NCBI GenBank assembly: GCA_902796035.1
Contig: CADBNR010000047.1
Coordinates: 1 to 51,223, forward strand
Direction: 5' to 3'
DNA: 51,223 nt
Origin: an uncultured Bacteroidales bacterium
Lineage (GTDB): Bacteria; Bacteroidota; Bacteroidia; Bacteroidales; Muribaculaceae
A program made the position numbers and the translations under genes. Every line of letters starts with the position of its first letter. The first letter of the stretch is position 1. Shown here one piece after another: positions 1-51,223 of this stretch. The notes under the pieces were generated by a model, which was not told the DNA's origin, did no database searches, and saw nothing but the letters and a program-made list of their open reading frames with translations.

Positions 1-83
1 AGCCCGCTATGCTCCCTTCTCGACTTGCGATAATCCCTCAAAAATCCCATTTGAATGAAAGAAAGTTAAAAGTAAACACACTC

Positions 84-290
84 TTAAATTTTGATGTAGA
101 TGCGTTTGCGGTAGAGGGGATAGGCCACGGCACCGCCTATGGGAGTCATCATGCAGAGCGCCGGGGCCACTATGCACCCCAGACCGTTGAACGACTGCGC
201 CAGGTTCAGACGGCTGGCGGCAGTCTCCCTGGCACCGAGTTCTGCGGCGTACGGGTCGGCCGCCGTCTCCAGCATCACTAATCCGCATCC
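84..290 (-). pseudogene. Remnant of an MFS sugar (fucose/glucose/galactose) transporter
   Basis: The minus-strand frame reads CGLVMLETAADPYAAELG, followed by TAASRLNLAQSFNGLG and CIVAP. This is the conserved mid-region signature of FucP/GluP-type MFS sugar permeases (family knowledge: LETAANPY...RLNLAQSFNGLG). Such proteins are about 400 residues with 12 membrane helices, but here only about 65 residues survive before a TAA at 84-86. No first half exists: the homology begins inside the last codons of the PpsA-like gene at 278. The last 25 residues (ending YRKRIYIKI) do not resemble the family core. I read it as a deletion remnant. A short translated ORF could begin at GTG 278 or ATG 275, but a functional transporter is impossible. 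Confidence 0.6.
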
Positions 291-3271
291 GTCGATTCCG
301 GTTTCCGGACCACGCCTTTTGATTTCATGCCGTTGATGGCGATGGTGAGCGGGACGGGGAATTCCACGACGCGCAGATATTCCGATTCATGCACCGCGGG
401 CATACTGTCGAAAGCCTCCATGTCGATGTATCCGTTACCGGCGGCCGGGTCGATGGTGAAGTAACCGGTGCCGAACGACGTCAGGTTCTGGAAGAAGTGT
501 GTGCCCTGGCTCGGCTCGATGCGGAAGGAGGGGAGGGCGCATTCCACGATGAGGCGTGCGCCGGCTATCTGCGGCCATTTCACCGGGATTCCGAGCGAAG
601 GGTCGGAAGTGCCCCAGCGACCCGGACCGATCAATATATATGGCAGGTCGTGGTCGGACAGTTCTTTGTTGATGGCGGCCACCTCGTCGGCGATGTCGTT
701 GGTGCGCAGCGAATTGAACGCTGACTGCTTGACATACACCACATGCTTCACGTTGTCCATGATGCCGTGGCCTAGTGCCGCGTCGCTGCGGAGCAGAAGC
801 TGGTCGTCGGGAACCGATATTATGGAATTGTCCAGCATCTCCTTGCGGTCTACGATGGGACGTATCTGCAGCCAGTAGACGGTGCCGATGCGGCCCTGAC
901 GGTCGGGTGTCGGGTTGATGTTGCCGGCGAACTCTATCTCGACAGGGCGCCCCATCTCGTAGGCACCGGTGCTGAGCATGAACGAGCAGATGGTAGCCAA
1001 GGGGAACTTGTCGTGTTTCAGTATGTTGGCGAAGGTCAGCACCTTGCGGCCGGGACCGCGGTCGGTGTCGCGAAGGTATCCGTCATGAAAATCGTATGTG
1101 GACACCATATATTTCAGCGCGCCGGCCTTGAAGGCGTCGTTGACGGGAATCTTCGATATGTTGAAATTGTTGTCGGTGGTGAAATCCGACGGATTTACCT
1201 TGCCGGGATGCAGACCGTACAGGAAAGTCTGCGTGTCGCGCAGGGCGTTTTCAAGCGTGGACGTGGCCATGACATGGTCGGGATGTGCCGGCGACACGCG
1301 CAGAGCCTTGCCCCCCTCCACTATGTATTCGCCAAGACCGGCAGCCAACTCCACTACGCCCTCTTCGCTCTTTTCGGCGCCGACGGAGTAATAGTTCAGG
1401 CTGCGGCCCACGCCCGAGAAGTTGGGATAATAGAAGCCGTCATGGTCGTTGCCGGCCACTTCCTGGAGTATCACGGCCATCTTCTCCTGGTCGATGACGT
1501 TGCTGGTGGCGTTCATGTAAGCCTTGCTGTCGGCATAGAACACGGAGGCATATACCGCCTTGACGGCCGAGCAGAGCATGTCGAGCCGAGCCTCTGTATC
1601 CTCCAGGTAAGGAATCATATATGTGGAGTAAATGCCGGCGAAAGGCTGGTAATGGGAATCCTCGAGCAACGACGAGCTGCGCACCGCGATGGGACGGTGC
1701 ACCACGTCGAAGAACGCCGCCAGGTCGGTCTTGACCCATTCGGGAAGCGACGCCTTCATGAAGGCATCGAGAATTTCCTGATCGGTGGCGTCGGACAGGG
1801 CGGTGTCGTACAGGGCGTTGCTCTCCATGAACTCGTCGAATATGCCGGTGCATATCACCAGTGTGTGCGGAATGGTGATCTGTACGCCGTCGAAGTTCTC
1901 GCACACGGGATGACGCTTTATGATCTGGTCGATGAATGCCAGACCGCGACCCTTGCCGCCCATCGAACCCTGGCCGATGCGGGCGAAGTTGCTGTAATCG
2001 TCATAGTTGTTGCGGTCGAACTCGGCCACGACGCCACGGTTCTTCATGCGGCGGTAGCGCACGATGCACTCGAATACGAGCTTGCGCACCATCGGCGCGT
2101 CCTCGATGTCGGAGAATACGTGTGTCTTCAGCACCTCGGCTATCGGGAACAGGGCGCGTGAGTACAGCCAGCGGCTTATGAAGTTCTGCTGGCAATAATA
2201 CAGCAGAAGGTCGGACGGAATCTCAAAGATGCCGTTCTGCAGATCCTTGAGTTTGCGTATGCGCATCATCTCGCGCCCTTCGCCTCCGTAACGCACGATG
2301 AAGTCTCCGAAACCGAAATTGGCCAGCACGGCCTGACGCAGTTTCTGCGGCAATGTCTTGCTGTTCTTGTCGAGGAAAGTATATCCGGCGGCCTCGGCAT
2401 CCTTGCGGTTCTCGGCCTCCTGGCTTTCCATTATGACCGGCACGTAGGGATTGTCGCGGTGCAGGAATTCGGCGAGTTTCATGCCCGCCCGCGGGTCTTT
2501 CTCACCGTTGACGGGGAAGCGGGCGTCGGTGACGAGGCCCATGATGTGGTCGCCGTATTTTTCGATCAGCGCGGTTGCCTCCTCGTAGTCGCGTGCCAGC
2601 AGCACCTTGCTGCGGCCGCGCATACGCAGCGACGCCTCGTGGCTGTTCAGGGCCTCGGTGCTGTTCTCCTTGCTCTGTACCAGCAGGAACTTGAACAGGT
2701 ACGGCAGGATGGAACTGTAGAAACGTATGGAGTCCTCTACCAGCAGGATGGCCTGAACGCCGACCTCGAGGATGTCGTGCTCGGCGTTCATCTTGTCCTC
2801 AATCAGCTTGATGATGGCTAAGATCAGGTCGACGTTGCCGAGCCACGAGAACACATAATCCACGCCGCGCAGGTCCTCGTTGGCGATGCGTCGGCGCACT
2901 TCCTTGCTGAAGGGCGTCAGCACCACGAACGGGATGGCAGGATATTTCTCGTCTATGATGACGGCCTCGCGGAAGGTCTCGCTGATGTCCACGCCCGGCA
3001 TGGCTATGATCATGTCGTAGGGCTTGTCGGCGAGTTCGCGCTCAGCCTCATCGTAATTGGCCACGACCGTGAAGCGTGGCGGCGACGACAGGTTGAGCGA
3101 TACGTACTCGTTGTACACCTGTTCCTCTATGCGGCCGTCCTCCTCCAGCCCGAAGGCATCGTAAGGCGTGGCCACAAGCAGGATGTTGAAGATGCGTTTC
3201 TGCATTAAAGTCTGAAAAGCCGTATCTTTGAGATACAGCTTTCCCAACATAGTATCGTCCACCTGTTTCAT
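278..3271 (-). CDS. Receiver-like domains fused to PPDK-N/PEP-synthase nucleotide-binding domain
   Basis: 997 residues. Residues about 27-160 look like a degenerate receiver domain: the usual phospho-acceptor stretch reads YDMIIAMPG, without the acceptor Asp. Residues about 173-320 look like an intact receiver: acidic pair E179/D180 (LLVEDS), acceptor D249 (GLVTDARFP) and Lys302 (FLDKNS). From about 425 a PPDK-N/PEP-synthase ATP-grasp-like domain follows, with IGQGSMGGKGRGLAF (432-446) and IAVRSSSLLEDSHYQPFAG (528-546). The swivelling phospho-histidine domain and the PEP-binding barrel of true PpsA/PpdK are not seen, so PEP synthesis is unlikely. A role as a phospho-regulated nucleotide-binding protein is inference. 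It is the last gene of the operon, 17 nt after the HemD-like gene. Alternative start at Met8. Confidence 0.8.
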   Translation of the reverse strand: MKQVDDTMLGKLYLKDTAFQTLMQKRIFNILLVATPYDAFGLEEDGRIEEQVYNEYVSLNLSSPPRFTVVANYDEAERELADKPYDMIIAMPGVDISETFREAVIIDEKYPAIPFVVLTPFSKEVRRRIANEDLRGVDYVFSWLGNVDLILAIIKLIEDKMNAEHDILEVGVQAILLVEDSIRFYSSILPYLFKFLLVQSKENSTEALNSHEASLRMRGRSKVLLARDYEEATALIEKYGDHIMGLVTDARFPVNGEKDPRAGMKLAEFLHRDNPYVPVIMESQEAENRKDAEAAGYTFLDKNSKTLPQKLRQAVLANFGFGDFIVRYGGEGREMMRIRKLKDLQNGIFEIPSDLLLYYCQQNFISRWLYSRALFPIAEVLKTHVFSDIEDAPMVRKLVFECIVRYRRMKNRGVVAEFDRNNYDDYSNFARIGQGSMGGKGRGLAFIDQIIKRHPVCENFDGVQITIPHTLVICTGIFDEFMESNALYDTALSDATDQEILDAFMKASLPEWVKTDLAAFFDVVHRPIAVRSSSLLEDSHYQPFAGIYSTYMIPYLEDTEARLDMLCSAVKAVYASVFYADSKAYMNATSNVIDQEKMAVILQEVAGNDHDGFYYPNFSGVGRSLNYYSVGAEKSEEGVVELAAGLGEYIVEGGKALRVSPAHPDHVMATSTLENALRDTQTFLYGLHPGKVNPSDFTTDNNFNISKIPVNDAFKAGALKYMVSTYDFHDGYLRDTDRGPGRKVLTFANILKHDKFPLATICSFMLSTGAYEMGRPVEIEFAGNINPTPDRQGRIGTVYWLQIRPIVDRKEMLDNSIISVPDDQLLLRSDAALGHGIMDNVKHVVYVKQSAFNSLRTNDIADEVAAINKELSDHDLPYILIGPGRWGTSDPSLGIPVKWPQIAGARLIVECALPSFRIEPSQGTHFFQNLTSFGTGYFTIDPAAGNGYIDMEAFDSMPAVHESEYLRVVEFPVPLTIAINGMKSKGVVRKPESTDAD

Positions 3272-3288
3272 GCCGTCGGTGTAAAGTA

Positions 3289-4047
3289 TCAGCCCTCTTT
3301 CCGGCTTTCGAGGAAAGCGGCGAGGGCGTCGGGCATGGAGCGGTGCTGGGGCGACGGCGCGGCGATGTCGGCCTTGAGTCCGGCGTCCTCGATGGCCTGG
3401 ATGGTCTTGGGTCCGAACCCGCCTATCGCTATCTTGTCCTTCTCCTGGTCGAAGTCGGGGAAATTCTTCTTCAGGGCGTCGATGCCGCTGGGCGAGAAGA
3501 ATATCATCAGGTCATAGTCGGTGTCCTCGCCCGGCTGGAAATCGTTGCTGACCGTGCGGAACATCACCGTTTTGGTGACGTCCAGCTTGTGGTCCTCCAG
3601 GATGGATGAATCCTCGCTGTGCACGTCGGCCACGGGGAACAGGAACTTTTCCTTCTTGTTCTTGTCCATGGCGGCAAGCAGCTGGTCGTCGCGCAGCTTG
3701 CCTGTGGCGCCGAACGAAATCTTGCGCTTACGGTACACGATGTACTTCTGCAGATAGAGGGCTATGGCCTCGGTGGTGCAGAAATAGCGCATGGTGTCGG
3801 GCACCTTGAATCTTGATTCCTCGGCGAGGCGGAAGTAATTGTCGATTGCAGCACGCGAGGTGAAGATAACAGCAGTGTAATCGGCCAGGTTGATTTTTGA
3901 CTGGCGGAATTCCTTGGCCGTAAGGCCTTCGGTCTTGATAAAGGGTCGGAACACCACGTCGACGCCGTATTTGGTGGCAATGTCGAAGTAGGGCGATTTA
4001 TCACCGGCGGGACGGGGTTGTGATACCAGAATCTTCTTTATTTTCAT
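3289..4047 (-). CDS. hemD: Uroporphyrinogen-III synthase (HemD) family protein
   Basis: 252 residues. The fold pattern is HemD-like: an N-terminal KKILVSQPRP, VIFTSRAAIDNYF (free-standing serine/arginine loop typical of U3S), a second half with DLMIFFSPSGIDALKK, then IAIGGFGPKTIQAIEDAGL and a C-terminal PDALAAFLE. The enzyme would close hydroxymethylbilane to uroporphyrinogen III in haem synthesis. Divergent HemD homologues are common in Bacteroidales that lack the rest of the pathway, and no other haem gene is in the window, so activity is not certain. I chose ATG 4047 because it overlaps the stop of the DUF4271 gene as ATGA, which suggests translational coupling. A longer frame to 4116 would run far into that gene. 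Confidence 0.75.
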   Translation of the reverse strand: MKIKKILVSQPRPAGDKSPYFDIATKYGVDVVFRPFIKTEGLTAKEFRQSKINLADYTAVIFTSRAAIDNYFRLAEESRFKVPDTMRYFCTTEAIALYLQKYIVYRKRKISFGATGKLRDDQLLAAMDKNKKEKFLFPVADVHSEDSSILEDHKLDVTKTVMFRTVSNDFQPGEDTDYDLMIFFSPSGIDALKKNFPDFDQEKDKIAIGGFGPKTIQAIEDAGLKADIAAPSPQHRSMPDALAAFLESRKEG

Positions 4048-4847
4048 AGCCAAATAGAACAAACCTCGAGGGTCAATACGTATGTGAGGAGCAGCGGTAC
4101 AATTTCTAAACTGCAAAGGTAGTACAAAAAAAGCAACAAAGATGCAAAACCGCTGAAAAAAATACGAAAACCTTTAAAAATGAACAAAATTTTGCCCAAA
4201 AACAACACGGAAGCACCGCAAATGAGCAGAATTGATGTCCATTGTGGCCACACCAGCAGCATGAGTGCGAGGGGAAAGAAAGCCACCGCCTCAAGAGCGT
4301 TTGCGGCGGCCGCCCCGCGAACCCACGAACCGGTCTGCGCCGTGTCGGTGAATACGTTTCCGACCACCCAGTATGCCAGGAGCATCACGGCATTGTAGGC
4401 CGCGCACATTCCGGCGCAGATGGCGATGCCTAAGGCCGGATCGCCGGTGATGGAGAAACTGAACCAGGGAATGTCGGGGACAAGCAGCTGCACCGACACC
4501 CACAGCAGCACTCCGGCCGACGCGCACCATACGATGTTCATCAGCACCAGAAACGAAGTCTCGCGCGCGGTCTCGTCAAACACGTTGTGGCGTTCGCGCG
4601 TGTCGAGCAGGTCGTTCAGGGTGGCGCCCCAGCATCGGGAATTGTTGTGGAGCCTGAACCCTATCACGCAGAACAGCAATGCCAGTGTCAGATACACCCA
4701 CGACAGGTTGTCGGGCCGTGCCTGCGGCGCGGGCGCCACGGGTTCGGGTGCCTGCAGCACGATGCCGTCCCGGGTCTGTCCGGCCGGTATGCTGTCGGGC
4801 CCGAAGCCCGGTAACCAGGGTGGTGTGACTGCCATAGTCAAAGCCAT
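4044..4847 (-). CDS. DUF4271 integral membrane protein
   Basis: 267 residues. A proline-rich N-terminus of about 45 residues is followed by about six hydrophobic segments (roughly 48-66, 97-123, 138-166, 186-203, 208-226 and 236-260). The pattern and its position directly before a hemD-like gene match the Bacteroidota family DUF4271, whose function is unknown. It overlaps the next gene by ATGA and the epimerase stop by 10 nt if Met1 is used. Met5 (4835) would leave a 2-nt gap and is also possible. An inner-membrane location is predicted; nothing catalytic is visible. Confidence 0.75.
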   Translation of the reverse strand: MALTMAVTPPWLPGFGPDSIPAGQTRDGIVLQAPEPVAPAPQARPDNLSWVYLTLALLFCVIGFRLHNNSRCWGATLNDLLDTRERHNVFDETARETSFLVLMNIVWCASAGVLLWVSVQLLVPDIPWFSFSITGDPALGIAICAGMCAAYNAVMLLAYWVVGNVFTDTAQTGSWVRGAAAANALEAVAFFPLALMLLVWPQWTSILLICGASVLFLGKILFIFKGFRIFFSGFASLLLFLYYLCSLEIVPLLLTYVLTLEVCSIWL

Positions 4848-5857
4848 TGATGTTGCTTATACCATTCTATCGCCTTGGCGACGCCCTCCTGAAGCGAGGT
4901 CGAGGCCGTGAAGCCGAACTCGCGCGTGGCCTTGTCCGTCGAGACGGTCCAGTTGCGCTGCTTCATGATGCGGTACTTGTCGCTGTTGAGGGTGGAGGGC
5001 TTGTTTCGGGCCACGCCTATCTTCTCGGCCACGGCGCAGACGACGCGCACGGCCCACAACGGCATACGCATCGGCATCACGAACCGCTTGCCCATCTCAT
5101 GCATGGCGATGTGACGGAATTCCTTCTGTGTGTAAGCCCGTGGCTCGGATATGTTGTAGACAGATTCCGTCGGGGCGTTCTCCAGCGCCATGAACACGGC
5201 GCGTGACAGGTCCTCCACATATATGAATGTCAACAACTGTCGGCGGTAACCTACCGAAAAATCGAATCCCTTGGCCAGTGACTTGAACATAAGGAAATAG
5301 TCCATGTCGCGCGGGCCATAGATGCCTGTAGGACGGAATATGATGTAGGGGAGCCCCTCGGACTGCAGCCATATTTCGGCCTTGAGCTTCGAAGCGCCGT
5401 AACGAGTGTCGGGACGCGGAATCATATCCTCGTTGAACGGGGTATAATGCTTTTCGTCACCTTTGCCCATGGCCGACAGACTGCTCATGTACAGGAACTT
5501 GTCGGGCACCATGCCGGTGCGCTTCAGGGCGTTGGTGAAGTCGCGCAGGTAGGTGTAGTTGATGCGCGAGAAGTCGGCGTATGTCTTCACCTTGGTGGCG
5601 CCCAGGTTATAGACTATATAGTCCCATTTACCTTCGGGCATGGCCTGACGCAATGACTCATCGAGTGTTTCCGGCTTGTCGTAGTCGAACACCGCGAACT
5701 TTATGTTTATGTCGCTGAGATACTGACGTGACGTGGACTTTCGTACGCCGGCCCATACCCGGTATCCGTGGCGAAGCGCCTCAGAGACCAGAAAGCCGCC
5801 GACAAAACCGCCGGCACCCACTATCAGCACTTTCTTTAATGAATTATCCTGGGTCAT
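4838..5857 (-). CDS. NAD(P)-dependent epimerase/dehydratase (extended SDR)
   Basis: 339 residues from ATG 5857. A Rossmann glycine motif VGAGGFVGGFL lies near the N-terminus, with YMSSLSAMGKG, the catalytic YGASKLKAE (Tyr-x3-Lys) and FRPTGIYGPRD, all typical of extended SDR sugar epimerases or reductases. The substrate cannot be told; the neighbouring deacetylase and DUF2723 protein suggest glycan or envelope metabolism. An in-frame TTG at 5872 would overlap the deacetylase stop, but the ATG 12 nt inside gives the normal SDR N-terminus and is preferred. Confidence 0.8.
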   Translation of the reverse strand: MTQDNSLKKVLIVGAGGFVGGFLVSEALRHGYRVWAGVRKSTSRQYLSDINIKFAVFDYDKPETLDESLRQAMPEGKWDYIVYNLGATKVKTYADFSRINYTYLRDFTNALKRTGMVPDKFLYMSSLSAMGKGDEKHYTPFNEDMIPRPDTRYGASKLKAEIWLQSEGLPYIIFRPTGIYGPRDMDYFLMFKSLAKGFDFSVGYRRQLLTFIYVEDLSRAVFMALENAPTESVYNISEPRAYTQKEFRHIAMHEMGKRFVMPMRMPLWAVRVVCAVAEKIGVARNKPSTLNSDKYRIMKQRNWTVSTDKATREFGFTASTSLQEGVAKAIEWYKQHQWL

Positions 5858-5868
5858 TTCTAAACTTT

Positions 5869-6483
5869 TCAAAGCAGGCGGAATTCATATCCCTGGGCAA
5901 TGAGCCATTCCAGAGCCTTTGGAAGGGCCTCCTGCAGGCGTGGCCAGCTTTTGAGCGAGTCGTGGAACACGATGACGGAGCCGTCGCGTGCGAAGAGTTT
6001 TACGTTGCGCACCACGTCCTGCGCCCGCATCCATTTGGAATAATCGCGGGTGACGAGGTCGAACATCACTACGCGGAACTGCTCGTGCAGCGCCCATGTC
6101 TGTCTGGGACGGAGCCATCCGTGCGGCGGACGGAACAGGTCGCTGTCTATGTATTGCCGGGCCTCGGCCACGTCGCGCAGATAGCTGCGGCGGGTCAGGC
6201 GGAATCCGCTGACGTGATGCATGGTGTGGTTGCCTATGCGGTGTCCACGGCGCACTACTTCCTCGTAGACCTCGGGATGCTTGCGCACGTTGTCGCCCAC
6301 CATAAAGAAGGTAGCCTTGATGCCGTAACGATCCAGAACATCGAGCACCCAGGGCGTAATCTCGGGGATGGGGCCGTCGTCGAAGGTGAGGTACACCGCG
6401 TGCTGGTGCCCGGGTTCATGTCGCCGGAACAGTCCGCCGGGGACCGTGAGCCGGAAGCATAATGGGGGACGTTCTATCAGCAT
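5869..6483 (-). CDS. Polysaccharide deacetylase (NodB/CE4) family protein
   Basis: 204 residues, essentially a bare NodB domain. Visible CE4 motifs are VYLTFDDGPIPE (motif 1, metal-binding Asp pair), GHRIGNHTMHH (motif 2, metal-binding His residues), RPPHGWLRPR (motif 3) and SVIVFHDS near the C-terminus (motif 5 His). Family members remove N-acetyl or O-acetyl groups from peptidoglycan, chitin-like or capsular glycans. No signal peptide is evident, so it may act in the cytoplasm or be membrane-associated on the inner side. It is co-transcribed with the DUF2723 gene upstream (42-nt gap) and the epimerase downstream. Confidence 0.88.
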   Translation of the reverse strand: MLIERPPLCFRLTVPGGLFRRHEPGHQHAVYLTFDDGPIPEITPWVLDVLDRYGIKATFFMVGDNVRKHPEVYEEVVRRGHRIGNHTMHHVSGFRLTRRSYLRDVAEARQYIDSDLFRPPHGWLRPRQTWALHEQFRVVMFDLVTRDYSKWMRAQDVVRNVKLFARDGSVIVFHDSLKSWPRLQEALPKALEWLIAQGYEFRLL

Positions 6484-6525
6484 GGTCTGTGCGTCAGGTG
6501 GCAGGGGCCGGTGGTCAGTCTACGG

Positions 6526-9500
6526 TCAGGGATGTTTGCGGTTATATTCATCAAACACACGCTTGCTGCGGGCCATGTCCACTTTCTGAATGTCGGGGTT
6601 GGCTTCGATGCTTTCGCGCGGCACGCCCATCTGGACATACTGTTCGATAGCGCCATAGAAGATTGAGTCGAGGTCGCGCGAATCCTGAGGCGCCGCTGCG
6701 TATTCCTCGGCCGAAAGTTCCTGGATGCCTGCTACGAGTCGGGCCACTCCAGCCAGCTCGGCCACATAGTTGTCTACCGACGCCGAGCCTCCGGCATCGA
6801 CCGATTCGTAGCCGCCGGCTCCGTATACCTGGTCGTAGTATTTTCTGAGCATGTCGGCGGTGTAGCCGGTGGACTTCAGCAGATTGTCAACCCATTTCAT
6901 GTCGCCGCCGTATTGCTTGTACTGCTCGATGAAACGATAGTACTGATAAGGCATCAGTCGGGATTCGGGCGTCAGCGAGGCGTTGCCGAACCTCATGGCT
7001 ACCATGGCGCTGTACCGCAGATACTGGGCCATGCGGGTCATCTGGTTGCGGAGCATGTCGAGGGCGCGCCTGGTGAGCTGGGGATTCTTCATCTTCTCGC
7101 CGAGCGTGCCGTATATCTCGGGCATGGTCAGGGCTAATGTCACGTTGTAAGGCGACGTGCTCTCCGGCAGGTTCTTCTCGATCATGTCGGCCACCTTGAG
7201 AGCCTCCGGATATTTACCTTCCTCGATGAGCTGCAGTGCCACATCCATCATAGACGTGCGGGTGGACAGCAGCATGCGGCGTGCGGTCTCGTCGAAGTAT
7301 GGCGCCTTGTCCTTAGTATCGGCGCCACCCCAGCGGTATTTCTTGGTCACCACGTCGTATGCCCTGTCGGTGCGTGCCGGGAGACCGGGCTGCAGTGTGG
7401 GCACGAGCTGGTGGGTCATGCCGGTGGAGACGAGGTAGTCGGATAGGCCGAGGTGATATTCATTGCCGACGGTGGAGCACCAGTAAATGGGACGCGGCCA
7501 GCCTTCGGCGGCGTTGGTGGCGATGATGTCGAGCATCATGAGTTCGCCGAGGCTGATGTAGCCCTTGCCTCGCACGGCGTCGGCTTTGCCCAGGTCTATC
7601 ACGATCTCGTTCACAATCTTCGACGAGTCGGCCGGAGCCACAAGGCCACGGGCCACGACGGCCTTCTTGTCGACGGGTATTGTCACTACCGAGCTCGGAA
7701 GCGAGGGATATCCATAGTCGGGGTCAACCTGCGGGTTTGCGTAAAGGTTCTTCAGGCTCTGCAGCAGGTCGGCCGGAGCCGTCTCGCGACCGGGCACGGT
7801 CACGTCGAGCTTGCCGTAGGCGTAATCGGAGGGTTTGGCCGTGAAGTGGACGGGCTTGGCCGTATAGCTCTGCTGGCGCATCTGGTTGGCATACCAGTCG
7901 GAAGCCAGGTAGCTCAGGTTGATTATCTTGACGTCGGGTCGCACGCCCTCCACCTCCTGGGCGTACCATAGCGGGAAGGTGTCGTTGTCGCCGTTGCAGA
8001 ACACGATGGCGTTCGGCTCGAGGCTTTCAAGATAGTTTATCGCGAAGTCGCGGGCGGCGTAACGGCCGCTGCGGTCGTGGTCGTCCCAAGTCTGCGACAC
8101 CATCTGCAGCGGTATCACGAGGCCGATCACGCAGGCCGCGAGGGCCGGATACAGCTCGCTGTTCTTATCTTTCTTCTTGTCGGCGTGCATGACCTTGCGC
8201 AGTATGCTCCACAGTGCGGCCACTCCCATGCCGATCCAGATGGCGAAGGCGTAGAAGCTTCCGGCGAATGCGTAGTCACGCTCGCGAGGCTGCATCGGCG
8301 GCTGGTTCAGATAGAGCACTATGGCGATGCCGGTCATGAAGAACAGGAAGAACACCACCCAGAACTGCTCGATGCCCCTGCGGTCGGAAAATGCCTGCCA
8401 AAGCAAGCCGATCAGACCCAACAGCAGCGGGAGCATGTAGTAGACATTGTGTCCCTTGTTGTTCTTGCCCAAGTCGTCGGGAAGCAGGTTCTGGTCGCCG
8501 AGACGGTGGTTGTCCCATGCGGGGATTCCCGTGATCCAGTTGCCGGCGTCAAGCTCTCCCTGCTGGTTGAGCACGTCGTTCTGACGGCCGGCGAAGTTCC
8601 ACATAAAGTAACGCCAGTACATGTGGTTCAACTGGTAGTTCAGGAAATATTCGAAGTTCTGCTTATAGGTCGGGCGGTATGCCACGCGGCCGGGATACTG
8701 CACGAATCCGGTGACGGGGTTGATGTAAGGCTGGCCCTGATAGTCAGGCTCGGGTATCAGCTCGCCCGACTCGCGGTCGATGGCGTGCAGTTCCTTGAGG
8801 TTCGACGACGTGGTGTCGAGTGTCACCCAGTTGGGATAGTAGGCACGGTGCATACGGCTGTAGATGCGCGGGAACAGCATGTTGAGCTCCGGGTTCATCT
8901 TGTATTCCCCCTTGTAGTCGCGCTTCACGTAATAGTCGCCGCCACGCTGTGCCAGGGCCTGATTGTCGGCCTGTTCGCCGGTGTCGAGGAATCCTTCCGG
9001 CGACTGGGGCACGGCGTCCTTTACGCCCTTGGCGTACATGGGCTTCCCTTTCTCCACGATTTGGCGGAAGTCGTACATATTGATGAGCAGCGGCTTGCCG
9101 TCCTGGTCGTATTGCAACGTATCGATGTACGAGCCGGTGGCCTCGCGCATGGTGCCCGAGTAGAGCGTTTCGCCGTAGAGCAGAGGGTTCTCGCCGTATT
9201 GTTCGCGGTTCAGATATGAGGCCAGGTCGAACACGTTGTCCGGCGAGTTCTGGTTCATCGGGGTGTCAGCCGTGGAACGTATCAGTATCAGCGCGTAGCT
9301 GGAATATCCTACGAATATAACGGCCATCGACCACATTATCACGTTGAGCACGCGGACGTTAAGCGGACGGAAGTAAGGCAGCCAGAGGTAAGCGGCGAGG
9401 CACAGCGTCAGTATGATGCCCAACCACCAGCCCGAGCCCATGAAGAATGTGCCTGTGCATATCACTGCAAGCAGGAACGACAGTTTCAGCATGTTGGGGG

Positions 9501-10368
9501 AGTTCTGGCTGCGCAGTTCCTTGAGGGCCCAGATAAAGAGGGCCGCCATTATGATGACGTAAGCCAGGGCACCGCTGTTGAAGCTGAGACCGAATCCGTT
9601 GACGAACAGAAGCTCGAACTGCTGGGCCATCTTGATAAAGCCGGGCACCATTCCGAACAGTACCACGCCGACGATGACGAAGCTGACAAGCAACGCTATG
9701 AGGGCGCGTGATGCGCTGAGGTTCTCCCAGCGGCGGAACACGTAAACCAGCACGATGGCCGGGATGCACAGCAGGTTTAGCAGGTGTACGGCCACGCTGA
9801 CGCCGATGATGTATGCTATGAGTATCAGATAACGGTCGGAACGTGGCTGGTCGGCATGGTCTTCCCACTTGAGAATCAGCCAGAACACCAGCGCTGTGCA
9901 GAACGAGGAGAAGGCATATACCTCGCCCTCTACGGCCGAGAACCAGAACGTGTCGGACCAGGTGTAAGCCAACGCGCCCACAACGCCCGAGCCCATGATG
10001 ACCAGATACTTGGCCAGGCTGATTTCGTGCGTGTCGTGGTCGTTGACGATGAGGCGGCGCACCAGGTGGGTGATGGTCCAGAACAGCAGCAGGATGGTCA
10101 GGGCCGAGAGCAAGCCGCTCATGGCGTTCACCATGACCGAAACGGACTGAGCGTCAGGCGCGAAGTTAGAGAAGAAACGCGCCGTGAGCATGAAGATGGG
10201 GTTGCCCGGCGGGTGACCTATTTCCAGCTTGTCGGCCTGGATTATGAACTCTCCGCAGTCCCAGTAGCTTGCGGTAGGCTCCAGGGTCAGCCAATACGTG
10301 ACGAGCGCGATGATGAACACCGCCCATCCCGTGATATTGTTGACCAGCTTGTACTTGCTTGTTATCAT
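6526..10368 (-). CDS. DUF2723 (TMEM260-like) membrane glycosyltransferase-like protein
   Basis: 1280 residues. The N-terminal third holds many hydrophobic helices. Near residues 22-41 is the family hallmark LTLEPTASYWDCGEFI, whose acidic D-C-G-E loop resembles the first-loop catalytic Asp of GT-C glycosyltransferases. The C-terminal half is soluble, with helical TPR-like stretches (ALQLIEEGKYPEALKVADMI). Human TMEM260 of this family is a protein O-mannosyltransferase, so a role in protein or lipid glycosylation is a reasonable inference; the bacterial substrate is unknown. It is first in the operon, 85 nt from a consensus promoter. I see no frame damage. Confidence 0.85.
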   Translation of the reverse strand: MITSKYKLVNNITGWAVFIIALVTYWLTLEPTASYWDCGEFIIQADKLEIGHPPGNPIFMLTARFFSNFAPDAQSVSVMVNAMSGLLSALTILLLFWTITHLVRRLIVNDHDTHEISLAKYLVIMGSGVVGALAYTWSDTFWFSAVEGEVYAFSSFCTALVFWLILKWEDHADQPRSDRYLILIAYIIGVSVAVHLLNLLCIPAIVLVYVFRRWENLSASRALIALLVSFVIVGVVLFGMVPGFIKMAQQFELLFVNGFGLSFNSGALAYVIIMAALFIWALKELRSQNSPNMLKLSFLLAVICTGTFFMGSGWWLGIILTLCLAAYLWLPYFRPLNVRVLNVIMWSMAVIFVGYSSYALILIRSTADTPMNQNSPDNVFDLASYLNREQYGENPLLYGETLYSGTMREATGSYIDTLQYDQDGKPLLINMYDFRQIVEKGKPMYAKGVKDAVPQSPEGFLDTGEQADNQALAQRGGDYYVKRDYKGEYKMNPELNMLFPRIYSRMHRAYYPNWVTLDTTSSNLKELHAIDRESGELIPEPDYQGQPYINPVTGFVQYPGRVAYRPTYKQNFEYFLNYQLNHMYWRYFMWNFAGRQNDVLNQQGELDAGNWITGIPAWDNHRLGDQNLLPDDLGKNNKGHNVYYMLPLLLGLIGLLWQAFSDRRGIEQFWVVFFLFFMTGIAIVLYLNQPPMQPRERDYAFAGSFYAFAIWIGMGVAALWSILRKVMHADKKKDKNSELYPALAACVIGLVIPLQMVSQTWDDHDRSGRYAARDFAINYLESLEPNAIVFCNGDNDTFPLWYAQEVEGVRPDVKIINLSYLASDWYANQMRQQSYTAKPVHFTAKPSDYAYGKLDVTVPGRETAPADLLQSLKNLYANPQVDPDYGYPSLPSSVVTIPVDKKAVVARGLVAPADSSKIVNEIVIDLGKADAVRGKGYISLGELMMLDIIATNAAEGWPRPIYWCSTVGNEYHLGLSDYLVSTGMTHQLVPTLQPGLPARTDRAYDVVTKKYRWGGADTKDKAPYFDETARRMLLSTRTSMMDVALQLIEEGKYPEALKVADMIEKNLPESTSPYNVTLALTMPEIYGTLGEKMKNPQLTRRALDMLRNQMTRMAQYLRYSAMVAMRFGNASLTPESRLMPYQYYRFIEQYKQYGGDMKWVDNLLKSTGYTADMLRKYYDQVYGAGGYESVDAGGSASVDNYVAELAGVARLVAGIQELSAEEYAAAPQDSRDLDSIFYGAIEQYVQMGVPRESIEANPDIQKVDMARSKRVFDEYNRKHP

Positions 10369-10452
10369 TGTATACTTGCTTGCAAATAAACAATCAGGGG
10401 TGTGTCAATTCCCGATTACTGAACCGATTCAACAGTAAATCAATTCAGTTTG

Positions 10453-10484
10453 CAAAATTACCAAATATTCGGCATATCCACAAA
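10453..10484 (-). promoter_or_regulatory. Bacteroidota sigma-ABfr promoter for the DUF2723 operon
   Basis: Read on the minus strand, TTTG (10481-10484), a 20-nt spacer and TAATTTTG (10453-10460) match the Bacteroidota consensus TTTG-N19-21-TAnnTTTG exactly. Transcription would start near 10446, giving a leader of about 80 nt before ATG 10368. Confidence 0.75.
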
Positions 10485-10520
10485 AAATAAAGATTTTTGG
10501 ACATAAAATGACATAAAATA

Positions 10521-10548
10521 AGGAGTCCGAGGCTATGTCCGGACTCCT
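10521..10548 (-). terminator. Rho-independent terminator after galM
   Basis: AGGAGTCCG (10521-10529) pairs perfectly with CGGACTCCT (10540-10548) across an 11-nt loop. On the minus strand the hairpin is followed by TATTTTATG. It lies about 80 nt past the galM stop and separates the gal operon from the DUF2723 promoter. Confidence 0.75.
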
Positions 10549-10626
10549 TTGGAACGTATTGGAAGGTTAAAAATCCAATTTGCCGATGGCGTGAATTAAA
10601 CTTTAACCCTTAACTTTAAACTTTTA

Positions 10627-11670
10627 TTACGCTTCGAAGGCGAAGACGATGGTGCGGTCGTAGGTCTGGCCGGGGGCGAGGGATTGCGGGGGGAAGCCGG
10701 GCTTGTTGGGAGCGTCGGGGAATCCCTGCATCTCGATGGCTACGCCGTCATAGTCCTCGTAGCTGCGGCCGCTCTTGTTCTTAGGCGAGCCGGCCAGCCA
10801 GTTGCCGGTGTAGATCTGCACGCCGGGCTGGTCGGAGCTGACGCGGAGCGTACGGCCCGATTTCTCGGACTTCAGCACCACGGCATCCTCTATCATCTTG
10901 CCCGGTTCCCAGCCGCGCATCACCCAGCAGTGGTCGTAGCCTTTGCCTATGTGCAACGGCTCGTAGTCGGCCTTCAGGTCCCGACCTATCTTCTTGAACG
11001 TCTTGAAATCCATCGGCGTGCCGTCAACGGGAGCGAATTCGCCGGTGGGAATCTGAGTGTCGTCGGTGGGAAGGAACGTATCGGCCTCGATCAGCATTTC
11101 CTGGTCGCCTACGAAACCGGCATCTGCGCCGTCCAAGTTCCAGTATGCGTGGTTGGTCATGTTGATGACGGTGTCGCGGTCGGATGTGGCGTGGAACTTA
11201 AGCGTCAGCACGTTGTCTTCGCTCCAGGTGTATGTGGCGGTGAGGTCCAGATTGCCGGGATAATTCTCCTCTCCGTCCTTGGCATGGTACGAGAACTCGA
11301 TGCCGTCGGGCAGCTCGCGGGCCTGCCATATCTGATTCTGGAATCCTTCGGGACCGCCGTGCAGAGCATTGGGACCGTTGTTGATGGCCAACTGATACAG
11401 CTTGCCGTCAACCTCGAGATGTCCCTTGGCGATACGGTTGGCGTAACGGCCGGGGCATTTGCCCAGACAGGGACCATCGGCGATATACTCGGCCGGGTCG
11501 GTATAAGCTAAGGCCACCTCCCCGATTTTGCCGTCCTTGTCGGGTACGGCGACACCGGCGATGCCGGCGCCAAGGGTGGAAAGCTCCACCCAGGCTCCGG
11601 ATTCGTTCTCAAACCTGTAAACCGTTATCTCTCCTTTTGCAGAGGGATACTTCTTGCTTGTAATCTTCAT
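10627..11670 (-). CDS. galM: Aldose 1-epimerase (galactose mutarotase)
   Basis: 347 residues, the usual GalM length. It interconverts alpha and beta anomers of galactose so that GalK receives the alpha form. Catalytic residues are recognisable: His104 in NALHGG, His174 in NHAYWNLDG (general acid) and Glu313 in VAIEMQGFPDAPN (general base). No signal peptide, so cytosolic. It follows galK by 12 nt and is the last gene of the gal operon, with a hairpin terminator downstream. Confidence 0.96.
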   Translation of the reverse strand: MKITSKKYPSAKGEITVYRFENESGAWVELSTLGAGIAGVAVPDKDGKIGEVALAYTDPAEYIADGPCLGKCPGRYANRIAKGHLEVDGKLYQLAINNGPNALHGGPEGFQNQIWQARELPDGIEFSYHAKDGEENYPGNLDLTATYTWSEDNVLTLKFHATSDRDTVINMTNHAYWNLDGADAGFVGDQEMLIEADTFLPTDDTQIPTGEFAPVDGTPMDFKTFKKIGRDLKADYEPLHIGKGYDHCWVMRGWEPGKMIEDAVVLKSEKSGRTLRVSSDQPGVQIYTGNWLAGSPKNKSGRSYEDYDGVAIEMQGFPDAPNKPGFPPQSLAPGQTYDRTIVFAFEA

Positions 11671-11682
11671 TGCCGTGGAATA

Positions 11683-12825
11683 TTACTCAACTTTGCGGGC
11701 GCCGTCGCTGATGATCACGTCGTAGATCTTGGGCTCGTGGCCGTAAGCCTCGTTGAAGCGCTTCTTGGCCTCCTTGATGAAGTTGTCGTGCAGCGCGTTG
11801 GACACCAGGTTGATGGTGCAGCCGCCGAAACCGCCGCCCATGATGCGCGAACCGGTCACGCCCATTTCCTTGGCAACATCGTTGAGGAAGTCCAGCTCCT
11901 CGCAGCTTACCTCATAATCCTTGGAGAGTCCGGCGTGAGTCTCGTACATCTTCTTGCCGACGGTCTCGTAGTCACCCTTCTCCAGAGCGTCGCAGACAGC
12001 CAAGACACGGTCTTTCTCCTCGATCACGAACTTGGCGCGGAAGTAGTCCTCGGCGGTGATCTCGCTCTTGACGCCGTTCAGGTCCTCCATGGTGGCGTCG
12101 CGCAGGGTCTCGAGGCCCAGCTGCCTGGCCACGCGCTCGCAGCTTTCGCGGCGCTTGTTGTAGGGGGAATCCTTCAGTTCGTGCTTAACGCGCGAGTCAA
12201 CCAGCACCAGCTGATACTCCTTGGGATTGAAGGGGAAATATTCATACTCCATCGAGCGGCAGTCCAGGCGCATCAGGTTGCCCTCGCGGCCGAATACGCT
12301 GGCGAACTGGTCCATGATGCCGCAGTTCACGCCACAGTAATTGTGCTCGGTGCTCTGGCCGATGCGGGCCAGGTCGAACTTGCTGATGGAGTTGCCGTTG
12401 AATATGTCGTTCAGGGCGAAAGCGAAGCAGCTTTCCAGAGCGGCCGACGAGCTGAGACCTGCGCCTAAGGGCACGTTGCCTGCGAATACGGCGTCGAAGC
12501 ATTCGACCTTGCCGCCGCGCTTCAGCACCTCGCGGGCCACGCCGAACACGTAGCGTGCCCAGCTCTCCTTCGGAGCGTCCTCCTCCTTGAGTCCGAACTC
12601 TGTGTACTCGTCCAGGTCCATGGAATATACGCGGCACTTCTCCAGTCCGTTGGGACGAAGCTCGGCCATGATGCCCTTGTCGATGGCGCCCGGGAACACG
12701 AAGCCGCCGTTATAGTCGGTGTGCTCGCCGATCAGGTTGATACGTCCTGCGGATGCGTACACTGTGCCATCCACGCCAAAGCGATCCTTGAACGCCTTGG
12801 AAATCTTTTCTTTCATTTCCTCCAT
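11683..12825 (-). CDS. galK: Galactokinase
   Basis: 380 residues, a GHMP kinase that phosphorylates alpha-D-galactose to galactose-1-phosphate. The galactokinase signature GRINLIGEHTDYN is at 27-39, the GHMP ATP loop VPLGAGLSSSAALE at 118-131, the catalytic-base motif GIMDQFAS at 169-176 (Asp172), and the third motif GGGFGGCTINLV near the C-terminus. Met1 (12825) and Met4 (12816) are both possible starts; neither has a well-spaced Shine-Dalgarno. galT and galE are absent from the window, so the Leloir steps after GalK must be encoded elsewhere. Confidence 0.97.
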   Translation of the reverse strand: MEEMKEKISKAFKDRFGVDGTVYASAGRINLIGEHTDYNGGFVFPGAIDKGIMAELRPNGLEKCRVYSMDLDEYTEFGLKEEDAPKESWARYVFGVAREVLKRGGKVECFDAVFAGNVPLGAGLSSSAALESCFAFALNDIFNGNSISKFDLARIGQSTEHNYCGVNCGIMDQFASVFGREGNLMRLDCRSMEYEYFPFNPKEYQLVLVDSRVKHELKDSPYNKRRESCERVARQLGLETLRDATMEDLNGVKSEITAEDYFRAKFVIEEKDRVLAVCDALEKGDYETVGKKMYETHAGLSKDYEVSCEELDFLNDVAKEMGVTGSRIMGGGFGGCTINLVSNALHDNFIKEAKKRFNEAYGHEPKIYDVIISDGARKVE

Positions 12826-12869
12826 GGGATTAGTCTTTTTAGTGTTATGATGTTAGATTTGTATTATTT

Positions 12870-13268
12870 TTATTTCACCGGGATTGTGATTGATGCGGGC
12901 TTCAGACCCTTGGCCGTGACCTTGAGGGTGACGCTGCCGGGCTTGTCGCCGCTCTGCACTATGGCTGTGGCCGCGCCGCTGAACAGGTCCATTTCGGGGA
13001 GGTGGAACAGACGGAGGGACGTCGGGTCGCCGTTGGCGGTGGCGCGGAACTTGCCGTCGCCCGTCACTTTAAACTTAACTGCGCGCTCGTCGGTGGGCAC
13101 CTCCACGCCGTTCTTGTCCACAACCTTGACGGTGATATACGCCAGGTCCTCGCCGTTGGCGTCAAGACTTGTGCGGTTGGACGAGAGGACTATGCGGTCG
13201 GCCTTTCCGGCGGTGCCAAGAACGCCCAGGAGGGCGGCGCCAAGCTTTAGTATGAAGTTAAGATGCAT
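12870..13268 (-). CDS. Orphan C-terminal Ig-like domain of a GH2 beta-galactosidase, with signal peptide
   Basis: 132 residues. After an N-terminus that resembles a signal peptide (hydrophobic run about 4-18, then TAGKA), residues about 20-132 match the last Ig-like domain of Bacteroidales GH2 beta-galactosidases: ADRIVLSSNRTSLDANGEDL, then AYITVKVVDKNG, ANGDPTS and LKPASITI. The glycosidase catalytic domains are missing. It may be a decayed lacZ-type gene or a small secreted carbohydrate-binding protein made from its tail. It sits at the head of galK-galM, where a beta-galactosidase would make sense, 44 nt before galK and about 100 nt after a consensus promoter. Confidence 0.7.
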   Translation of the reverse strand: MHLNFILKLGAALLGVLGTAGKADRIVLSSNRTSLDANGEDLAYITVKVVDKNGVEVPTDERAVKFKVTGDGKFRATANGDPTSLRLFHLPEMDLFSGAATAIVQSGDKPGSVTLKVTAKGLKPASITIPVK

Positions 13269-13363
13269 TTGTCAGATTCTCGGGTTATAAGTATCGGGGC
13301 GCCCGCACGACCGAATACACTTAAGATTCAGCAGGGAATGGAGCGCTGCCATGAGTTTCGGTA

Positions 13364-13395
13364 CAAATGTAATACCGATTCCCTTAAAATGCAAA
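13364..13395 (-). promoter_or_regulatory. Promoter of the gal operon
   Basis: On the minus strand, TTTG (13392-13395), 20 nt, then TACATTTG (13364-13371) is a full match to the Bacteroidota promoter consensus. The start site would be near 13357, about 90 nt before the GH2-tail gene. It lies in a 326-nt gene-free stretch (13269-13594) that otherwise holds the direct repeats and the terminator listed here. Confidence 0.8.
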
Positions 13396-13443
13396 TAGCT
13401 ATAACATTTTTTATGAGCCCTGACGCCTCTCTGAAACAAACTT

Positions 13444-13476
13444 TGACGAAAACGGTCTCATTTATGACGAAAACGG
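13444..13476 (-). promoter_or_regulatory. Paired 12-bp direct repeats upstream of the gal promoter (possible activator sites)
   Basis: TGACGAAAACGG occurs at 13444-13455 and again at 13465-13476, a 21-bp period that puts both on the same DNA face. They are about 50-80 bp upstream of the -33 element of the gal promoter. Direct half-sites two helical turns apart are typical of AraC-type DNA-binding domains; the regulator itself is not in the window. Confidence 0.45.
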
Positions 13477-13499
13477 CGTAGCCGGGGAGGAATAAAAAA

Positions 13500-13522
13500 G
13501 GCGTTCCGGTGAGTGGAACGCC
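13500..13522 (-). terminator. Terminator of the outer-membrane barrel gene
   Basis: GGCGTTCC (13500-13507) pairs with GGAACGCC (13515-13522) around a 7-nt loop. On the minus strand it is followed directly by TTTTTTATT, a good U-run. It ends the transcript of the gene at 13595-14158 and insulates the gal control region. Confidence 0.88.
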
Positions 13523-13594
13523 CTTTTGGGTCAATCGGGTTGTGAATAAACCTCAGTATCTTGTGCCAAGTCGAGTCTTGACTTGTCCGTGTTT

Positions 13595-14158
13595 TTAGAA
13601 CGTGTAGTACAGGCCGATGTCGAGGTGGTTGGAGTTGAAGTTGAAGCCACCGTATTCGGCTTCGCCGCCGGCCTTGGCATTGTCGTTGGCACCGTGATAT
13701 CCGAGGAATCCGAGGTGCGATATGATCGAGAAGTGGTCGGTGATGTTGATGGCGATGCCGGGCTTGATACCGATTTCGTATGTGGTGGCGGTGTAAGTGT
13801 CGTTGCCGTCGCTGGTGGAACCGATGCCGAAACCGACGGAACCATCCAGGAACAGGGCGATAAGGTCGTTGCTGGTGCGGAAATATGTGAAGCGGGCGTA
13901 GGGATTAATCGAGAACATATTAAGGTTGATGTCCTCGCCGGCATAGTTACGGTAGGTATAACCTATTGTCCCGCCGATGCCCCACTTGTCGTTGAAGCTG
14001 TATCCGAGCTCGGGCTTGATGGTGAACTCGTTGGTGGTTGCATCCCTGTCAGAACGGTGCATGAAGCCTACGGCTCCGCCGAGATAGAAGTCTCCGGCCT
14101 GGGCTGTGCTGCAGATGGCTGCTACGGCCAGCATCACTGTTGTAATAATCTTCTTCAT
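13595..14158 (-). CDS. Small outer-membrane beta-barrel protein
   Basis: 187 residues. A clear signal peptide (MKKIITTVMLAVAAICSTAQA) is followed by alternating short beta-strands rich in Gly, Tyr and Phe, such as FYLGGAVGFMH, IGGTIGYTYRNYAG and IGLYYTF, ending in the terminal Phe typical of barrel proteins. It fits the OMP_b-brl / OmpW-like eight-strand barrel class. Its substrate or role is unknown. It is a single-gene unit with its own terminator. I found no full consensus promoter upstream, only AAnnTTTG-like boxes. Confidence 0.8.
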   Translation of the reverse strand: MKKIITTVMLAVAAICSTAQAGDFYLGGAVGFMHRSDRDATTNEFTIKPELGYSFNDKWGIGGTIGYTYRNYAGEDINLNMFSINPYARFTYFRTSNDLIALFLDGSVGFGIGSTSDGNDTYTATTYEIGIKPGIAINITDHFSIISHLGFLGYHGANDNAKAGGEAEYGGFNFNSNHLDIGLYYTF

Positions 14159-14179
14159 AAAGTATGTGTGTTTGTTAAT

Positions 14180-14196
14180 GTCCCTGAGACAGGGAC
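14180..14196 (-). other. Small leader hairpin before the barrel gene
   Basis: GTCCCT (14180-14185) and AGGGAC (14191-14196) form a perfect 6-bp stem with a 5-nt loop, 21 nt before the start codon of the barrel protein gene. It could influence mRNA stability or translation. No function is shown by the sequence. Confidence 0.35.
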
Positions 14197-14300
14197 CTTG
14201 GGTTATTTATTCGGGTTATTAACTCATGTCTGATACTTAAACAACACCAAAGGTTAAATATTGTTTACAAACATTGGGATATGTGCATAAAATGGGCGAA

Positions 14301-14319
14301 TCGGCGCCAAAAGTGCCGA
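14301..14319 (-). terminator. Possible weak terminator after the DUF4250 gene
   Basis: TCGGCGC (14301-14307) pairs with GTGCCGA (14313-14319), with one G-U pair and a 5-nt loop, 50 nt past the DUF4250 stop. The following minus-strand sequence (TTCGCCCATTTTATG) has only a poor U-run. Confidence 0.35.
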
Positions 14320-14368
14320 AAGGGCCAAAAAAGAGGCGTACCGGCAATACAAATGGGAGAAAAGAGCC

Positions 14369-14533
14369 TTATCGGAACTGGTTGACTTCGGGCATGTACT
14401 CGAATCCGGCGTCGGCGAGGGTGCGGAGAAGCTCGGATTTATTGATACCTTCGGCGGCACAGAGCTCGTCGAGGTCGGGGTATTGGTCGCGCAACTTGGT
14501 ATTGATGCGGCTGAAAAGGATGAATGGGTCCAT
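14369..14533 (-). CDS. DUF4250 small protein
   Basis: 54 residues, ATG 14533 to TAA 14369. The translation begins MDPFILFSRINTKLRDQYPD and continues with LDELCAAEGINKSELLRTLA and FEYMPEVNQF. This matches family DUF4250 (usually 55-60 residues, with NDPFILLSxVNTKLRD and YDxxxNQF). The function is unknown; the middle looks like a small helical helix-turn-helix-like segment. It lies 12 nt after xerD, so it is probably the last gene of the lrp-yfhO-xerD operon. Confidence 0.8.
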   Translation of the reverse strand: MDPFILFSRINTKLRDQYPDLDELCAAEGINKSELLRTLADAGFEYMPEVNQFR

Positions 14534-14545
14534 GGGAATTGGGGT

Positions 14546-15511
14546 TTAAGATGAAGGAAGTTTGAGCGGAGCTCCAAAACGGAACGGCTCCGCGAGGGAG
14601 GAGGAGGGAGAGGGAGACGGGGCATCCTGAAAGTGGGGGTGGTGGGCGAGGAGTTCGCGGCGGAGGAGGGAGCGGTCGAGGTGGAGGTAGATTTCGGTGG
14701 TGGCGATGGATTCGTGGCCGAGCAGTTCCTGGATGGCGCGAAGGTTGGCGCCTCCCTCAAGGAGGTGGGTGGCGAAGCTGTGGCGCAGGGTGTGTGGCGA
14801 GACGTGGTGAGTGATGCCGGCGTCTTTGGCCAGGTCGCGGATTATGTAGAACACCATGACCCTCGACATGGCACCGCCACGGCGGTTCAGAAAGAGAATG
14901 TCGGAGGCGTCGGGCTTGATCGGGCCGTGAATGCGTTGCTCCAGGTAGCTTTCTATCAGCGTGACGGCCACGGGCGAGAGGGGTACGAGACGCTGCTTGC
15001 TCCCCTTGCCCTCCACAATGACGCACTGGTCAGGGAGTGACAGGCGCGACAGCCGCAGACCGGTCAGCTCGGAGACGCGCAGCCCGCTGCCGTACAGCAC
15101 CTCGATAATGGTGCGGTTGCGCAGAGCTTCGTCCTTGGACGTGTCGATGGCTGCTATCATGGCATCTATCTCCGCGAGGCTGAGCACGTCGGGGAGCTTG
15201 CGGCCAAGTCTGGGCATTTCCAGCACTTCGGAGGGGTCGGCCTGGATGATGCCGCGTATGCGGCAATATCTGAAGAAACCGCGTATTCCCGAAATGAAGC
15301 GGGACAGCGAGGAGGGGGCGAGGCCCATATCGACTAATTCGGCAATCAGCTGATGCAGATGCTCCTGAGTGATGTCGCCGAGCTGAAGTCCCTGCGCCTC
15401 GGCGAAAGAGAGCAGATGGTCGATGTCGATGCCGTAGGCGGCCGCGGTGTTGGCCGACAGACCACGCTCCAGAACGAGCGATCGGAGATATGCCTGTTTC
15501 GGATCTGTCAT
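14546..15511 (-). CDS. xerD: Site-specific tyrosine recombinase XerD
   Basis: 321 residues. XerD with XerC resolves chromosome dimers at dif. The N-terminal SAM-like core-binding domain (about 1-95) is followed by the catalytic domain with Arg145 (GSGLRVSEL), Lys169 (VEGKGSKQR), His240-x-x-Arg243 (SPHTLRHSF), His266 (LLGHES) and the Tyr275 nucleophile (TEIYLH). Family members normally stop soon after LLRRELLAHHP (about 292). Here about 26 extra residues follow, partly encoded by a palindromic repeat (14564-14597). The start at ATG 15511 overlaps the preceding stop by 1 nt (TAATG). A longer upstream frame is rejected because it runs into that gene. Confidence 0.95.
   Translation of the reverse strand: MTDPKQAYLRSLVLERGLSANTAAAYGIDIDHLLSFAEAQGLQLGDITQEHLHQLIAELVDMGLAPSSLSRFISGIRGFFRYCRIRGIIQADPSEVLEMPRLGRKLPDVLSLAEIDAMIAAIDTSKDEALRNRTIIEVLYGSGLRVSELTGLRLSRLSLPDQCVIVEGKGSKQRLVPLSPVAVTLIESYLEQRIHGPIKPDASDILFLNRRGGAMSRVMVFYIIRDLAKDAGITHHVSPHTLRHSFATHLLEGGANLRAIQELLGHESIATTEIYLHLDRSLLRRELLAHHPHFQDAPSPSPSSSLAEPFRFGAPLKLPSS
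14564..14597. repeat. Palindromic repeat, copy 1, inside the 3' end of xerD
   Basis: A 34-bp element beginning GAGCGGAGCTCC and ending CGGCTCCGCGAGG. Internal arms GCGGAGC and GCTCCGC can form a 7-bp hairpin. A second copy with the same 34-nt length and identical ends is at 24021-24054. This copy encodes residues about 305-316 of XerD. Confidence 0.65.
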
Positions 15512-16068
15512 TAGCCGATGGAGACGGGATAGTTTATCTTCTGCATACCGTCGCGGTTTATGACCAGGACGTTGCGGGGACCGGAGAACATGACTCCTTG
15601 CGGCAGGGCCTCGAACAGCAGGGCGGCCCAACCGTCCGGAACGTCGCGGATGGCGACGCAGTGACCGGATAAGGACAGTGCCTGTTTCAGCGTGTCAAGA
15701 GGGATGAAGTCACCAAGCGAGCAAATCATGTCGCAAGATGCGGCTTGCTTGGGAGTCCTGATTATTCTGGTGCGTGTACCGAGGGCGCGGACGGCAGCCT
15801 GATATGCAGGATGGGCGCCGTTCTGCATGAATATGGATGCGGGATTCAACATTGCGGCGAGACGCAGCAGCATCCGCGCCTCGCGCCGCAGCCGGCCGAT
15901 ATGCGGGCCAGACAGAGCGTTGTCAATATCGGCGTAACCATAATATGCCACATGGCCCGGACGTATGGCCCGCGTCACAAGCTGATAGCCAAAGGGAGAA
16001 TGCACGCCATACCCATGAGTGTGGCGCCATCGCTTGAATGCGGTGGAGGCTCCCTTATTTTGTGACAT
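15511..16068 (-). CDS. Conserved hypothetical protein, methyltransferase-like
   Basis: 185 residues. It starts with a basic stretch and HGYGVHSPFGYQLV, a signature seen in Bacteroidota proteins annotated as SAM-dependent methyltransferase-like. The middle (PASIFMQNGAHPAYQAAVRA) aligns where the SAM-binding strand would be, but the glycine-rich ELGxGxG loop is not present, so catalysis is doubtful. It overlaps yfhO by 14 nt and xerD by 1 nt, so it is tightly co-translated with both. Function unknown. Confidence 0.7.
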   Translation of the reverse strand: MSQNKGASTAFKRWRHTHGYGVHSPFGYQLVTRAIRPGHVAYYGYADIDNALSGPHIGRLRREARMLLRLAAMLNPASIFMQNGAHPAYQAAVRALGTRTRIIRTPKQAASCDMICSLGDFIPLDTLKQALSLSGHCVAIRDVPDGWAALLFEALPQGVMFSGPRNVLVINRDGMQKINYPVSIG

Positions 16069-18529
16069 CCTCGGTGTCCTGTTTGGTCTTGGGTTTGTGA
16101 GTCAGATACCATGCCCAGGCTCCGAGTGCCAGGAAGCAGAGTATGTATATCAGCACTACGCTGGTGATGGCTAAGGTATTGGTTACCTTCAGAGACTTGG
16201 GATCGAACTTGAACACGATGTCGTGCTGTCCTGCTGGAATGCGCAGCGCGCGAAGCACGTAGTCCACGCGGCCAATCTCGGCCGGCTTGCCGTCAATGGT
16301 GGCCTCCCAGCCCCACGGGAAGTAAATCTCGCTGAACACGGCCACGCCGCCTGTGCCGGTATTGGCCTTGTAAGTCAGGCGGTCGGGAGCGTACGAGGTC
16401 TCGTAGATGGTATCGCCCGGGTTGACAGCCAATGCTTTGCCCAGCGTCTTCTCGAACTTCCGATCGGCCACCGCGGCGACCTTGGTGGGAAGCGAGTCGA
16501 GCGCCGACATTTCCTGATCGGGGGTGTCAACATACGTCACGTTTTCAACGAACCAGGCATTGCCGTTGGCTTCGGGATTGAGCTGATACTCGTTGCCCGA
16601 CATGATGTACTTGGCGTTGAGCATATTAAGCACTTCGGGATTGTTCCTGGTGATCTGACGGTCGATCAGGTCGTTGTAACGGGTCAGTTTCGCGGCGTGG
16701 TAGCCGCCGATGGTCTTGTGGAAATAGCTGGAGCGCGCCGAACTGAATCCGGCCACGTCGAGAACGCGGTAGTTGGTGGTGTCCTGAAGTATCTGGCGGT
16801 CGGCGTCGGTCATTTGGAATACGGCGGAGTTGTCCTGCGGGTCGGTGAAGTTGTCGGAGTTGACATAACGCAGGTTGACCGAGAACAGGTCGATCAGCGT
16901 AAGCGCTGCGATGGAACAAGCCAGCGCAGTGCCGTTCAGAACTTTCCCCTTGAGGTAAAGGAACATGATGGTGCTTCCGATGACTATGAACATCAGCGAG
17001 CGCCAGCAGTCGGCCTGCACAAGCGAGAGGCGTGTCTGGCGGATGGCGTCAATGACGTTATGATATGCAGGATTTGCGAACGCACCGGCTTCCTGTAACT
17101 GTGCTATCTCGGTCTGGCTGAAAGGCTCGCCGAATATCGAGGGGGAAATGCCGCCGATGAGGCTCACCAGGGCACCGAGTCCTAATACGGAATAGCTGAC
17201 CCACGGATTGTCGCGGAATGTCTTCGGGTCGTCTATCATTTTCTTGACGCACAGCACCGCTAAGAACGGTACGGTGAATTCCACGATCACCAGGATGCTT
17301 GAAACGGCCCGGAACTTGTTGTAGCCCGGGAAGCTATCGATCATGAAATTGGTGAATGCCGGGAAGTTATGGCCCCATGAAAGGAGGATGGCGAAGATGG
17401 AGACGGCGAACAGTGCCCACTTCATCGGGCCTTCGACCATAAAGAGGGCGATAATGGCTAACAGCAGTACGAACGCACCCACATACACCGGGCCGTTGGT
17501 CATGGGCTGGTCGCCGAAATACTGCGGGAACTGGTCGAGGAACTGGAATTCCTCGGGCGAGATGTTCAGGTCGTTGGCCTTCTTGGTCTGCGCCAGGGAT
17601 TTGAGCTGAGTCTCGCCGGCCACGGGCTGGATTGTGGCTCCGCCTTTGACGTTGGGAATAAGGAGCGACCATGTCTCGTCGATGCCGTAGCTCCATGCCG
17701 TGATTGCGTCGCGGTCCATGCCTGCGGCTGCCTGCGGCTGGCCGGGCTGTGTCAGTTCGGTGGCGTGACCGCGCACGGTCTGCTTGGAATATTCGTATGT
17801 ATTGTACAGGCTTGCGGAGTTGGCCGCCAATGCCAGCGAGCCGGCACCCACCACGCAGGCCGTGGCGATAAGCCAGGATTTGACTGTCTTCTGCCTGATG
17901 GCCGTGCAGAGCCATGCTATCATCATGGCCACGATGACGAACATGAAGTAATAGGACATCTGCGGGTGGTTGCTCTGCAGCTGCAGGGCCCCGAACAGCG
18001 CGGCCAACGCCGTGCCCGGCAGGTATTTGCCCCTATAACACAGGGCGATGCCGCCGATGCACGGCGGTACGTAGGCCAGTGTCAGGTATTTCCATATATG
18101 GCCCGCGCCTATGAGGATGATGAAATACGTTGAGAACCCCCATGCGATGGCACCGAACAGAGCGTTGCTCCAGCGCACTTTGAAGCACAGCAGCATGATG
18201 AAGAATCCTAACATCATGCCGAACAGCAGGTTGGCCGGCGCCGGAAGCCACAGCATATATGCCTTGCCGATAAATTCCAATGTCTTGCTGGCCGGATATG
18301 AGGGCGCGATCTGGAAGTTAGGCATGCCGCCGAACAGCGAATTGGTCCAGCGGGTCACGTTTCCGGTCTCAGTCGTGTAGGCTTTGCCTTCCTGGCCGTT
18401 GGCGATGCCCTGCATCACGTCGTGCTGCTGCAGCACCTTGCCCTCGAAAGCTTCGGGGCTGAAGAACAGCAACGACACTACGAGGAGTACAAGTACGGAG
18501 AGAAGGGGGTATAGGTATTTCTTTTTCAT
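16055..18529 (-). CDS. YfhO-family polytopic membrane protein
   Basis: 824 residues with about 12-14 hydrophobic segments: an N-terminal anchor, several helices between about 80 and 260, more at about 345-480 and 530-570, and a final helix near 790-810 (LAITSVVLIYILCFLALGAW). The C-terminal 200 residues are largely extracytoplasmic. This is the architecture of YfhO, a GT-C-like family that in Firmicutes glycosylates lipoteichoic acid. The substrate in Bacteroidota is not known. It overlaps lrp by ATGA and the methyltransferase-like gene by 14 nt. Confidence 0.82.
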   Translation of the reverse strand: MKKKYLYPLLSVLVLLVVSLLFFSPEAFEGKVLQQHDVMQGIANGQEGKAYTTETGNVTRWTNSLFGGMPNFQIAPSYPASKTLEFIGKAYMLWLPAPANLLFGMMLGFFIMLLCFKVRWSNALFGAIAWGFSTYFIILIGAGHIWKYLTLAYVPPCIGGIALCYRGKYLPGTALAALFGALQLQSNHPQMSYYFMFVIVAMMIAWLCTAIRQKTVKSWLIATACVVGAGSLALAANSASLYNTYEYSKQTVRGHATELTQPGQPQAAAGMDRDAITAWSYGIDETWSLLIPNVKGGATIQPVAGETQLKSLAQTKKANDLNISPEEFQFLDQFPQYFGDQPMTNGPVYVGAFVLLLAIIALFMVEGPMKWALFAVSIFAILLSWGHNFPAFTNFMIDSFPGYNKFRAVSSILVIVEFTVPFLAVLCVKKMIDDPKTFRDNPWVSYSVLGLGALVSLIGGISPSIFGEPFSQTEIAQLQEAGAFANPAYHNVIDAIRQTRLSLVQADCWRSLMFIVIGSTIMFLYLKGKVLNGTALACSIAALTLIDLFSVNLRYVNSDNFTDPQDNSAVFQMTDADRQILQDTTNYRVLDVAGFSSARSSYFHKTIGGYHAAKLTRYNDLIDRQITRNNPEVLNMLNAKYIMSGNEYQLNPEANGNAWFVENVTYVDTPDQEMSALDSLPTKVAAVADRKFEKTLGKALAVNPGDTIYETSYAPDRLTYKANTGTGGVAVFSEIYFPWGWEATIDGKPAEIGRVDYVLRALRIPAGQHDIVFKFDPKSLKVTNTLAITSVVLIYILCFLALGAWAWYLTHKPKTKQDTEDVTK

Positions 18530-18993
18530 TCTTCGTCTACGTCGATACGGATCTGACGGTTAAGGCTTTGTTCCAGGCTGATGAGTGTCTCGGTCTCGGT
18601 GACGCCGGGGATGTGCTGTATCTGGTCGTTGAGCAGCTGCATCAGGTGCTGGTTGTCGTAGGCATACACCTTGATCAGCATGGAGTACGGGCCTGTTGTG
18701 AAGTGGCATTCCACCACTTCGGGAATTTCCTCGAGTTGGTGTGCGGCCTCGCGGTAGAGCGAGCCTTTCTCCAGCTTGACGCCCACGTAGGTGCAGGTGT
18801 TGTAGCCCAATTTGTGGGGGTTGACGATATAACCGGAACCTACGATGACATTCATGTCCATGAGGCGTTGCATGCGCTGGTGGATGGCCGCGCGCGACAC
18901 TCCGCACTGCTCAGCTATGTCCTTGGAGGCCATGCGGGCGTTGCTCATCACGATGTTGAGTATCTTTTTGTCAAGCTTGTCTAATCTTTCCAT
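18526..18993 (-). CDS. Lrp/AsnC-family transcriptional regulator
   Basis: 155 residues. The N-terminal winged helix-turn-helix (about 4-60) contains LDKKILNIVMSNARMASKDI and CGVSRAAIHQRMQRL; a C-terminal RAM ligand-binding domain covers about 70-145 (VGVKLEKGSLY, then VVECHFTTGPYSMLIKVYA). Family members sense amino acids and act as dimers or octamers. It is first in the operon, 100 nt after a consensus promoter, so self-regulation is plausible. The targets are unknown. Confidence 0.92.
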   Translation of the reverse strand: MERLDKLDKKILNIVMSNARMASKDIAEQCGVSRAAIHQRMQRLMDMNVIVGSGYIVNPHKLGYNTCTYVGVKLEKGSLYREAAHQLEEIPEVVECHFTTGPYSMLIKVYAYDNQHLMQLLNDQIQHIPGVTETETLISLEQSLNRQIRIDVDEE

Positions 18994-19088
18994 GTGAAAC
19001 CCTGGGTCTTAATTTTAATCTAAATATAGTTTTTATGGAAAATGTCAACATTGCGAGCAAAAATGTTGCATATTGGCATATTTCGTGA

Positions 19089-19119
19089 CAAAATTACAAT
19101 TATTTTTTCAAATTGCCAA
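19089..19119 (-). promoter_or_regulatory. Promoter of the lrp-yfhO-xerD operon
   Basis: On the minus strand, TTG (19117-19119), 20 nt, then TAATTTTG (19089-19096), matching the Bacteroidota promoter. The A+T-rich 178-nt gap from 18994 to 19171 carries it; no terminator for the permease gene upstream is evident there. Confidence 0.7.
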
Positions 19120-19171
19120 CAAAAATTAAGAAAATAGGGTGGAAAATAAGTGGAATGTGAGCAAAACGCCA

Positions 19172-20404
19172 TCAGGCGATGCGGGATTTTGCGAATCTGG
19201 CGGTGATGACGGCGGTCAGGGCGCCGATCAGCATGACGGGCACGAGGGTGGCGAGGAGATCGAGAGGCTTTACGAGCACGGGATATGCCGACATGATGGT
19301 AGATGTGCCGTCGCCGATCTTGATGAGTCCGAAGTGCTGCTGCAACAGGCACAGGATGAGACCGAGCACGATGCCGGCCACACCGCCGGTGGTCGATACC
19401 ATGAAGCTTTCCCAGGCAAACACGCTTCCGATGCGCCGGCGCGACATACCCATGGCCGCCAGGGTGGCCAGCGAGTCTTCCTTTTCCAGCACGAGCATCG
19501 ACAGGGTGGAGATGATGTTGAAGCTGGCGATAAGCAGTATCAGGCCGAGCAGCAGGAACGACACCCACTTCTCGATCTCGATCATGCGGAAGTTCATTTC
19601 CTGCTGGCGTAGGCGGTCTTTCACAATGAATTTAGGGCCAAGCTCACTGGAGAGCCGTTGCGCCACATCGGCCGGGTCGGCGCCGGGCTTCACGGCCACG
19701 TGCAACGACGAGGCTTCGGTGTCGTATTGGAACAGACGCCGTGCTGTGGGCAAGTCGACTATGATGCGGTTCTCGTCATAATCGTTCTGCATGGCGCGGA
19801 ACATGCCGGAGACATACAGCGAGTCGGTGATGAAACTGGTCAGCGGATTTGCCATATTGACCTTACCCTTGCGCTTGGGTGCGAATATCAGGAGATTGTC
19901 TTCGGGCAGGGCGCCTATCTGACGCGCCACGCCGATGCTGATGACGGATTCGGGCAGGCCGCGGTCCAGGCCGGCCTTGAGGTATTTCCCCTCCTTGGGG
20001 TCTATCAGTTCGGCAATGCTTGTGGTGCGGGCGTAGTCGGCGGGATTTATGCCCATGAGGAATACGGGCATTTCGCGGCCCTGCAGCAGCACAAGGGCAT
20101 TGTCGGCAAGCGTGGGAGTGGCTACAGCCACGCCCTTGACTTTGGAGGCTTTGGAGGCCACGGATTCGGCGTCGGCGAATACCTTGCCCTGCGCCGGCTC
20201 GACCAACACGTCGGGAGCCAGCGTGTCGAGACGCTCGCCTATGGACTGATGGAAGCCGTTGAACACCGACAGTACGCACACGATGGCCGCCGTGGCCACG
20301 GCCATTCCGGCTACGGACACAGCAGCGATCGCGCCAACCGCCGAATGCGATTTGCGCGACCTCAGATATCGGCCGGCCAACATGGCCGGTAGGTTCATTC
20401 TCAT
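19172..20404 (-). CDS. FtsX-like ABC permease, LolC/LolE type
   Basis: 410 residues. It has the layout of lipoprotein-release permeases: a basic N-terminus (LAGRYLRSRKSH), the first helix at about 22-50, a large periplasmic MacB-like domain (about 55-265), then three helices (about 275-300, 320-350, 370-400) ending in the FtsX domain. LolCDE-type transporters extract lipoproteins from the inner membrane. The ATPase LolD is not adjacent. The start overlaps the rbfA stop by ATGA, so it is translated after rbfA. Confidence 0.85.
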   Translation of the reverse strand: MRMNLPAMLAGRYLRSRKSHSAVGAIAAVSVAGMAVATAAIVCVLSVFNGFHQSIGERLDTLAPDVLVEPAQGKVFADAESVASKASKVKGVAVATPTLADNALVLLQGREMPVFLMGINPADYARTTSIAELIDPKEGKYLKAGLDRGLPESVISIGVARQIGALPEDNLLIFAPKRKGKVNMANPLTSFITDSLYVSGMFRAMQNDYDENRIIVDLPTARRLFQYDTEASSLHVAVKPGADPADVAQRLSSELGPKFIVKDRLRQQEMNFRMIEIEKWVSFLLLGLILLIASFNIISTLSMLVLEKEDSLATLAAMGMSRRRIGSVFAWESFMVSTTGGVAGIVLGLILCLLQQHFGLIKIGDGTSTIMSAYPVLVKPLDLLATLVPVMLIGALTAVITARFAKSRIA

Positions 20405-20739
20405 TTCAGGTCAAGCAGACGGTCGATGTTCTCGGCATAGTCCAGAGAATCGTCGAGGAAGAACTGCAGGTCGGGACACTTGCGCAGCGTCTCCCTGACC
20501 TGCTGCGCCAGGTCGTAACGCACGGTCTTGGTCTGGCGCTTGATGTTCTCCAGTATCTCCTTGCTCTTTTCGGGCGGGAAGATGCTGAGGTAAACTTTGG
20601 CGATACTCAGGTCGGGCGACACGCGCACGGCGCTGACCGATACAAGGGTGTTGCCCATTTTGGCTGTCTGTTGACGGAATATCTCGCCCAGCTCCTTCTG
20701 AAGCATACGGGCTATCTTGGCTTGTCTTTTTCCTTCCAT
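20401..20739 (-). CDS. rbfA: Ribosome-binding factor A
   Basis: 112 residues, the normal RbfA length. It has a KH-like fold with the conserved N-terminal helix (RQAKIARMLQKELGEIF) and the LVSVSAVRVSPDLSIAKVY strand-helix segment. RbfA binds the 30S subunit and assists 16S rRNA 5'-end maturation, notably in cold. It overlaps the LolC/E-like gene downstream by 4 nt, an arrangement common in Bacteroidales. A 63-nt gap separates it from the methyltransferase gene upstream. Confidence 0.93.
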   Translation of the reverse strand: MEGKRQAKIARMLQKELGEIFRQQTAKMGNTLVSVSAVRVSPDLSIAKVYLSIFPPEKSKEILENIKRQTKTVRYDLAQQVRETLRKCPDLQFFLDDSLDYAENIDRLLDLK

Positions 20740-20802
20740 GGTGTCTAAATAATGGGATTGTTAAAATTGGAGAGATTCATTTTTAGAACGTGTCAAAAGG
20801 CA

Positions 20803-21444
20803 TTATAGTTTGCGGATGATGGAGAGACCGTCGCGCAGGGGAATGATGACGCACTCCACGCGCGTGTCATGGGCTACGAAATCATTGAAACGGCGTATGC
20901 CGCGAGTTTGTGCGTCACGGTCGTAGGCGGGGTCGATGACGTGACCGTCCCACAGTGTGTTGTCGGCTATGATGTAGCCTCCGGGGCGCATCAGCGGGAA
21001 CAGAGTGTCGTAATATTCGAGGTAGTGCCTCTTGTCGGCGTCCATGAAGGCCAGGTCGAACTGTTCGGGCGCGAACCGGCGCATCACCTCCAGTGCGTCG
21101 CCGATATGGAGCGTTACTTTTTCGGCAATCTCCTGGGGAGCGTCGGCGAGGCTCTGGCGAATGAAGTCCTCGAGTTCATCGTCGGCCTCGATGGTGTGAA
21201 GCTTGGCGCCATCGGGCATCCCCTCGGCGATGCAGAGGGCGGAATAGCCGGAGAAGGTACCCAGCTCTATCGCCGAGGAAGGGCGGATCATTTCCACCAG
21301 CATCTTGAGCAGACGCCCCTGTACGGGGCCGGAGCACATGCGGCCGTTGAGCAGGCGCAGGTTGGTGCGCCGGTTCAGTGTCCGCAGCCAGTCGGGTTCG
21401 GCCGAGGAGTGAGTCTCGAGATATGAGTCCAGATCAAGATTCAT
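20803..21444 (-). CDS. SAM-dependent O-methyltransferase (catechol OMT-like)
   Basis: 213 residues from ATG 21444, chosen because the aroQ stop lies 5 nt upstream and the family N-terminus fits; a frame extending to 21519 would overlap aroQ. SAM motif AIELGTFSGYSAL, acidic residue at TIEADDE, metal-binding motif LAFMDADKRHYLEYYD, and the later DNTLWDG are typical of the Methyltransf_3 (O-methyltransferase) family. The substrate is unknown. It is probably co-transcribed with aroQ and rbfA. Confidence 0.88.
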   Translation of the reverse strand: MNLDLDSYLETHSSAEPDWLRTLNRRTNLRLLNGRMCSGPVQGRLLKMLVEMIRPSSAIELGTFSGYSALCIAEGMPDGAKLHTIEADDELEDFIRQSLADAPQEIAEKVTLHIGDALEVMRRFAPEQFDLAFMDADKRHYLEYYDTLFPLMRPGGYIIADNTLWDGHVIDPAYDRDAQTRGIRRFNDFVAHDTRVECVIIPLRDGLSIIRKL

Positions 21445-21449
21445 GACGT

Positions 21450-21890
21450 TCAGAATGGGAGCTCGTCGTCGAGATCGAGCAGGTATTCCACGGCAAGTTT
21501 GTATCCGAGTGTGCCACATCCGGCTATTACTGCCTTGGCCGCGCGGGCGGTGACGGAATTATGGCGGAATTCCTCGCGGGCATGGATGTTGGAGATGTGA
21601 ACTTCCACAACGGGCACTGATACGGCCTCGATGGCGTCTGCTATGGCCAGCGAATAGTGGGCGTAGGCCCCGGGATTGATTACGATGCCGTCGCAGTTGG
21701 TATCAAAACCGAACTGGTGGATCAGATCGATGATGGAGCCTTCAGAATTGGACTGGAAGTCCATTACGGACACCTTTGGGAAGGCCTTGCGCACACCTTT
21801 TATGATGTCGGGCAGCGTCCGGGTGCCGTATATGTGGGGGCTGCGTTTACCTAACAGATTCAGGTTCGGGCCGTTTATAATGACTATCAT
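21450..21890 (-). CDS. aroQ: 3-dehydroquinate dehydratase, type II
   Basis: 146 residues, the usual size of the type II enzyme, which converts 3-dehydroquinate to 3-dehydroshikimate as a dodecamer in the shikimate pathway. Motifs: IINGPNLNLLGKRSPHIYG (flexible lid with Arg and Tyr), GIVINPGAYAHYS, and VEVHISNIHAREEFRHNS (catalytic His). The true start is ATG 21890; the open frame upstream merely reads through the terminator and tRNA. In many Bacteroidales aroQ neighbours xerD, but here they are about 6 kb apart. Confidence 0.96.
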   Translation of the reverse strand: MIVIINGPNLNLLGKRSPHIYGTRTLPDIIKGVRKAFPKVSVMDFQSNSEGSIIDLIHQFGFDTNCDGIVINPGAYAHYSLAIADAIEAVSVPVVEVHISNIHAREEFRHNSVTARAAKAVIAGCGTLGYKLAVEYLLDLDDELPF

Positions 21891-21921
21891 GGCTGTGTGG
21901 AATATGAAATGATAATGAAAA

Positions 21922-21960
21922 AAGAGCAACAGGCAGTACAAGACTGACGCTGTTGCTCTT
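21922..21960 (-). terminator. Terminator of tRNA-Asp
   Basis: AAGAGCAACAG (21922-21932) and CTGTTGCTCTT (21950-21960) form a perfect 11-bp stem with a 17-nt loop. On the minus strand it is followed by TTTC. It starts 14 nt after the tRNA and ends 32 nt before aroQ. Confidence 0.85.
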
Positions 21961-21973
21961 CCTCTCTCCTCGG

Positions 21974-22048
21974 CGGTGCGTACGGGACTTGAACCCGTGA
22001 CCCCATGCGTGACAGGCATGTATTCTAACCAAGCTGAACTAACGCACC
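21974..22048 (-). tRNA. tRNA-Asp (GTC)
   Basis: The minus strand folds as a full cloverleaf: acceptor GGTGCGT paired with ACGCACC, D-arm GTTC...GAAT, anticodon stem CATGC/GCATG with loop CTGTCAC (anticodon GTC, Asp), and T-arm ACGGG TTCAAGT CCCGT. The discriminator base is G, as expected for tRNA-Asp. The CCA end is not encoded. Confidence 0.97.
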
Positions 22049-22096
22049 ATTTACTCTTTTCAGAGGCTCGCGGACTTTGTTTCCCGTTTGCGAGTG

Positions 22097-22128
22097 CAAA
22101 GTTATAGCAAAAAATCGGAACCACCAAA
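22097..22128 (-). promoter_or_regulatory. Promoter of tRNA-Asp
   Basis: On the minus strand, TTTG (22125-22128), exactly 20 nt, then TAACTTTG (22097-22104), a full consensus match. The start site would be about 40 nt before the mature tRNA. The rest of 22049-22344 is A+T-rich spacer with only the plus-strand -7 box listed next. Confidence 0.82.
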
Positions 22129-22309
22129 TATTTCGTCAAAAAAATAACGAAAAATTTTCGATAAACTGGCCAAATGGTTGAGATATAACGAAATAAAATT
22201 TCAAGAGAAAATGCGGATTTTTTGAGGAATTCAGACTGACACCGAAATCGGGTCTCCGGCATTAATGTAAATTAACATATCGGTGTAAATTATAGGCAGT
22301 AACTCCCGG

Positions 22310-22317
22310 TAACTTTG
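22310..22317 (+). promoter_or_regulatory. Bacteroidota -7 box for the plus-strand unknown gene
   Basis: TAACTTTG fits TAnnTTTG and lies 28 nt before ATG 22345. No TTG occurs at the expected -33 distance; the upstream sequence instead holds two copies of TGTAAATTA (near 22266 and 22284). A partial match. Confidence 0.5.
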
Positions 22318-22344
22318 CGACAAATTAATAGATAAGGAAGCGAT

Positions 22345-22788
22345 ATGGAAACAATGACAGGATACTGCAACGCCTACGGGATGGAGCGCGCTATGGCCGA
22401 GGGCCGCTACAGAGTGACTGAAAACCGGACGGGAATGCGAGTAGGCACCAGCGAGCGTGTGCGCCGCGTGGTGGTGTCGTCGGGCACGGGCCGGCCGATG
22501 AAATACGGCGACAAGATATTCGTACGTCTGGAGTTTCCGTATGGCTACGGGTCAGGCATCAGCTTCTGCAGTCAGACGCTGTCGGACATGACGGAGGTGA
22601 TAGGGGAGATACGCCGGCGCACGCGCCATATCCGCGGGCTGTGCAAGATGTGTGTGCGCAACGCCACGGAGGGATGGTCCATAGAGAGGCCGTTGAAGCT
22701 GTACGATTCGGAATCGAGATTCGCGTCGGCGCAGGCACCTGTGTCGTTCGCCACCCCGCGCATGCAGATGCCGTGGGAAGCACACTGA
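22345..22788 (+). CDS. Hypothetical protein
   Basis: 147 residues; I do not recognise a family. It is basic (many Arg), has no signal peptide or membrane segment, and contains a central strand-rich part (GDKIFVRLEFPYGYGSGISF), a helix with MTEVIGEIRRRTRHIRGLCK, and a C-terminus ending MQMPWEAH. Support for a real gene: its own TAnnTTTG box, an AAGGAAG ribosome-binding-like stretch just before ATG 22345, G+C-rich codon use like its neighbours, and no longer gene on the opposite strand. It is one of only two plus-strand genes. Role unknown. Confidence 0.65.
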   Translation: METMTGYCNAYGMERAMAEGRYRVTENRTGMRVGTSERVRRVVVSSGTGRPMKYGDKIFVRLEFPYGYGSGISFCSQTLSDMTEVIGEIRRRTRHIRGLCKMCVRNATEGWSIERPLKLYDSESRFASAQAPVSFATPRMQMPWEAH

Positions 22789-22792
22789 AGGA

Positions 22793-22878
22793 TTTCGCTA
22801 AAGCTCAAGGCCGGGACAAAAGGAGACGCTGAGGCTGCCTTTCGCTAAAGCTCAAGGCGGGGACAAAAGGAGAGACGC
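22793..22878. repeat. Two tandem copies of a 37-nt repeat
   Basis: TTTCGCTAAAGCTCAAGG followed by c/g GGGACAAAAGGAGA begins at 22793 and again at 22840, a 47-nt period. The copies are nearly identical apart from one substitution and a 2-nt insertion. They lie between the convergent unknown gene and the TPR gene. Confidence 0.7.
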
Positions 22879-22900
22879 AGGGAGGGGTGAGGGCGCCGGT

Positions 22901-23176
22901 TCAGGGATTGAACAGGTCTTTATTGTAGAAATCGAGGATGGAGTTGGCGGAGTCGAGGGCCGTCTTGGCGGCGACGGAATCCGGCTGGATCTCGAGGGCC
23001 TTGAGGAAGTCGTTGATGGCCAGGGCGCGGTTGCCGCGGCCAAAGTATTTAAGTCCACGCATTACGTAGGCGTCGGCGCTGCCGGGATTGGCGGCGATGA
23101 AATCGGAGATGACGGCGATGGCCCGGTCGGCGTCCATCAGCTTTATTTTATCGCGAAGTGCTGAGATTGAATCCAT
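22901..23176 (-). CDS. Small TPR-repeat protein
   Basis: 91 residues. Two TPR-like helix pairs are seen: AIAVISDFIAANPGSADAYV (about 19-38) and ALAINDFLKALEIQPDS (about 51-67), with the typical Pro-ending second helices. No signal peptide or other domain. It is likely a protein-interaction module with unknown partner. It starts 1 nt after the murI stop, so it is almost certainly co-translated with murI. Confidence 0.82.
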   Translation of the reverse strand: MDSISALRDKIKLMDADRAIAVISDFIAANPGSADAYVMRGLKYFGRGNRALAINDFLKALEIQPDSVAAKTALDSANSILDFYNKDLFNP

Positions 23177-23177
23177 G

Positions 23178-23987
23178 TTAAAGGGTGATTTTGGTGGAGA
23201 GGACGGGCGCGCCCATGAAAAGGGAGGCGAGGGGGTTGAACTTGTCGGTGGCTTCGGTGGTGAGGAAGCTGGTTGTGGCGGACTTGGAGCAACGGCATTC
23301 TATCTCGGGGTGGCGGCGCAGGTAGTCCTTGAGGCTGTCGGCCACAATCTGGCCCTGCGGCACGATGCGCACGTGTTGGGGGGCGTATTTGCGTATCTTG
23401 GGGAGCAGGATGGGATAATGGGTGCAGCCCAACAGGAGGGTGTCGATCAGCGGGTCGGCCTCCATGATGTTGTCTATGTATTTCCTGACGAAATAGTCGG
23501 CGCCGTCCGACTGGGCTTCGCCGGCCTCGACAATGGGCACCCACATGGGGCAGGCGCGTTCGGTGAGGGTGATGTCGGGGTGAATCTTGTTTATCTCGAG
23601 GGTGTATGAGTGGGAATTGACAGTGCCGGGGGTGGCGAGCAGGCCGACATGGCGGGTATGGGTCAGGGCGCCGACGTCCTCGACGGTGGGGCGGATCACG
23701 CCGAGCACGCGGCGGTCGGGCCAGCGTTCGGGGAGGACGGTCTGCTGGATGGTGCGCAGGGCCTTGGCGGAGGCGGTGTTGCAGGCCAGGATGACGAGGG
23801 GGCAGCCGCGGGAGAACAGGAACTCCACGGCCTGGCGGGTGAAGTCGTAGACGATGTCGAAGCTGCGTGTGCCGTAAGGGGCGCGCGCGTTGTCGCCGAG
23901 GTAGATGTAGTCGTAATCCGGCAGGGTGTTGCGGATCTGCTTCAGGATGGTGAGGCCGCCGTAGCCGGAATCAAAAACGCCGATCAT
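23178..23987 (-). CDS. murI: Glutamate racemase
   Basis: 269 residues. It makes D-glutamate for peptidoglycan by a two-cysteine proton-transfer mechanism: Cys69 (LACNTAS) and Cys188 (LLGCTHYP) are both present. The N-terminal IGVFDSGYGGLTILK and GDNARAPYGT are standard MurI motifs. It is transcribed with the TPR gene downstream. It lies after the ompH genes as in other Bacteroidales, but a strong terminator at 24074-24107 separates them, and I see no consensus promoter in the G+C-rich gap. Confidence 0.96.
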   Translation of the reverse strand: MIGVFDSGYGGLTILKQIRNTLPDYDYIYLGDNARAPYGTRSFDIVYDFTRQAVEFLFSRGCPLVILACNTASAKALRTIQQTVLPERWPDRRVLGVIRPTVEDVGALTHTRHVGLLATPGTVNSHSYTLEINKIHPDITLTERACPMWVPIVEAGEAQSDGADYFVRKYIDNIMEADPLIDTLLLGCTHYPILLPKIRKYAPQHVRIVPQGQIVADSLKDYLRRHPEIECRCSKSATTSFLTTEATDKFNPLASLFMGAPVLSTKITL

Positions 23988-24020
23988 AGGGGTAGGGGTT
24001 AGGGATAAGGGAGGAGGGAG

Positions 24021-24054
24021 GAGCGGAGCTCCTGACGGAAACGGCTCCGCGAGG
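24021..24054. repeat. Palindromic repeat, copy 2, upstream of murI
   Basis: A 34-bp element with the same ends as 14564-14597 (GAGCGGAGCTCC ... CGGCTCCGCGAGG); the differences are confined to the 9-nt centre. Arms GCGGAGC (24023-24029) and GCTCCGC (24044-24050) can pair. This copy is intergenic, between murI and the ompH terminator. Confidence 0.65.
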
Positions 24055-24073
24055 CGGGGGAAGGAGGGCGGAT

Positions 24074-24107
24074 AATAAAAATGCGGGACCAGTCCCGCAT
24101 TTTTATT
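24074..24107 (-). terminator. Strong terminator of the bamA-ompH operon
   Basis: AATAAAAATGCGGGAC (24074-24089) is perfectly complementary to 24092-24107, a 16-bp stem with a G+C core flanked by A/U runs. It lies 22 nt past the ompH stop and would also work in the other direction. Confidence 0.92.
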
Positions 24108-24128
24108 GTCTGAAAGTTGAGGCTACTG

Positions 24129-24644
24129 TTACTTCAGGCCGAGTTTGGCTTTCACGGCAGCGGTGATGTCCTCGACGGGGGCTGCGTGGTAGTAGGTCAT
24201 CTGGGGAGCGAGGTCCTGAATCAGGGAGTAGTTGCCCTCCTTGCCGACTGCCTCGATTGCGGTGCGGATCTTCTGCACGATGGGGCTCATCAGCTCCTGC
24301 TGCATCTTGGCGAGATCCTGCTGGGCGCTCTGCTCGAAGGCGGCCATCTTCTGCTGATAGTCGTTGAGTTCGCGGGTCTTGCGGTCCTTGATGGCCTGAA
24401 GCTCATCGGGTTTCATGGCCTGGTATTCGTCGTAGAGACGTTTCATCTCTTCGCCGAGCTTCTGATACTCGGTCTCGTATTTCTTGGATGCGTCTGCAAG
24501 TTTGGTCTCTGCCTGAGAACGCTCGGGCATAACCTGTACAATCGAGGCTACGTCAACAAGACCGATCTTGATGGTCTGGGCCTTGGCTCCTACAAACGGG
24601 ATGGCCAGTGCAATGGCCAGCGTCAGAATGATTTTCTTGAACAT
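24129..24644 (-). CDS. OmpH/Skp-family periplasmic chaperone (second copy)
   Basis: 171 residues. A signal peptide (MFKKIILTLAIALAIPFVGAKA) is followed by a short strand IKIGLVDVASIVQVMPE and a long coiled-coil helix pair (about 45-135) rich in Lys, Glu and Gln, ending in VKAKLGLK. Skp trimers hold unfolded outer-membrane proteins in the periplasm on the way to BamA. It is the paralogue of the gene at 24712 and last in the bamA operon, and it also has its own promoter-like site overlapping the end of that paralogue. Confidence 0.92.
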   Translation of the reverse strand: MFKKIILTLAIALAIPFVGAKAQTIKIGLVDVASIVQVMPERSQAETKLADASKKYETEYQKLGEEMKRLYDEYQAMKPDELQAIKDRKTRELNDYQQKMAAFEQSAQQDLAKMQQELMSPIVQKIRTAIEAVGKEGNYSLIQDLAPQMTYYHAAPVEDITAAVKAKLGLK

Positions 24645-24697
24645 TATGATTTAATTTATTTTAGTTTCAATTTAAGCTCATATTCAGAGCGCGACCG

Positions 24698-24728
24698 CAA
24701 AGATACGCAAATTATTTGGAATAGCCAA
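24698..24728 (-). promoter_or_regulatory. Internal promoter for the second ompH gene
   Basis: On the minus strand, TTG (24726-24728), 20 nt, then TATCTTTG (24698-24705) fits the Bacteroidota promoter. It overlaps the last codons of the upstream ompH gene, so the second copy could be expressed separately. Confidence 0.6.
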
Positions 24729-25227
24729 GTTTTGCGAGCACGTCATTGCTGACGTCGATGCGGGGCGAGGCGAATACGATGCTCTGCGAGCTTGCGCGGT
24801 CAAAGATGGTCTGGTATCCTTTCTCCTCGGCCACGGCCTTGACGGCGTTGTACACATCCTCCTGGATTGGCTTCATCAGCGACTGGCGCTTCTTGTAAAG
24901 CTCGCCTTCGGGTCCGAAGTATTTGTAGCGGAGATCCTTTGCTTCGTTCTCCTTGGAAACGATTTCCTCCTCACGTTTTTTCTTCTGTTCGTCGGTGAGG
25001 AACACCATGTCGGCCTCGTAGTTCTTGTACATGGTCTCGGCTTCCTTGGCCACGGCGTTCACTTCCTTCTCCCAGCGCTGCGACACCTGGTTTAGCTGTT
25101 CGTTTGCCATTTCGTAGGCGGGAACGTTGCGGAGGATATATTGCATGTCGACCAGGGCGAACTTCTGGGCGAAACTGCCGAGGCATGTGGCTGCCACGAT
25201 TCCGAGGGCTATTGCTAATTTCTTCAT
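24712..25227 (-). CDS. OmpH/Skp-family periplasmic chaperone (first copy)
   Basis: 171 residues. Signal peptide MKKLAIALGIVAATCLGSFA, then QKFALVDMQYILRNVPAYE and a long charged coiled coil (about 45-130, including KKKREEEIVSKENEAKDLRY), then a C-terminal strand region with DVSNDVLAKLGYSK. Same fold and length as its neighbour but clearly diverged, as with the paired ompH genes of Porphyromonas. It is 150 nt downstream of bamA, with a perfect hairpin in the gap. Confidence 0.92.
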   Translation of the reverse strand: MKKLAIALGIVAATCLGSFAQKFALVDMQYILRNVPAYEMANEQLNQVSQRWEKEVNAVAKEAETMYKNYEADMVFLTDEQKKKREEEIVSKENEAKDLRYKYFGPEGELYKKRQSLMKPIQEDVYNAVKAVAEEKGYQTIFDRASSQSIVFASPRIDVSNDVLAKLGYSK

Positions 25228-25253
25228 AATGGTCTGTGTTATCTGAGTTTTGT

Positions 25254-25281
25254 ACTATTGACGCCGTGGGGCGTCAATAGT
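25254..25281 (-). other. Perfect 12-bp hairpin between bamA and ompH
   Basis: ACTATTGACGCC (25254-25265) is fully complementary to 25270-25281 around a 4-nt loop. On the minus strand it lies 97 nt after bamA and 27 nt before the ompH start, and is followed by ACAAAACTC rather than a U-run. It could be a weak terminator, an RNase processing site or a leader structure that sets ompH dose. Confidence 0.6.
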
Positions 25282-25377
25282 TTAACAATATTCAGTTAAA
25301 GAAAGTTAAGGCTTCCGGATGTGATACCTGACTGTGTCATAACGGCCGGTATCATGCCTGCGGTGTCGGCAAGGAGA

Positions 25378-28065
25378 TTAAAATTCCTGGCCGAGCACGA
25401 AGTGGATCTGGCTGCCGCCGCGTGTGCCCCATACCTTGTCGAAACCGTAGGCCCAGTCAATACCGAGGAATCCGAGCACGGAGAGGTAGACACGGGCGCC
25501 GACACCTGCCGAGCGCTTCAGGTCGAAGGGGTTGAACGCCTTGGCTGTGGTCCAGCAGTTACCGGCCTCGGCGAAGGCGATGGCGTAGATGGTGGTGGAG
25601 GGTTGGAGCAGGAACGGGAAGTGAAGCTCGAACGTGTACTTGGCGTAGGCGTAACCCTCGCTGCGGCTCGGGGTGAACTGTCCGTTCTCGTAACCGCGCA
25701 TGGCCACGGTCTCCGTGGCGTAAGTGTAGCCGCCCGACATTCCGTCGCCTCCGAAGTAGTAGGTCTCGAAAGGAGTCCTGAGGTGCTTGGTCCACGAGCC
25801 GATGATACCGAAGTCAGCACGGGTCATGAACACGAGTGTCCATTTGCCGTCGGGATCGGTGAGCGGGGTGAATGTCTTGGACTTGAACGTGAGCTTCCAG
25901 TAGTCGAGCCAGCGGTACATCTGTGAGGTGGCATTCTGGCGCTGGTCGGCGCTCAGGTCGGTGTCTGTGGACATTTCGGCGAGCTTGGCCCAGTTCTTTT
26001 TGCCGAACAGGTTGGCCGGTGGGGTGCAGGTGAAGTTCAGGTTGAACGACGAACCGCGGCGCGTATAGATTGGGTTGTCGATGCTGGTGCGGCTCAGGTT
26101 CAGGCCTAAGGTGAAGGCGTTGGAGGTGCCGTTCTGGAAGACGGGGCTGATGTAGTACCAGTCCTTGAGATAATACCAGCGGTAGGAGAGCATGGCCTGG
26201 AACTGGAAGTAGTCGTCGGGCCAGGAGAGGCGCGTTCCGAATCCTACGCTTACACCGGCTGTCTGCAGCACCTTGTTGGGGTCGTAGGCGTCCTGGTAGT
26301 AGTCGTAGTTGTTGTTGTAGTTATATCCGTAGCCGCCGTAATAGTAGGCATTCTGGTATGCGTTGGCCCAGCGCTTGGAATAGAAGTCGCTGTTGATACC
26401 GGTGGAGCGGGAATAGTCGGCCGAGATGGAGAGGGAGTTGGGGCGGCTTCCTCCGATCCAGGGATCGAAGAAGGAGATACTGTAACTTTGGTAATACTTA
26501 GCGTTGGTCTGTGCGGATATGGAGAAAGTCTGGCCGTCGCCGCGGGGGATGATGCCCTTGTAGGCCGACGGGTTGAACAGGTTCTTCATCGAGAAGTTGG
26601 AGAACGAGAGGGCGAGCGTACCGGTGATGCCCGTCTGTCCCCATCCGAACGACAGCTGCACCTTGTCGTTGGCTTTTGACTCGAGGTTGAACACGATGTC
26701 GACGGTGCCGTCGCTTTCGTTAGGCTCGGGACGGATGTCCATGTTCTCGGGGTTGAAGTGTCCCCCGGCGGCGATCTCGCGGGCCGAACGCATCAGGTCG
26801 GACTTGCTGAACAGCTCGCCCGGGCGCACGCGCAGTTCACGACGTATCACCTTCTCGTACAGCTGATCGTTACCGTTGATGACGACGCGGTTGATGCGTG
26901 CCTGCGGACCCTCGATGACGCGCATCTGCAGCGCGATGGAGTCGCCGTGAATCTGTTCCTCGATTGGAACAAGGTTGAAGAACAAGTATCCGTTGTCGGT
27001 ATATAGCGACGACACGGCGTCCTCGTCCTCGTTGGTGCGTTTGTTCAGCATCTTCTGGTTGTAGACGTCGCCGGGGTACATGCCCAGCACGGCGTTCAGC
27101 GTCTCGGTGGGATATACGGTATTGCCAACCCAGTCGATGGCGGAGATGTAGTATTTATTGCCTTCGTCCACGTCGAGGAATACGTCGACGGTCTTGTCGT
27201 CGAATTTGGCCACCGAGTCGTGCACTATCTTTGCGTCACGGTATCCGAGTTCGTTGTATTTGTCGATGATGCGCTGCTTGTCGTCCTCATAGTCGGATTC
27301 GACGAACTTTTTCTGGCTGAACAGCTTCAGGATGTCGTTCTTCTCGGTGGTCTTCTTCATGGTGCGCTTGATCTTGCGGTCGGACATCACCTGGTTGCCG
27401 TCGATATAGATCTTGTGCACCTTGACCTTGGCGTTTTTCTGAATCACGAATGTGAGGAAGGAATGGTTTTCCTTCGACAGGTCGTTGGTCTGACGGACAT
27501 CGACCGAAACGTTCTTGAAGCCTTTCTTCTCGTAGTAATTCTCCACGATCTGCTTGGCTCGGTTTATGATGTTGGGCGTAAGCTGCTGGCCCTCGACCAT
27601 GGATAGGCGTTCCAGAATGTCCTTTTTCTCGCTGCTCTTGGTACCCTCGAACTTGATTTCAGAGAGGCGGGGTTGCTGCTGAAGCTCGATGTCGAGCCAC
27701 ACCTTGTCGCCGGCAATCTTGTCGACGTTGATCCGCACCTTGGAATACAGTCCCTGACGCCAGAAGCGACGTACGGCATCCGAGATTTCCTGACCCGGAA
27801 TCTCGATTTTGTCGCCTATGGAGAGGCCGGAGTAACCGATGACCACGTAGTCATCGGCGCTCTTTAGGCCCGACGTGCGTATTCCCGCTATCTCGTATGT
27901 CTTGGGAAGCGGAGAATAGATTATCTCCGGGTTGTATATGGTATCGACGGGTACCTCGGGCTGGATTGGCAGCTCAAGCAAATTCTGGGCGCTGCCGTAA
28001 GGCACGGCGGCGACGACGGTTAAAAGCAACGTGAAGAAACGAGCAATATGGCGTATATTCATCAT
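25378..28065 (-). CDS. bamA: Outer-membrane protein assembly factor BamA
   Basis: 895 residues. Signal peptide at about 1-26, then five POTRA-like repeats (about 55-430; for example VWLDIELQQQPRLSEIKFEG) and a 16-strand Omp85 barrel (about 440-895), including the FNLNFTCTPP region, GPGR-free but with the typical MRGYENGQF (lid loop) motif, and the C-terminal Phe (HFVLGQEF). It inserts barrel proteins into the outer membrane. It overlaps uppS as ATGATG at 28062-28065. Length and order agree with the Bacteroidales uppS-bamA-ompH cluster. Confidence 0.96.
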   Translation of the reverse strand: MMNIRHIARFFTLLLTVVAAVPYGSAQNLLELPIQPEVPVDTIYNPEIIYSPLPKTYEIAGIRTSGLKSADDYVVIGYSGLSIGDKIEIPGQEISDAVRRFWRQGLYSKVRINVDKIAGDKVWLDIELQQQPRLSEIKFEGTKSSEKKDILERLSMVEGQQLTPNIINRAKQIVENYYEKKGFKNVSVDVRQTNDLSKENHSFLTFVIQKNAKVKVHKIYIDGNQVMSDRKIKRTMKKTTEKNDILKLFSQKKFVESDYEDDKQRIIDKYNELGYRDAKIVHDSVAKFDDKTVDVFLDVDEGNKYYISAIDWVGNTVYPTETLNAVLGMYPGDVYNQKMLNKRTNEDEDAVSSLYTDNGYLFFNLVPIEEQIHGDSIALQMRVIEGPQARINRVVINGNDQLYEKVIRRELRVRPGELFSKSDLMRSAREIAAGGHFNPENMDIRPEPNESDGTVDIVFNLESKANDKVQLSFGWGQTGITGTLALSFSNFSMKNLFNPSAYKGIIPRGDGQTFSISAQTNAKYYQSYSISFFDPWIGGSRPNSLSISADYSRSTGINSDFYSKRWANAYQNAYYYGGYGYNYNNNYDYYQDAYDPNKVLQTAGVSVGFGTRLSWPDDYFQFQAMLSYRWYYLKDWYYISPVFQNGTSNAFTLGLNLSRTSIDNPIYTRRGSSFNLNFTCTPPANLFGKKNWAKLAEMSTDTDLSADQRQNATSQMYRWLDYWKLTFKSKTFTPLTDPDGKWTLVFMTRADFGIIGSWTKHLRTPFETYYFGGDGMSGGYTYATETVAMRGYENGQFTPSRSEGYAYAKYTFELHFPFLLQPSTTIYAIAFAEAGNCWTTAKAFNPFDLKRSAGVGARVYLSVLGFLGIDWAYGFDKVWGTRGGSQIHFVLGQEF

Positions 28066-28829
28066 TCTTGGGTAGCTGATCGTTGAACTTGGTCGGAAGT
28101 TTTGCCGAAACGGCGTTCGCGGTTGGTATAATGTATCAGGGCCTGCTCAAAGTCGGTCTCGCTGAAGTCGGGCCAGAGAACAGGGGTGAAGTAGAGTTCG
28201 GAGTAAGCGATTTGCCAGAGGAGGAAGTTGGATATTCGCTGTTCGCCTCCGGTTCGGATCAATAGGTCGGGGTCTGGCATTCCGGCAGTGGAGAGACGGT
28301 CGGCGATGTCGGCGTCCGAGATGGATCCGGGATCGAGAGTGCCTTCGGCAGCAAGTTTCGCTATTTTCCTGACGGCGCGGGTTATCTCCCAGCGCGAGGA
28401 ATAACTGAGGCAGAGGTTCAGGTTCAGGCCGTCGCACTGCGCCGTGAGGTCGCGGCCCTCGAACAGATTGAGCCGCACCGGTTCGGGGAGGCGGTCGATG
28501 TCGCCCAACAGGTTGATGTGTACGTTGTTGTTGCGCAGTTCGGGGGCTTCGCGCAGGATGGTCTCGCCGATGAGGTGCATCAGGACGTTCACCTCCTCGG
28601 CGGGGCGGTTCCAGTTCTCGGTGCTGAAAGCATAGAGGGTCAGGTATTTTATACCGAGGTCAGAGGCGAAACGGGTGATGCGGTTCACGGAGTTGACGCC
28701 CTCGGAGTGGCCCGTGGTGCGGGTCTGCAGGCGCTGCCGTGCCCAGCGGCCGTTGCCGTCCATGATGATGGCTACGTGCTGCGGCAGTTTGTCGGGCGCG
28801 ATGCCCGGGATGGTTCGTTTGGGTGTCAT
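28062..28829 (-). CDS. uppS: Isoprenyl transferase (undecaprenyl diphosphate synthase)
   Basis: 255 residues. A cis-prenyltransferase that builds the C55 lipid carrier for peptidoglycan and surface glycans. Motifs: HVAIIMDGNGRWA (Asp24, Mg and diphosphate binding), TLYAFSTENWNRP, and PDLLIRTGGEQRISNFLLWQ near the C-terminus (Arg residues, substrate binding). The pathway partners are elsewhere. It lies 9 nt after the PorG-like gene and overlaps bamA by 4 nt, placing carrier-lipid supply and barrel assembly under one transcript. Confidence 0.97.
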   Translation of the reverse strand: MTPKRTIPGIAPDKLPQHVAIIMDGNGRWARQRLQTRTTGHSEGVNSVNRITRFASDLGIKYLTLYAFSTENWNRPAEEVNVLMHLIGETILREAPELRNNNVHINLLGDIDRLPEPVRLNLFEGRDLTAQCDGLNLNLCLSYSSRWEITRAVRKIAKLAAEGTLDPGSISDADIADRLSTAGMPDPDLLIRTGGEQRISNFLLWQIAYSELYFTPVLWPDFSETDFEQALIHYTNRERRFGKTSDQVQRSATQE

Positions 28830-28838
28830 CTGCGTGTG

Positions 28839-29540
28839 TTATTTATACATTTTTCTTGGAGTGTGGTAATTGCAGGCCGCACAGCGTTTGCTGAATTCGT
28901 AGCTTACGGTGAATGTCAGGGTTGAGTACCAGTCGGTGTTCTTCATGAACGCCGATTTGATGCCCTGGGGGTCGTCGAGCAGCGGGCCGTCCAGCTTGTC
29001 GGTGAAGGTCTTTTTCATCAGGAACTCGAGGCCGAGGTTCCATCGGCGCGACGGCTTGTACTTGAAGCCGACGCCGAGCGGGATGGTGAACGCCGCGCTC
29101 GATTTGCCATCGGCTGTGAAGGCCGTGAGGCTGACGCCGGCGGTGATATACGGAGTCCAGCGCTTCAGCTTGCGGTAGGTCTTGCCCATGCCGTAGTTGA
29201 AGAAATGAAATTCCACGCTTTCGCCTATTTCATAGAAAGTGGTGGAAAACTTGTAGTTCTCGTGCGTGGGGAACACGTTGTCCATCTGAGCTGAATTGCC
29301 GCGGAGGCCGCCCACGTATAAGTTGGTCTTGAAGTTGAAGCGGGGATTCCAGATGTAGCGGAACAGAACCTCGGCGTTCCAGGAAGGGTTGCGCCACAGG
29401 TTGGCGTTGTTGGCATCGCCGAGATAGCCGGTCATGCCGATTCCACCGCCTATGTCGAAGCGGTAGTCTTCCTGGGCGCGCACGGCAAATGAACCCGACG
29501 CGGCCGACAGCAAGAGGATTATGGCTATGACCTTCCGCAT
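28839..29540 (-). CDS. porG: DUF6089 / PorG-like outer-membrane protein of type IX secretion
   Basis: 233 residues. Signal peptide MRKVIAIILLLSAASGSFA, then a small barrel beginning YRFDIGGGIGMTGYLGDANN, with LFRYIWNPRFNFKTNLYVG, WTPYITAGVSLTAF and GVGFKYKPSRRWNLGLEFLM. The fold and the exact position before uppS-bamA match PorG of Porphyromonas gingivalis, which anchors the T9SS ring to the outer membrane. Two CTD-like secreted proteins in this window (49611 and 50156) would be consistent with a working T9SS. The three-nt gap to the DUF6242 gene implies co-transcription. Confidence 0.78.
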   Translation of the reverse strand: MRKVIAIILLLSAASGSFAVRAQEDYRFDIGGGIGMTGYLGDANNANLWRNPSWNAEVLFRYIWNPRFNFKTNLYVGGLRGNSAQMDNVFPTHENYKFSTTFYEIGESVEFHFFNYGMGKTYRKLKRWTPYITAGVSLTAFTADGKSSAAFTIPLGVGFKYKPSRRWNLGLEFLMKKTFTDKLDGPLLDDPQGIKSAFMKNTDWYSTLTFTVSYEFSKRCAACNYHTPRKMYK

Positions 29541-29543
29541 TTA

Positions 29544-31049
29544 TCAGATTATGGGGGTGAACGTGAGGCGGTTCAGCACGCCGCGCCAGATGGTGTTATA
29601 CAATTTGCCGTCAGGGCTGTAGCCGCCGATCAGGTAAATGTACGGGCAATCCCATGAGATGATGCCGCCCTCCACCTGCCAGGGAATGCGCTGCCTGGCG
29701 TTGCTCTTGAACTCGGTGGACCAGTTGTCGGACAGGTCGGCGTCGAGTTTGGTGGACACTACGATGTTGTCGCAGCCCCACATGGCGGGGATGCAGTCGG
29801 GAAGCTGGAGCGAAGTCTTGCCCAGACGCCAGCTCACGCCGTTGTCGTACGATATGTAGACGTTGCGGTTGATGGAATTGTCGGCTTTGCGGCCGCCTAT
29901 CAGCATCCATACGCGGAACTCCTCGTCGCGGGTGTTCTGTATGTTGCGGCGGTAATAATAGTACGGGATGATGGAAGCCTGTTCCAGAGCGTCGATGTCG
30001 CCGTCGTTGAGACATATCCATTCGGCACCGTCGAACGCCCATGTGGCGGGGCTTAGCTTGCCATCGGTCTTGACGCCGCCCATGAAGAAGGCCACAGGCG
30101 ACAGTGTCCATTTGTTCTGCAGGGTCACGAAGTTAGAGAATCCGTCCACGGGGAAGTCGGCGGGAAGTTCCTTCTCGTTCAGGTTCAGCATGGGATACTG
30201 GGCGAACAGGCGTTTGTCGCCGTCCATGCGTATTCCCACTATTGTTTCCAGATAGGAGCCAATTACGTTTTCCCATGTCTGGCCGGTGGTGGTCCAGGTC
30301 GCAGCCTGGTCGGAGCTTTGCCACAGCTCGCCGGAATCGGAGAGGAGGTAGATCTTGCCGCCGGCCACCGACAGCGTTTCGATGCGGGGCGTGAAAGGCA
30401 GGTGGGCCGCCGCGGACTCCACATTCTCCTGGAACGCATCGTCGGAGTGGGCGAAAGTAAGTGCGCCGTCAGCCTCGCGTATCAGAGAGAGAGCCATGTC
30501 GTTGTCGAGCAGAATCGTTTTCTGAGCCACCGGATCGGGCCGGAGGGATGGAAGCCTGCGCACGTTGGCCTCGTCCCAGCGCAGGGAGTCGGCGTATTCC
30601 TTATGGACATTCAGACGCACGCGGTATTCCTTCTGCATGTCGCCGTATTTGAGCAATAGGCTGACGCGGCCGGTGTAGTCGATGGAGTCGCCGGGATTTT
30701 TCTTATAGTCCACGGAGCCGGTGCGCGTGCTTCCGCCATCCATGATGACCAGCACCGAATCGACAGCCGTGTTGTAGGTGATTGAGGTGACAAGCTTCGA
30801 GACGTCGACGCCCGGACGTATGGAGTCGGCATTGAAAATGACGCCGTTGTTCAGGTCGATCGAGAAATATGCGGTGTCGGAGGCCGTTCCGGACTTTTCC
30901 GACGGGTAGCGTACGGAAAACTTGGTGACGGCGAGGGTGCCGTAGTCGACATATACGGAAGTAGTAGCACTGTCCTCGTTGCATGATGTCGCGACAAGGG
31001 GCAATATGGCGGCTATGAGCAAGCCTCGTATGATTGAAAAGAAACGCAT
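29544..31049 (-). CDS. DUF6242 lipoprotein with beta-propeller-like repeats
   Basis: 501 residues from ATG 31049; the frame upstream lacks a signal. N-terminal lipoprotein signal MRFFSIIRGLLIAAILPLVA with Cys at TSC. Residues about 25-160 form a beta-sandwich-like N-domain (VDYGTLAVTKFSVRYPSEKS). The rest has propeller-like blades: LPFTPRIETLSVAGGKIYLL, SDSGELWQSSDQAATWT, and NVYISYDNGVSWRLGK. It matches Bacteroidales DUF6242. Function unknown; surface or periplasmic location likely. First gene of the outer-membrane biogenesis operon. Confidence 0.75.
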   Translation of the reverse strand: MRFFSIIRGLLIAAILPLVATSCNEDSATTSVYVDYGTLAVTKFSVRYPSEKSGTASDTAYFSIDLNNGVIFNADSIRPGVDVSKLVTSITYNTAVDSVLVIMDGGSTRTGSVDYKKNPGDSIDYTGRVSLLLKYGDMQKEYRVRLNVHKEYADSLRWDEANVRRLPSLRPDPVAQKTILLDNDMALSLIREADGALTFAHSDDAFQENVESAAAHLPFTPRIETLSVAGGKIYLLSDSGELWQSSDQAATWTTTGQTWENVIGSYLETIVGIRMDGDKRLFAQYPMLNLNEKELPADFPVDGFSNFVTLQNKWTLSPVAFFMGGVKTDGKLSPATWAFDGAEWICLNDGDIDALEQASIIPYYYYRRNIQNTRDEEFRVWMLIGGRKADNSINRNVYISYDNGVSWRLGKTSLQLPDCIPAMWGCDNIVVSTKLDADLSDNWSTEFKSNARQRIPWQVEGGIISWDCPYIYLIGGYSPDGKLYNTIWRGVLNRLTFTPII

Positions 31050-31076
31050 TCTATGGTGCTTCTTGGTTACAAACTG

Positions 31077-31084
31077 CAAATTTA
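31077..31084 (-). promoter_or_regulatory. -7 box before the DUF6242-porG-uppS-bamA operon
   Basis: The minus strand reads TAAATTTG, a match to TAnnTTTG 27 nt before ATG 31049. No TTG is found 19-21 nt further upstream, so only half the consensus is present. Confidence 0.45.
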
Positions 31085-31169
31085 GCAAATTTTAGGGATA
31101 TAATAGCTTAAAAACGGAAATTAATGTTTTTTAAGTGTCCGCAAGGGCGGGGAAGGTGAGGAAAGAGAA

Positions 31170-31196
31170 GGGCACACCCTGGAAATGGGCGTGCCC
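31170..31196 (-). terminator. Terminator of the purF-pyr operon
   Basis: GGGCACACCC (31170-31179) pairs with GGGCGTGCCC (31187-31196) with one mismatch and a 7-nt loop; the minus strand continues TTCTCTTTCC. It lies about 95 nt past the pyrB stop. Confidence 0.65.
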
Positions 31197-31210
31197 GGAG
31201 TATGGGAGGA

Positions 31211-31231
31211 GTCGAAGCCGCGGGCTTCGAC
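31211..31231. repeat. Perfect 9-bp palindrome downstream of pyrB
   Basis: GTCGAAGCC (31211-31219) and GGCTTCGAC (31223-31231) flank a 3-nt loop. Just beyond, GGCCTTCGGA occurs twice (near 31250 and 31269). The stretch 31197-31290 holds only these short repeats. Confidence 0.5.
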
Positions 31232-31290
31232 CACAGTAACGATGCAGGGGCCTTCGGAATTGGGAAGGGGGCCTTCGGAGTGAGCCGGGG

Positions 31291-32382
31291 TTACTTCGGC
31301 TTGGACTCGCAGTAGAGGCAGCGGTAGCTGCCGGGGTTGGCGAGGTCGGGACGGAAGCAGGCGTCTACGTTCTCAACGTTGCTGATGCACTTGGGGTTGG
31401 AGCAGACGTGCCGGTTGCGGACCACATCGTCGGGCACCAGCTTGGGTGCATTCTCCGCGTCCTTTAGCTGTGCCCATTCCAGAAGCTTGAGGATGAGGGC
31501 CATGCGGACGTATTTGCCGTTCCTGACCTGACGGAAGTAAGCGGCGCGCGGGTCGGTGTCGACATCGACCGAAATCTCGTTGACGCGGGGCAGCGGATGC
31601 AGGATGCGCATCTCGGGCTTGGCGTCGCGGAGTTTGTCGGGCGTGAGGATGAAGCAGTCCTTGACACGGTCGTATTCGTCCTGATCCAGGAAACGCTCCT
31701 TCTGCACGCGGGTCATGTACAGCACGTCAAGCTCGGGCATCACCTCCTCCATCGAGTTGACCTCGACGTAGGGGATGCCGTACTTGTCGCACACTTCTTC
31801 CTTCATGTATGCCGGGAGGCGGAGCTGGTCGGGAGCGATGAGCACCACCTTGATGCCCTTGTAGCGCGACAGGGCCTTGATGAGGGAATGGACGGTGCGG
31901 CCGAAACGGAGGTCGCCGCAGAAACCGATGGTGAGATTGTCGAAGCGTCCTATCTCGCGGCGGATGGTCAGCAGGTCGGTCAGGGTCTGCGTGGGGTGCG
32001 CGTGCGAGCCGTCGCCGGCGTTGATGACCGGAGTGGAGGAATTGATGGCAGCCACAAGGGGGGCGCCTTCCACGGGGTGACGCATGGCGATGATGTCGGC
32101 GAAGCAGTTGATGACGCGTGTGGTGTCGGCCACGGTCTCGCCCTTGCTTACGGAGGTGTTGTTGGCGTTGCTGAAACCGATGACGTTGCCACCCAGTTCC
32201 ATCATGGCCGAGGTGAACGACAGGCGCGTGCGCGTCGAAGGTTCGTAGAACAGAGTGGCCAGCTTCTTGCCCTTGCAGGCTTCGGCATACTTGGCCGGAT
32301 TGTCGATGATGTCAAGCGCAAGGTCGATGACTTCCTGCAGCTCGTCGGTCGACAGGTCGGTAGGTTCTATTACGTGACGCAT
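31291..32382 (-). CDS. pyrB: Aspartate carbamoyltransferase with fused PyrI-type zinc ribbon
   Basis: 363 residues from ATG 32382 (4 nt after pyrE). Residues 1-305 are the catalytic chain: [11 protein letters not shown] (STRTR at 49-53, carbamoyl-phosphate), [10 protein letters not shown] (128-137) and HPLPRVNE (262-269). After a linker of about 15 residues comes [10 protein letters not shown] ... RCLYCESK: Cys327, Cys332, Cys355 and Cys358 reproduce the C-x4-C-x22-C-x2-C zinc site of PyrI. The PyrI N-terminal allosteric nucleotide domain is absent, and no separate pyrI follows. It catalyses the first committed UMP step; loss of CTP/ATP control is inferred. The longer frame to 32589 is rejected because it overlaps pyrE. 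Confidence 0.95.
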
Positions 32383-32386
32383 GATA

Positions 32387-33013
32387 TCAGTCTTTAAGCC
32401 ATTCGGCGGGGTTGGCGATGAACTTGTGCAGCATAGGCACCTGGTCGGGCTGGATATAGCCTTCTTCGGCGGCCACGTGCACCAAGGTGCTGAAGTTGGA
32501 GAGGGAATGGTTCGTGACGTTGGCCTGAGCCAGACGGTCGATACCCTTCTGCATTCCGTAGGTGAAGATGGATACCACACCGAGCACATCGGCGCCGGCC
32601 TCGCGGAGCGCCTCGACAGTCTCTACGCAGCTGCCGGCCGTGGAGATAAGATCTTCTACAACAACCACCTTCATGCCCGGGTCAAGACGGCCCTCGATGC
32701 GGTTGTTGCGGCCGTGGTCCTTGGCGGCGCCGCGCACATAGCCCATGGGGAGGTCGAGGAGATAAGCCGCGATGGCGGCGTGGGCGATACCGGCTGTAGA
32801 AGTGCCCATCAGCGCCTGAGCCTCAGGATAATACTTGCGGACTGTGTCGGCTATGCCCTGCTCGATGACGCGACGCACCTCCGGATAGCCCAAGGTGAGG
32901 CGGTTGTCGCAATATACGGGCGACTTGATGCCTGACGCCCAGGTGAAGGGATCGTCGGGACGCAGGAACACAGCCTTGATGGAGAGGAGTGCTTTTGCTA
33001 CTTGTTTTTCCAT
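32387..33013 (-). CDS. pyrE: Orotate phosphoribosyltransferase
   Basis: 208 residues from ATG 33013. It joins orotate and PRPP to give OMP. The PRPP-binding loop is [20 protein letters not shown]; the N-terminal substrate part is [16 protein letters not shown]; and the mobile basic loop [17 protein letters not shown] carries the catalytic Lys. The size is normal. It is followed after 4 nt by pyrB and preceded by a 61-nt gap after pyrF, the largest gap in the operon. Confidence 0.96.
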
Positions 33014-33074
33014 AAAATATATGGTCTGAAAAGTGAATTTTAAATTTTGCTTCAATTGCCGATGGCCCGGAGAA

Positions 33075-33785
33075 TCAGATACCGGCGAACTCCTTGCGGG
33101 CCTTGAGGTAAGCGGCCACGGGGTCGGGAGCGGCAGTGATGGGGCGACCCACGACGATGAAATCAGAGCCTATCTCACGGGCGCGTTCGGGGGTGGTGAC
33201 ACGCGACTGGTCGTCGGCACCGGCGTTGGGGTAGCGGATGCCGGGAGTAACGGCCAGGAACTCGGGACCGCAGGCCTCCTTGACAATCGATGCCTCCAGG
33301 GGCGAGCATACCACGCCGTCCAGACCGGCTGCCTTGGCGTTCTGCGCGTATTTGGCGATGGTCTCGTTCATGGGGGTGTCGATCAGCAGCTGGTTCTTCA
33401 GCGCTTCGGGCGACGTGGATGTGAGCTGAGTGACGGCGATGAGCAGAGGACGCTTGCGGCCCTCGGGCGTACCTTCCTCCAGGCCCTGCAGACCGGCCGC
33501 CATCATTTCGATGGTGCCCCCGGCGTGCACGTTGATCATGTCTATGTCCATGCCGGCCAGTACCTTCATCGACTTCCGGACCGTGTTGGGAATGTCGTGC
33601 AGCTTGAGGTCGAGGAAGATGCGGTGTCCGCGTTCGCGCAGACGGCGCACTATGTCGGGTCCGGCTCCGTAGTAAAGCTCCATGCCTATCTTGACGAAGG
33701 GGCGCAGGTCGCCGAACTGTTCCAGGAATTTCAGAGTGGTGTCAGCGTCGGGAAAATCGCACGCTATGATAACGTCTTTGTTCAT
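33075..33785 (-). CDS. pyrF: Orotidine 5'-phosphate decarboxylase
   Basis: 236 residues, type 1 family size. It decarboxylates OMP to UMP. The catalytic charged network is IFLDLKLHDIPNTV (Asp-x-Lys-x-x-Asp). Other family motifs are IIACDFPDADTTL at the N-terminus, LIAVTQLTS, VTPGIRY and IVVGRPITAA (phosphate-binding). ATG 33785 is 16 nt after the pyrD stop; an extended frame to 33920 lies within pyrD and is rejected. Confidence 0.96.
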   Translation of the reverse strand: MNKDVIIACDFPDADTTLKFLEQFGDLRPFVKIGMELYYGAGPDIVRRLRERGHRIFLDLKLHDIPNTVRKSMKVLAGMDIDMINVHAGGTIEMMAAGLQGLEEGTPEGRKRPLLIAVTQLTSTSPEALKNQLLIDTPMNETIAKYAQNAKAAGLDGVVCSPLEASIVKEACGPEFLAVTPGIRYPNAGADDQSRVTTPERAREIGSDFIVVGRPITAAPDPVAAYLKARKEFAGI

Positions 33786-33801
33786 CGTATGTCGTTGTAT
33801 G

Positions 33802-34716
33802 TCAGATTGGTTTGATGGAAGATAGAGAGTCGATGCCGTAGCGTTCCATTGCGGCGGGGAGTTCACGCACAATGTTGTAGCAGGCCATGGGGTCGAGCAG
33901 GTTTGCGGTGCCGACCTCAACGGCCTTGGCGCCGGCCAGCATCATCTCCAGTATGTCGTCGGCCGACATGACGCCGCCGCAACCGATGACGGGGATGTTG
34001 ACCGCACGCGACACCTGATAGACCATGCGTAGAGCCATCGGGAACACAGCCGGACCGGAGAAACCGCCCATCACGTTTGCCACGACGGGGCGTTTGGTCT
34101 TGAGGTCGATGCGCATACCCAGGAACGTGTTGGCGCAAACCAGACCGTCGGCACCGGCATCCTCGGCGGCGCGGGCCATCTCGACTATGTCGGTCACGTT
34201 GGGGCTGAGCTTGACGAACAGCGGCGTCCGTGTGCATTTTTTGACCGCCGAAGTTACCTTGGCGATGTTTTCGGCCGAGGTTCCGAACGCCATGCCGCCG
34301 CCGTGCACATTGGGACAGCTCACGTTCAGCTCCAGGATGTCTACCTGTGGCTGACCGTCCATGCGGCGGCAGGTCTCGCAGTATTCATCTACCGAGAAGC
34401 CGCTGATATTGGCGATAATCGGGCCGTTATATACGTCGCGCAACTTGGGCAGCTCGTCGCTGATCACCTTGTCGACGCCCGGATTCATCAGTCCCACGGA
34501 ATTGATCATGCCCGACGGGCATTCGGCCACGCGTGGCAGCGGGTTGCCGAAGCGAGCGTCGAGGGTGGTGCCCTTTACCGATATGGCGCCCAGGGTGTTA
34601 AGGTCGTAATAAGGAGCCATGACGTAGCCGAAGCCGAAGCAGCCGCTGGCTGGGATGACGGGGTTTTTGAGAGTGAGGGAGCCGAGGCTCACCTGCAGGT
34701 CGCGGTTCATTCCCAT
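33802..34716 (-). CDS. pyrD: Dihydroorotate dehydrogenase, class 1B catalytic subunit
   Basis: 304 residues. An FMN TIM barrel with VIPASGCFGFG at the N-terminus, the class 1 active-site Cys in ELNVSCPNVHGGG, VKLSPNVTD, and the FMN phosphate motif IPVIGCGGVMSADD. With PyrK it forms the NAD-dependent heterotetramer that oxidises dihydroorotate in the cytosol. The start ATG 34716 is favoured by AGGAGG 7 nt upstream; ATG 34710 would make an ATGA overlap with pyrK but is spaced poorly from that site. Confidence 0.96.
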   Translation of the reverse strand: MGMNRDLQVSLGSLTLKNPVIPASGCFGFGYVMAPYYDLNTLGAISVKGTTLDARFGNPLPRVAECPSGMINSVGLMNPGVDKVISDELPKLRDVYNGPIIANISGFSVDEYCETCRRMDGQPQVDILELNVSCPNVHGGGMAFGTSAENIAKVTSAVKKCTRTPLFVKLSPNVTDIVEMARAAEDAGADGLVCANTFLGMRIDLKTKRPVVANVMGGFSGPAVFPMALRMVYQVSRAVNIPVIGCGGVMSADDILEMMLAGAKAVEVGTANLLDPMACYNIVRELPAAMERYGIDSLSSIKPI

Positions 34717-35438
34717 ATCAGTTCCTCCTTTCTGAATACGGGGCCTTTCTTGCATACGCCGGCGGGGCCGTTGGTGGTTTTTATGGCGCAGCAGGCGCAG
34801 ACTCCGAATCCGCAGGCCATGCGTGTCTCGAGGCTTAGCTGGCCGGAGATAGGCATGGTGTCGCACAGGGCGCGTAGCATCGGGCTTGGACCGCATGCGT
34901 AGAAATAGTCGGCGTCAAGACCGGCCTCCTTGTAAGCGTCTGTCACGAAACCCTTTGTGCCAAGCGAACCGTCGACAGTGGCCATATACACCGGCAGTCC
35001 CAGGTCTACGAACAGGTCATGCAGCACTGCGCGTTCCTTGGAGGCGAAACCAAGCACTACGGCAGGTCGGATACCCTTGTCCATCAGAGCCTTGGCGAGA
35101 CCGTAGAGAGGTGCTGTGCCGATACCTCCCCCCAACAGCACGGGACGCTCCGTCGGAACGGAGATGTCGAAACCGTTGCCGAGAGGGCAGAGTATGTCGA
35201 GTTCCTGCGGGGGCAGCATCTTCGACATTTTCTCGGTGCCTTCGCCCACCACATCGTATGCGAGCAGGATGGTGCTGTCGTCCCAGTCGCAGATGGAGAT
35301 GGGACGGCGCAGGAAGCAGCCGTCAACGGCTACGTTGACAAACTGGCCGGGCCTGGTGATGCCGGACGTGTCGCCGCGCAGGCGCATCAGCCATGTGGCG
35401 CCCGTGAGGTGGCGGTTCTCAATTATCGTGTATTTCAT
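34707..35438 (-). CDS. pyrK: Dihydroorotate dehydrogenase electron-transfer subunit
   Basis: 243 residues. The FAD domain has FLRRPISICDWD (Arg-Pro-Ile-Ser flavin motif); the NAD domain has LLGGGIGTAPLYGLA and ACGPSPMLRAL. The C-terminal [2Fe-2S] site is CGFGVCACCAIKT...GVC, four Cys. It passes electrons from PyrD FMN to NAD. It overlaps pyrD by 10 nt and pyrC by ATGA, so all three are translationally coupled. Confidence 0.96.
   Translation of the reverse strand: MKYTIIENRHLTGATWLMRLRGDTSGITRPGQFVNVAVDGCFLRRPISICDWDDSTILLAYDVVGEGTEKMSKMLPPQELDILCPLGNGFDISVPTERPVLLGGGIGTAPLYGLAKALMDKGIRPAVVLGFASKERAVLHDLFVDLGLPVYMATVDGSLGTKGFVTDAYKEAGLDADYFYACGPSPMLRALCDTMPISGQLSLETRMACGFGVCACCAIKTTNGPAGVCKKGPVFRKEELIWE
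34724..34729 (-). promoter_or_regulatory. Shine-Dalgarno site of pyrD
   Basis: The minus strand reads AGGAGG, 7 nt before ATG 34716 and inside the end of pyrK. Strong Shine-Dalgarno sites are rare in Bacteroidota, and this one decides the pyrD start. Confidence 0.7.
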
Positions 35439-36718
35439 GACTCTGTACTTTCTGAGTAATAATCGTTATTAATAAAAACGCTCCGGCCGTTGAAAAAGGT
35501 TGCCATGACCTTGCCGTAAAGTTCAAGACCTGCGAAAGGTGTGGCGTGACCCATCGACACGAGCCTGTCGGGGTCAACCGTGAACGGATTGCTGAAGTCT
35601 ACTAATGTGAAATCGGCACGCTGGCCCGGCTCCAGGCCGCCCTTGATGCCGAAAATGTGGCGCGGATTCACGGCCATCAGCTCAATCATCCTGCTGAATG
35701 AGATCAGCCCCGTACGCACGGCGTAAGTGTAGACGGCGGGAAGCGACAGCTCGATTCCTGTGACACCCATAGCCGATTTGAGCAGACCTTTGGACTTCTC
35801 CTCGGCCGAGTGGGGGGCATGGTCGGAAGCGATGCAGTCGATGGTGCCGTCCTGAATGCCTCGGATCAGTTCGTCGCGGTCGTCGGCCGCACGGAGCGGA
35901 GGATTCATTTTGAAACGCCCCTCGTCCTGCAGGTCGGCGTCGGTGAAGACTAAATAATGGGCGCCGGTCTCGGCAGTGACGTCAACGCCACGTGCCTTGG
36001 CGTCGCGTATCAGGCGCACGCTCTCCTTGGTGGAGACGTGGCAGATGTGCAGACGGCAGCCGGTTTCCTCGGCCAGACGTATGTTGCGCTCCACTTCGTG
36101 CCATTCGCTTTCGGAGCAGATGCCGGGCAGACCATGTTCGCGGGCATAGTCGCCGTCGTGGATGCAGCCGCCGCGCACCAGTTCCATCACCTCGCAATGC
36201 TCGGCCAGAACCTTGCCCGTGCGGGCTATCCCTTTCATCGACTCGCGCATCACGTCCTCGGACTCTATGCCCGAGCCGTCGTCGCTGAACGCGCACACGT
36301 ATGGCGCAAGCTCCGCATAGTCCACCGGTTCCTTGCCAATGCGGCCGCGTGTGATGGTGGCGTACGGCAATACCTCGATTTCGGCGCCACGGTCTATGGC
36401 GTCGAGCTGCCGGCGCAGATTGGGCATGGAGTCGGGAGCCGGCTTGAGGTTGGGCATTGTGCAGACGGTGGTGAACCCGCCCGCAGCCGCAGCCTTAGAG
36501 CCGGTGGCGACGGTCTCCTTGTACTCGAAGCCGGGCTCGCGGAAGTGTACGTGCACGTCGACCAGACCGGGGATGGCGGTGAGTCCGCGTCCGTCAAATT
36601 CAAGACCGGCCCACGGGCCGACATGACCTATCTCGCGGATCACGCCGTCCTCCACCATGATGGAGACCGGCTCGCCGTTAGGGTCGCACAGGCGTACGTT
36701 TCTGATCAGAGTCTTCAT
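35435..36718 (-). CDS. pyrC: Dihydroorotase
   Basis: 427 residues from ATG 36718. A type I amidohydrolase that closes carbamoyl-aspartate to dihydroorotate. Metal ligands: DVHVHFREPGFEYKE (His-x-His), later HICHVSTKES, and CIASDHAPHS (catalytic Asp). The C-terminal strand-rich part KGGLEPGQRADFTLVD is typical of the family. It overlaps pyrK by 4 nt and follows carB by 10 nt. Confidence 0.96.
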   Translation of the reverse strand: MKTLIRNVRLCDPNGEPVSIMVEDGVIREIGHVGPWAGLEFDGRGLTAIPGLVDVHVHFREPGFEYKETVATGSKAAAAGGFTTVCTMPNLKPAPDSMPNLRRQLDAIDRGAEIEVLPYATITRGRIGKEPVDYAELAPYVCAFSDDGSGIESEDVMRESMKGIARTGKVLAEHCEVMELVRGGCIHDGDYAREHGLPGICSESEWHEVERNIRLAEETGCRLHICHVSTKESVRLIRDAKARGVDVTAETGAHYLVFTDADLQDEGRFKMNPPLRAADDRDELIRGIQDGTIDCIASDHAPHSAEEKSKGLLKSAMGVTGIELSLPAVYTYAVRTGLISFSRMIELMAVNPRHIFGIKGGLEPGQRADFTLVDFSNPFTVDPDRLVSMGHATPFAGLELYGKVMATFFNGRSVFINNDYYSESTES

Positions 36719-36728
36719 AACCGCTGTG

Positions 36729-39700
36729 TTAGAATTCCTGCCAGGACTTGATTTCAATTTCCTCCGGCTTTACGGTGAGGAAAGCGTAGATGAACGCCGA
36801 AGCGAGTCGGGCGTTGGTTATCAGCGGGATATTGAGGTCGATTGCCGTGCGGCGCACCTTGTAGCCGTTCGTTACCTGCGAGTCGGAATGGTTTGCCGGG
36901 AGATTGATCACCAGGTCTATCTCATGGTTGTGCAGCAGGTCGAGGGCCTGGGGCTGGCCGAGCGAATCGGGCCAGAACACCATGGTGTTGGGAATGCCGT
37001 TCTCCGACAGGTGACGCGATGTGCCCGGCGTCGCGTAGAGGTTGTAGCCGTTTTTGGCCAGCATCTGCGCGGCCTTGAGCATGTCGCCCTTCTGCTTGCC
37101 GTTGCCGGTGGAGAGGAGGATGTTCTTGCCCGGGATGCGGAGTCCGACAGACAGCATGGAGGTCAGCAGAGCCTTGCGGGCGTCGTCGCCGATGCAGCCT
37201 ACCTCGCCGGTGGACACCATGTCGACGCCAAGCTTCGGGTCGGCCTTCTGCAAACGGTTGAACGAGAACTGCGACGCCTTGACACCAACATAATCCAGGT
37301 CGAACACGCTCTTGTCGGGACGCTCCACGGGGAGGCCGAGCATGATGCGTGTGGCCAGCTCGATAAGGTTGATTTTCAGGACCTTGCTTACGAAGGGGAA
37401 CGAGCGCGAGGCGCGCAGGTTGCACTCTATGACCTTGATGTCGTTCTCGCGGGCCAGGAACTGGATGTTGAACGGGCCGGAGATATTGAGCTGTTCGGCT
37501 ATCTTCTTGGAAATCTTCTTGATGCGACGTGCAGTCTCCACATACAGCTTCTGCGGCGGGAACTGGATGGTGGCGTCGCCGGAATGGACGCCGGCATATT
37601 CCACATGCTCGGAGATGGCGTAAGCGATAATCTCGCCGTTGCAGGCCACAGCATCCATTTCCACCTCCTTGGCGTTTTCAAGGAACTGGGAGACAACGAC
37701 CGGATGACGCTTGGAGACATTAGCCGCTTCGGTGAGGAAGCGTTCAAGCTGGTCGGGGCCAGTGCAGACATTCATGGCCGCGCCCGAGAGGACGTAGCTG
37801 GGACGCACCAGGACGGGGAAACCAACCTTCTCCACAAACTTGTTGATATCCTCCATCGACGTGAGGGCCGACCATTCGGGCTGGTCGACGCCGATGCGGC
37901 CCAGCATTGCCGAGAATTTCTCGCGGTCCTCGGCGTTGTCGATGCTTTGTGCCGAGGTGCCGAGCAGGTTGATGCCCACGTGGTCGAGACGCATTGCCAG
38001 GTTGTTGGGAATCTGGCCGCCGGTGCTTACCACCACTCCGTGAGGCGTCTCCAGGTCGAGGATGTCAAGCACGCGCTCGAAGGTAAGCTCGTCGAAATAG
38101 AGGCGGTCGCATATATCATAGTCGGTCGATACGGTTTCGGGGTTGTAATTGATCATTACGGAACGCCAGCCCTCCTTGCGGATGGTGTTGAGCGCCTGGA
38201 CGCCGCACCAGTCGAACTCAACGGACGAACCGATGCGATAGGCACCCGAACCGAGTACCACGACCGACTTGCCGTCGTTCTCATAGTCGATGTCGTGTGC
38301 GTCGCCGTTATAGGTGAGGTACAGATAGTTGGTCTGAGCCGGGAATTCGCCGGCCAGGGTGTCGATCTGCTTCACGGCCGGAACCACGCCCAGCTCCTTG
38401 CGGCGGTCGCGCACCATCAGGATAGCCTGCTCGATGTCGCAGTCCTTCTCCATTCCGACGGCGCGGGCAATCTGGAAGTCTGAGAAACCCTGGCGCTTGG
38501 CGCGCAGCATCAGGTCGCGGTCTATAGCGTCCAGACCCTTGAGCGAGTGCAGCCGGCGGTCGGTGTCGTGTATGTTCTTCAGCTTGTGCAGGAACCACTT
38601 GTCAATGCGGGTCAGCTCGTGGATGCGGTCGATGGAATATCCGCGGTCGAAAGCCTTTTCAATCACGAAGATACGCTTGTCTGTCGGAGCCTTGAGGGCC
38701 GTATCGACATCATCAAGCACCAGTTCCTTGTTGTCGACAAAACCATGCATTCCCTGGCCTATCATACGGAGGCCCTTCTGAATGGCCTCCTCGAAAGTGC
38801 GTCCGATGGCCATTACCTCGCCGACAGACTTCATGGACGATTCCAGCTCGCGGTTTACGCGGCGGAACTTGCCGAGGTCCCAGCGTGGAATCTTGCAGAC
38901 CACGTAGTCAAGGGCGGGTTCGAAGAACGCCGTGGTGTCCTTGGTCACCGAGTTGCGTATGTCGAACAGACCGTAGCCGAGGGCCAGCTTGGCGGCCACG
39001 AATGCGAGGGGATAGCCGGTGGCCTTGGAAGCCAGGGCCGACGAGCGCGACAGACGCGCGTTGACCTCGATGACGCGGTAATCCTCGGAATCGGGGCAGA
39101 GGGCGAACTGCACGTTGCACTCGCCCACGATGCCTATGTGGCGAGCGATGCGGATGGAAAGCTCGCGCAGCTTATGGTATTCGGAATTGGAGAGGGTCTG
39201 CGAGGGAGCCACCACGATGCTCTCGCCGGTGTGGATGCCAAGGGGGTCGAAGTTCTCCATGTTGCAGACCGTGATGCAGTTGTCGAAACGGTCGCGCACC
39301 ACCTCGTACTCGATTTCCTTCCAGCCTTTCAGACTCTTTTCCACCAGCACCTGCGGCGAGAACGAGAAGGCTTTCTCAGCTAACTTGATCAGCTCACCCG
39401 GAGTGTCGCAGAATCCGGAACCGAGACCGCCCAATGCGTATGCCGCGCGCAGGATGACGGGATAACCGAGCTTGGATGCGGCTTCAAGAGCCTGTTCGGT
39501 GTTCTCGCAAGCCTCCGATGCGATGGTCTTGACGTTGATTTCCGAAAGTTTCTCCACGAATATCTCGCGGTCCTCGGTGTCGATGATGGACTGCACGGGC
39601 GTGCCGAGCACCCGGACGCCGTATTTTTCGAACACGCCGCTATGGTACAGCTCGACGCCGCAATTCAGGGCCGTCTGGCCGCCGAATGCCAGCATGATGC

Positions 39701-39965
39701 CGTCGGGGCGCTCCTTGGCTATGACGCGCTCCACGAAGAAGGGGGTGACGGGCAGGAAATAGATGTGGTCGGCCACACCCTCGCTGGTCTGCACCGTGGC
39801 GATGTTGGGGTTGATCAGCACGGTCTCGATTCCCTCCTCGCGCAGGGCCTTCAGGGCCTGGCTGCCGGAATAGTCAAACTCGCCGGCCTCGCCTATCTTC
39901 AGCGCGCCCGAACCTAAGACCAGTACTTTCTTGATATCTTTCACTATGGAATTATCTTGAGACAT
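36729..39965 (-). CDS. carB: Carbamoyl-phosphate synthase, large subunit
   Basis: 1078 residues, normal length. Two ATP-grasp halves are visible: the first with VLVLGSGALKIGEAGEFDYS (16-35), VEKSLKGWKEIEYEVVRD and EVNARLSRSSALASKATGYP; the second with VVLGSGAYRIGSSVEFDWCG, EVEMDAVACNG and ECNLRASRSFPFVSKVL. The C-terminal MGS-like regulatory domain runs from about residue 940 (KNILLSTGNGKQKGDMLKAA). It makes carbamoyl phosphate from ammonia delivered by CarA. It follows carA by 20 nt. Confidence 0.97.
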   Translation of the reverse strand: MSQDNSIVKDIKKVLVLGSGALKIGEAGEFDYSGSQALKALREEGIETVLINPNIATVQTSEGVADHIYFLPVTPFFVERVIAKERPDGIMLAFGGQTALNCGVELYHSGVFEKYGVRVLGTPVQSIIDTEDREIFVEKLSEINVKTIASEACENTEQALEAASKLGYPVILRAAYALGGLGSGFCDTPGELIKLAEKAFSFSPQVLVEKSLKGWKEIEYEVVRDRFDNCITVCNMENFDPLGIHTGESIVVAPSQTLSNSEYHKLRELSIRIARHIGIVGECNVQFALCPDSEDYRVIEVNARLSRSSALASKATGYPLAFVAAKLALGYGLFDIRNSVTKDTTAFFEPALDYVVCKIPRWDLGKFRRVNRELESSMKSVGEVMAIGRTFEEAIQKGLRMIGQGMHGFVDNKELVLDDVDTALKAPTDKRIFVIEKAFDRGYSIDRIHELTRIDKWFLHKLKNIHDTDRRLHSLKGLDAIDRDLMLRAKRQGFSDFQIARAVGMEKDCDIEQAILMVRDRRKELGVVPAVKQIDTLAGEFPAQTNYLYLTYNGDAHDIDYENDGKSVVVLGSGAYRIGSSVEFDWCGVQALNTIRKEGWRSVMINYNPETVSTDYDICDRLYFDELTFERVLDILDLETPHGVVVSTGGQIPNNLAMRLDHVGINLLGTSAQSIDNAEDREKFSAMLGRIGVDQPEWSALTSMEDINKFVEKVGFPVLVRPSYVLSGAAMNVCTGPDQLERFLTEAANVSKRHPVVVSQFLENAKEVEMDAVACNGEIIAYAISEHVEYAGVHSGDATIQFPPQKLYVETARRIKKISKKIAEQLNISGPFNIQFLARENDIKVIECNLRASRSFPFVSKVLKINLIELATRIMLGLPVERPDKSVFDLDYVGVKASQFSFNRLQKADPKLGVDMVSTGEVGCIGDDARKALLTSMLSVGLRIPGKNILLSTGNGKQKGDMLKAAQMLAKNGYNLYATPGTSRHLSENGIPNTMVFWPDSLGQPQALDLLHNHEIDLVINLPANHSDSQVTNGYKVRRTAIDLNIPLITNARLASAFIYAFLTVKPEEIEIKSWQEF

Positions 39966-39985
39966 GATGTTAGCAGGTTAGAGAG

Positions 39986-41074
39986 TTAGAGGGATTTGAC
40001 TTGGTCGATGAACTCATCGAAAAGGAACTCCGTGTCGACCGGACCGCCGCAGGCCTCGGGATGGAACTGCACCGAACGCCATGGCCTGGACGTGTGGCGG
40101 ATGCCCTCGTTCGATCCGTCGTTCATGTTGGTGAACCAGGGCGCCCAGTCGGCGGGGAGCGTGTCGGCGTCGACGGCATATCCGTGGTTCTGGCTTGTGA
40201 CGAAGCAACGCACGTCGCCTTCCAGACGTGCCGGCTGGTTGTGGCTGCGGTGGCCGTATTTCAGCTTGTAGATGTCGGCACCGGCGGCTTTGCCTAAGAG
40301 CTGATGACCGAGGCAGATGCCCATCAGCGGGCGTTTCTCGTCGGGGTTGGATATGAATTTACGGATGTTGTTCACCGTGACGGCGCAGGTCTCGGGATTG
40401 CCGGGGCCGTTGCTGAGGAACAGCGCGTCGAAATCCAGAGTGTTGAAATCGTAGTCCCAGGGCACACGGATCACCTCGACGCCACGGTTGGCCAGACAGC
40501 GGACAATGTTGTTCTTGGCACCGCAGTCCACGAGCACCACACGCTTCAGGCCCTTGCCTTCGTTATAGACCTGCACGTCCTTGGGGCTGACGCGCTCCAC
40601 GAAATTGATGTCGCCGTAATCCTCGAAAGCCGGTTCCGGAGTGTCCTCCACCAATATCTTGCCGCGGATCACGCCCTGTTCGCGCAGGTGCTTGGTCAGC
40701 GAGCGTGTGTCGATACCGGTAATGGCGGGCACACCCTGCGAGGCGAGCCACTGAGACAGACTGCGTGCCGCGTTCCAGTGCGAGTACTCGTCGCTGTAAT
40801 CGCACACCACCATGCCGGCGGCGTGGATGCGCTCCGATTCCAGGAAGCGTGCCATTCCGTCGTCGGCTCTGTCGTCGGCCGGTACGCCGTAATTGCCCAC
40901 AAGAGGATATGTCAGTGTCATAATCTGACCGGCATACGAAGGGTCGGTGAGACTCTCGGGATATCCGGTCATGGCGGTGTTGAACACCACCTCGCCCGAA
41001 ACGCTGGCGTCCGCGCCGAAGGAATACCCCTCGTAGCGGGTGCCGTCTTCAAGTATCAGTGTGGCTCTTTTCAT
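39986..41074 (-). CDS. carA: Carbamoyl-phosphate synthase, small (glutaminase) subunit
   Basis: 362 residues. N-terminal CPSase small-chain domain (EDGTRYEGYSFG, FNTAMTGYPESLTDPSYAGQ), then a class I glutamine amidotransferase domain with the nucleophile in MGICLGHQLLG (Cys), SNGPGNPE, and the C-terminal His/Glu in VQFHPEACGGP. It supplies ammonia to CarB. It is 4 nt after purF and 20 nt before carB. Confidence 0.97.
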   Translation of the reverse strand: MKRATLILEDGTRYEGYSFGADASVSGEVVFNTAMTGYPESLTDPSYAGQIMTLTYPLVGNYGVPADDRADDGMARFLESERIHAAGMVVCDYSDEYSHWNAARSLSQWLASQGVPAITGIDTRSLTKHLREQGVIRGKILVEDTPEPAFEDYGDINFVERVSPKDVQVYNEGKGLKRVVLVDCGAKNNIVRCLANRGVEVIRVPWDYDFNTLDFDALFLSNGPGNPETCAVTVNNIRKFISNPDEKRPLMGICLGHQLLGKAAGADIYKLKYGHRSHNQPARLEGDVRCFVTSQNHGYAVDADTLPADWAPWFTNMNDGSNEGIRHTSRPWRSVQFHPEACGGPVDTEFLFDEFIDQVKSL

Positions 41075-41078
41075 GAAG

Positions 41079-43028
41079 TTATGTTGTTGTGTCAGGCCCT
41101 GGGCCTGTCGTTTTTAGTTTTAAATAGATATTGTCCATGTAGGAGATGAACGCCTCGTTGATGCGGCGTACGCCTCCGGGAGTGGGATAGCGGCCCGAGA
41201 AGTACCAGTCGCCGGGATGTCCCGGGATGGCGTCGTGCAGTCCGTCGAGGGTCTGGAACACGATGCGTATGTCGGTCGTGACGCCCTCGGGGCGCAGCAT
41301 CTCGACCATCTTGTCGGCTATCTCGGTGTCCGAGAACAGGTCGTACAGCTCGGTGACGTAGTTTGCCATCTGCTCCTTGGGGAGTGATTGCTGCGCCTTG
41401 CACTTGGCGTAAATGTCGGTCAGCACGTGTTCAAGGCCACGGTCGCGTGCCAGCTCCACGGCGGCGCGGAATCCGATGAATTCCTCCATGCGCGCCATGT
41501 CGATGCCGTAATAGTCGGGGTATTTCACGATGGGGCTGGAGCTTACTATCACTATGCGCTTTGGATGCAGGCGGTCGAGGATGCGTATGATGGATTCGCG
41601 CAGCGTGGTGCCGCGCACTATGGAGTCGTCGATGATGACGAGATTGTCGGTGTAGGGGCGTAGCGAACCGTAAGTGATGTCGTAGACGTGGGCGGCCAGG
41701 TCGTTGCGGCTGGCACCTTCGGAGATGAACGTGCGCAGCTTGATGTCCTTGATGGCCACCTTTTCGGATCGGATGCGGCGCGACAGAATTTTCTCGATGT
41801 CGGCATTGTCGGATTCGTGCCCGAGGCTGCGGATGGCCTCGGCCTTCTCGCGGTTCAGAAACTCGTTGAAACCCTGCACCATTCCGTAGAAGGCCACCTC
41901 GGCAGTGTTGGGGATATAGGAGAACACCGTGTTGTCGACGTCATGGTCCACGGCGTCGAGAATCTGGGGCACCAGGTTGATGCCTAATTTCTTGCGTTCG
42001 TTGTAGATGTCGGCGTCGGAGCCACGCGAGAAGTAGACTCGCTCGAACGAGCATGCGGCGTAGTTGCGCGGCGGGATTATCTGCGGAGTCTCAAGGCGGC
42101 CGTCGGCGTGGAGCACGATGGCCTGGCCGGGCTTCAGCTCGCGGATCTGTTCGGCACTGACATTGAATGTGGTCTGCAGCACGGGGCGTTCGGAGGCCAG
42201 GGAGAACACCTCGGAATCCATGAAATAGAACGCGGGGCGTATTCCCCAGGGGTCGCGCAGGGCGAAAGCCTCGCCGGAGCCGGTGACGCCGCACACCACG
42301 TAGCCGCCGTCCCAGACGGTGCAGCTGGTGCGCAGCACGTTGCTCATGTCGATGTTGTCTTCGATGAAACGAGTGATGTCGCAGTCGGTAAGTCCCTGTT
42401 CCATGGCCATCTTGAACAGGCGTTCGGATTCGCGGTCCAGACGGTGGCCTAACTGTTCCAGCAGCAGGAACGTGTCGGAGATCATGCGCGGGTGCTGCCC
42501 CTTGACGGCAATTTCGCCGAAAATCTCGTCCACGTTGGTCATGTTGAAGTTGGCGCAGATGCACAGGTTCTTGGCGCGCCAGTTGTTGCGCCGCAGGAAA
42601 GGATGGACAAAAGAAATGCCGCTTTTCCCCGTGGTGGAATATCGGAGATGACCCATGTAGAGTTCACCTGCGAAGGGGAATGAGCGGCTTGCGAGATCGG
42701 CGATGTCGGATGAGGCATCGAGGTCGTCGGGCGACAGACCGTTAGCGGCGGCTTCCTGAGCCAATGCCTGATTGGCGGCGGCGAAAATGTCCTTGATGGC
42801 ATCCACGCCCATGGCGCGTTCCCTGAACATGAATTCCTGACCCGGCTCCGCGTTGAGTTTGACGCAAGCCAAACCGGCTCCCTCCTGGCCTCGGTTGTGC
42901 TGTTTCTCCATCAGCAGATAGAGCTTGTTCAGACCGTATCGCCAGGTTCCGTATTTCTGCCGGTAGTGTTCCAGCGGCTTGAGCAGTCTCACCATTGCTA
43001 CGCCGCATTCATGTTTAAGTTGTTCCAT
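41079..43028 (-). CDS. purF: Amidophosphoribosyltransferase (purine synthesis, first step)
   Basis: 649 residues from ATG 43028. The N-terminal nucleophile glutaminase begins MEQLKHECGVAMVRL: Cys8 would become residue 1 after removal of a 7-residue leader. RGQEGAGLACVKL and the type I PRTase loop LVIIDDSIVRGTTLRESI are clear. It is longer than the usual 470-510 residues, as in other Bacteroidales forms that carry insertions (for example PLEHYRQKYGTWRYGLNKLY near the N-terminus). It makes phosphoribosylamine from PRPP and glutamine, and here opens a pyrimidine operon. A longer TTG-started frame to 43127 is rejected because it crosses the terminator hairpin. Confidence 0.94.
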   Translation of the reverse strand: MEQLKHECGVAMVRLLKPLEHYRQKYGTWRYGLNKLYLLMEKQHNRGQEGAGLACVKLNAEPGQEFMFRERAMGVDAIKDIFAAANQALAQEAAANGLSPDDLDASSDIADLASRSFPFAGELYMGHLRYSTTGKSGISFVHPFLRRNNWRAKNLCICANFNMTNVDEIFGEIAVKGQHPRMISDTFLLLEQLGHRLDRESERLFKMAMEQGLTDCDITRFIEDNIDMSNVLRTSCTVWDGGYVVCGVTGSGEAFALRDPWGIRPAFYFMDSEVFSLASERPVLQTTFNVSAEQIRELKPGQAIVLHADGRLETPQIIPPRNYAACSFERVYFSRGSDADIYNERKKLGINLVPQILDAVDHDVDNTVFSYIPNTAEVAFYGMVQGFNEFLNREKAEAIRSLGHESDNADIEKILSRRIRSEKVAIKDIKLRTFISEGASRNDLAAHVYDITYGSLRPYTDNLVIIDDSIVRGTTLRESIIRILDRLHPKRIVIVSSSPIVKYPDYYGIDMARMEEFIGFRAAVELARDRGLEHVLTDIYAKCKAQQSLPKEQMANYVTELYDLFSDTEIADKMVEMLRPEGVTTDIRIVFQTLDGLHDAIPGHPGDWYFSGRYPTPGGVRRINEAFISYMDNIYLKLKTTGPGPDTTT

Positions 43029-43044
43029 GCTGTGATTCGCTTTG

Positions 43045-43052
43045 CAAAGATA
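43045..43052 (-). promoter_or_regulatory. -7 box of the purF-pyr operon
   Basis: The minus strand reads TATCTTTG, matching TAnnTTTG, 16 nt before ATG 43028. The -33 region would fall in the loop of the preceding terminator and lacks TTG, so the match is partial. The very short leader leaves little room for an attenuator. Confidence 0.45.
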
Positions 43053-43060
43053 ATAAAAAA

Positions 43061-43085
43061 ATGGCACTCCATAAAGAAGTGCCAT
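43061..43085 (-). terminator. Terminator of the Wza/Wzc/CpsB module
   Basis: ATGGCACT (43061-43068) pairs with AGTGCCAT (43078-43085) around a 9-nt loop, followed on the minus strand by a U-run (TTTTTTATTATC). It begins 5 nt past the cpsB-like stop. Confidence 0.82.
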
Positions 43086-43089
43086 AAAA

Positions 43090-43818
43090 TTAACTAAGTA
43101 TCTTCGGATTGCGGGCAATCTCGACAAGGGAATCGAGGGCCTGCTGGTTCTTGGGCTTGTGGTCGAGGAAGTGGAGCAGCACCCTGTAATGGTGCAGGTC
43201 GGATCCGGTGATGTCGATCATGCCTTCCTTCAGTAGCCATTCGGCCTTGGCCCGTGCGGTTTCGCCATACATGCCCACAAGGGACATGAAATTGGTCTGG
43301 AACACTACGCCCCGGTCTTTCCACGTCAGATAATCGTTCTCGTCCATATATCTGTATCGTTCCGGGTGAGCCAGAATGGGAGTGAGTCCCGTGGAGATGA
43401 TGTTCTGCATCATCTGCTCCATGCCGAAGGGGGGATTTACATAGGATGTCTCGACAAGAAGATATTTGCCGTCGGGACCGATTGTGAGCAGGTCGTTGGC
43501 CTGAAAGCGCTCCTCGAACAGAGAGTCGAGCATGTTTTCGGCCGCCAGCTGAAGCTGTATCGGGCCTTGGTATTCGGCCTGCAGTTCCGCGAAACGGTCG
43601 CGCAGGCCCTGAGTGGTGTTGCGGCATTCCTCCATGATGTGTGGGGTGAGCCATACGGACTTTACGCCCAGTTCTTCATATTTCTTCAGAGCAGCGAGCG
43701 AATCCTCCATCTTCTGGAATCCGTCGTCCACGCCAGGCAGTATGTGCGAGTGCCAGTCGGTCAGGCCCTTGAACAGACCGCTCTGTTCAAGACTGTTTTT
43801 CTTAGTGAATGGCCACAT
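43090..43818 (-). CDS. CpsB/CapC-family tyrosine-protein phosphatase (PHP fold)
   Basis: 242 residues. PHP-type metal motifs: DWHSHILPGVDDG (21-33), VKSVWLTPHIMEE, PILAHPERYRYMDEND and the C-terminal ITGSDLHHYR. These are the signatures of CpsB/YwqE phosphatases, which dephosphorylate the tyrosine cluster of BY-kinases and so cycle capsule export. It is translated 2 nt after the Wzc-like kinase gene, the expected partner. Cytosolic. Confidence 0.9.
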   Translation of the reverse strand: MWPFTKKNSLEQSGLFKGLTDWHSHILPGVDDGFQKMEDSLAALKKYEELGVKSVWLTPHIMEECRNTTQGLRDRFAELQAEYQGPIQLQLAAENMLDSLFEERFQANDLLTIGPDGKYLLVETSYVNPPFGMEQMMQNIISTGLTPILAHPERYRYMDENDYLTWKDRGVVFQTNFMSLVGMYGETARAKAEWLLKEGMIDITGSDLHHYRVLLHFLDHKPKNQQALDSLVEIARNPKILS

Positions 43819-43820
43819 GG

Positions 43821-46235
43821 TTAAAAGTCGTTGGTGTAGTATGATGAGCCGTAGGTGGCGGCGCGGCTGTTGGCGCCTTCGGTGCCGTTGAGCAGGATGG
43901 CCATGCGGCGGAAGCGGTGGTTCCTGTACATTTCGTCGATTTCGGCAACGGCCGTCTTCTCGAGCAGGCCGGCGCGAACCACGAATATGGTCTGGTCCAC
44001 ATATTTCTCAAGTATCTGGGTGTCGACCACGATGTCGATGGGCGGGCAGTCGAGGATTATGTAGTCGTACAAAGGCGAAGCCTCTTTGATGAATTGTCCT
44101 ATACGGCCGTTGTCAAGCAGTTCGGCGGGGTTGGGAGGCCTGTGGCCGATGGGCATCACGAAGAGACCGGGAGCATCCTTTGACTCCACCACGAGATCTT
44201 GCCATCTGTCGGTGGCGCCGGTCAGGTAGTTGCTCAGGCCTTGGTGCGGCATTCCCACAAACTGGGAAGCCGACCCGTGACGCAGGTCGCAGTCCACGAG
44301 CAGGGCCTTCTTGCCCTTGACGGCGAATGAGGCGCCGATATTGAATGTGATGAACGACTTGCCGCTGCCGGGGTTGAACGATGTCATCATTATGACGTTG
44401 GATGTGTCGGCGTTCTTCATCATGAAGTCGATGTTGCTGCGCACTATTCGGAACGACTCGTTTATGATGTCGCGGTTTCCGGCCTGTACGATGACGGGCA
44501 GTTTCTCCAGCTTCTTTTTCTTCTTGTTTCGGTTCAGGCGCTTGGTGAGCCATTCGAATCTCTTCTTGCGGCCCACGAATGGGATTTCGCCGGCAAAAGG
44601 CGCCGACATGTCGTCCAGGTCGTGACGAGAGCGAACCTTGTTGTCCATAGTCTCGCGCACGAAGATCAGAGCGGCGGGAAGAAGGATGGAAACGAGGAAG
44701 GCGATTGCAAGCACGATTTTCTTCTTGGGCTCCACAGGTTTCGAGGATCCGTAAGGGGGCGTGATGACGCGGGTGTTGTCGGCGGTGAATTTACGCGACA
44801 GTTCGTTTTCCTCGCGTTTCTGCAGCAGATAGAGATAAAGTTCTTCCTTGACTTTCTGCTGACGCTCAATACTGAGCAGGGCCTTGGCCTGCTGAGGACC
44901 CTCGGCGAGGTTTGCCTTAACCTTGTTTTTCTGCGCCTCCATGTTGAGCACCGCGCGGCGAGTGGCTTCGACCTGTGCGTTTACGGCCCGTATCACGGCT
45001 TCTCGCTGTCCTTTGAGCTGTGCGTCGTAGTCCTGCACCAATGGATTGTTGGCCGATGTCGAGGCCTCGACGTTGTTGCGGGCCAGCAGGGTCTGGTTGT
45101 AGTTGGAGATCTGTACCTCAAGCTGGTTGCTGCCGGTGCCGGTATTGACGGGAATAACGGAATTGGCGTTGGCCGGATTCGTGATGTATTCCTTAAGATA
45201 CTGCGACATCTGCATCTGGTTCACGGCGGTCATGATCTCGTTGTCCAGCTGTGACGACGTGTGCATGTTTAACTTGGCCGACTCTTCCAGGTCGGGCACC
45301 ATAGTCTTTGACTTATACGAGAGGATGTTGTTGTCGACGCCTCCGAGTTCGGTCTCGATCACTGCGAGACGCTCGTCGATGAATTCGTTAGTGGCTGCCG
45401 AAACGCGGTTCTTGTCCTTGATCCAATCTTGGTTGTATATCTCCACCATTGTGGACAGAATCGCTTCGGCGCGGGGTATGTTGGTGTTCTTGAGGGTGAT
45501 TTCAATCACATCGGCATCGCGGTCGGCCAGGTCGACGCCGAGGTTGTTCTGCAGACTTTCCACAGTGCTGTGCAGTCCGTTGTGGGCCACGCCGTATTTC
45601 GTTTCTTCTTGTGGAAGTGCGCCGGAGAACTCCGGATTAGGAGTGATGACGACACGGCCGATTGGGGTTCGTGCCGGGACGCCGATACGGGCGGATACGA
45701 CATCCTTGTGTTTCACGGTCATGCCGGCCTCGTTTACCGACACGAAACGCTCCAGCGATATGGCACCTTTCGGACTGACCGTCATGACGAAGTGACCGTA
45801 GTCCTCGTCGTCAAGATCGGGGAACTGGAACAGGTAAGGCTGCGAGGCTCCGAACAGCGAGGTGCCGTGTGGAAACTTAAGCTGATTGACATCAACCTGC
45901 AGGTCGAGCCGCTTGGCCACCTGTGTCATCAGGGCCGGCGACTTGAACGTGATTATTTCGTTATAGACGTTGGAACGCACGCGGCCGAGTCCGAAACTGG
46001 AGAATGCGGATGCGATGCCGTCGATTGAATTGCCGCTGTCCTCGTCCTTGATCAACACCTGTTCGGTGCGCAGGTATACGGGCATCTTGCGGATTACCTT
46101 GTAATAGGCGAACCCGCATATCACGATGACGGACACAAGGAACCATATCCACTTCGAGGCGCAGGCCGCAAGATAGTCGCGCAGATTGAATCCCGACTGG
46201 AACGTGGCGTCGGATGTATTTTTGTTTTTAGCCAT
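43821..46235 (-). CDS. Wzc-like polysaccharide co-polymerase / BY tyrosine autokinase
   Basis: 804 residues. N-terminal Wzz domain with a helix at about 32-52, long periplasmic coiled coils (about 270-480), GNVR-like region and second helix near 515-535. The cytosolic kinase domain has Walker A FNPGSGKSF (620-628), Walker A' ALLVDCDLR (643-651) and Walker B YIILDCPP (725-732). A C-terminal Tyr cluster ends the protein (TYGSSYYTNDF). It controls chain length and export of a capsule or exopolysaccharide together with Wza and the phosphatase. It starts 9 nt after wza. Confidence 0.93.
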   Translation of the reverse strand: MAKNKNTSDATFQSGFNLRDYLAACASKWIWFLVSVIVICGFAYYKVIRKMPVYLRTEQVLIKDEDSGNSIDGIASAFSSFGLGRVRSNVYNEIITFKSPALMTQVAKRLDLQVDVNQLKFPHGTSLFGASQPYLFQFPDLDDEDYGHFVMTVSPKGAISLERFVSVNEAGMTVKHKDVVSARIGVPARTPIGRVVITPNPEFSGALPQEETKYGVAHNGLHSTVESLQNNLGVDLADRDADVIEITLKNTNIPRAEAILSTMVEIYNQDWIKDKNRVSAATNEFIDERLAVIETELGGVDNNILSYKSKTMVPDLEESAKLNMHTSSQLDNEIMTAVNQMQMSQYLKEYITNPANANSVIPVNTGTGSNQLEVQISNYNQTLLARNNVEASTSANNPLVQDYDAQLKGQREAVIRAVNAQVEATRRAVLNMEAQKNKVKANLAEGPQQAKALLSIERQQKVKEELYLYLLQKREENELSRKFTADNTRVITPPYGSSKPVEPKKKIVLAIAFLVSILLPAALIFVRETMDNKVRSRHDLDDMSAPFAGEIPFVGRKKRFEWLTKRLNRNKKKKKLEKLPVIVQAGNRDIINESFRIVRSNIDFMMKNADTSNVIMMTSFNPGSGKSFITFNIGASFAVKGKKALLVDCDLRHGSASQFVGMPHQGLSNYLTGATDRWQDLVVESKDAPGLFVMPIGHRPPNPAELLDNGRIGQFIKEASPLYDYIILDCPPIDIVVDTQILEKYVDQTIFVVRAGLLEKTAVAEIDEMYRNHRFRRMAILLNGTEGANSRAATYGSSYYTNDF

Positions 46236-46244
46236 TTTGTGGGA

Positions 46245-47099
46245 TTACTTTTTGATAAACACGCCGATAGTGGTAGCCACGGTAGTGAGCAGCGATGCGA
46301 GCGACACCCAGAAGCTGATGTTTGTCGCGCTGTTTCCATTGGCTATTGTCTCGCGTTTTGTCACGTTGTTAGGTTCGACGTATATCACGTCGTCCTGTTG
46401 CAGATAGTAGGCGGGAGAGGAGACAGTCTTGGATGCGTCGGTCAGGTCGACGATGTATGTGTGGACTTTGCCGTCTATGTTGCGAAGCACCTTGACATTG
46501 TCGCGCAGACCTGTAATCTTGATGTCTCCGGCCAATGCGAGTGCATCGGTCACCGTCATGTAGTCTTTGTTGAAATCGACACGGCCGGGAGTAAGCACCT
46601 CGCCGAGGACACTGACCCCGGAATTGATGAATTCGACGGTCACGGTGGGATCCTTTGCAAGCTCGCGCCCCATTATCTCGCCCTTGATGAATCCGGCTAT
46701 TTCGGCGCGCGACATGCCTCCGACATGTATGGCTCCCAGCACGGGGAAGTCTATGTCGCCTTTGTTGTCGACGGTATAAGCCGCGATGCTGTTGGACGTG
46801 GAGACTCCGGGCTCATATTTGTTGATATGGCCTGCGGCAGCCGTCGATTCGTTGTTGCGCACGGCAAACGCCGGATTGTTGAACAATGCGCTCACTGCGG
46901 CGTCGCGTGTCTTGACTATGATGATGATTTTGTCGCCCGGCTTGGCCTTGAACGGCTGCGCCTGCGAGGCGGTGATGATGGCTTCAGGGGTGGCGTCCTG
47001 GAAATATGTCACATTTTTCGGGGTGGAACAGCCTGCTATGCCTACGGCACACAATATTGCGACCGCCCCGTATGTAAGACGTTTTCTGATTTCAGTCAT
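46245..47099 (-). CDS. Wza-like polysaccharide export lipoprotein
   Basis: 284 residues. Lipoprotein signal (LCAVGIAGC, Cys about 24), then a polysaccharide-export domain (KPGDKIIIIVKTRDAAVSAL), SLBB-like repeats (ISGVSVLGEV-type segment SGVSVLGEVLTPGRVDFNKD), and a C-terminal hydrophobic helix (FWVSLASLLTTVATTIGVFI) as in Bacteroidota Wza homologues. It forms the outer-membrane exit pore. First gene of the export module; the upstream 154-nt gap has only a 7/8 match to the -7 box (ATAATTTG, 47129-47136). Confidence 0.9.
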   Translation of the reverse strand: MTEIRKRLTYGAVAILCAVGIAGCSTPKNVTYFQDATPEAIITASQAQPFKAKPGDKIIIIVKTRDAAVSALFNNPAFAVRNNESTAAAGHINKYEPGVSTSNSIAAYTVDNKGDIDFPVLGAIHVGGMSRAEIAGFIKGEIMGRELAKDPTVTVEFINSGVSVLGEVLTPGRVDFNKDYMTVTDALALAGDIKITGLRDNVKVLRNIDGKVHTYIVDLTDASKTVSSPAYYLQQDDVIYVEPNNVTKRETIANGNSATNISFWVSLASLLTTVATTIGVFIKK

Positions 47100-47194
47100 T
47101 GTTAATTATGTGTTGTCGCGAACAACTTCAAATTATAATCTATACAATCAACTCGGAAAATGGCGTTTTATTTTTTAAAGTGTATTGAAATTGC

Positions 47195-47202
47195 TAATTT
47201 TG
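47195..47202 (+). promoter_or_regulatory. -7 box of panB
   Basis: TAATTTTG matches TAnnTTTG, 51 nt before ATG 47254. At the expected -33 distance there is TTTT rather than TTTG (47171-47174). A likely promoter, divergent from wza. Confidence 0.6.
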
Positions 47203-47253
47203 CAGACCTTAACAAGGGGATACATTGATCCCGCAAACAGATAAAGAAAAAAT

Positions 47254-48096
47254 ATGTCAACACAGATAGACAACGGGGGCGTTGTGGCCAACACGTCGAG
47301 CGCCCGGAAGGTGACTACTCGCCGTCTGATCGAGATGAAACAGCGCGGCGAGAAGATAGCGATGCTTACGGCCTACGATTATTCGTCGGCATTGATAGTT
47401 GACGGAGCCGGCATAGACGTGATATTGGTGGGCGATTCGGCCAGCAACGTGATGGCGGGCAACGTGACCACCCTGCCGATCACGCTGGACCAGATGATAT
47501 ATCACGCCAAATCGGTGATCAAGGGCACGAAGCGCGCATTAGTGGTGGTGGACATGCCGTTCGGTTCGTATCAGGGCAACTCGAAGGAGGCCCTTGCTTC
47601 GGCCATCCGCATCATGAAGGAGAGCCATGCCGAGGCGGTGAAGATGGAGGGCGGATCGGAGATACGCGAGTCGGTGGAGCGCATACTGAGCGCGGGCATT
47701 CCGGTGATGGGGCATCTCGGACTGACGCCGCAGAGCATCAACAAGTTCGGTACATACAACGTGCGCGCCAAGGAGGAGGCCGAGGCCGAGAAACTTGTGG
47801 CCGACGCCAAGATGCTGGAGGAGATAGGATGCTTCGCAATCGTATTGGAAAAGATACCCGCTGCGCTGACTGCGCGCGTGGTTAAGGAGCTATCGATACC
47901 CATCATAGGCATCGGCGCGGGTCCTGCCGACGGTCAGGTATTGGTGATGCACGACATGTTAGGCATCAACAAGGGCTTCTCGCCACGTTTCCTGCGCCGT
48001 TACGCCGACCTGGCCGGAGTGATGAACAGCGCCATCGGCCGCTACGTGGAGGACGTCAAGAGCACAGACTTCCCCAACGAGTTGGAATCATATTGA
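47254..48096 (+). CDS. panB: 3-methyl-2-oxobutanoate hydroxymethyltransferase
   Basis: 280 residues. It transfers a hydroxymethyl group from methylene-THF to alpha-ketoisovalerate, giving ketopantoate for CoA. Motifs: [34 protein letters not shown] (metal Asp), [30 protein letters not shown] and [20 protein letters not shown]. About 18 extra N-terminal residues precede the core. Single-gene plus-strand unit with its own promoter box and a long hairpin after the stop. No other pan gene is nearby. Confidence 0.96.
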
Positions 48097-48134
48097 GGCG
48101 ATTCGATGAGCAGTATGAAGCGTATATGCCATTT

Positions 48135-48174
48135 ATAGCAAGGGGGTTCCGTATGAGCGGAACCCTCTTGCTAT
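48135..48174. terminator. Long hairpin terminator between convergent panB and the CotH gene
   Basis: A 17-nt arm (48135-48151, starting ATAGCAAGG) pairs with 48158-48174 with a single mismatch and a 6-nt loop. It lies between two genes whose 3' ends face each other, so it can serve both. U-runs are weak on either side. Confidence 0.75.
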
Positions 48175-48192
48175 CTGTAGATATAGGCGACT

Positions 48193-49614
48193 TCAATATT
48201 GGCCTGAGTTCGCGCGCTCAACCATGAATGCCACATGCTTGCGCATCCATTCGCACAATTCGTCAGCTCGTTTTTTAACGTCCGATGCCGGATTACGATA
48301 GAACCAGTCTCCGGCATACGATTCAGGCCAAACACAGGCATCCTGTTTCGAGCTTGGCTCAATCAATTCTGCATATTCCTTTATGAATGCTATTAAATCC
48401 TCCAAATCTTCGTCCACGAATTTTTGGAGAGATGTTTTATATGCAGTCCTAAATTCAGGAATATCTCTCATGGCTTGTAACATCTTGTTGATGACAATGT
48501 CGACATTTGGCGTTGCCGGAACGAATGTTCCGTCATTATCGGGCATCAGTCTGTCGAAAGCAGAGTCAAAATCCCATGCAGGACCGAATTTATATAAGGA
48601 TTCGGTCCCGATTTGCTCTTTATGTATATACATGCTTTTGGGATGTCCCAGTTCATTGTTTCTGCATAGATAATAGAGCAAATATCCCTTCGCAAAGCTA
48701 TCCATATCAAATGCTTCGATTCCTCGGCCTGTATTCAGAAATGTCAAGGCGTTGTTGAAGTCATTTTCCCAATTTTGCAGCATCTTATCGGGCGTGGGGC
48801 CATCAGGGTTTTCTTCCGCAAGTTCATCAAAATCCGGATCCTTTACCATTACAGGCAAATCCCATAACTTTGAACGAAACTTATAGGGCTCGTCATATTC
48901 CTGGCTGAGTTCAAACAATATGCCTTTAGTGTCATCTATGTCGACACTGCCGGAATTTATTCCAACTTTTTCCGTGATGATGTACGACCCTCGTGGATAT
49001 CCGTTGATTTCGACATTTACCGGAACTGTATGGTTTGCATAAGGCACACCGATACGTCTTGCTATCCAGAAGGCGATGACATTTTCCATCAATGAATTGT
49101 CGATATAATTGGCCAGAAGCACATAGTTTTTCTGTTTTTCCAGACCGAACAACGATTTTTTCTTGGGAAGCTTCATGCGCATCGGTTTTTTCGCCATTCC
49201 CCATGTGGAGTTTCCCCGACCTCTCAATGACAATTTCAGAGTGTCGCTGTCTTCACAGTAACCGTTGCCTTCTATCTTCAGCAACGCGTCGACATAATCT
49301 TCCTTACTCCATATATCCTTGACGTCCGGATAGTCCGGCAACACGAAGTGCATGGTGGGAATATCCGTCATCCTGAATACACACGAATCAACGGATGACA
49401 TAGGGATTGTCGTGATATTCCCTTTTTCATCTTTAAACAGCATCGTCATATCATCCACACTATATTTCACACTTGCCCCCGTGCCGAGATGAGCACTGTT
49501 GAATATAGTGTCGTTGCGATATACGAATATCTGGGGGTCTGATGCCTGCAATTCTGTGAAAATCGATGTCGAGACTATAGTCGACAGGAGTACAGACATG
49601 ATGCGTCGTTTCAT
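48193..49614 (-). CDS. Secreted CotH-family protein
   Basis: 473 residues. Signal peptide about 1-24. Residues about 25-85 form a short strand-rich domain (VKYSVDDMTMLFKDEKGNIT, SSVDSCVF) resembling part of the neighbouring 49611 gene. The CotH domain follows: LSLRGRGNSTWGMAKKPMRM, NYVLLANYIDNSLMENVIAF, NGYPRGSYIITEKVG and the acidic motif FGPAWDFDSAFD. Spore-coat CotH proteins are atypical protein kinases; the secreted Bacteroidota members are of unknown role, often near polysaccharide or adhesin genes. Codon use is more A+T-rich than the rest of the window. It overlaps the preceding gene by ATGA. Confidence 0.85.
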   Translation of the reverse strand: MKRRIMSVLLSTIVSTSIFTELQASDPQIFVYRNDTIFNSAHLGTGASVKYSVDDMTMLFKDEKGNITTIPMSSVDSCVFRMTDIPTMHFVLPDYPDVKDIWSKEDYVDALLKIEGNGYCEDSDTLKLSLRGRGNSTWGMAKKPMRMKLPKKKSLFGLEKQKNYVLLANYIDNSLMENVIAFWIARRIGVPYANHTVPVNVEINGYPRGSYIITEKVGINSGSVDIDDTKGILFELSQEYDEPYKFRSKLWDLPVMVKDPDFDELAEENPDGPTPDKMLQNWENDFNNALTFLNTGRGIEAFDMDSFAKGYLLYYLCRNNELGHPKSMYIHKEQIGTESLYKFGPAWDFDSAFDRLMPDNDGTFVPATPNVDIVINKMLQAMRDIPEFRTAYKTSLQKFVDEDLEDLIAFIKEYAELIEPSSKQDACVWPESYAGDWFYRNPASDVKKRADELCEWMRKHVAFMVERANSGQY

Positions 49615-50102
49615 TTTATTCTGATTTTTATCGTTTTAGTTCCGTCTATCTGAAGTATTATATTTCCAGGGCGCAACATCGAATTGCTTATATGTAGCGC
49701 ATCCAGGAATTCTCGGTTCAACAATAATGTTCCGGTCATGTCAAATGCCTTGCATTCGTGATGTCCCGGTTGAGCGACTGTGATGCCGTCGGACGCAAAT
49801 CTTACCATAGGTTGTCCGTCAATCATAATGTTGTCGATTCCCGATTTGTCCGAAGCATGTTCAAAGGATGATACGTCGGCAATATGGAATACTTTGAAAT
49901 CTCCATTCTCGTGCTGGATGACGATATGGTCGGTGTCGAATTCCATACGCATATTGTCGGATACAGTAATCAGAGCGTTTGTGCCGTTCTTCATATTGAT
50001 CTTTAAAACAGGCGTAATTTCCTGTGCATAAGTGCTACCCACGCAACACTTGACAAATGCAAGCAAGGTTAGGACATATAGTCCTAAATTAAAAATTTTC
50101 AT
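49611..50102 (-). CDS. Secreted protein with type IX-like C-terminal domain
   Basis: 163 residues from ATG 50102. Signal peptide MKIFNLGLYVLTLLAFVKCC to about residue 26. Residues about 30-80 are a strand-rich module (ALITVSDNMRMEFDTDHIVI, then FHIADVSSFEHA) like the N-terminus of the CotH protein. The last 70 residues resemble a T9SS sorting CTD (CKAFDMTGTLLLNREFL, LRPGNIILQIDGTKTIKIRI). No enzymatic motif. It is translationally coupled to the CotH gene by a 4-nt overlap, so the two probably act together on the cell surface. Confidence 0.65.
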   Translation of the reverse strand: MKIFNLGLYVLTLLAFVKCCVGSTYAQEITPVLKINMKNGTNALITVSDNMRMEFDTDHIVIQHENGDFKVFHIADVSSFEHASDKSGIDNIMIDGQPMVRFASDGITVAQPGHHECKAFDMTGTLLLNREFLDALHISNSMLRPGNIILQIDGTKTIKIRIK

Positions 50103-50155
50103 TTGATTGTGTTTTAATACCATTTTGAAATCACTTCATTCTTTCGATTTTTCGG

Positions 50156-50945
50156 TCAGCGCACAATGAACTTGCGGCCGGCGCGGATGTAGATGCCGGG
50201 GGTGAGACGGTCGGGGTTCACCCTGATACCCGAGAGAGTGTAAATCGGAGCGTCGGCTTCATCATCGGTATTGTTCACGCTCCCGATACCCGCCGTCTTG
50301 TCAATCAGGCGGGGATTCAGATAACATTCGGCTTCTTCAAAAAGCTCTTCCTCTGGAATGCCTCCATTCTCTTTCCGTGGACTATATGGGCTTGTCCATT
50401 TTACCATAATTTCGTCAAAGATGTAACTTTTAATATATGATAACCAATACCCTGTATTTTCCTTGGCGGCATATTGTACACCTTCGGAGGATAAGTCACG
50501 ATACAGACTGAGGGGTGTCGCATTGTTGCCGCCTGAGTAAATAGAGAATTCTATGTGTCTGGTGCCGAGACTCCAGCCGTAATGAAAATCTCCTGTATTG
50601 ATATATAGTGTTTTGCCCGATACAGTTACGGGCTGATTGCTCCATAACAATAAAATATCGTCAGGTGTATCATCGGATATTCCAATCTTTATCCACGAGT
50701 CCTGACATTTCTTTGCGATACCTTGCACATATAGACATTTCTCTCCGCGCACAACAGTCACATCCATTGTAAGGTCCTTGTATTTAGGATCACTGTACAT
50801 TTCGTTCCACTGAAATCCAAGGCTGCGGTAGTCGTCATAGACTAATTGCCAAGTCTAACGCGGCGCATCGTCCGGAACTGTGATTTCCTGTGCACTGACA
50901 CTCGATATGCCCAAAGTCAGCAACACCATAATAAGTTTTTCTCAT
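50156..50945 (-). pseudogene. Broken secreted protein gene with type IX-like C-terminal domain
   Basis: The intact part (ATG 50800 to 50156) encodes 214 residues ending in a T9SS-like CTD: APIYTLSGIRVNPDRL, then TPGIYIRAGRKFIVR. Reading further upstream in the same frame, the coding signal continues (TWQLVYDDYRSLGFQWNE), then meets TAG at 50855-50857, then APRDDP-side residues back to a signal peptide (LIMVLLTLGISSVSAQE). That signal peptide joins ATG 50945 (MRK) only if one A is removed from a run of five (50936-50940). So one nonsense and one frameshift separate the secretion signal from the body. Either real decay or two sequencing errors. Function unknown. Confidence 0.65.
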
Positions 50946-51038
50946 AGCTTTAATGCGTTGAAGTGTGTCCACAGCGGCAGTTGCTCCCGGTCCCGAAACA
51001 AGGAGTGATATAGCAAATAGTAGGAATAGTTTTTTCAT
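50835..51038 (-). CDS. Truncated secreted ORF, signal peptide only
   Basis: 67 residues. MKKLFLLFAISLLVSGPGAT is a clear signal peptide, continuing AAVDTLQRIKA, then directly the ATG (50945) of the broken gene read in its shifted frame until a stop at 50835. Only about 31 residues are its own. It may be the 5' end of a lost secreted gene fused to the next one by deletion. It lies about 55 nt after a full consensus promoter. Confidence 0.45.
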   Translation of the reverse strand: MKKLFLLFAISLLVSGPGATAAVDTLQRIKAMRKTYYGVADFGHIECQCTGNHSSGRCAALDLAISL

Positions 51039-51093
51039 ACTTTACAGGTTAATGTTTAGTCGGGATTTAAATCAGGACATATACTCTGAGTGG

Positions 51094-51125
51094 CAAAGTT
51101 AATATATTAGATTTAAAATCCCAAA
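51094..51125 (-). promoter_or_regulatory. Promoter reading into the broken secreted-protein genes
   Basis: On the minus strand, TTTG (51122-51125), exactly 20 nt, then TAACTTTG (51094-51101), a full Bacteroidota match. The terminal inverted repeat begins 17 bp upstream of the -33 element. Confidence 0.75.
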
Positions 51126-51141
51126 TGATTTTAAATTATTA

Positions 51142-51223
51142 CTGTCCGCTAAACCATAAAATAGTGAGTCCAACTTCTTGAACGGCAGAAGTTGGACTCA
51201 CTATTTTATGGTTTAGCGGACAG
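51142..51223. repeat. 37-bp perfect inverted repeat at the window end
   Basis: The left arm 51142-51178 (starting CTGTCCGCTAAACC) is exactly complementary to the right arm 51187-51223, with an 8-nt loop (TGAACGGC). The right arm ends at the last base of the window. Candidates are the terminal inverted repeat of an insertion sequence, a fold-back assembly artefact at a contig end, or a genuine long hairpin. Confidence 0.8.

Follow-up and report, generated by a model that had tools for sequence, protein, structure and literature searches.

The window analysed here, a 51,223-nucleotide stretch of DNA from an uncultured Bacteroidales bacterium of the Muribaculaceae, carries a pyrB gene in which a complete catalytic chain of aspartate carbamoyltransferase (ATCase) is followed, in one open reading frame, by the zinc ribbon of the regulatory chain PyrI without the nucleotide-binding domain that normally precedes it. 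We consider it probable that the product is a non-allosteric catalytic trimer bearing its own ribbons, that this form originated by deletion, and that a clostridial-type PyrB of this kind has replaced the native pyrB-pyrI pair. ATCase serves as the textbook case of allostery, and the zinc domain is commonly regarded as the joint through which nucleotide binding is signalled to the catalytic part. Evolution has here parted the two more than once, with the signal domain lost and the joint kept and selected, which offers a direct test of the joint's own role.

The fused gene and its product

The gene lies on the reverse strand and is divided as follows (genomes, loci and contigs are referred to below by our own G, L and C numbers).

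31291..32382, minus strand: pyrB fused to a PyrI zinc ribbon; 363 aa, ATG at 32382, stop at 31291-31293
31477..32382, minus strand: catalytic PyrB part, residues 1-302 (TIGR00670)
31405..31476, minus strand: linker, residues 303-326, first residue Trp303
31294..31404, minus strand: zinc ribbon, residues 327-363 (PF02748)
31402-31404, 31387-31389, 31318-31320 and 31309-31311, minus strand: codons of the ribbon cysteines

The frame runs without interruption from the ATG to the stop codon. Pfam analysis of the 363-aa product placed OTCace_N at residues 2-141, OTCace at 149-298 and PyrI_C at 323-361, while the NCBIfam model for the aspartate carbamoyltransferase catalytic chain, TIGR00670, matched residues 2-301 with 341.7 bits (curated score 236.95). 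The PyrI metal-binding domain PF02748 was matched with 36.1 bits, above its threshold of 23.4, and with all four cysteine ligands (C327, C332, C355 and C358); the same PyrI_C match had an E-value of 7.1e-10 in the search of the whole genome. These domains and cysteines bear out the preliminary description of a complete PyrB followed by the four-cysteine ribbon of PyrI. That description had also called the spacing exactly that of PyrI, which holds for Bacteroidales PyrI, where C-x4-C-x22-C-x2-C does occur (for example in L045), but not for E. coli PyrI, where the central gap is x23; among the fused proteins the span from first to last cysteine ranges from 29 to 37 residues.

A search of the PDB with the last 54 residues (E up to 10) returned 12 sequences, all 12 of them ATCase chains whose name or letter marks them as regulatory, the best being 2yww (E 2.4e-6). 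When the whole protein was used as the query, catalytic chains came top, with 2be7 chain A first. Residues S52, R54, S80, K84, R105, H134, Q137, R167, R229 and Q231 (E. coli numbering), which we take to be the active-site residues of E. coli PyrB, were present in all 162 rows compared, and C327, C332, E337, C355, Y357 and C358 were invariant in 62 sequences. The product of 31291..32382 was the sole PyrB match in the window's genome and is the cell's aspartate carbamoyltransferase. Across the whole window, Rfam at gathering scores gave only a tRNA and no known pyrimidine RNA switch.

Search for the regulatory chain

The window's genome comprises 2.2 Mb in 76 contigs and is 92% complete. Profile searching of this assembly revealed one PyrI_C match, the fused one, and no free PyrI_C elsewhere. 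The N-terminal, nucleotide-binding domain of PyrI (PF01948) gave no match at E <= 10 when the same genome was searched in all six frames; run on 14 control genomes, the PF01948 search detected the domain in seven, among them E. coli and Bacteroides ihuae. The nucleotide-binding domain was thus rightly reported as missing, and the earlier remark that no pyrI lies in the operon can be extended to the whole genome, in agreement with those relatives whose genomes were searched whole. A separate intact pyrI elsewhere in the genome, or a frameshift concealing a full PyrI, had been named as the observations that would overturn the description; both tests came out negative, PF01948 being absent in every frame. 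On the PyrI_C and PF01948 searches of this 92% complete assembly, we reject both a free PyrI and a concealed one.

Relation to known ATCase systems

An excerpt of PMC4581275 distinguishes three bacterial ATCase types, namely enzymes with dihydroorotase, enzymes with separate or fused regulatory dimers, and bare trimers that are insensitive to effectors. Judged by sequence, the window's form fits none of the three exactly, and in behaviour it may come closest to the bare trimer. It shares with the E. coli-type class B enzyme the catalytic chain family and the zinc domain, in which Asn111, Ile115, Tyr140 and Glu/Asp142 are mostly or fully kept, but it is a single chain without the nucleotide domain, its genome holds no PF01948 match as class B would require, and no dodecamer is expected. 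The fused PyrBI of Thermotoga maritima (Chen et al. 1998, as cited in the same excerpt of PMC4581275) likewise joins catalytic with regulatory sequence in a single polypeptide; however, NF009916 (PRK13376), a model of 525 positions that represents catalytic and regulatory subunits together and would attach both PyrI domains to PyrB, matched the window's protein over residues 42-301 only, with 118.4 bits against 800. The Bacillus subtilis class C enzyme resembles the expected product in being a trimer with neither nucleotide domain nor allosteric control, but consists of the catalytic trimer only, whereas here a conserved zinc domain (PyrI_C) is fused to it.

The natural fused protein also looks like a complex made in the laboratory, carried on one chain. 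Markby, Zhou and Schachman (1991) reportedly combined the E. coli trimer with an isolated zinc peptide of PyrI and found that the peptide bound and that activity was changed. In both cases only catalytic chain and zinc domain are present, but the peptide acted in trans whereas the window's ribbon is joined in cis. No description of a PyrB carrying only the ribbon was found in the openly licensed literature, although older or closed work may contain one, and among the NCBIfam matches of the window's protein there was no model for this architecture.

Distribution of the fused form

Within the window's genus, PyrI_C was found in 88 of 101 genomes and the PyrI N-domain in nine. The ribbon was joined to PyrB in 78 genomes and a complete free PyrI was present in nine, the two forms never occurring together (0/101). 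Among the 79 genomes with PyrI_C alone, 77 had ribbon and PyrB in one open frame of 356-454 aa; in G151 the fusion is truncated on the N-terminal side, and in G165 a ribbon fragment of 44 aa is located where a contig ends. Of the 13 genomes without PyrI_C, 11 gave no PyrB match and in two the PyrB is truncated by the end of a contig, so that the ribbon, fused or in a free PyrI, is present in this sample wherever the C-terminus of PyrB is readable. In G155 two fused pyrB copies with identical scores were observed on contigs C25 and C54, possibly reflecting a duplicated contig.

Across a family sample of 149 genomes, PyrI_C was found in 137, the N-domain in 130 and neither in 12, and the seven genomes with PyrI_C but without the N-domain all belonged to the window's genus. 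Genomes with neither domain were G022, G040, G060, G097, G109, G111 and G135, plus five more; the seven named here are 96-99% complete, so a bare catalytic trimer is possible in some of them. Sampling 295 genomes across the order gave 269 matches, and frames were inspected for a selection of 42 genomes, the majority with low scores. G352 and G451, which belong to a different family, carried the fusion without the N-domain, and the G451 protein was 98% and 97% identical to the Tidjanibacter-labelled L135 and L136. A CarB match was absent in the Tidjanibacter-like G451 and G352 (L128, L129, L263), which are 99% complete and have the fused pyrB in pyrimidine gene order. A full PyrB-PyrI fusion of 465 aa with both regulatory domains was found in G455 (L123, 259-1656), also from another Bacteroidales family; it resembles the Thermotoga type in domain order. 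Many of the sampled genomes are draft assemblies or incomplete MAGs.

Species genomes were scanned by likeness to a ribbon-bearing query, and the best 80 of 585 candidates were kept. Among these 80, 77 had PyrB plus ribbon, with no N-domain in the flanking sequence retrieved (up to 3 kb), a proportion that is neither a census nor a frequency because the ranking favoured ribbon-bearing proteins. The other three (L209, L211 and L213, all clostridial) had PyrB and a separate full PyrI. The labels of the fused members of this best 80 of 585 were mostly Bacteroidales (Tidjanibacter, Alistipes, Rikenellaceae, Muribaculaceae, Paludibacteraceae and other Bacteroidales), with a few Clostridia labelled Clostridiales. 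Whole-genome searching of 40 of the 80 located the N-domain in all three genomes with free PyrI and in none of the 37 with the fusion. The fused architecture is common among gut Bacteroidales.

Sixty of 148 sampled clostridial genomes had PyrI_C, and four of these, G588, G674, G651 and G713, carried the fusion. In another, G603, PyrI_C lies in a 56-aa frame, and in L226 (G716) it has a 68-aa frame of its own next to an unfused PyrB, with the N-domain not found at this locus; the latter small frame may be a frameshifted PyrI or a free ribbon.

Origins of the fusion

A quick tree of 168 catalytic domains, from which the ribbon was excluded, needed eight changes between fused and other states, six of them forced, against a shuffled mean of 52. 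A more careful tree of 72 chosen PyrB rows was built with a mixture model, L215 being omitted for its long branch; it needed six changes, five of which were forced by well-supported branches, and one origin was recovered in 0% of 200 bootstrap trees. Approximately unbiased (AU) tests, for groups named after the first tree had been inspected, rejected a single clade of the three native-type fusions of the window's genus (p 0.00013) and a single clade of Bacteroidales and clostridial fusions (p 0.028), while one event for the six clostridial fusions was acceptable (p 0.359). Tree and AU tests reject a single origin of all fusions. The fused form thus appears to have arisen in at least four lineages, of which the fourth rests on the p-value of 0.028, and this count is drawn from a PyrB tree that is blind to transfer of the ribbon alone. 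One further sequence, L238, sits on a long branch and its placement is unsure. The window's clade is nested in clostridial PyrB, its nearest free-PyrI relatives being L211, L213 and L248 (support 95/90), the first two of which are labelled Lachnospiraceae.

One native-type fusion retains close unfused kin. The PyrB of L051 (G126) is 93% identical to that of its free-PyrI genus-mate L043, and the two group with L046 at 100/98 support in the careful tree. The L051 ribbon is likewise nearest to the PyrI of L043 and L046 (70% and 65% identity; others listed <= 57%), and a shared pyrB motif and the ribbon's end lie 270 nt apart in L051, against 556 nt in L043 and 575 nt in L046. The simplest reading is an in-frame deletion, in place, of the pyrB stop codon, the spacer and the nucleotide domain. 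The same kind of deletion between adjacent pyrB and pyrI genes would explain how the form arises elsewhere. As near-sister genes, one with a free PyrI and the other with the ribbon alone, L043 and L051 also lend themselves to direct comparison. The ribbon of L055 gave near-equal scores, outside L055 and L056, with fused Bacteroidales ribbons (54% and 47%) and with the free PyrI of L043 (53%), which makes ribbon transfer possible, and L055/L056 may have acquired their ribbon in this way.

Proposed working of the enzyme

In E. coli the regulatory dimer that ties two catalytic trimers together is made by the nucleotide-binding domain. Since this is the missing domain, neither a dodecamer nor control by CTP, UTP or ATP is expected. 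With the compared active-site positions intact and the nucleotide domain gone, we expect the usual catalytic trimer, with one ribbon per subunit. Each ribbon would dock on PyrB roughly as the zinc domain of E. coli PyrI does. Lacking the nucleotide domain, the chains would form no regulatory dimer, two trimers would remain untied, and there would be no site for CTP, UTP or ATP. The predicted role of the ribbon is to stabilise the trimer and to keep it R-like, with high affinity.

The loss of CTP feedback at the ATCase step is, on this sequence evidence, a sound inference. The preliminary description had left it open whether feedback was lost or moved; the plant-type UMP loop, one way in which it could have moved, is absent from the fused proteins. 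CTP feedback at this step should not be assumed in many gut Bacteroidales. The pattern suggests a benefit in retaining the zinc end even where feedback control has been abandoned. If this is true, the zinc domain, not the whole regulatory chain, is the part that the catalytic chain hardly dispenses with, and the textbook CTP feedback has been given up repeatedly in the gut. The balance tips only slightly towards treating ribboned, non-allosteric trimers as a separate and so far undescribed ATCase class, reached at least four times by deletion of the nucleotide domain from a pyrB-pyrI pair and widespread in gut Bacteroidales within a common pyrimidine gene order.

Ribbon conservation and alternative readings

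The fused ribbon differs from that of free PyrI at a set of surface positions. Large hydrophobic residues occupy PyrI positions 99, 106 and 127 in 60/62, 60/62 and 62/62 free sequences and in only 7/100, 2/100 and 13/100 fused ones; these three were picked from a table that shows other shifts too, and position 99 sits in the variable linker. We presume that all three face the nucleotide domain, with Val106 and its neighbours packing against it. The hydrophobic residues at 115, 125 and 140 were kept in fused ribbons (100/100, 92/100 and 100/100). Lesser shifts in hydrophobicity were seen in fused ribbons, downwards at 97, 128, 134 and 150 and upwards at 98, 102 and 139. Ribbon Asn111 was kept in 98/100 and its PyrB partner Glu109 in 94/100, a pair described in an excerpt of PMC6056424 as bonded in the R state. 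Among the seven clostridial fused proteins Glu109 was kept in three, and PyrB positions 113 and 117 vary.

Such an altered surface could mean that the ribbon has taken on a new job, either making new contacts in a larger complex or regulating the enzyme through zinc or redox sensing by its four cysteines. In keeping with this, the ribbon is present in every genus genome with a readable PyrB C-terminus, and a tryptophan at the start of the linker was retained in 116 of the 123 distinct proteins of the large Bacteroidales fused clade. This residue was absent from the 83 free-PyrI loci, of 86, with a readable motif, but it does not mark fusions in general, being found in one of seven clostridial and none of the three native-type fusions, so that Trp303 was rejected as a signature of all fusions. 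A short tail after the last cysteine was also rejected as a fusion mark, the clostridial free PyrI being equally short there. The conserved ribbon residues N111, I115, E119, Y140 and E/D142 are, however, also conserved in ordinary PyrI, and we regard a new job as unlikely. The neighbouring genes considered were the pyrimidine, car and purF genes, and a partner encoded elsewhere in the neighbourhood may exist.

Feedback might also have been kept by other means, through an unrelated nucleotide-binding partner acting in trans or through a plant-like site within the trimer. Losing feedback at this step was judged unusual for a lineage that once had a class B enzyme, and a plant enzyme offers a precedent: according to an excerpt of PMC7878868, this single-gene trimer without a regulatory chain retains UMP control, for which F161 of its CP loop is needed. 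In the fused proteins, which unlike the plant enzyme also carry a ribbon, the position corresponding to Arabidopsis F161 was located through a motif rather than through alignment with a plant sequence. In the 131 of 133 proteins where it could be read, it is occupied by S, N, T, A or R, and F does not occur. Plant-type UMP regulation is thus unsupported, the CP-loop Phe being absent. Moreover, the PyrI N-domain was missing from the window's genome and from the 37 fused named genomes, and the hydrophobic positions presumed to face it have changed. We find feedback retained in either way quite improbable.

A third reading takes the ribbon for a decaying, functionless remnant, as its profile scores below those of free PyrI and the loosely constrained linker might suggest. 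Pooled pN/pS was 0.063 for the catalytic part, 0.30 for the linker and 0.13 for the ribbon over 32 of 227 candidate pairs, each protein being used once; these values are rough as synonymous sites are near saturation. The ribbon value nonetheless stands against decay, as do the four cysteines, kept in every one of the 131 proteins that could be read among 133 distinct fused ones (the residue tables exclude L110, with an unread base, and L178, which ends at a contig end), and the presence of the ribbon, fused or free, in every genus genome where the PyrB C-terminus could be read. No frameshifted or lost ribbons were seen in the fused clades, in searches that mostly favoured ribbon-bearing proteins. 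We consider a functionless remnant very unlikely. These data indicate that the ribbon is under purifying selection, and a structural role for it fits its conservation.

Lastly, the fragmented, 92% complete assembly might have concealed a normal PyrI behind an artefact or frameshift, but this has a negligible probability and is refuted by relatives with the same form (78/101 genus genomes and 77/80 named loci among the best 80 of 585), the PyrI N-domain being found in no frame.

Gene order and probable entry into the Bacteroidales

The genes upstream of the fused pyrB, named from sequence, are the following.

32387..33013, minus strand: pyrE, just upstream of pyrB
33075..33785, minus strand: pyrF
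33802..34716, minus strand: pyrD
34707..35438, minus strand: pyrK
35435..36718, minus strand: pyrC
36729..39965, minus strand: carB
39986..41074, minus strand: carA

Together they can be read as an operon, carA-carB-pyrC-pyrK-pyrD-pyrF-pyrE-pyrB, with the fused pyrB last. The order pyrCKDFE-B was common to most of the fused Bacteroidales loci examined, and pyrE and pyrF adjoin the fused pyrB in the main-clade fused genomes examined. PyrE was encoded directly upstream on the same strand in 67/74 Bacteroidales fused, 5/7 clostridial fused and 8/34 clostridial free loci, many of the last having short flanks. The order pyrK-D-F-E-B was also found in the clostridial fused L204, L208 and L214 and in the free L209, whereas pyrE was not found in the fetched 3 kb of the nearest free relatives, L211 and L213; this, with the 8/34 clostridial free loci, argues that the gene order was not simply inherited together with clostridial PyrB. 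We infer that a PyrB of clostridial type, in the order pyrCKDFE-B, entered the Bacteroidales and replaced the native pyrB-pyrI pair.

Comparison of CarB leaves it undecided whether the whole operon, carAB included, may have been transferred. Among six fused genus-mates, the window's CarB is 100% identical to that of G204, 74-78% to those of G214, G206, G030 and G100 and 63% to that of G237. Identity to free-PyrI genus-mates is 72-73% in six of nine, with 70% over a part in G208 and no full CarB match found in G210 and G212; the three native-type fusions also show 72-73%. CarB of G495, from another family, is 80% identical, above all genus-mates compared except G204, so that simple vertical descent of CarB is not evident. 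In four regions of some 20 kb spanning carAB (L250-L253), from free-PyrI or native-fusion genomes, only CarA and CarB of the nine proteins searched were matched, and the same two were the only matches in the 14-kb L262.

Directly upstream of carA in the window, at 41079-43127, lies a gene for a PurF-like amidophosphoribosyltransferase, also named from sequence, and a PurF match likewise precedes carA in four other regions (L255, L257, L258 and L259).
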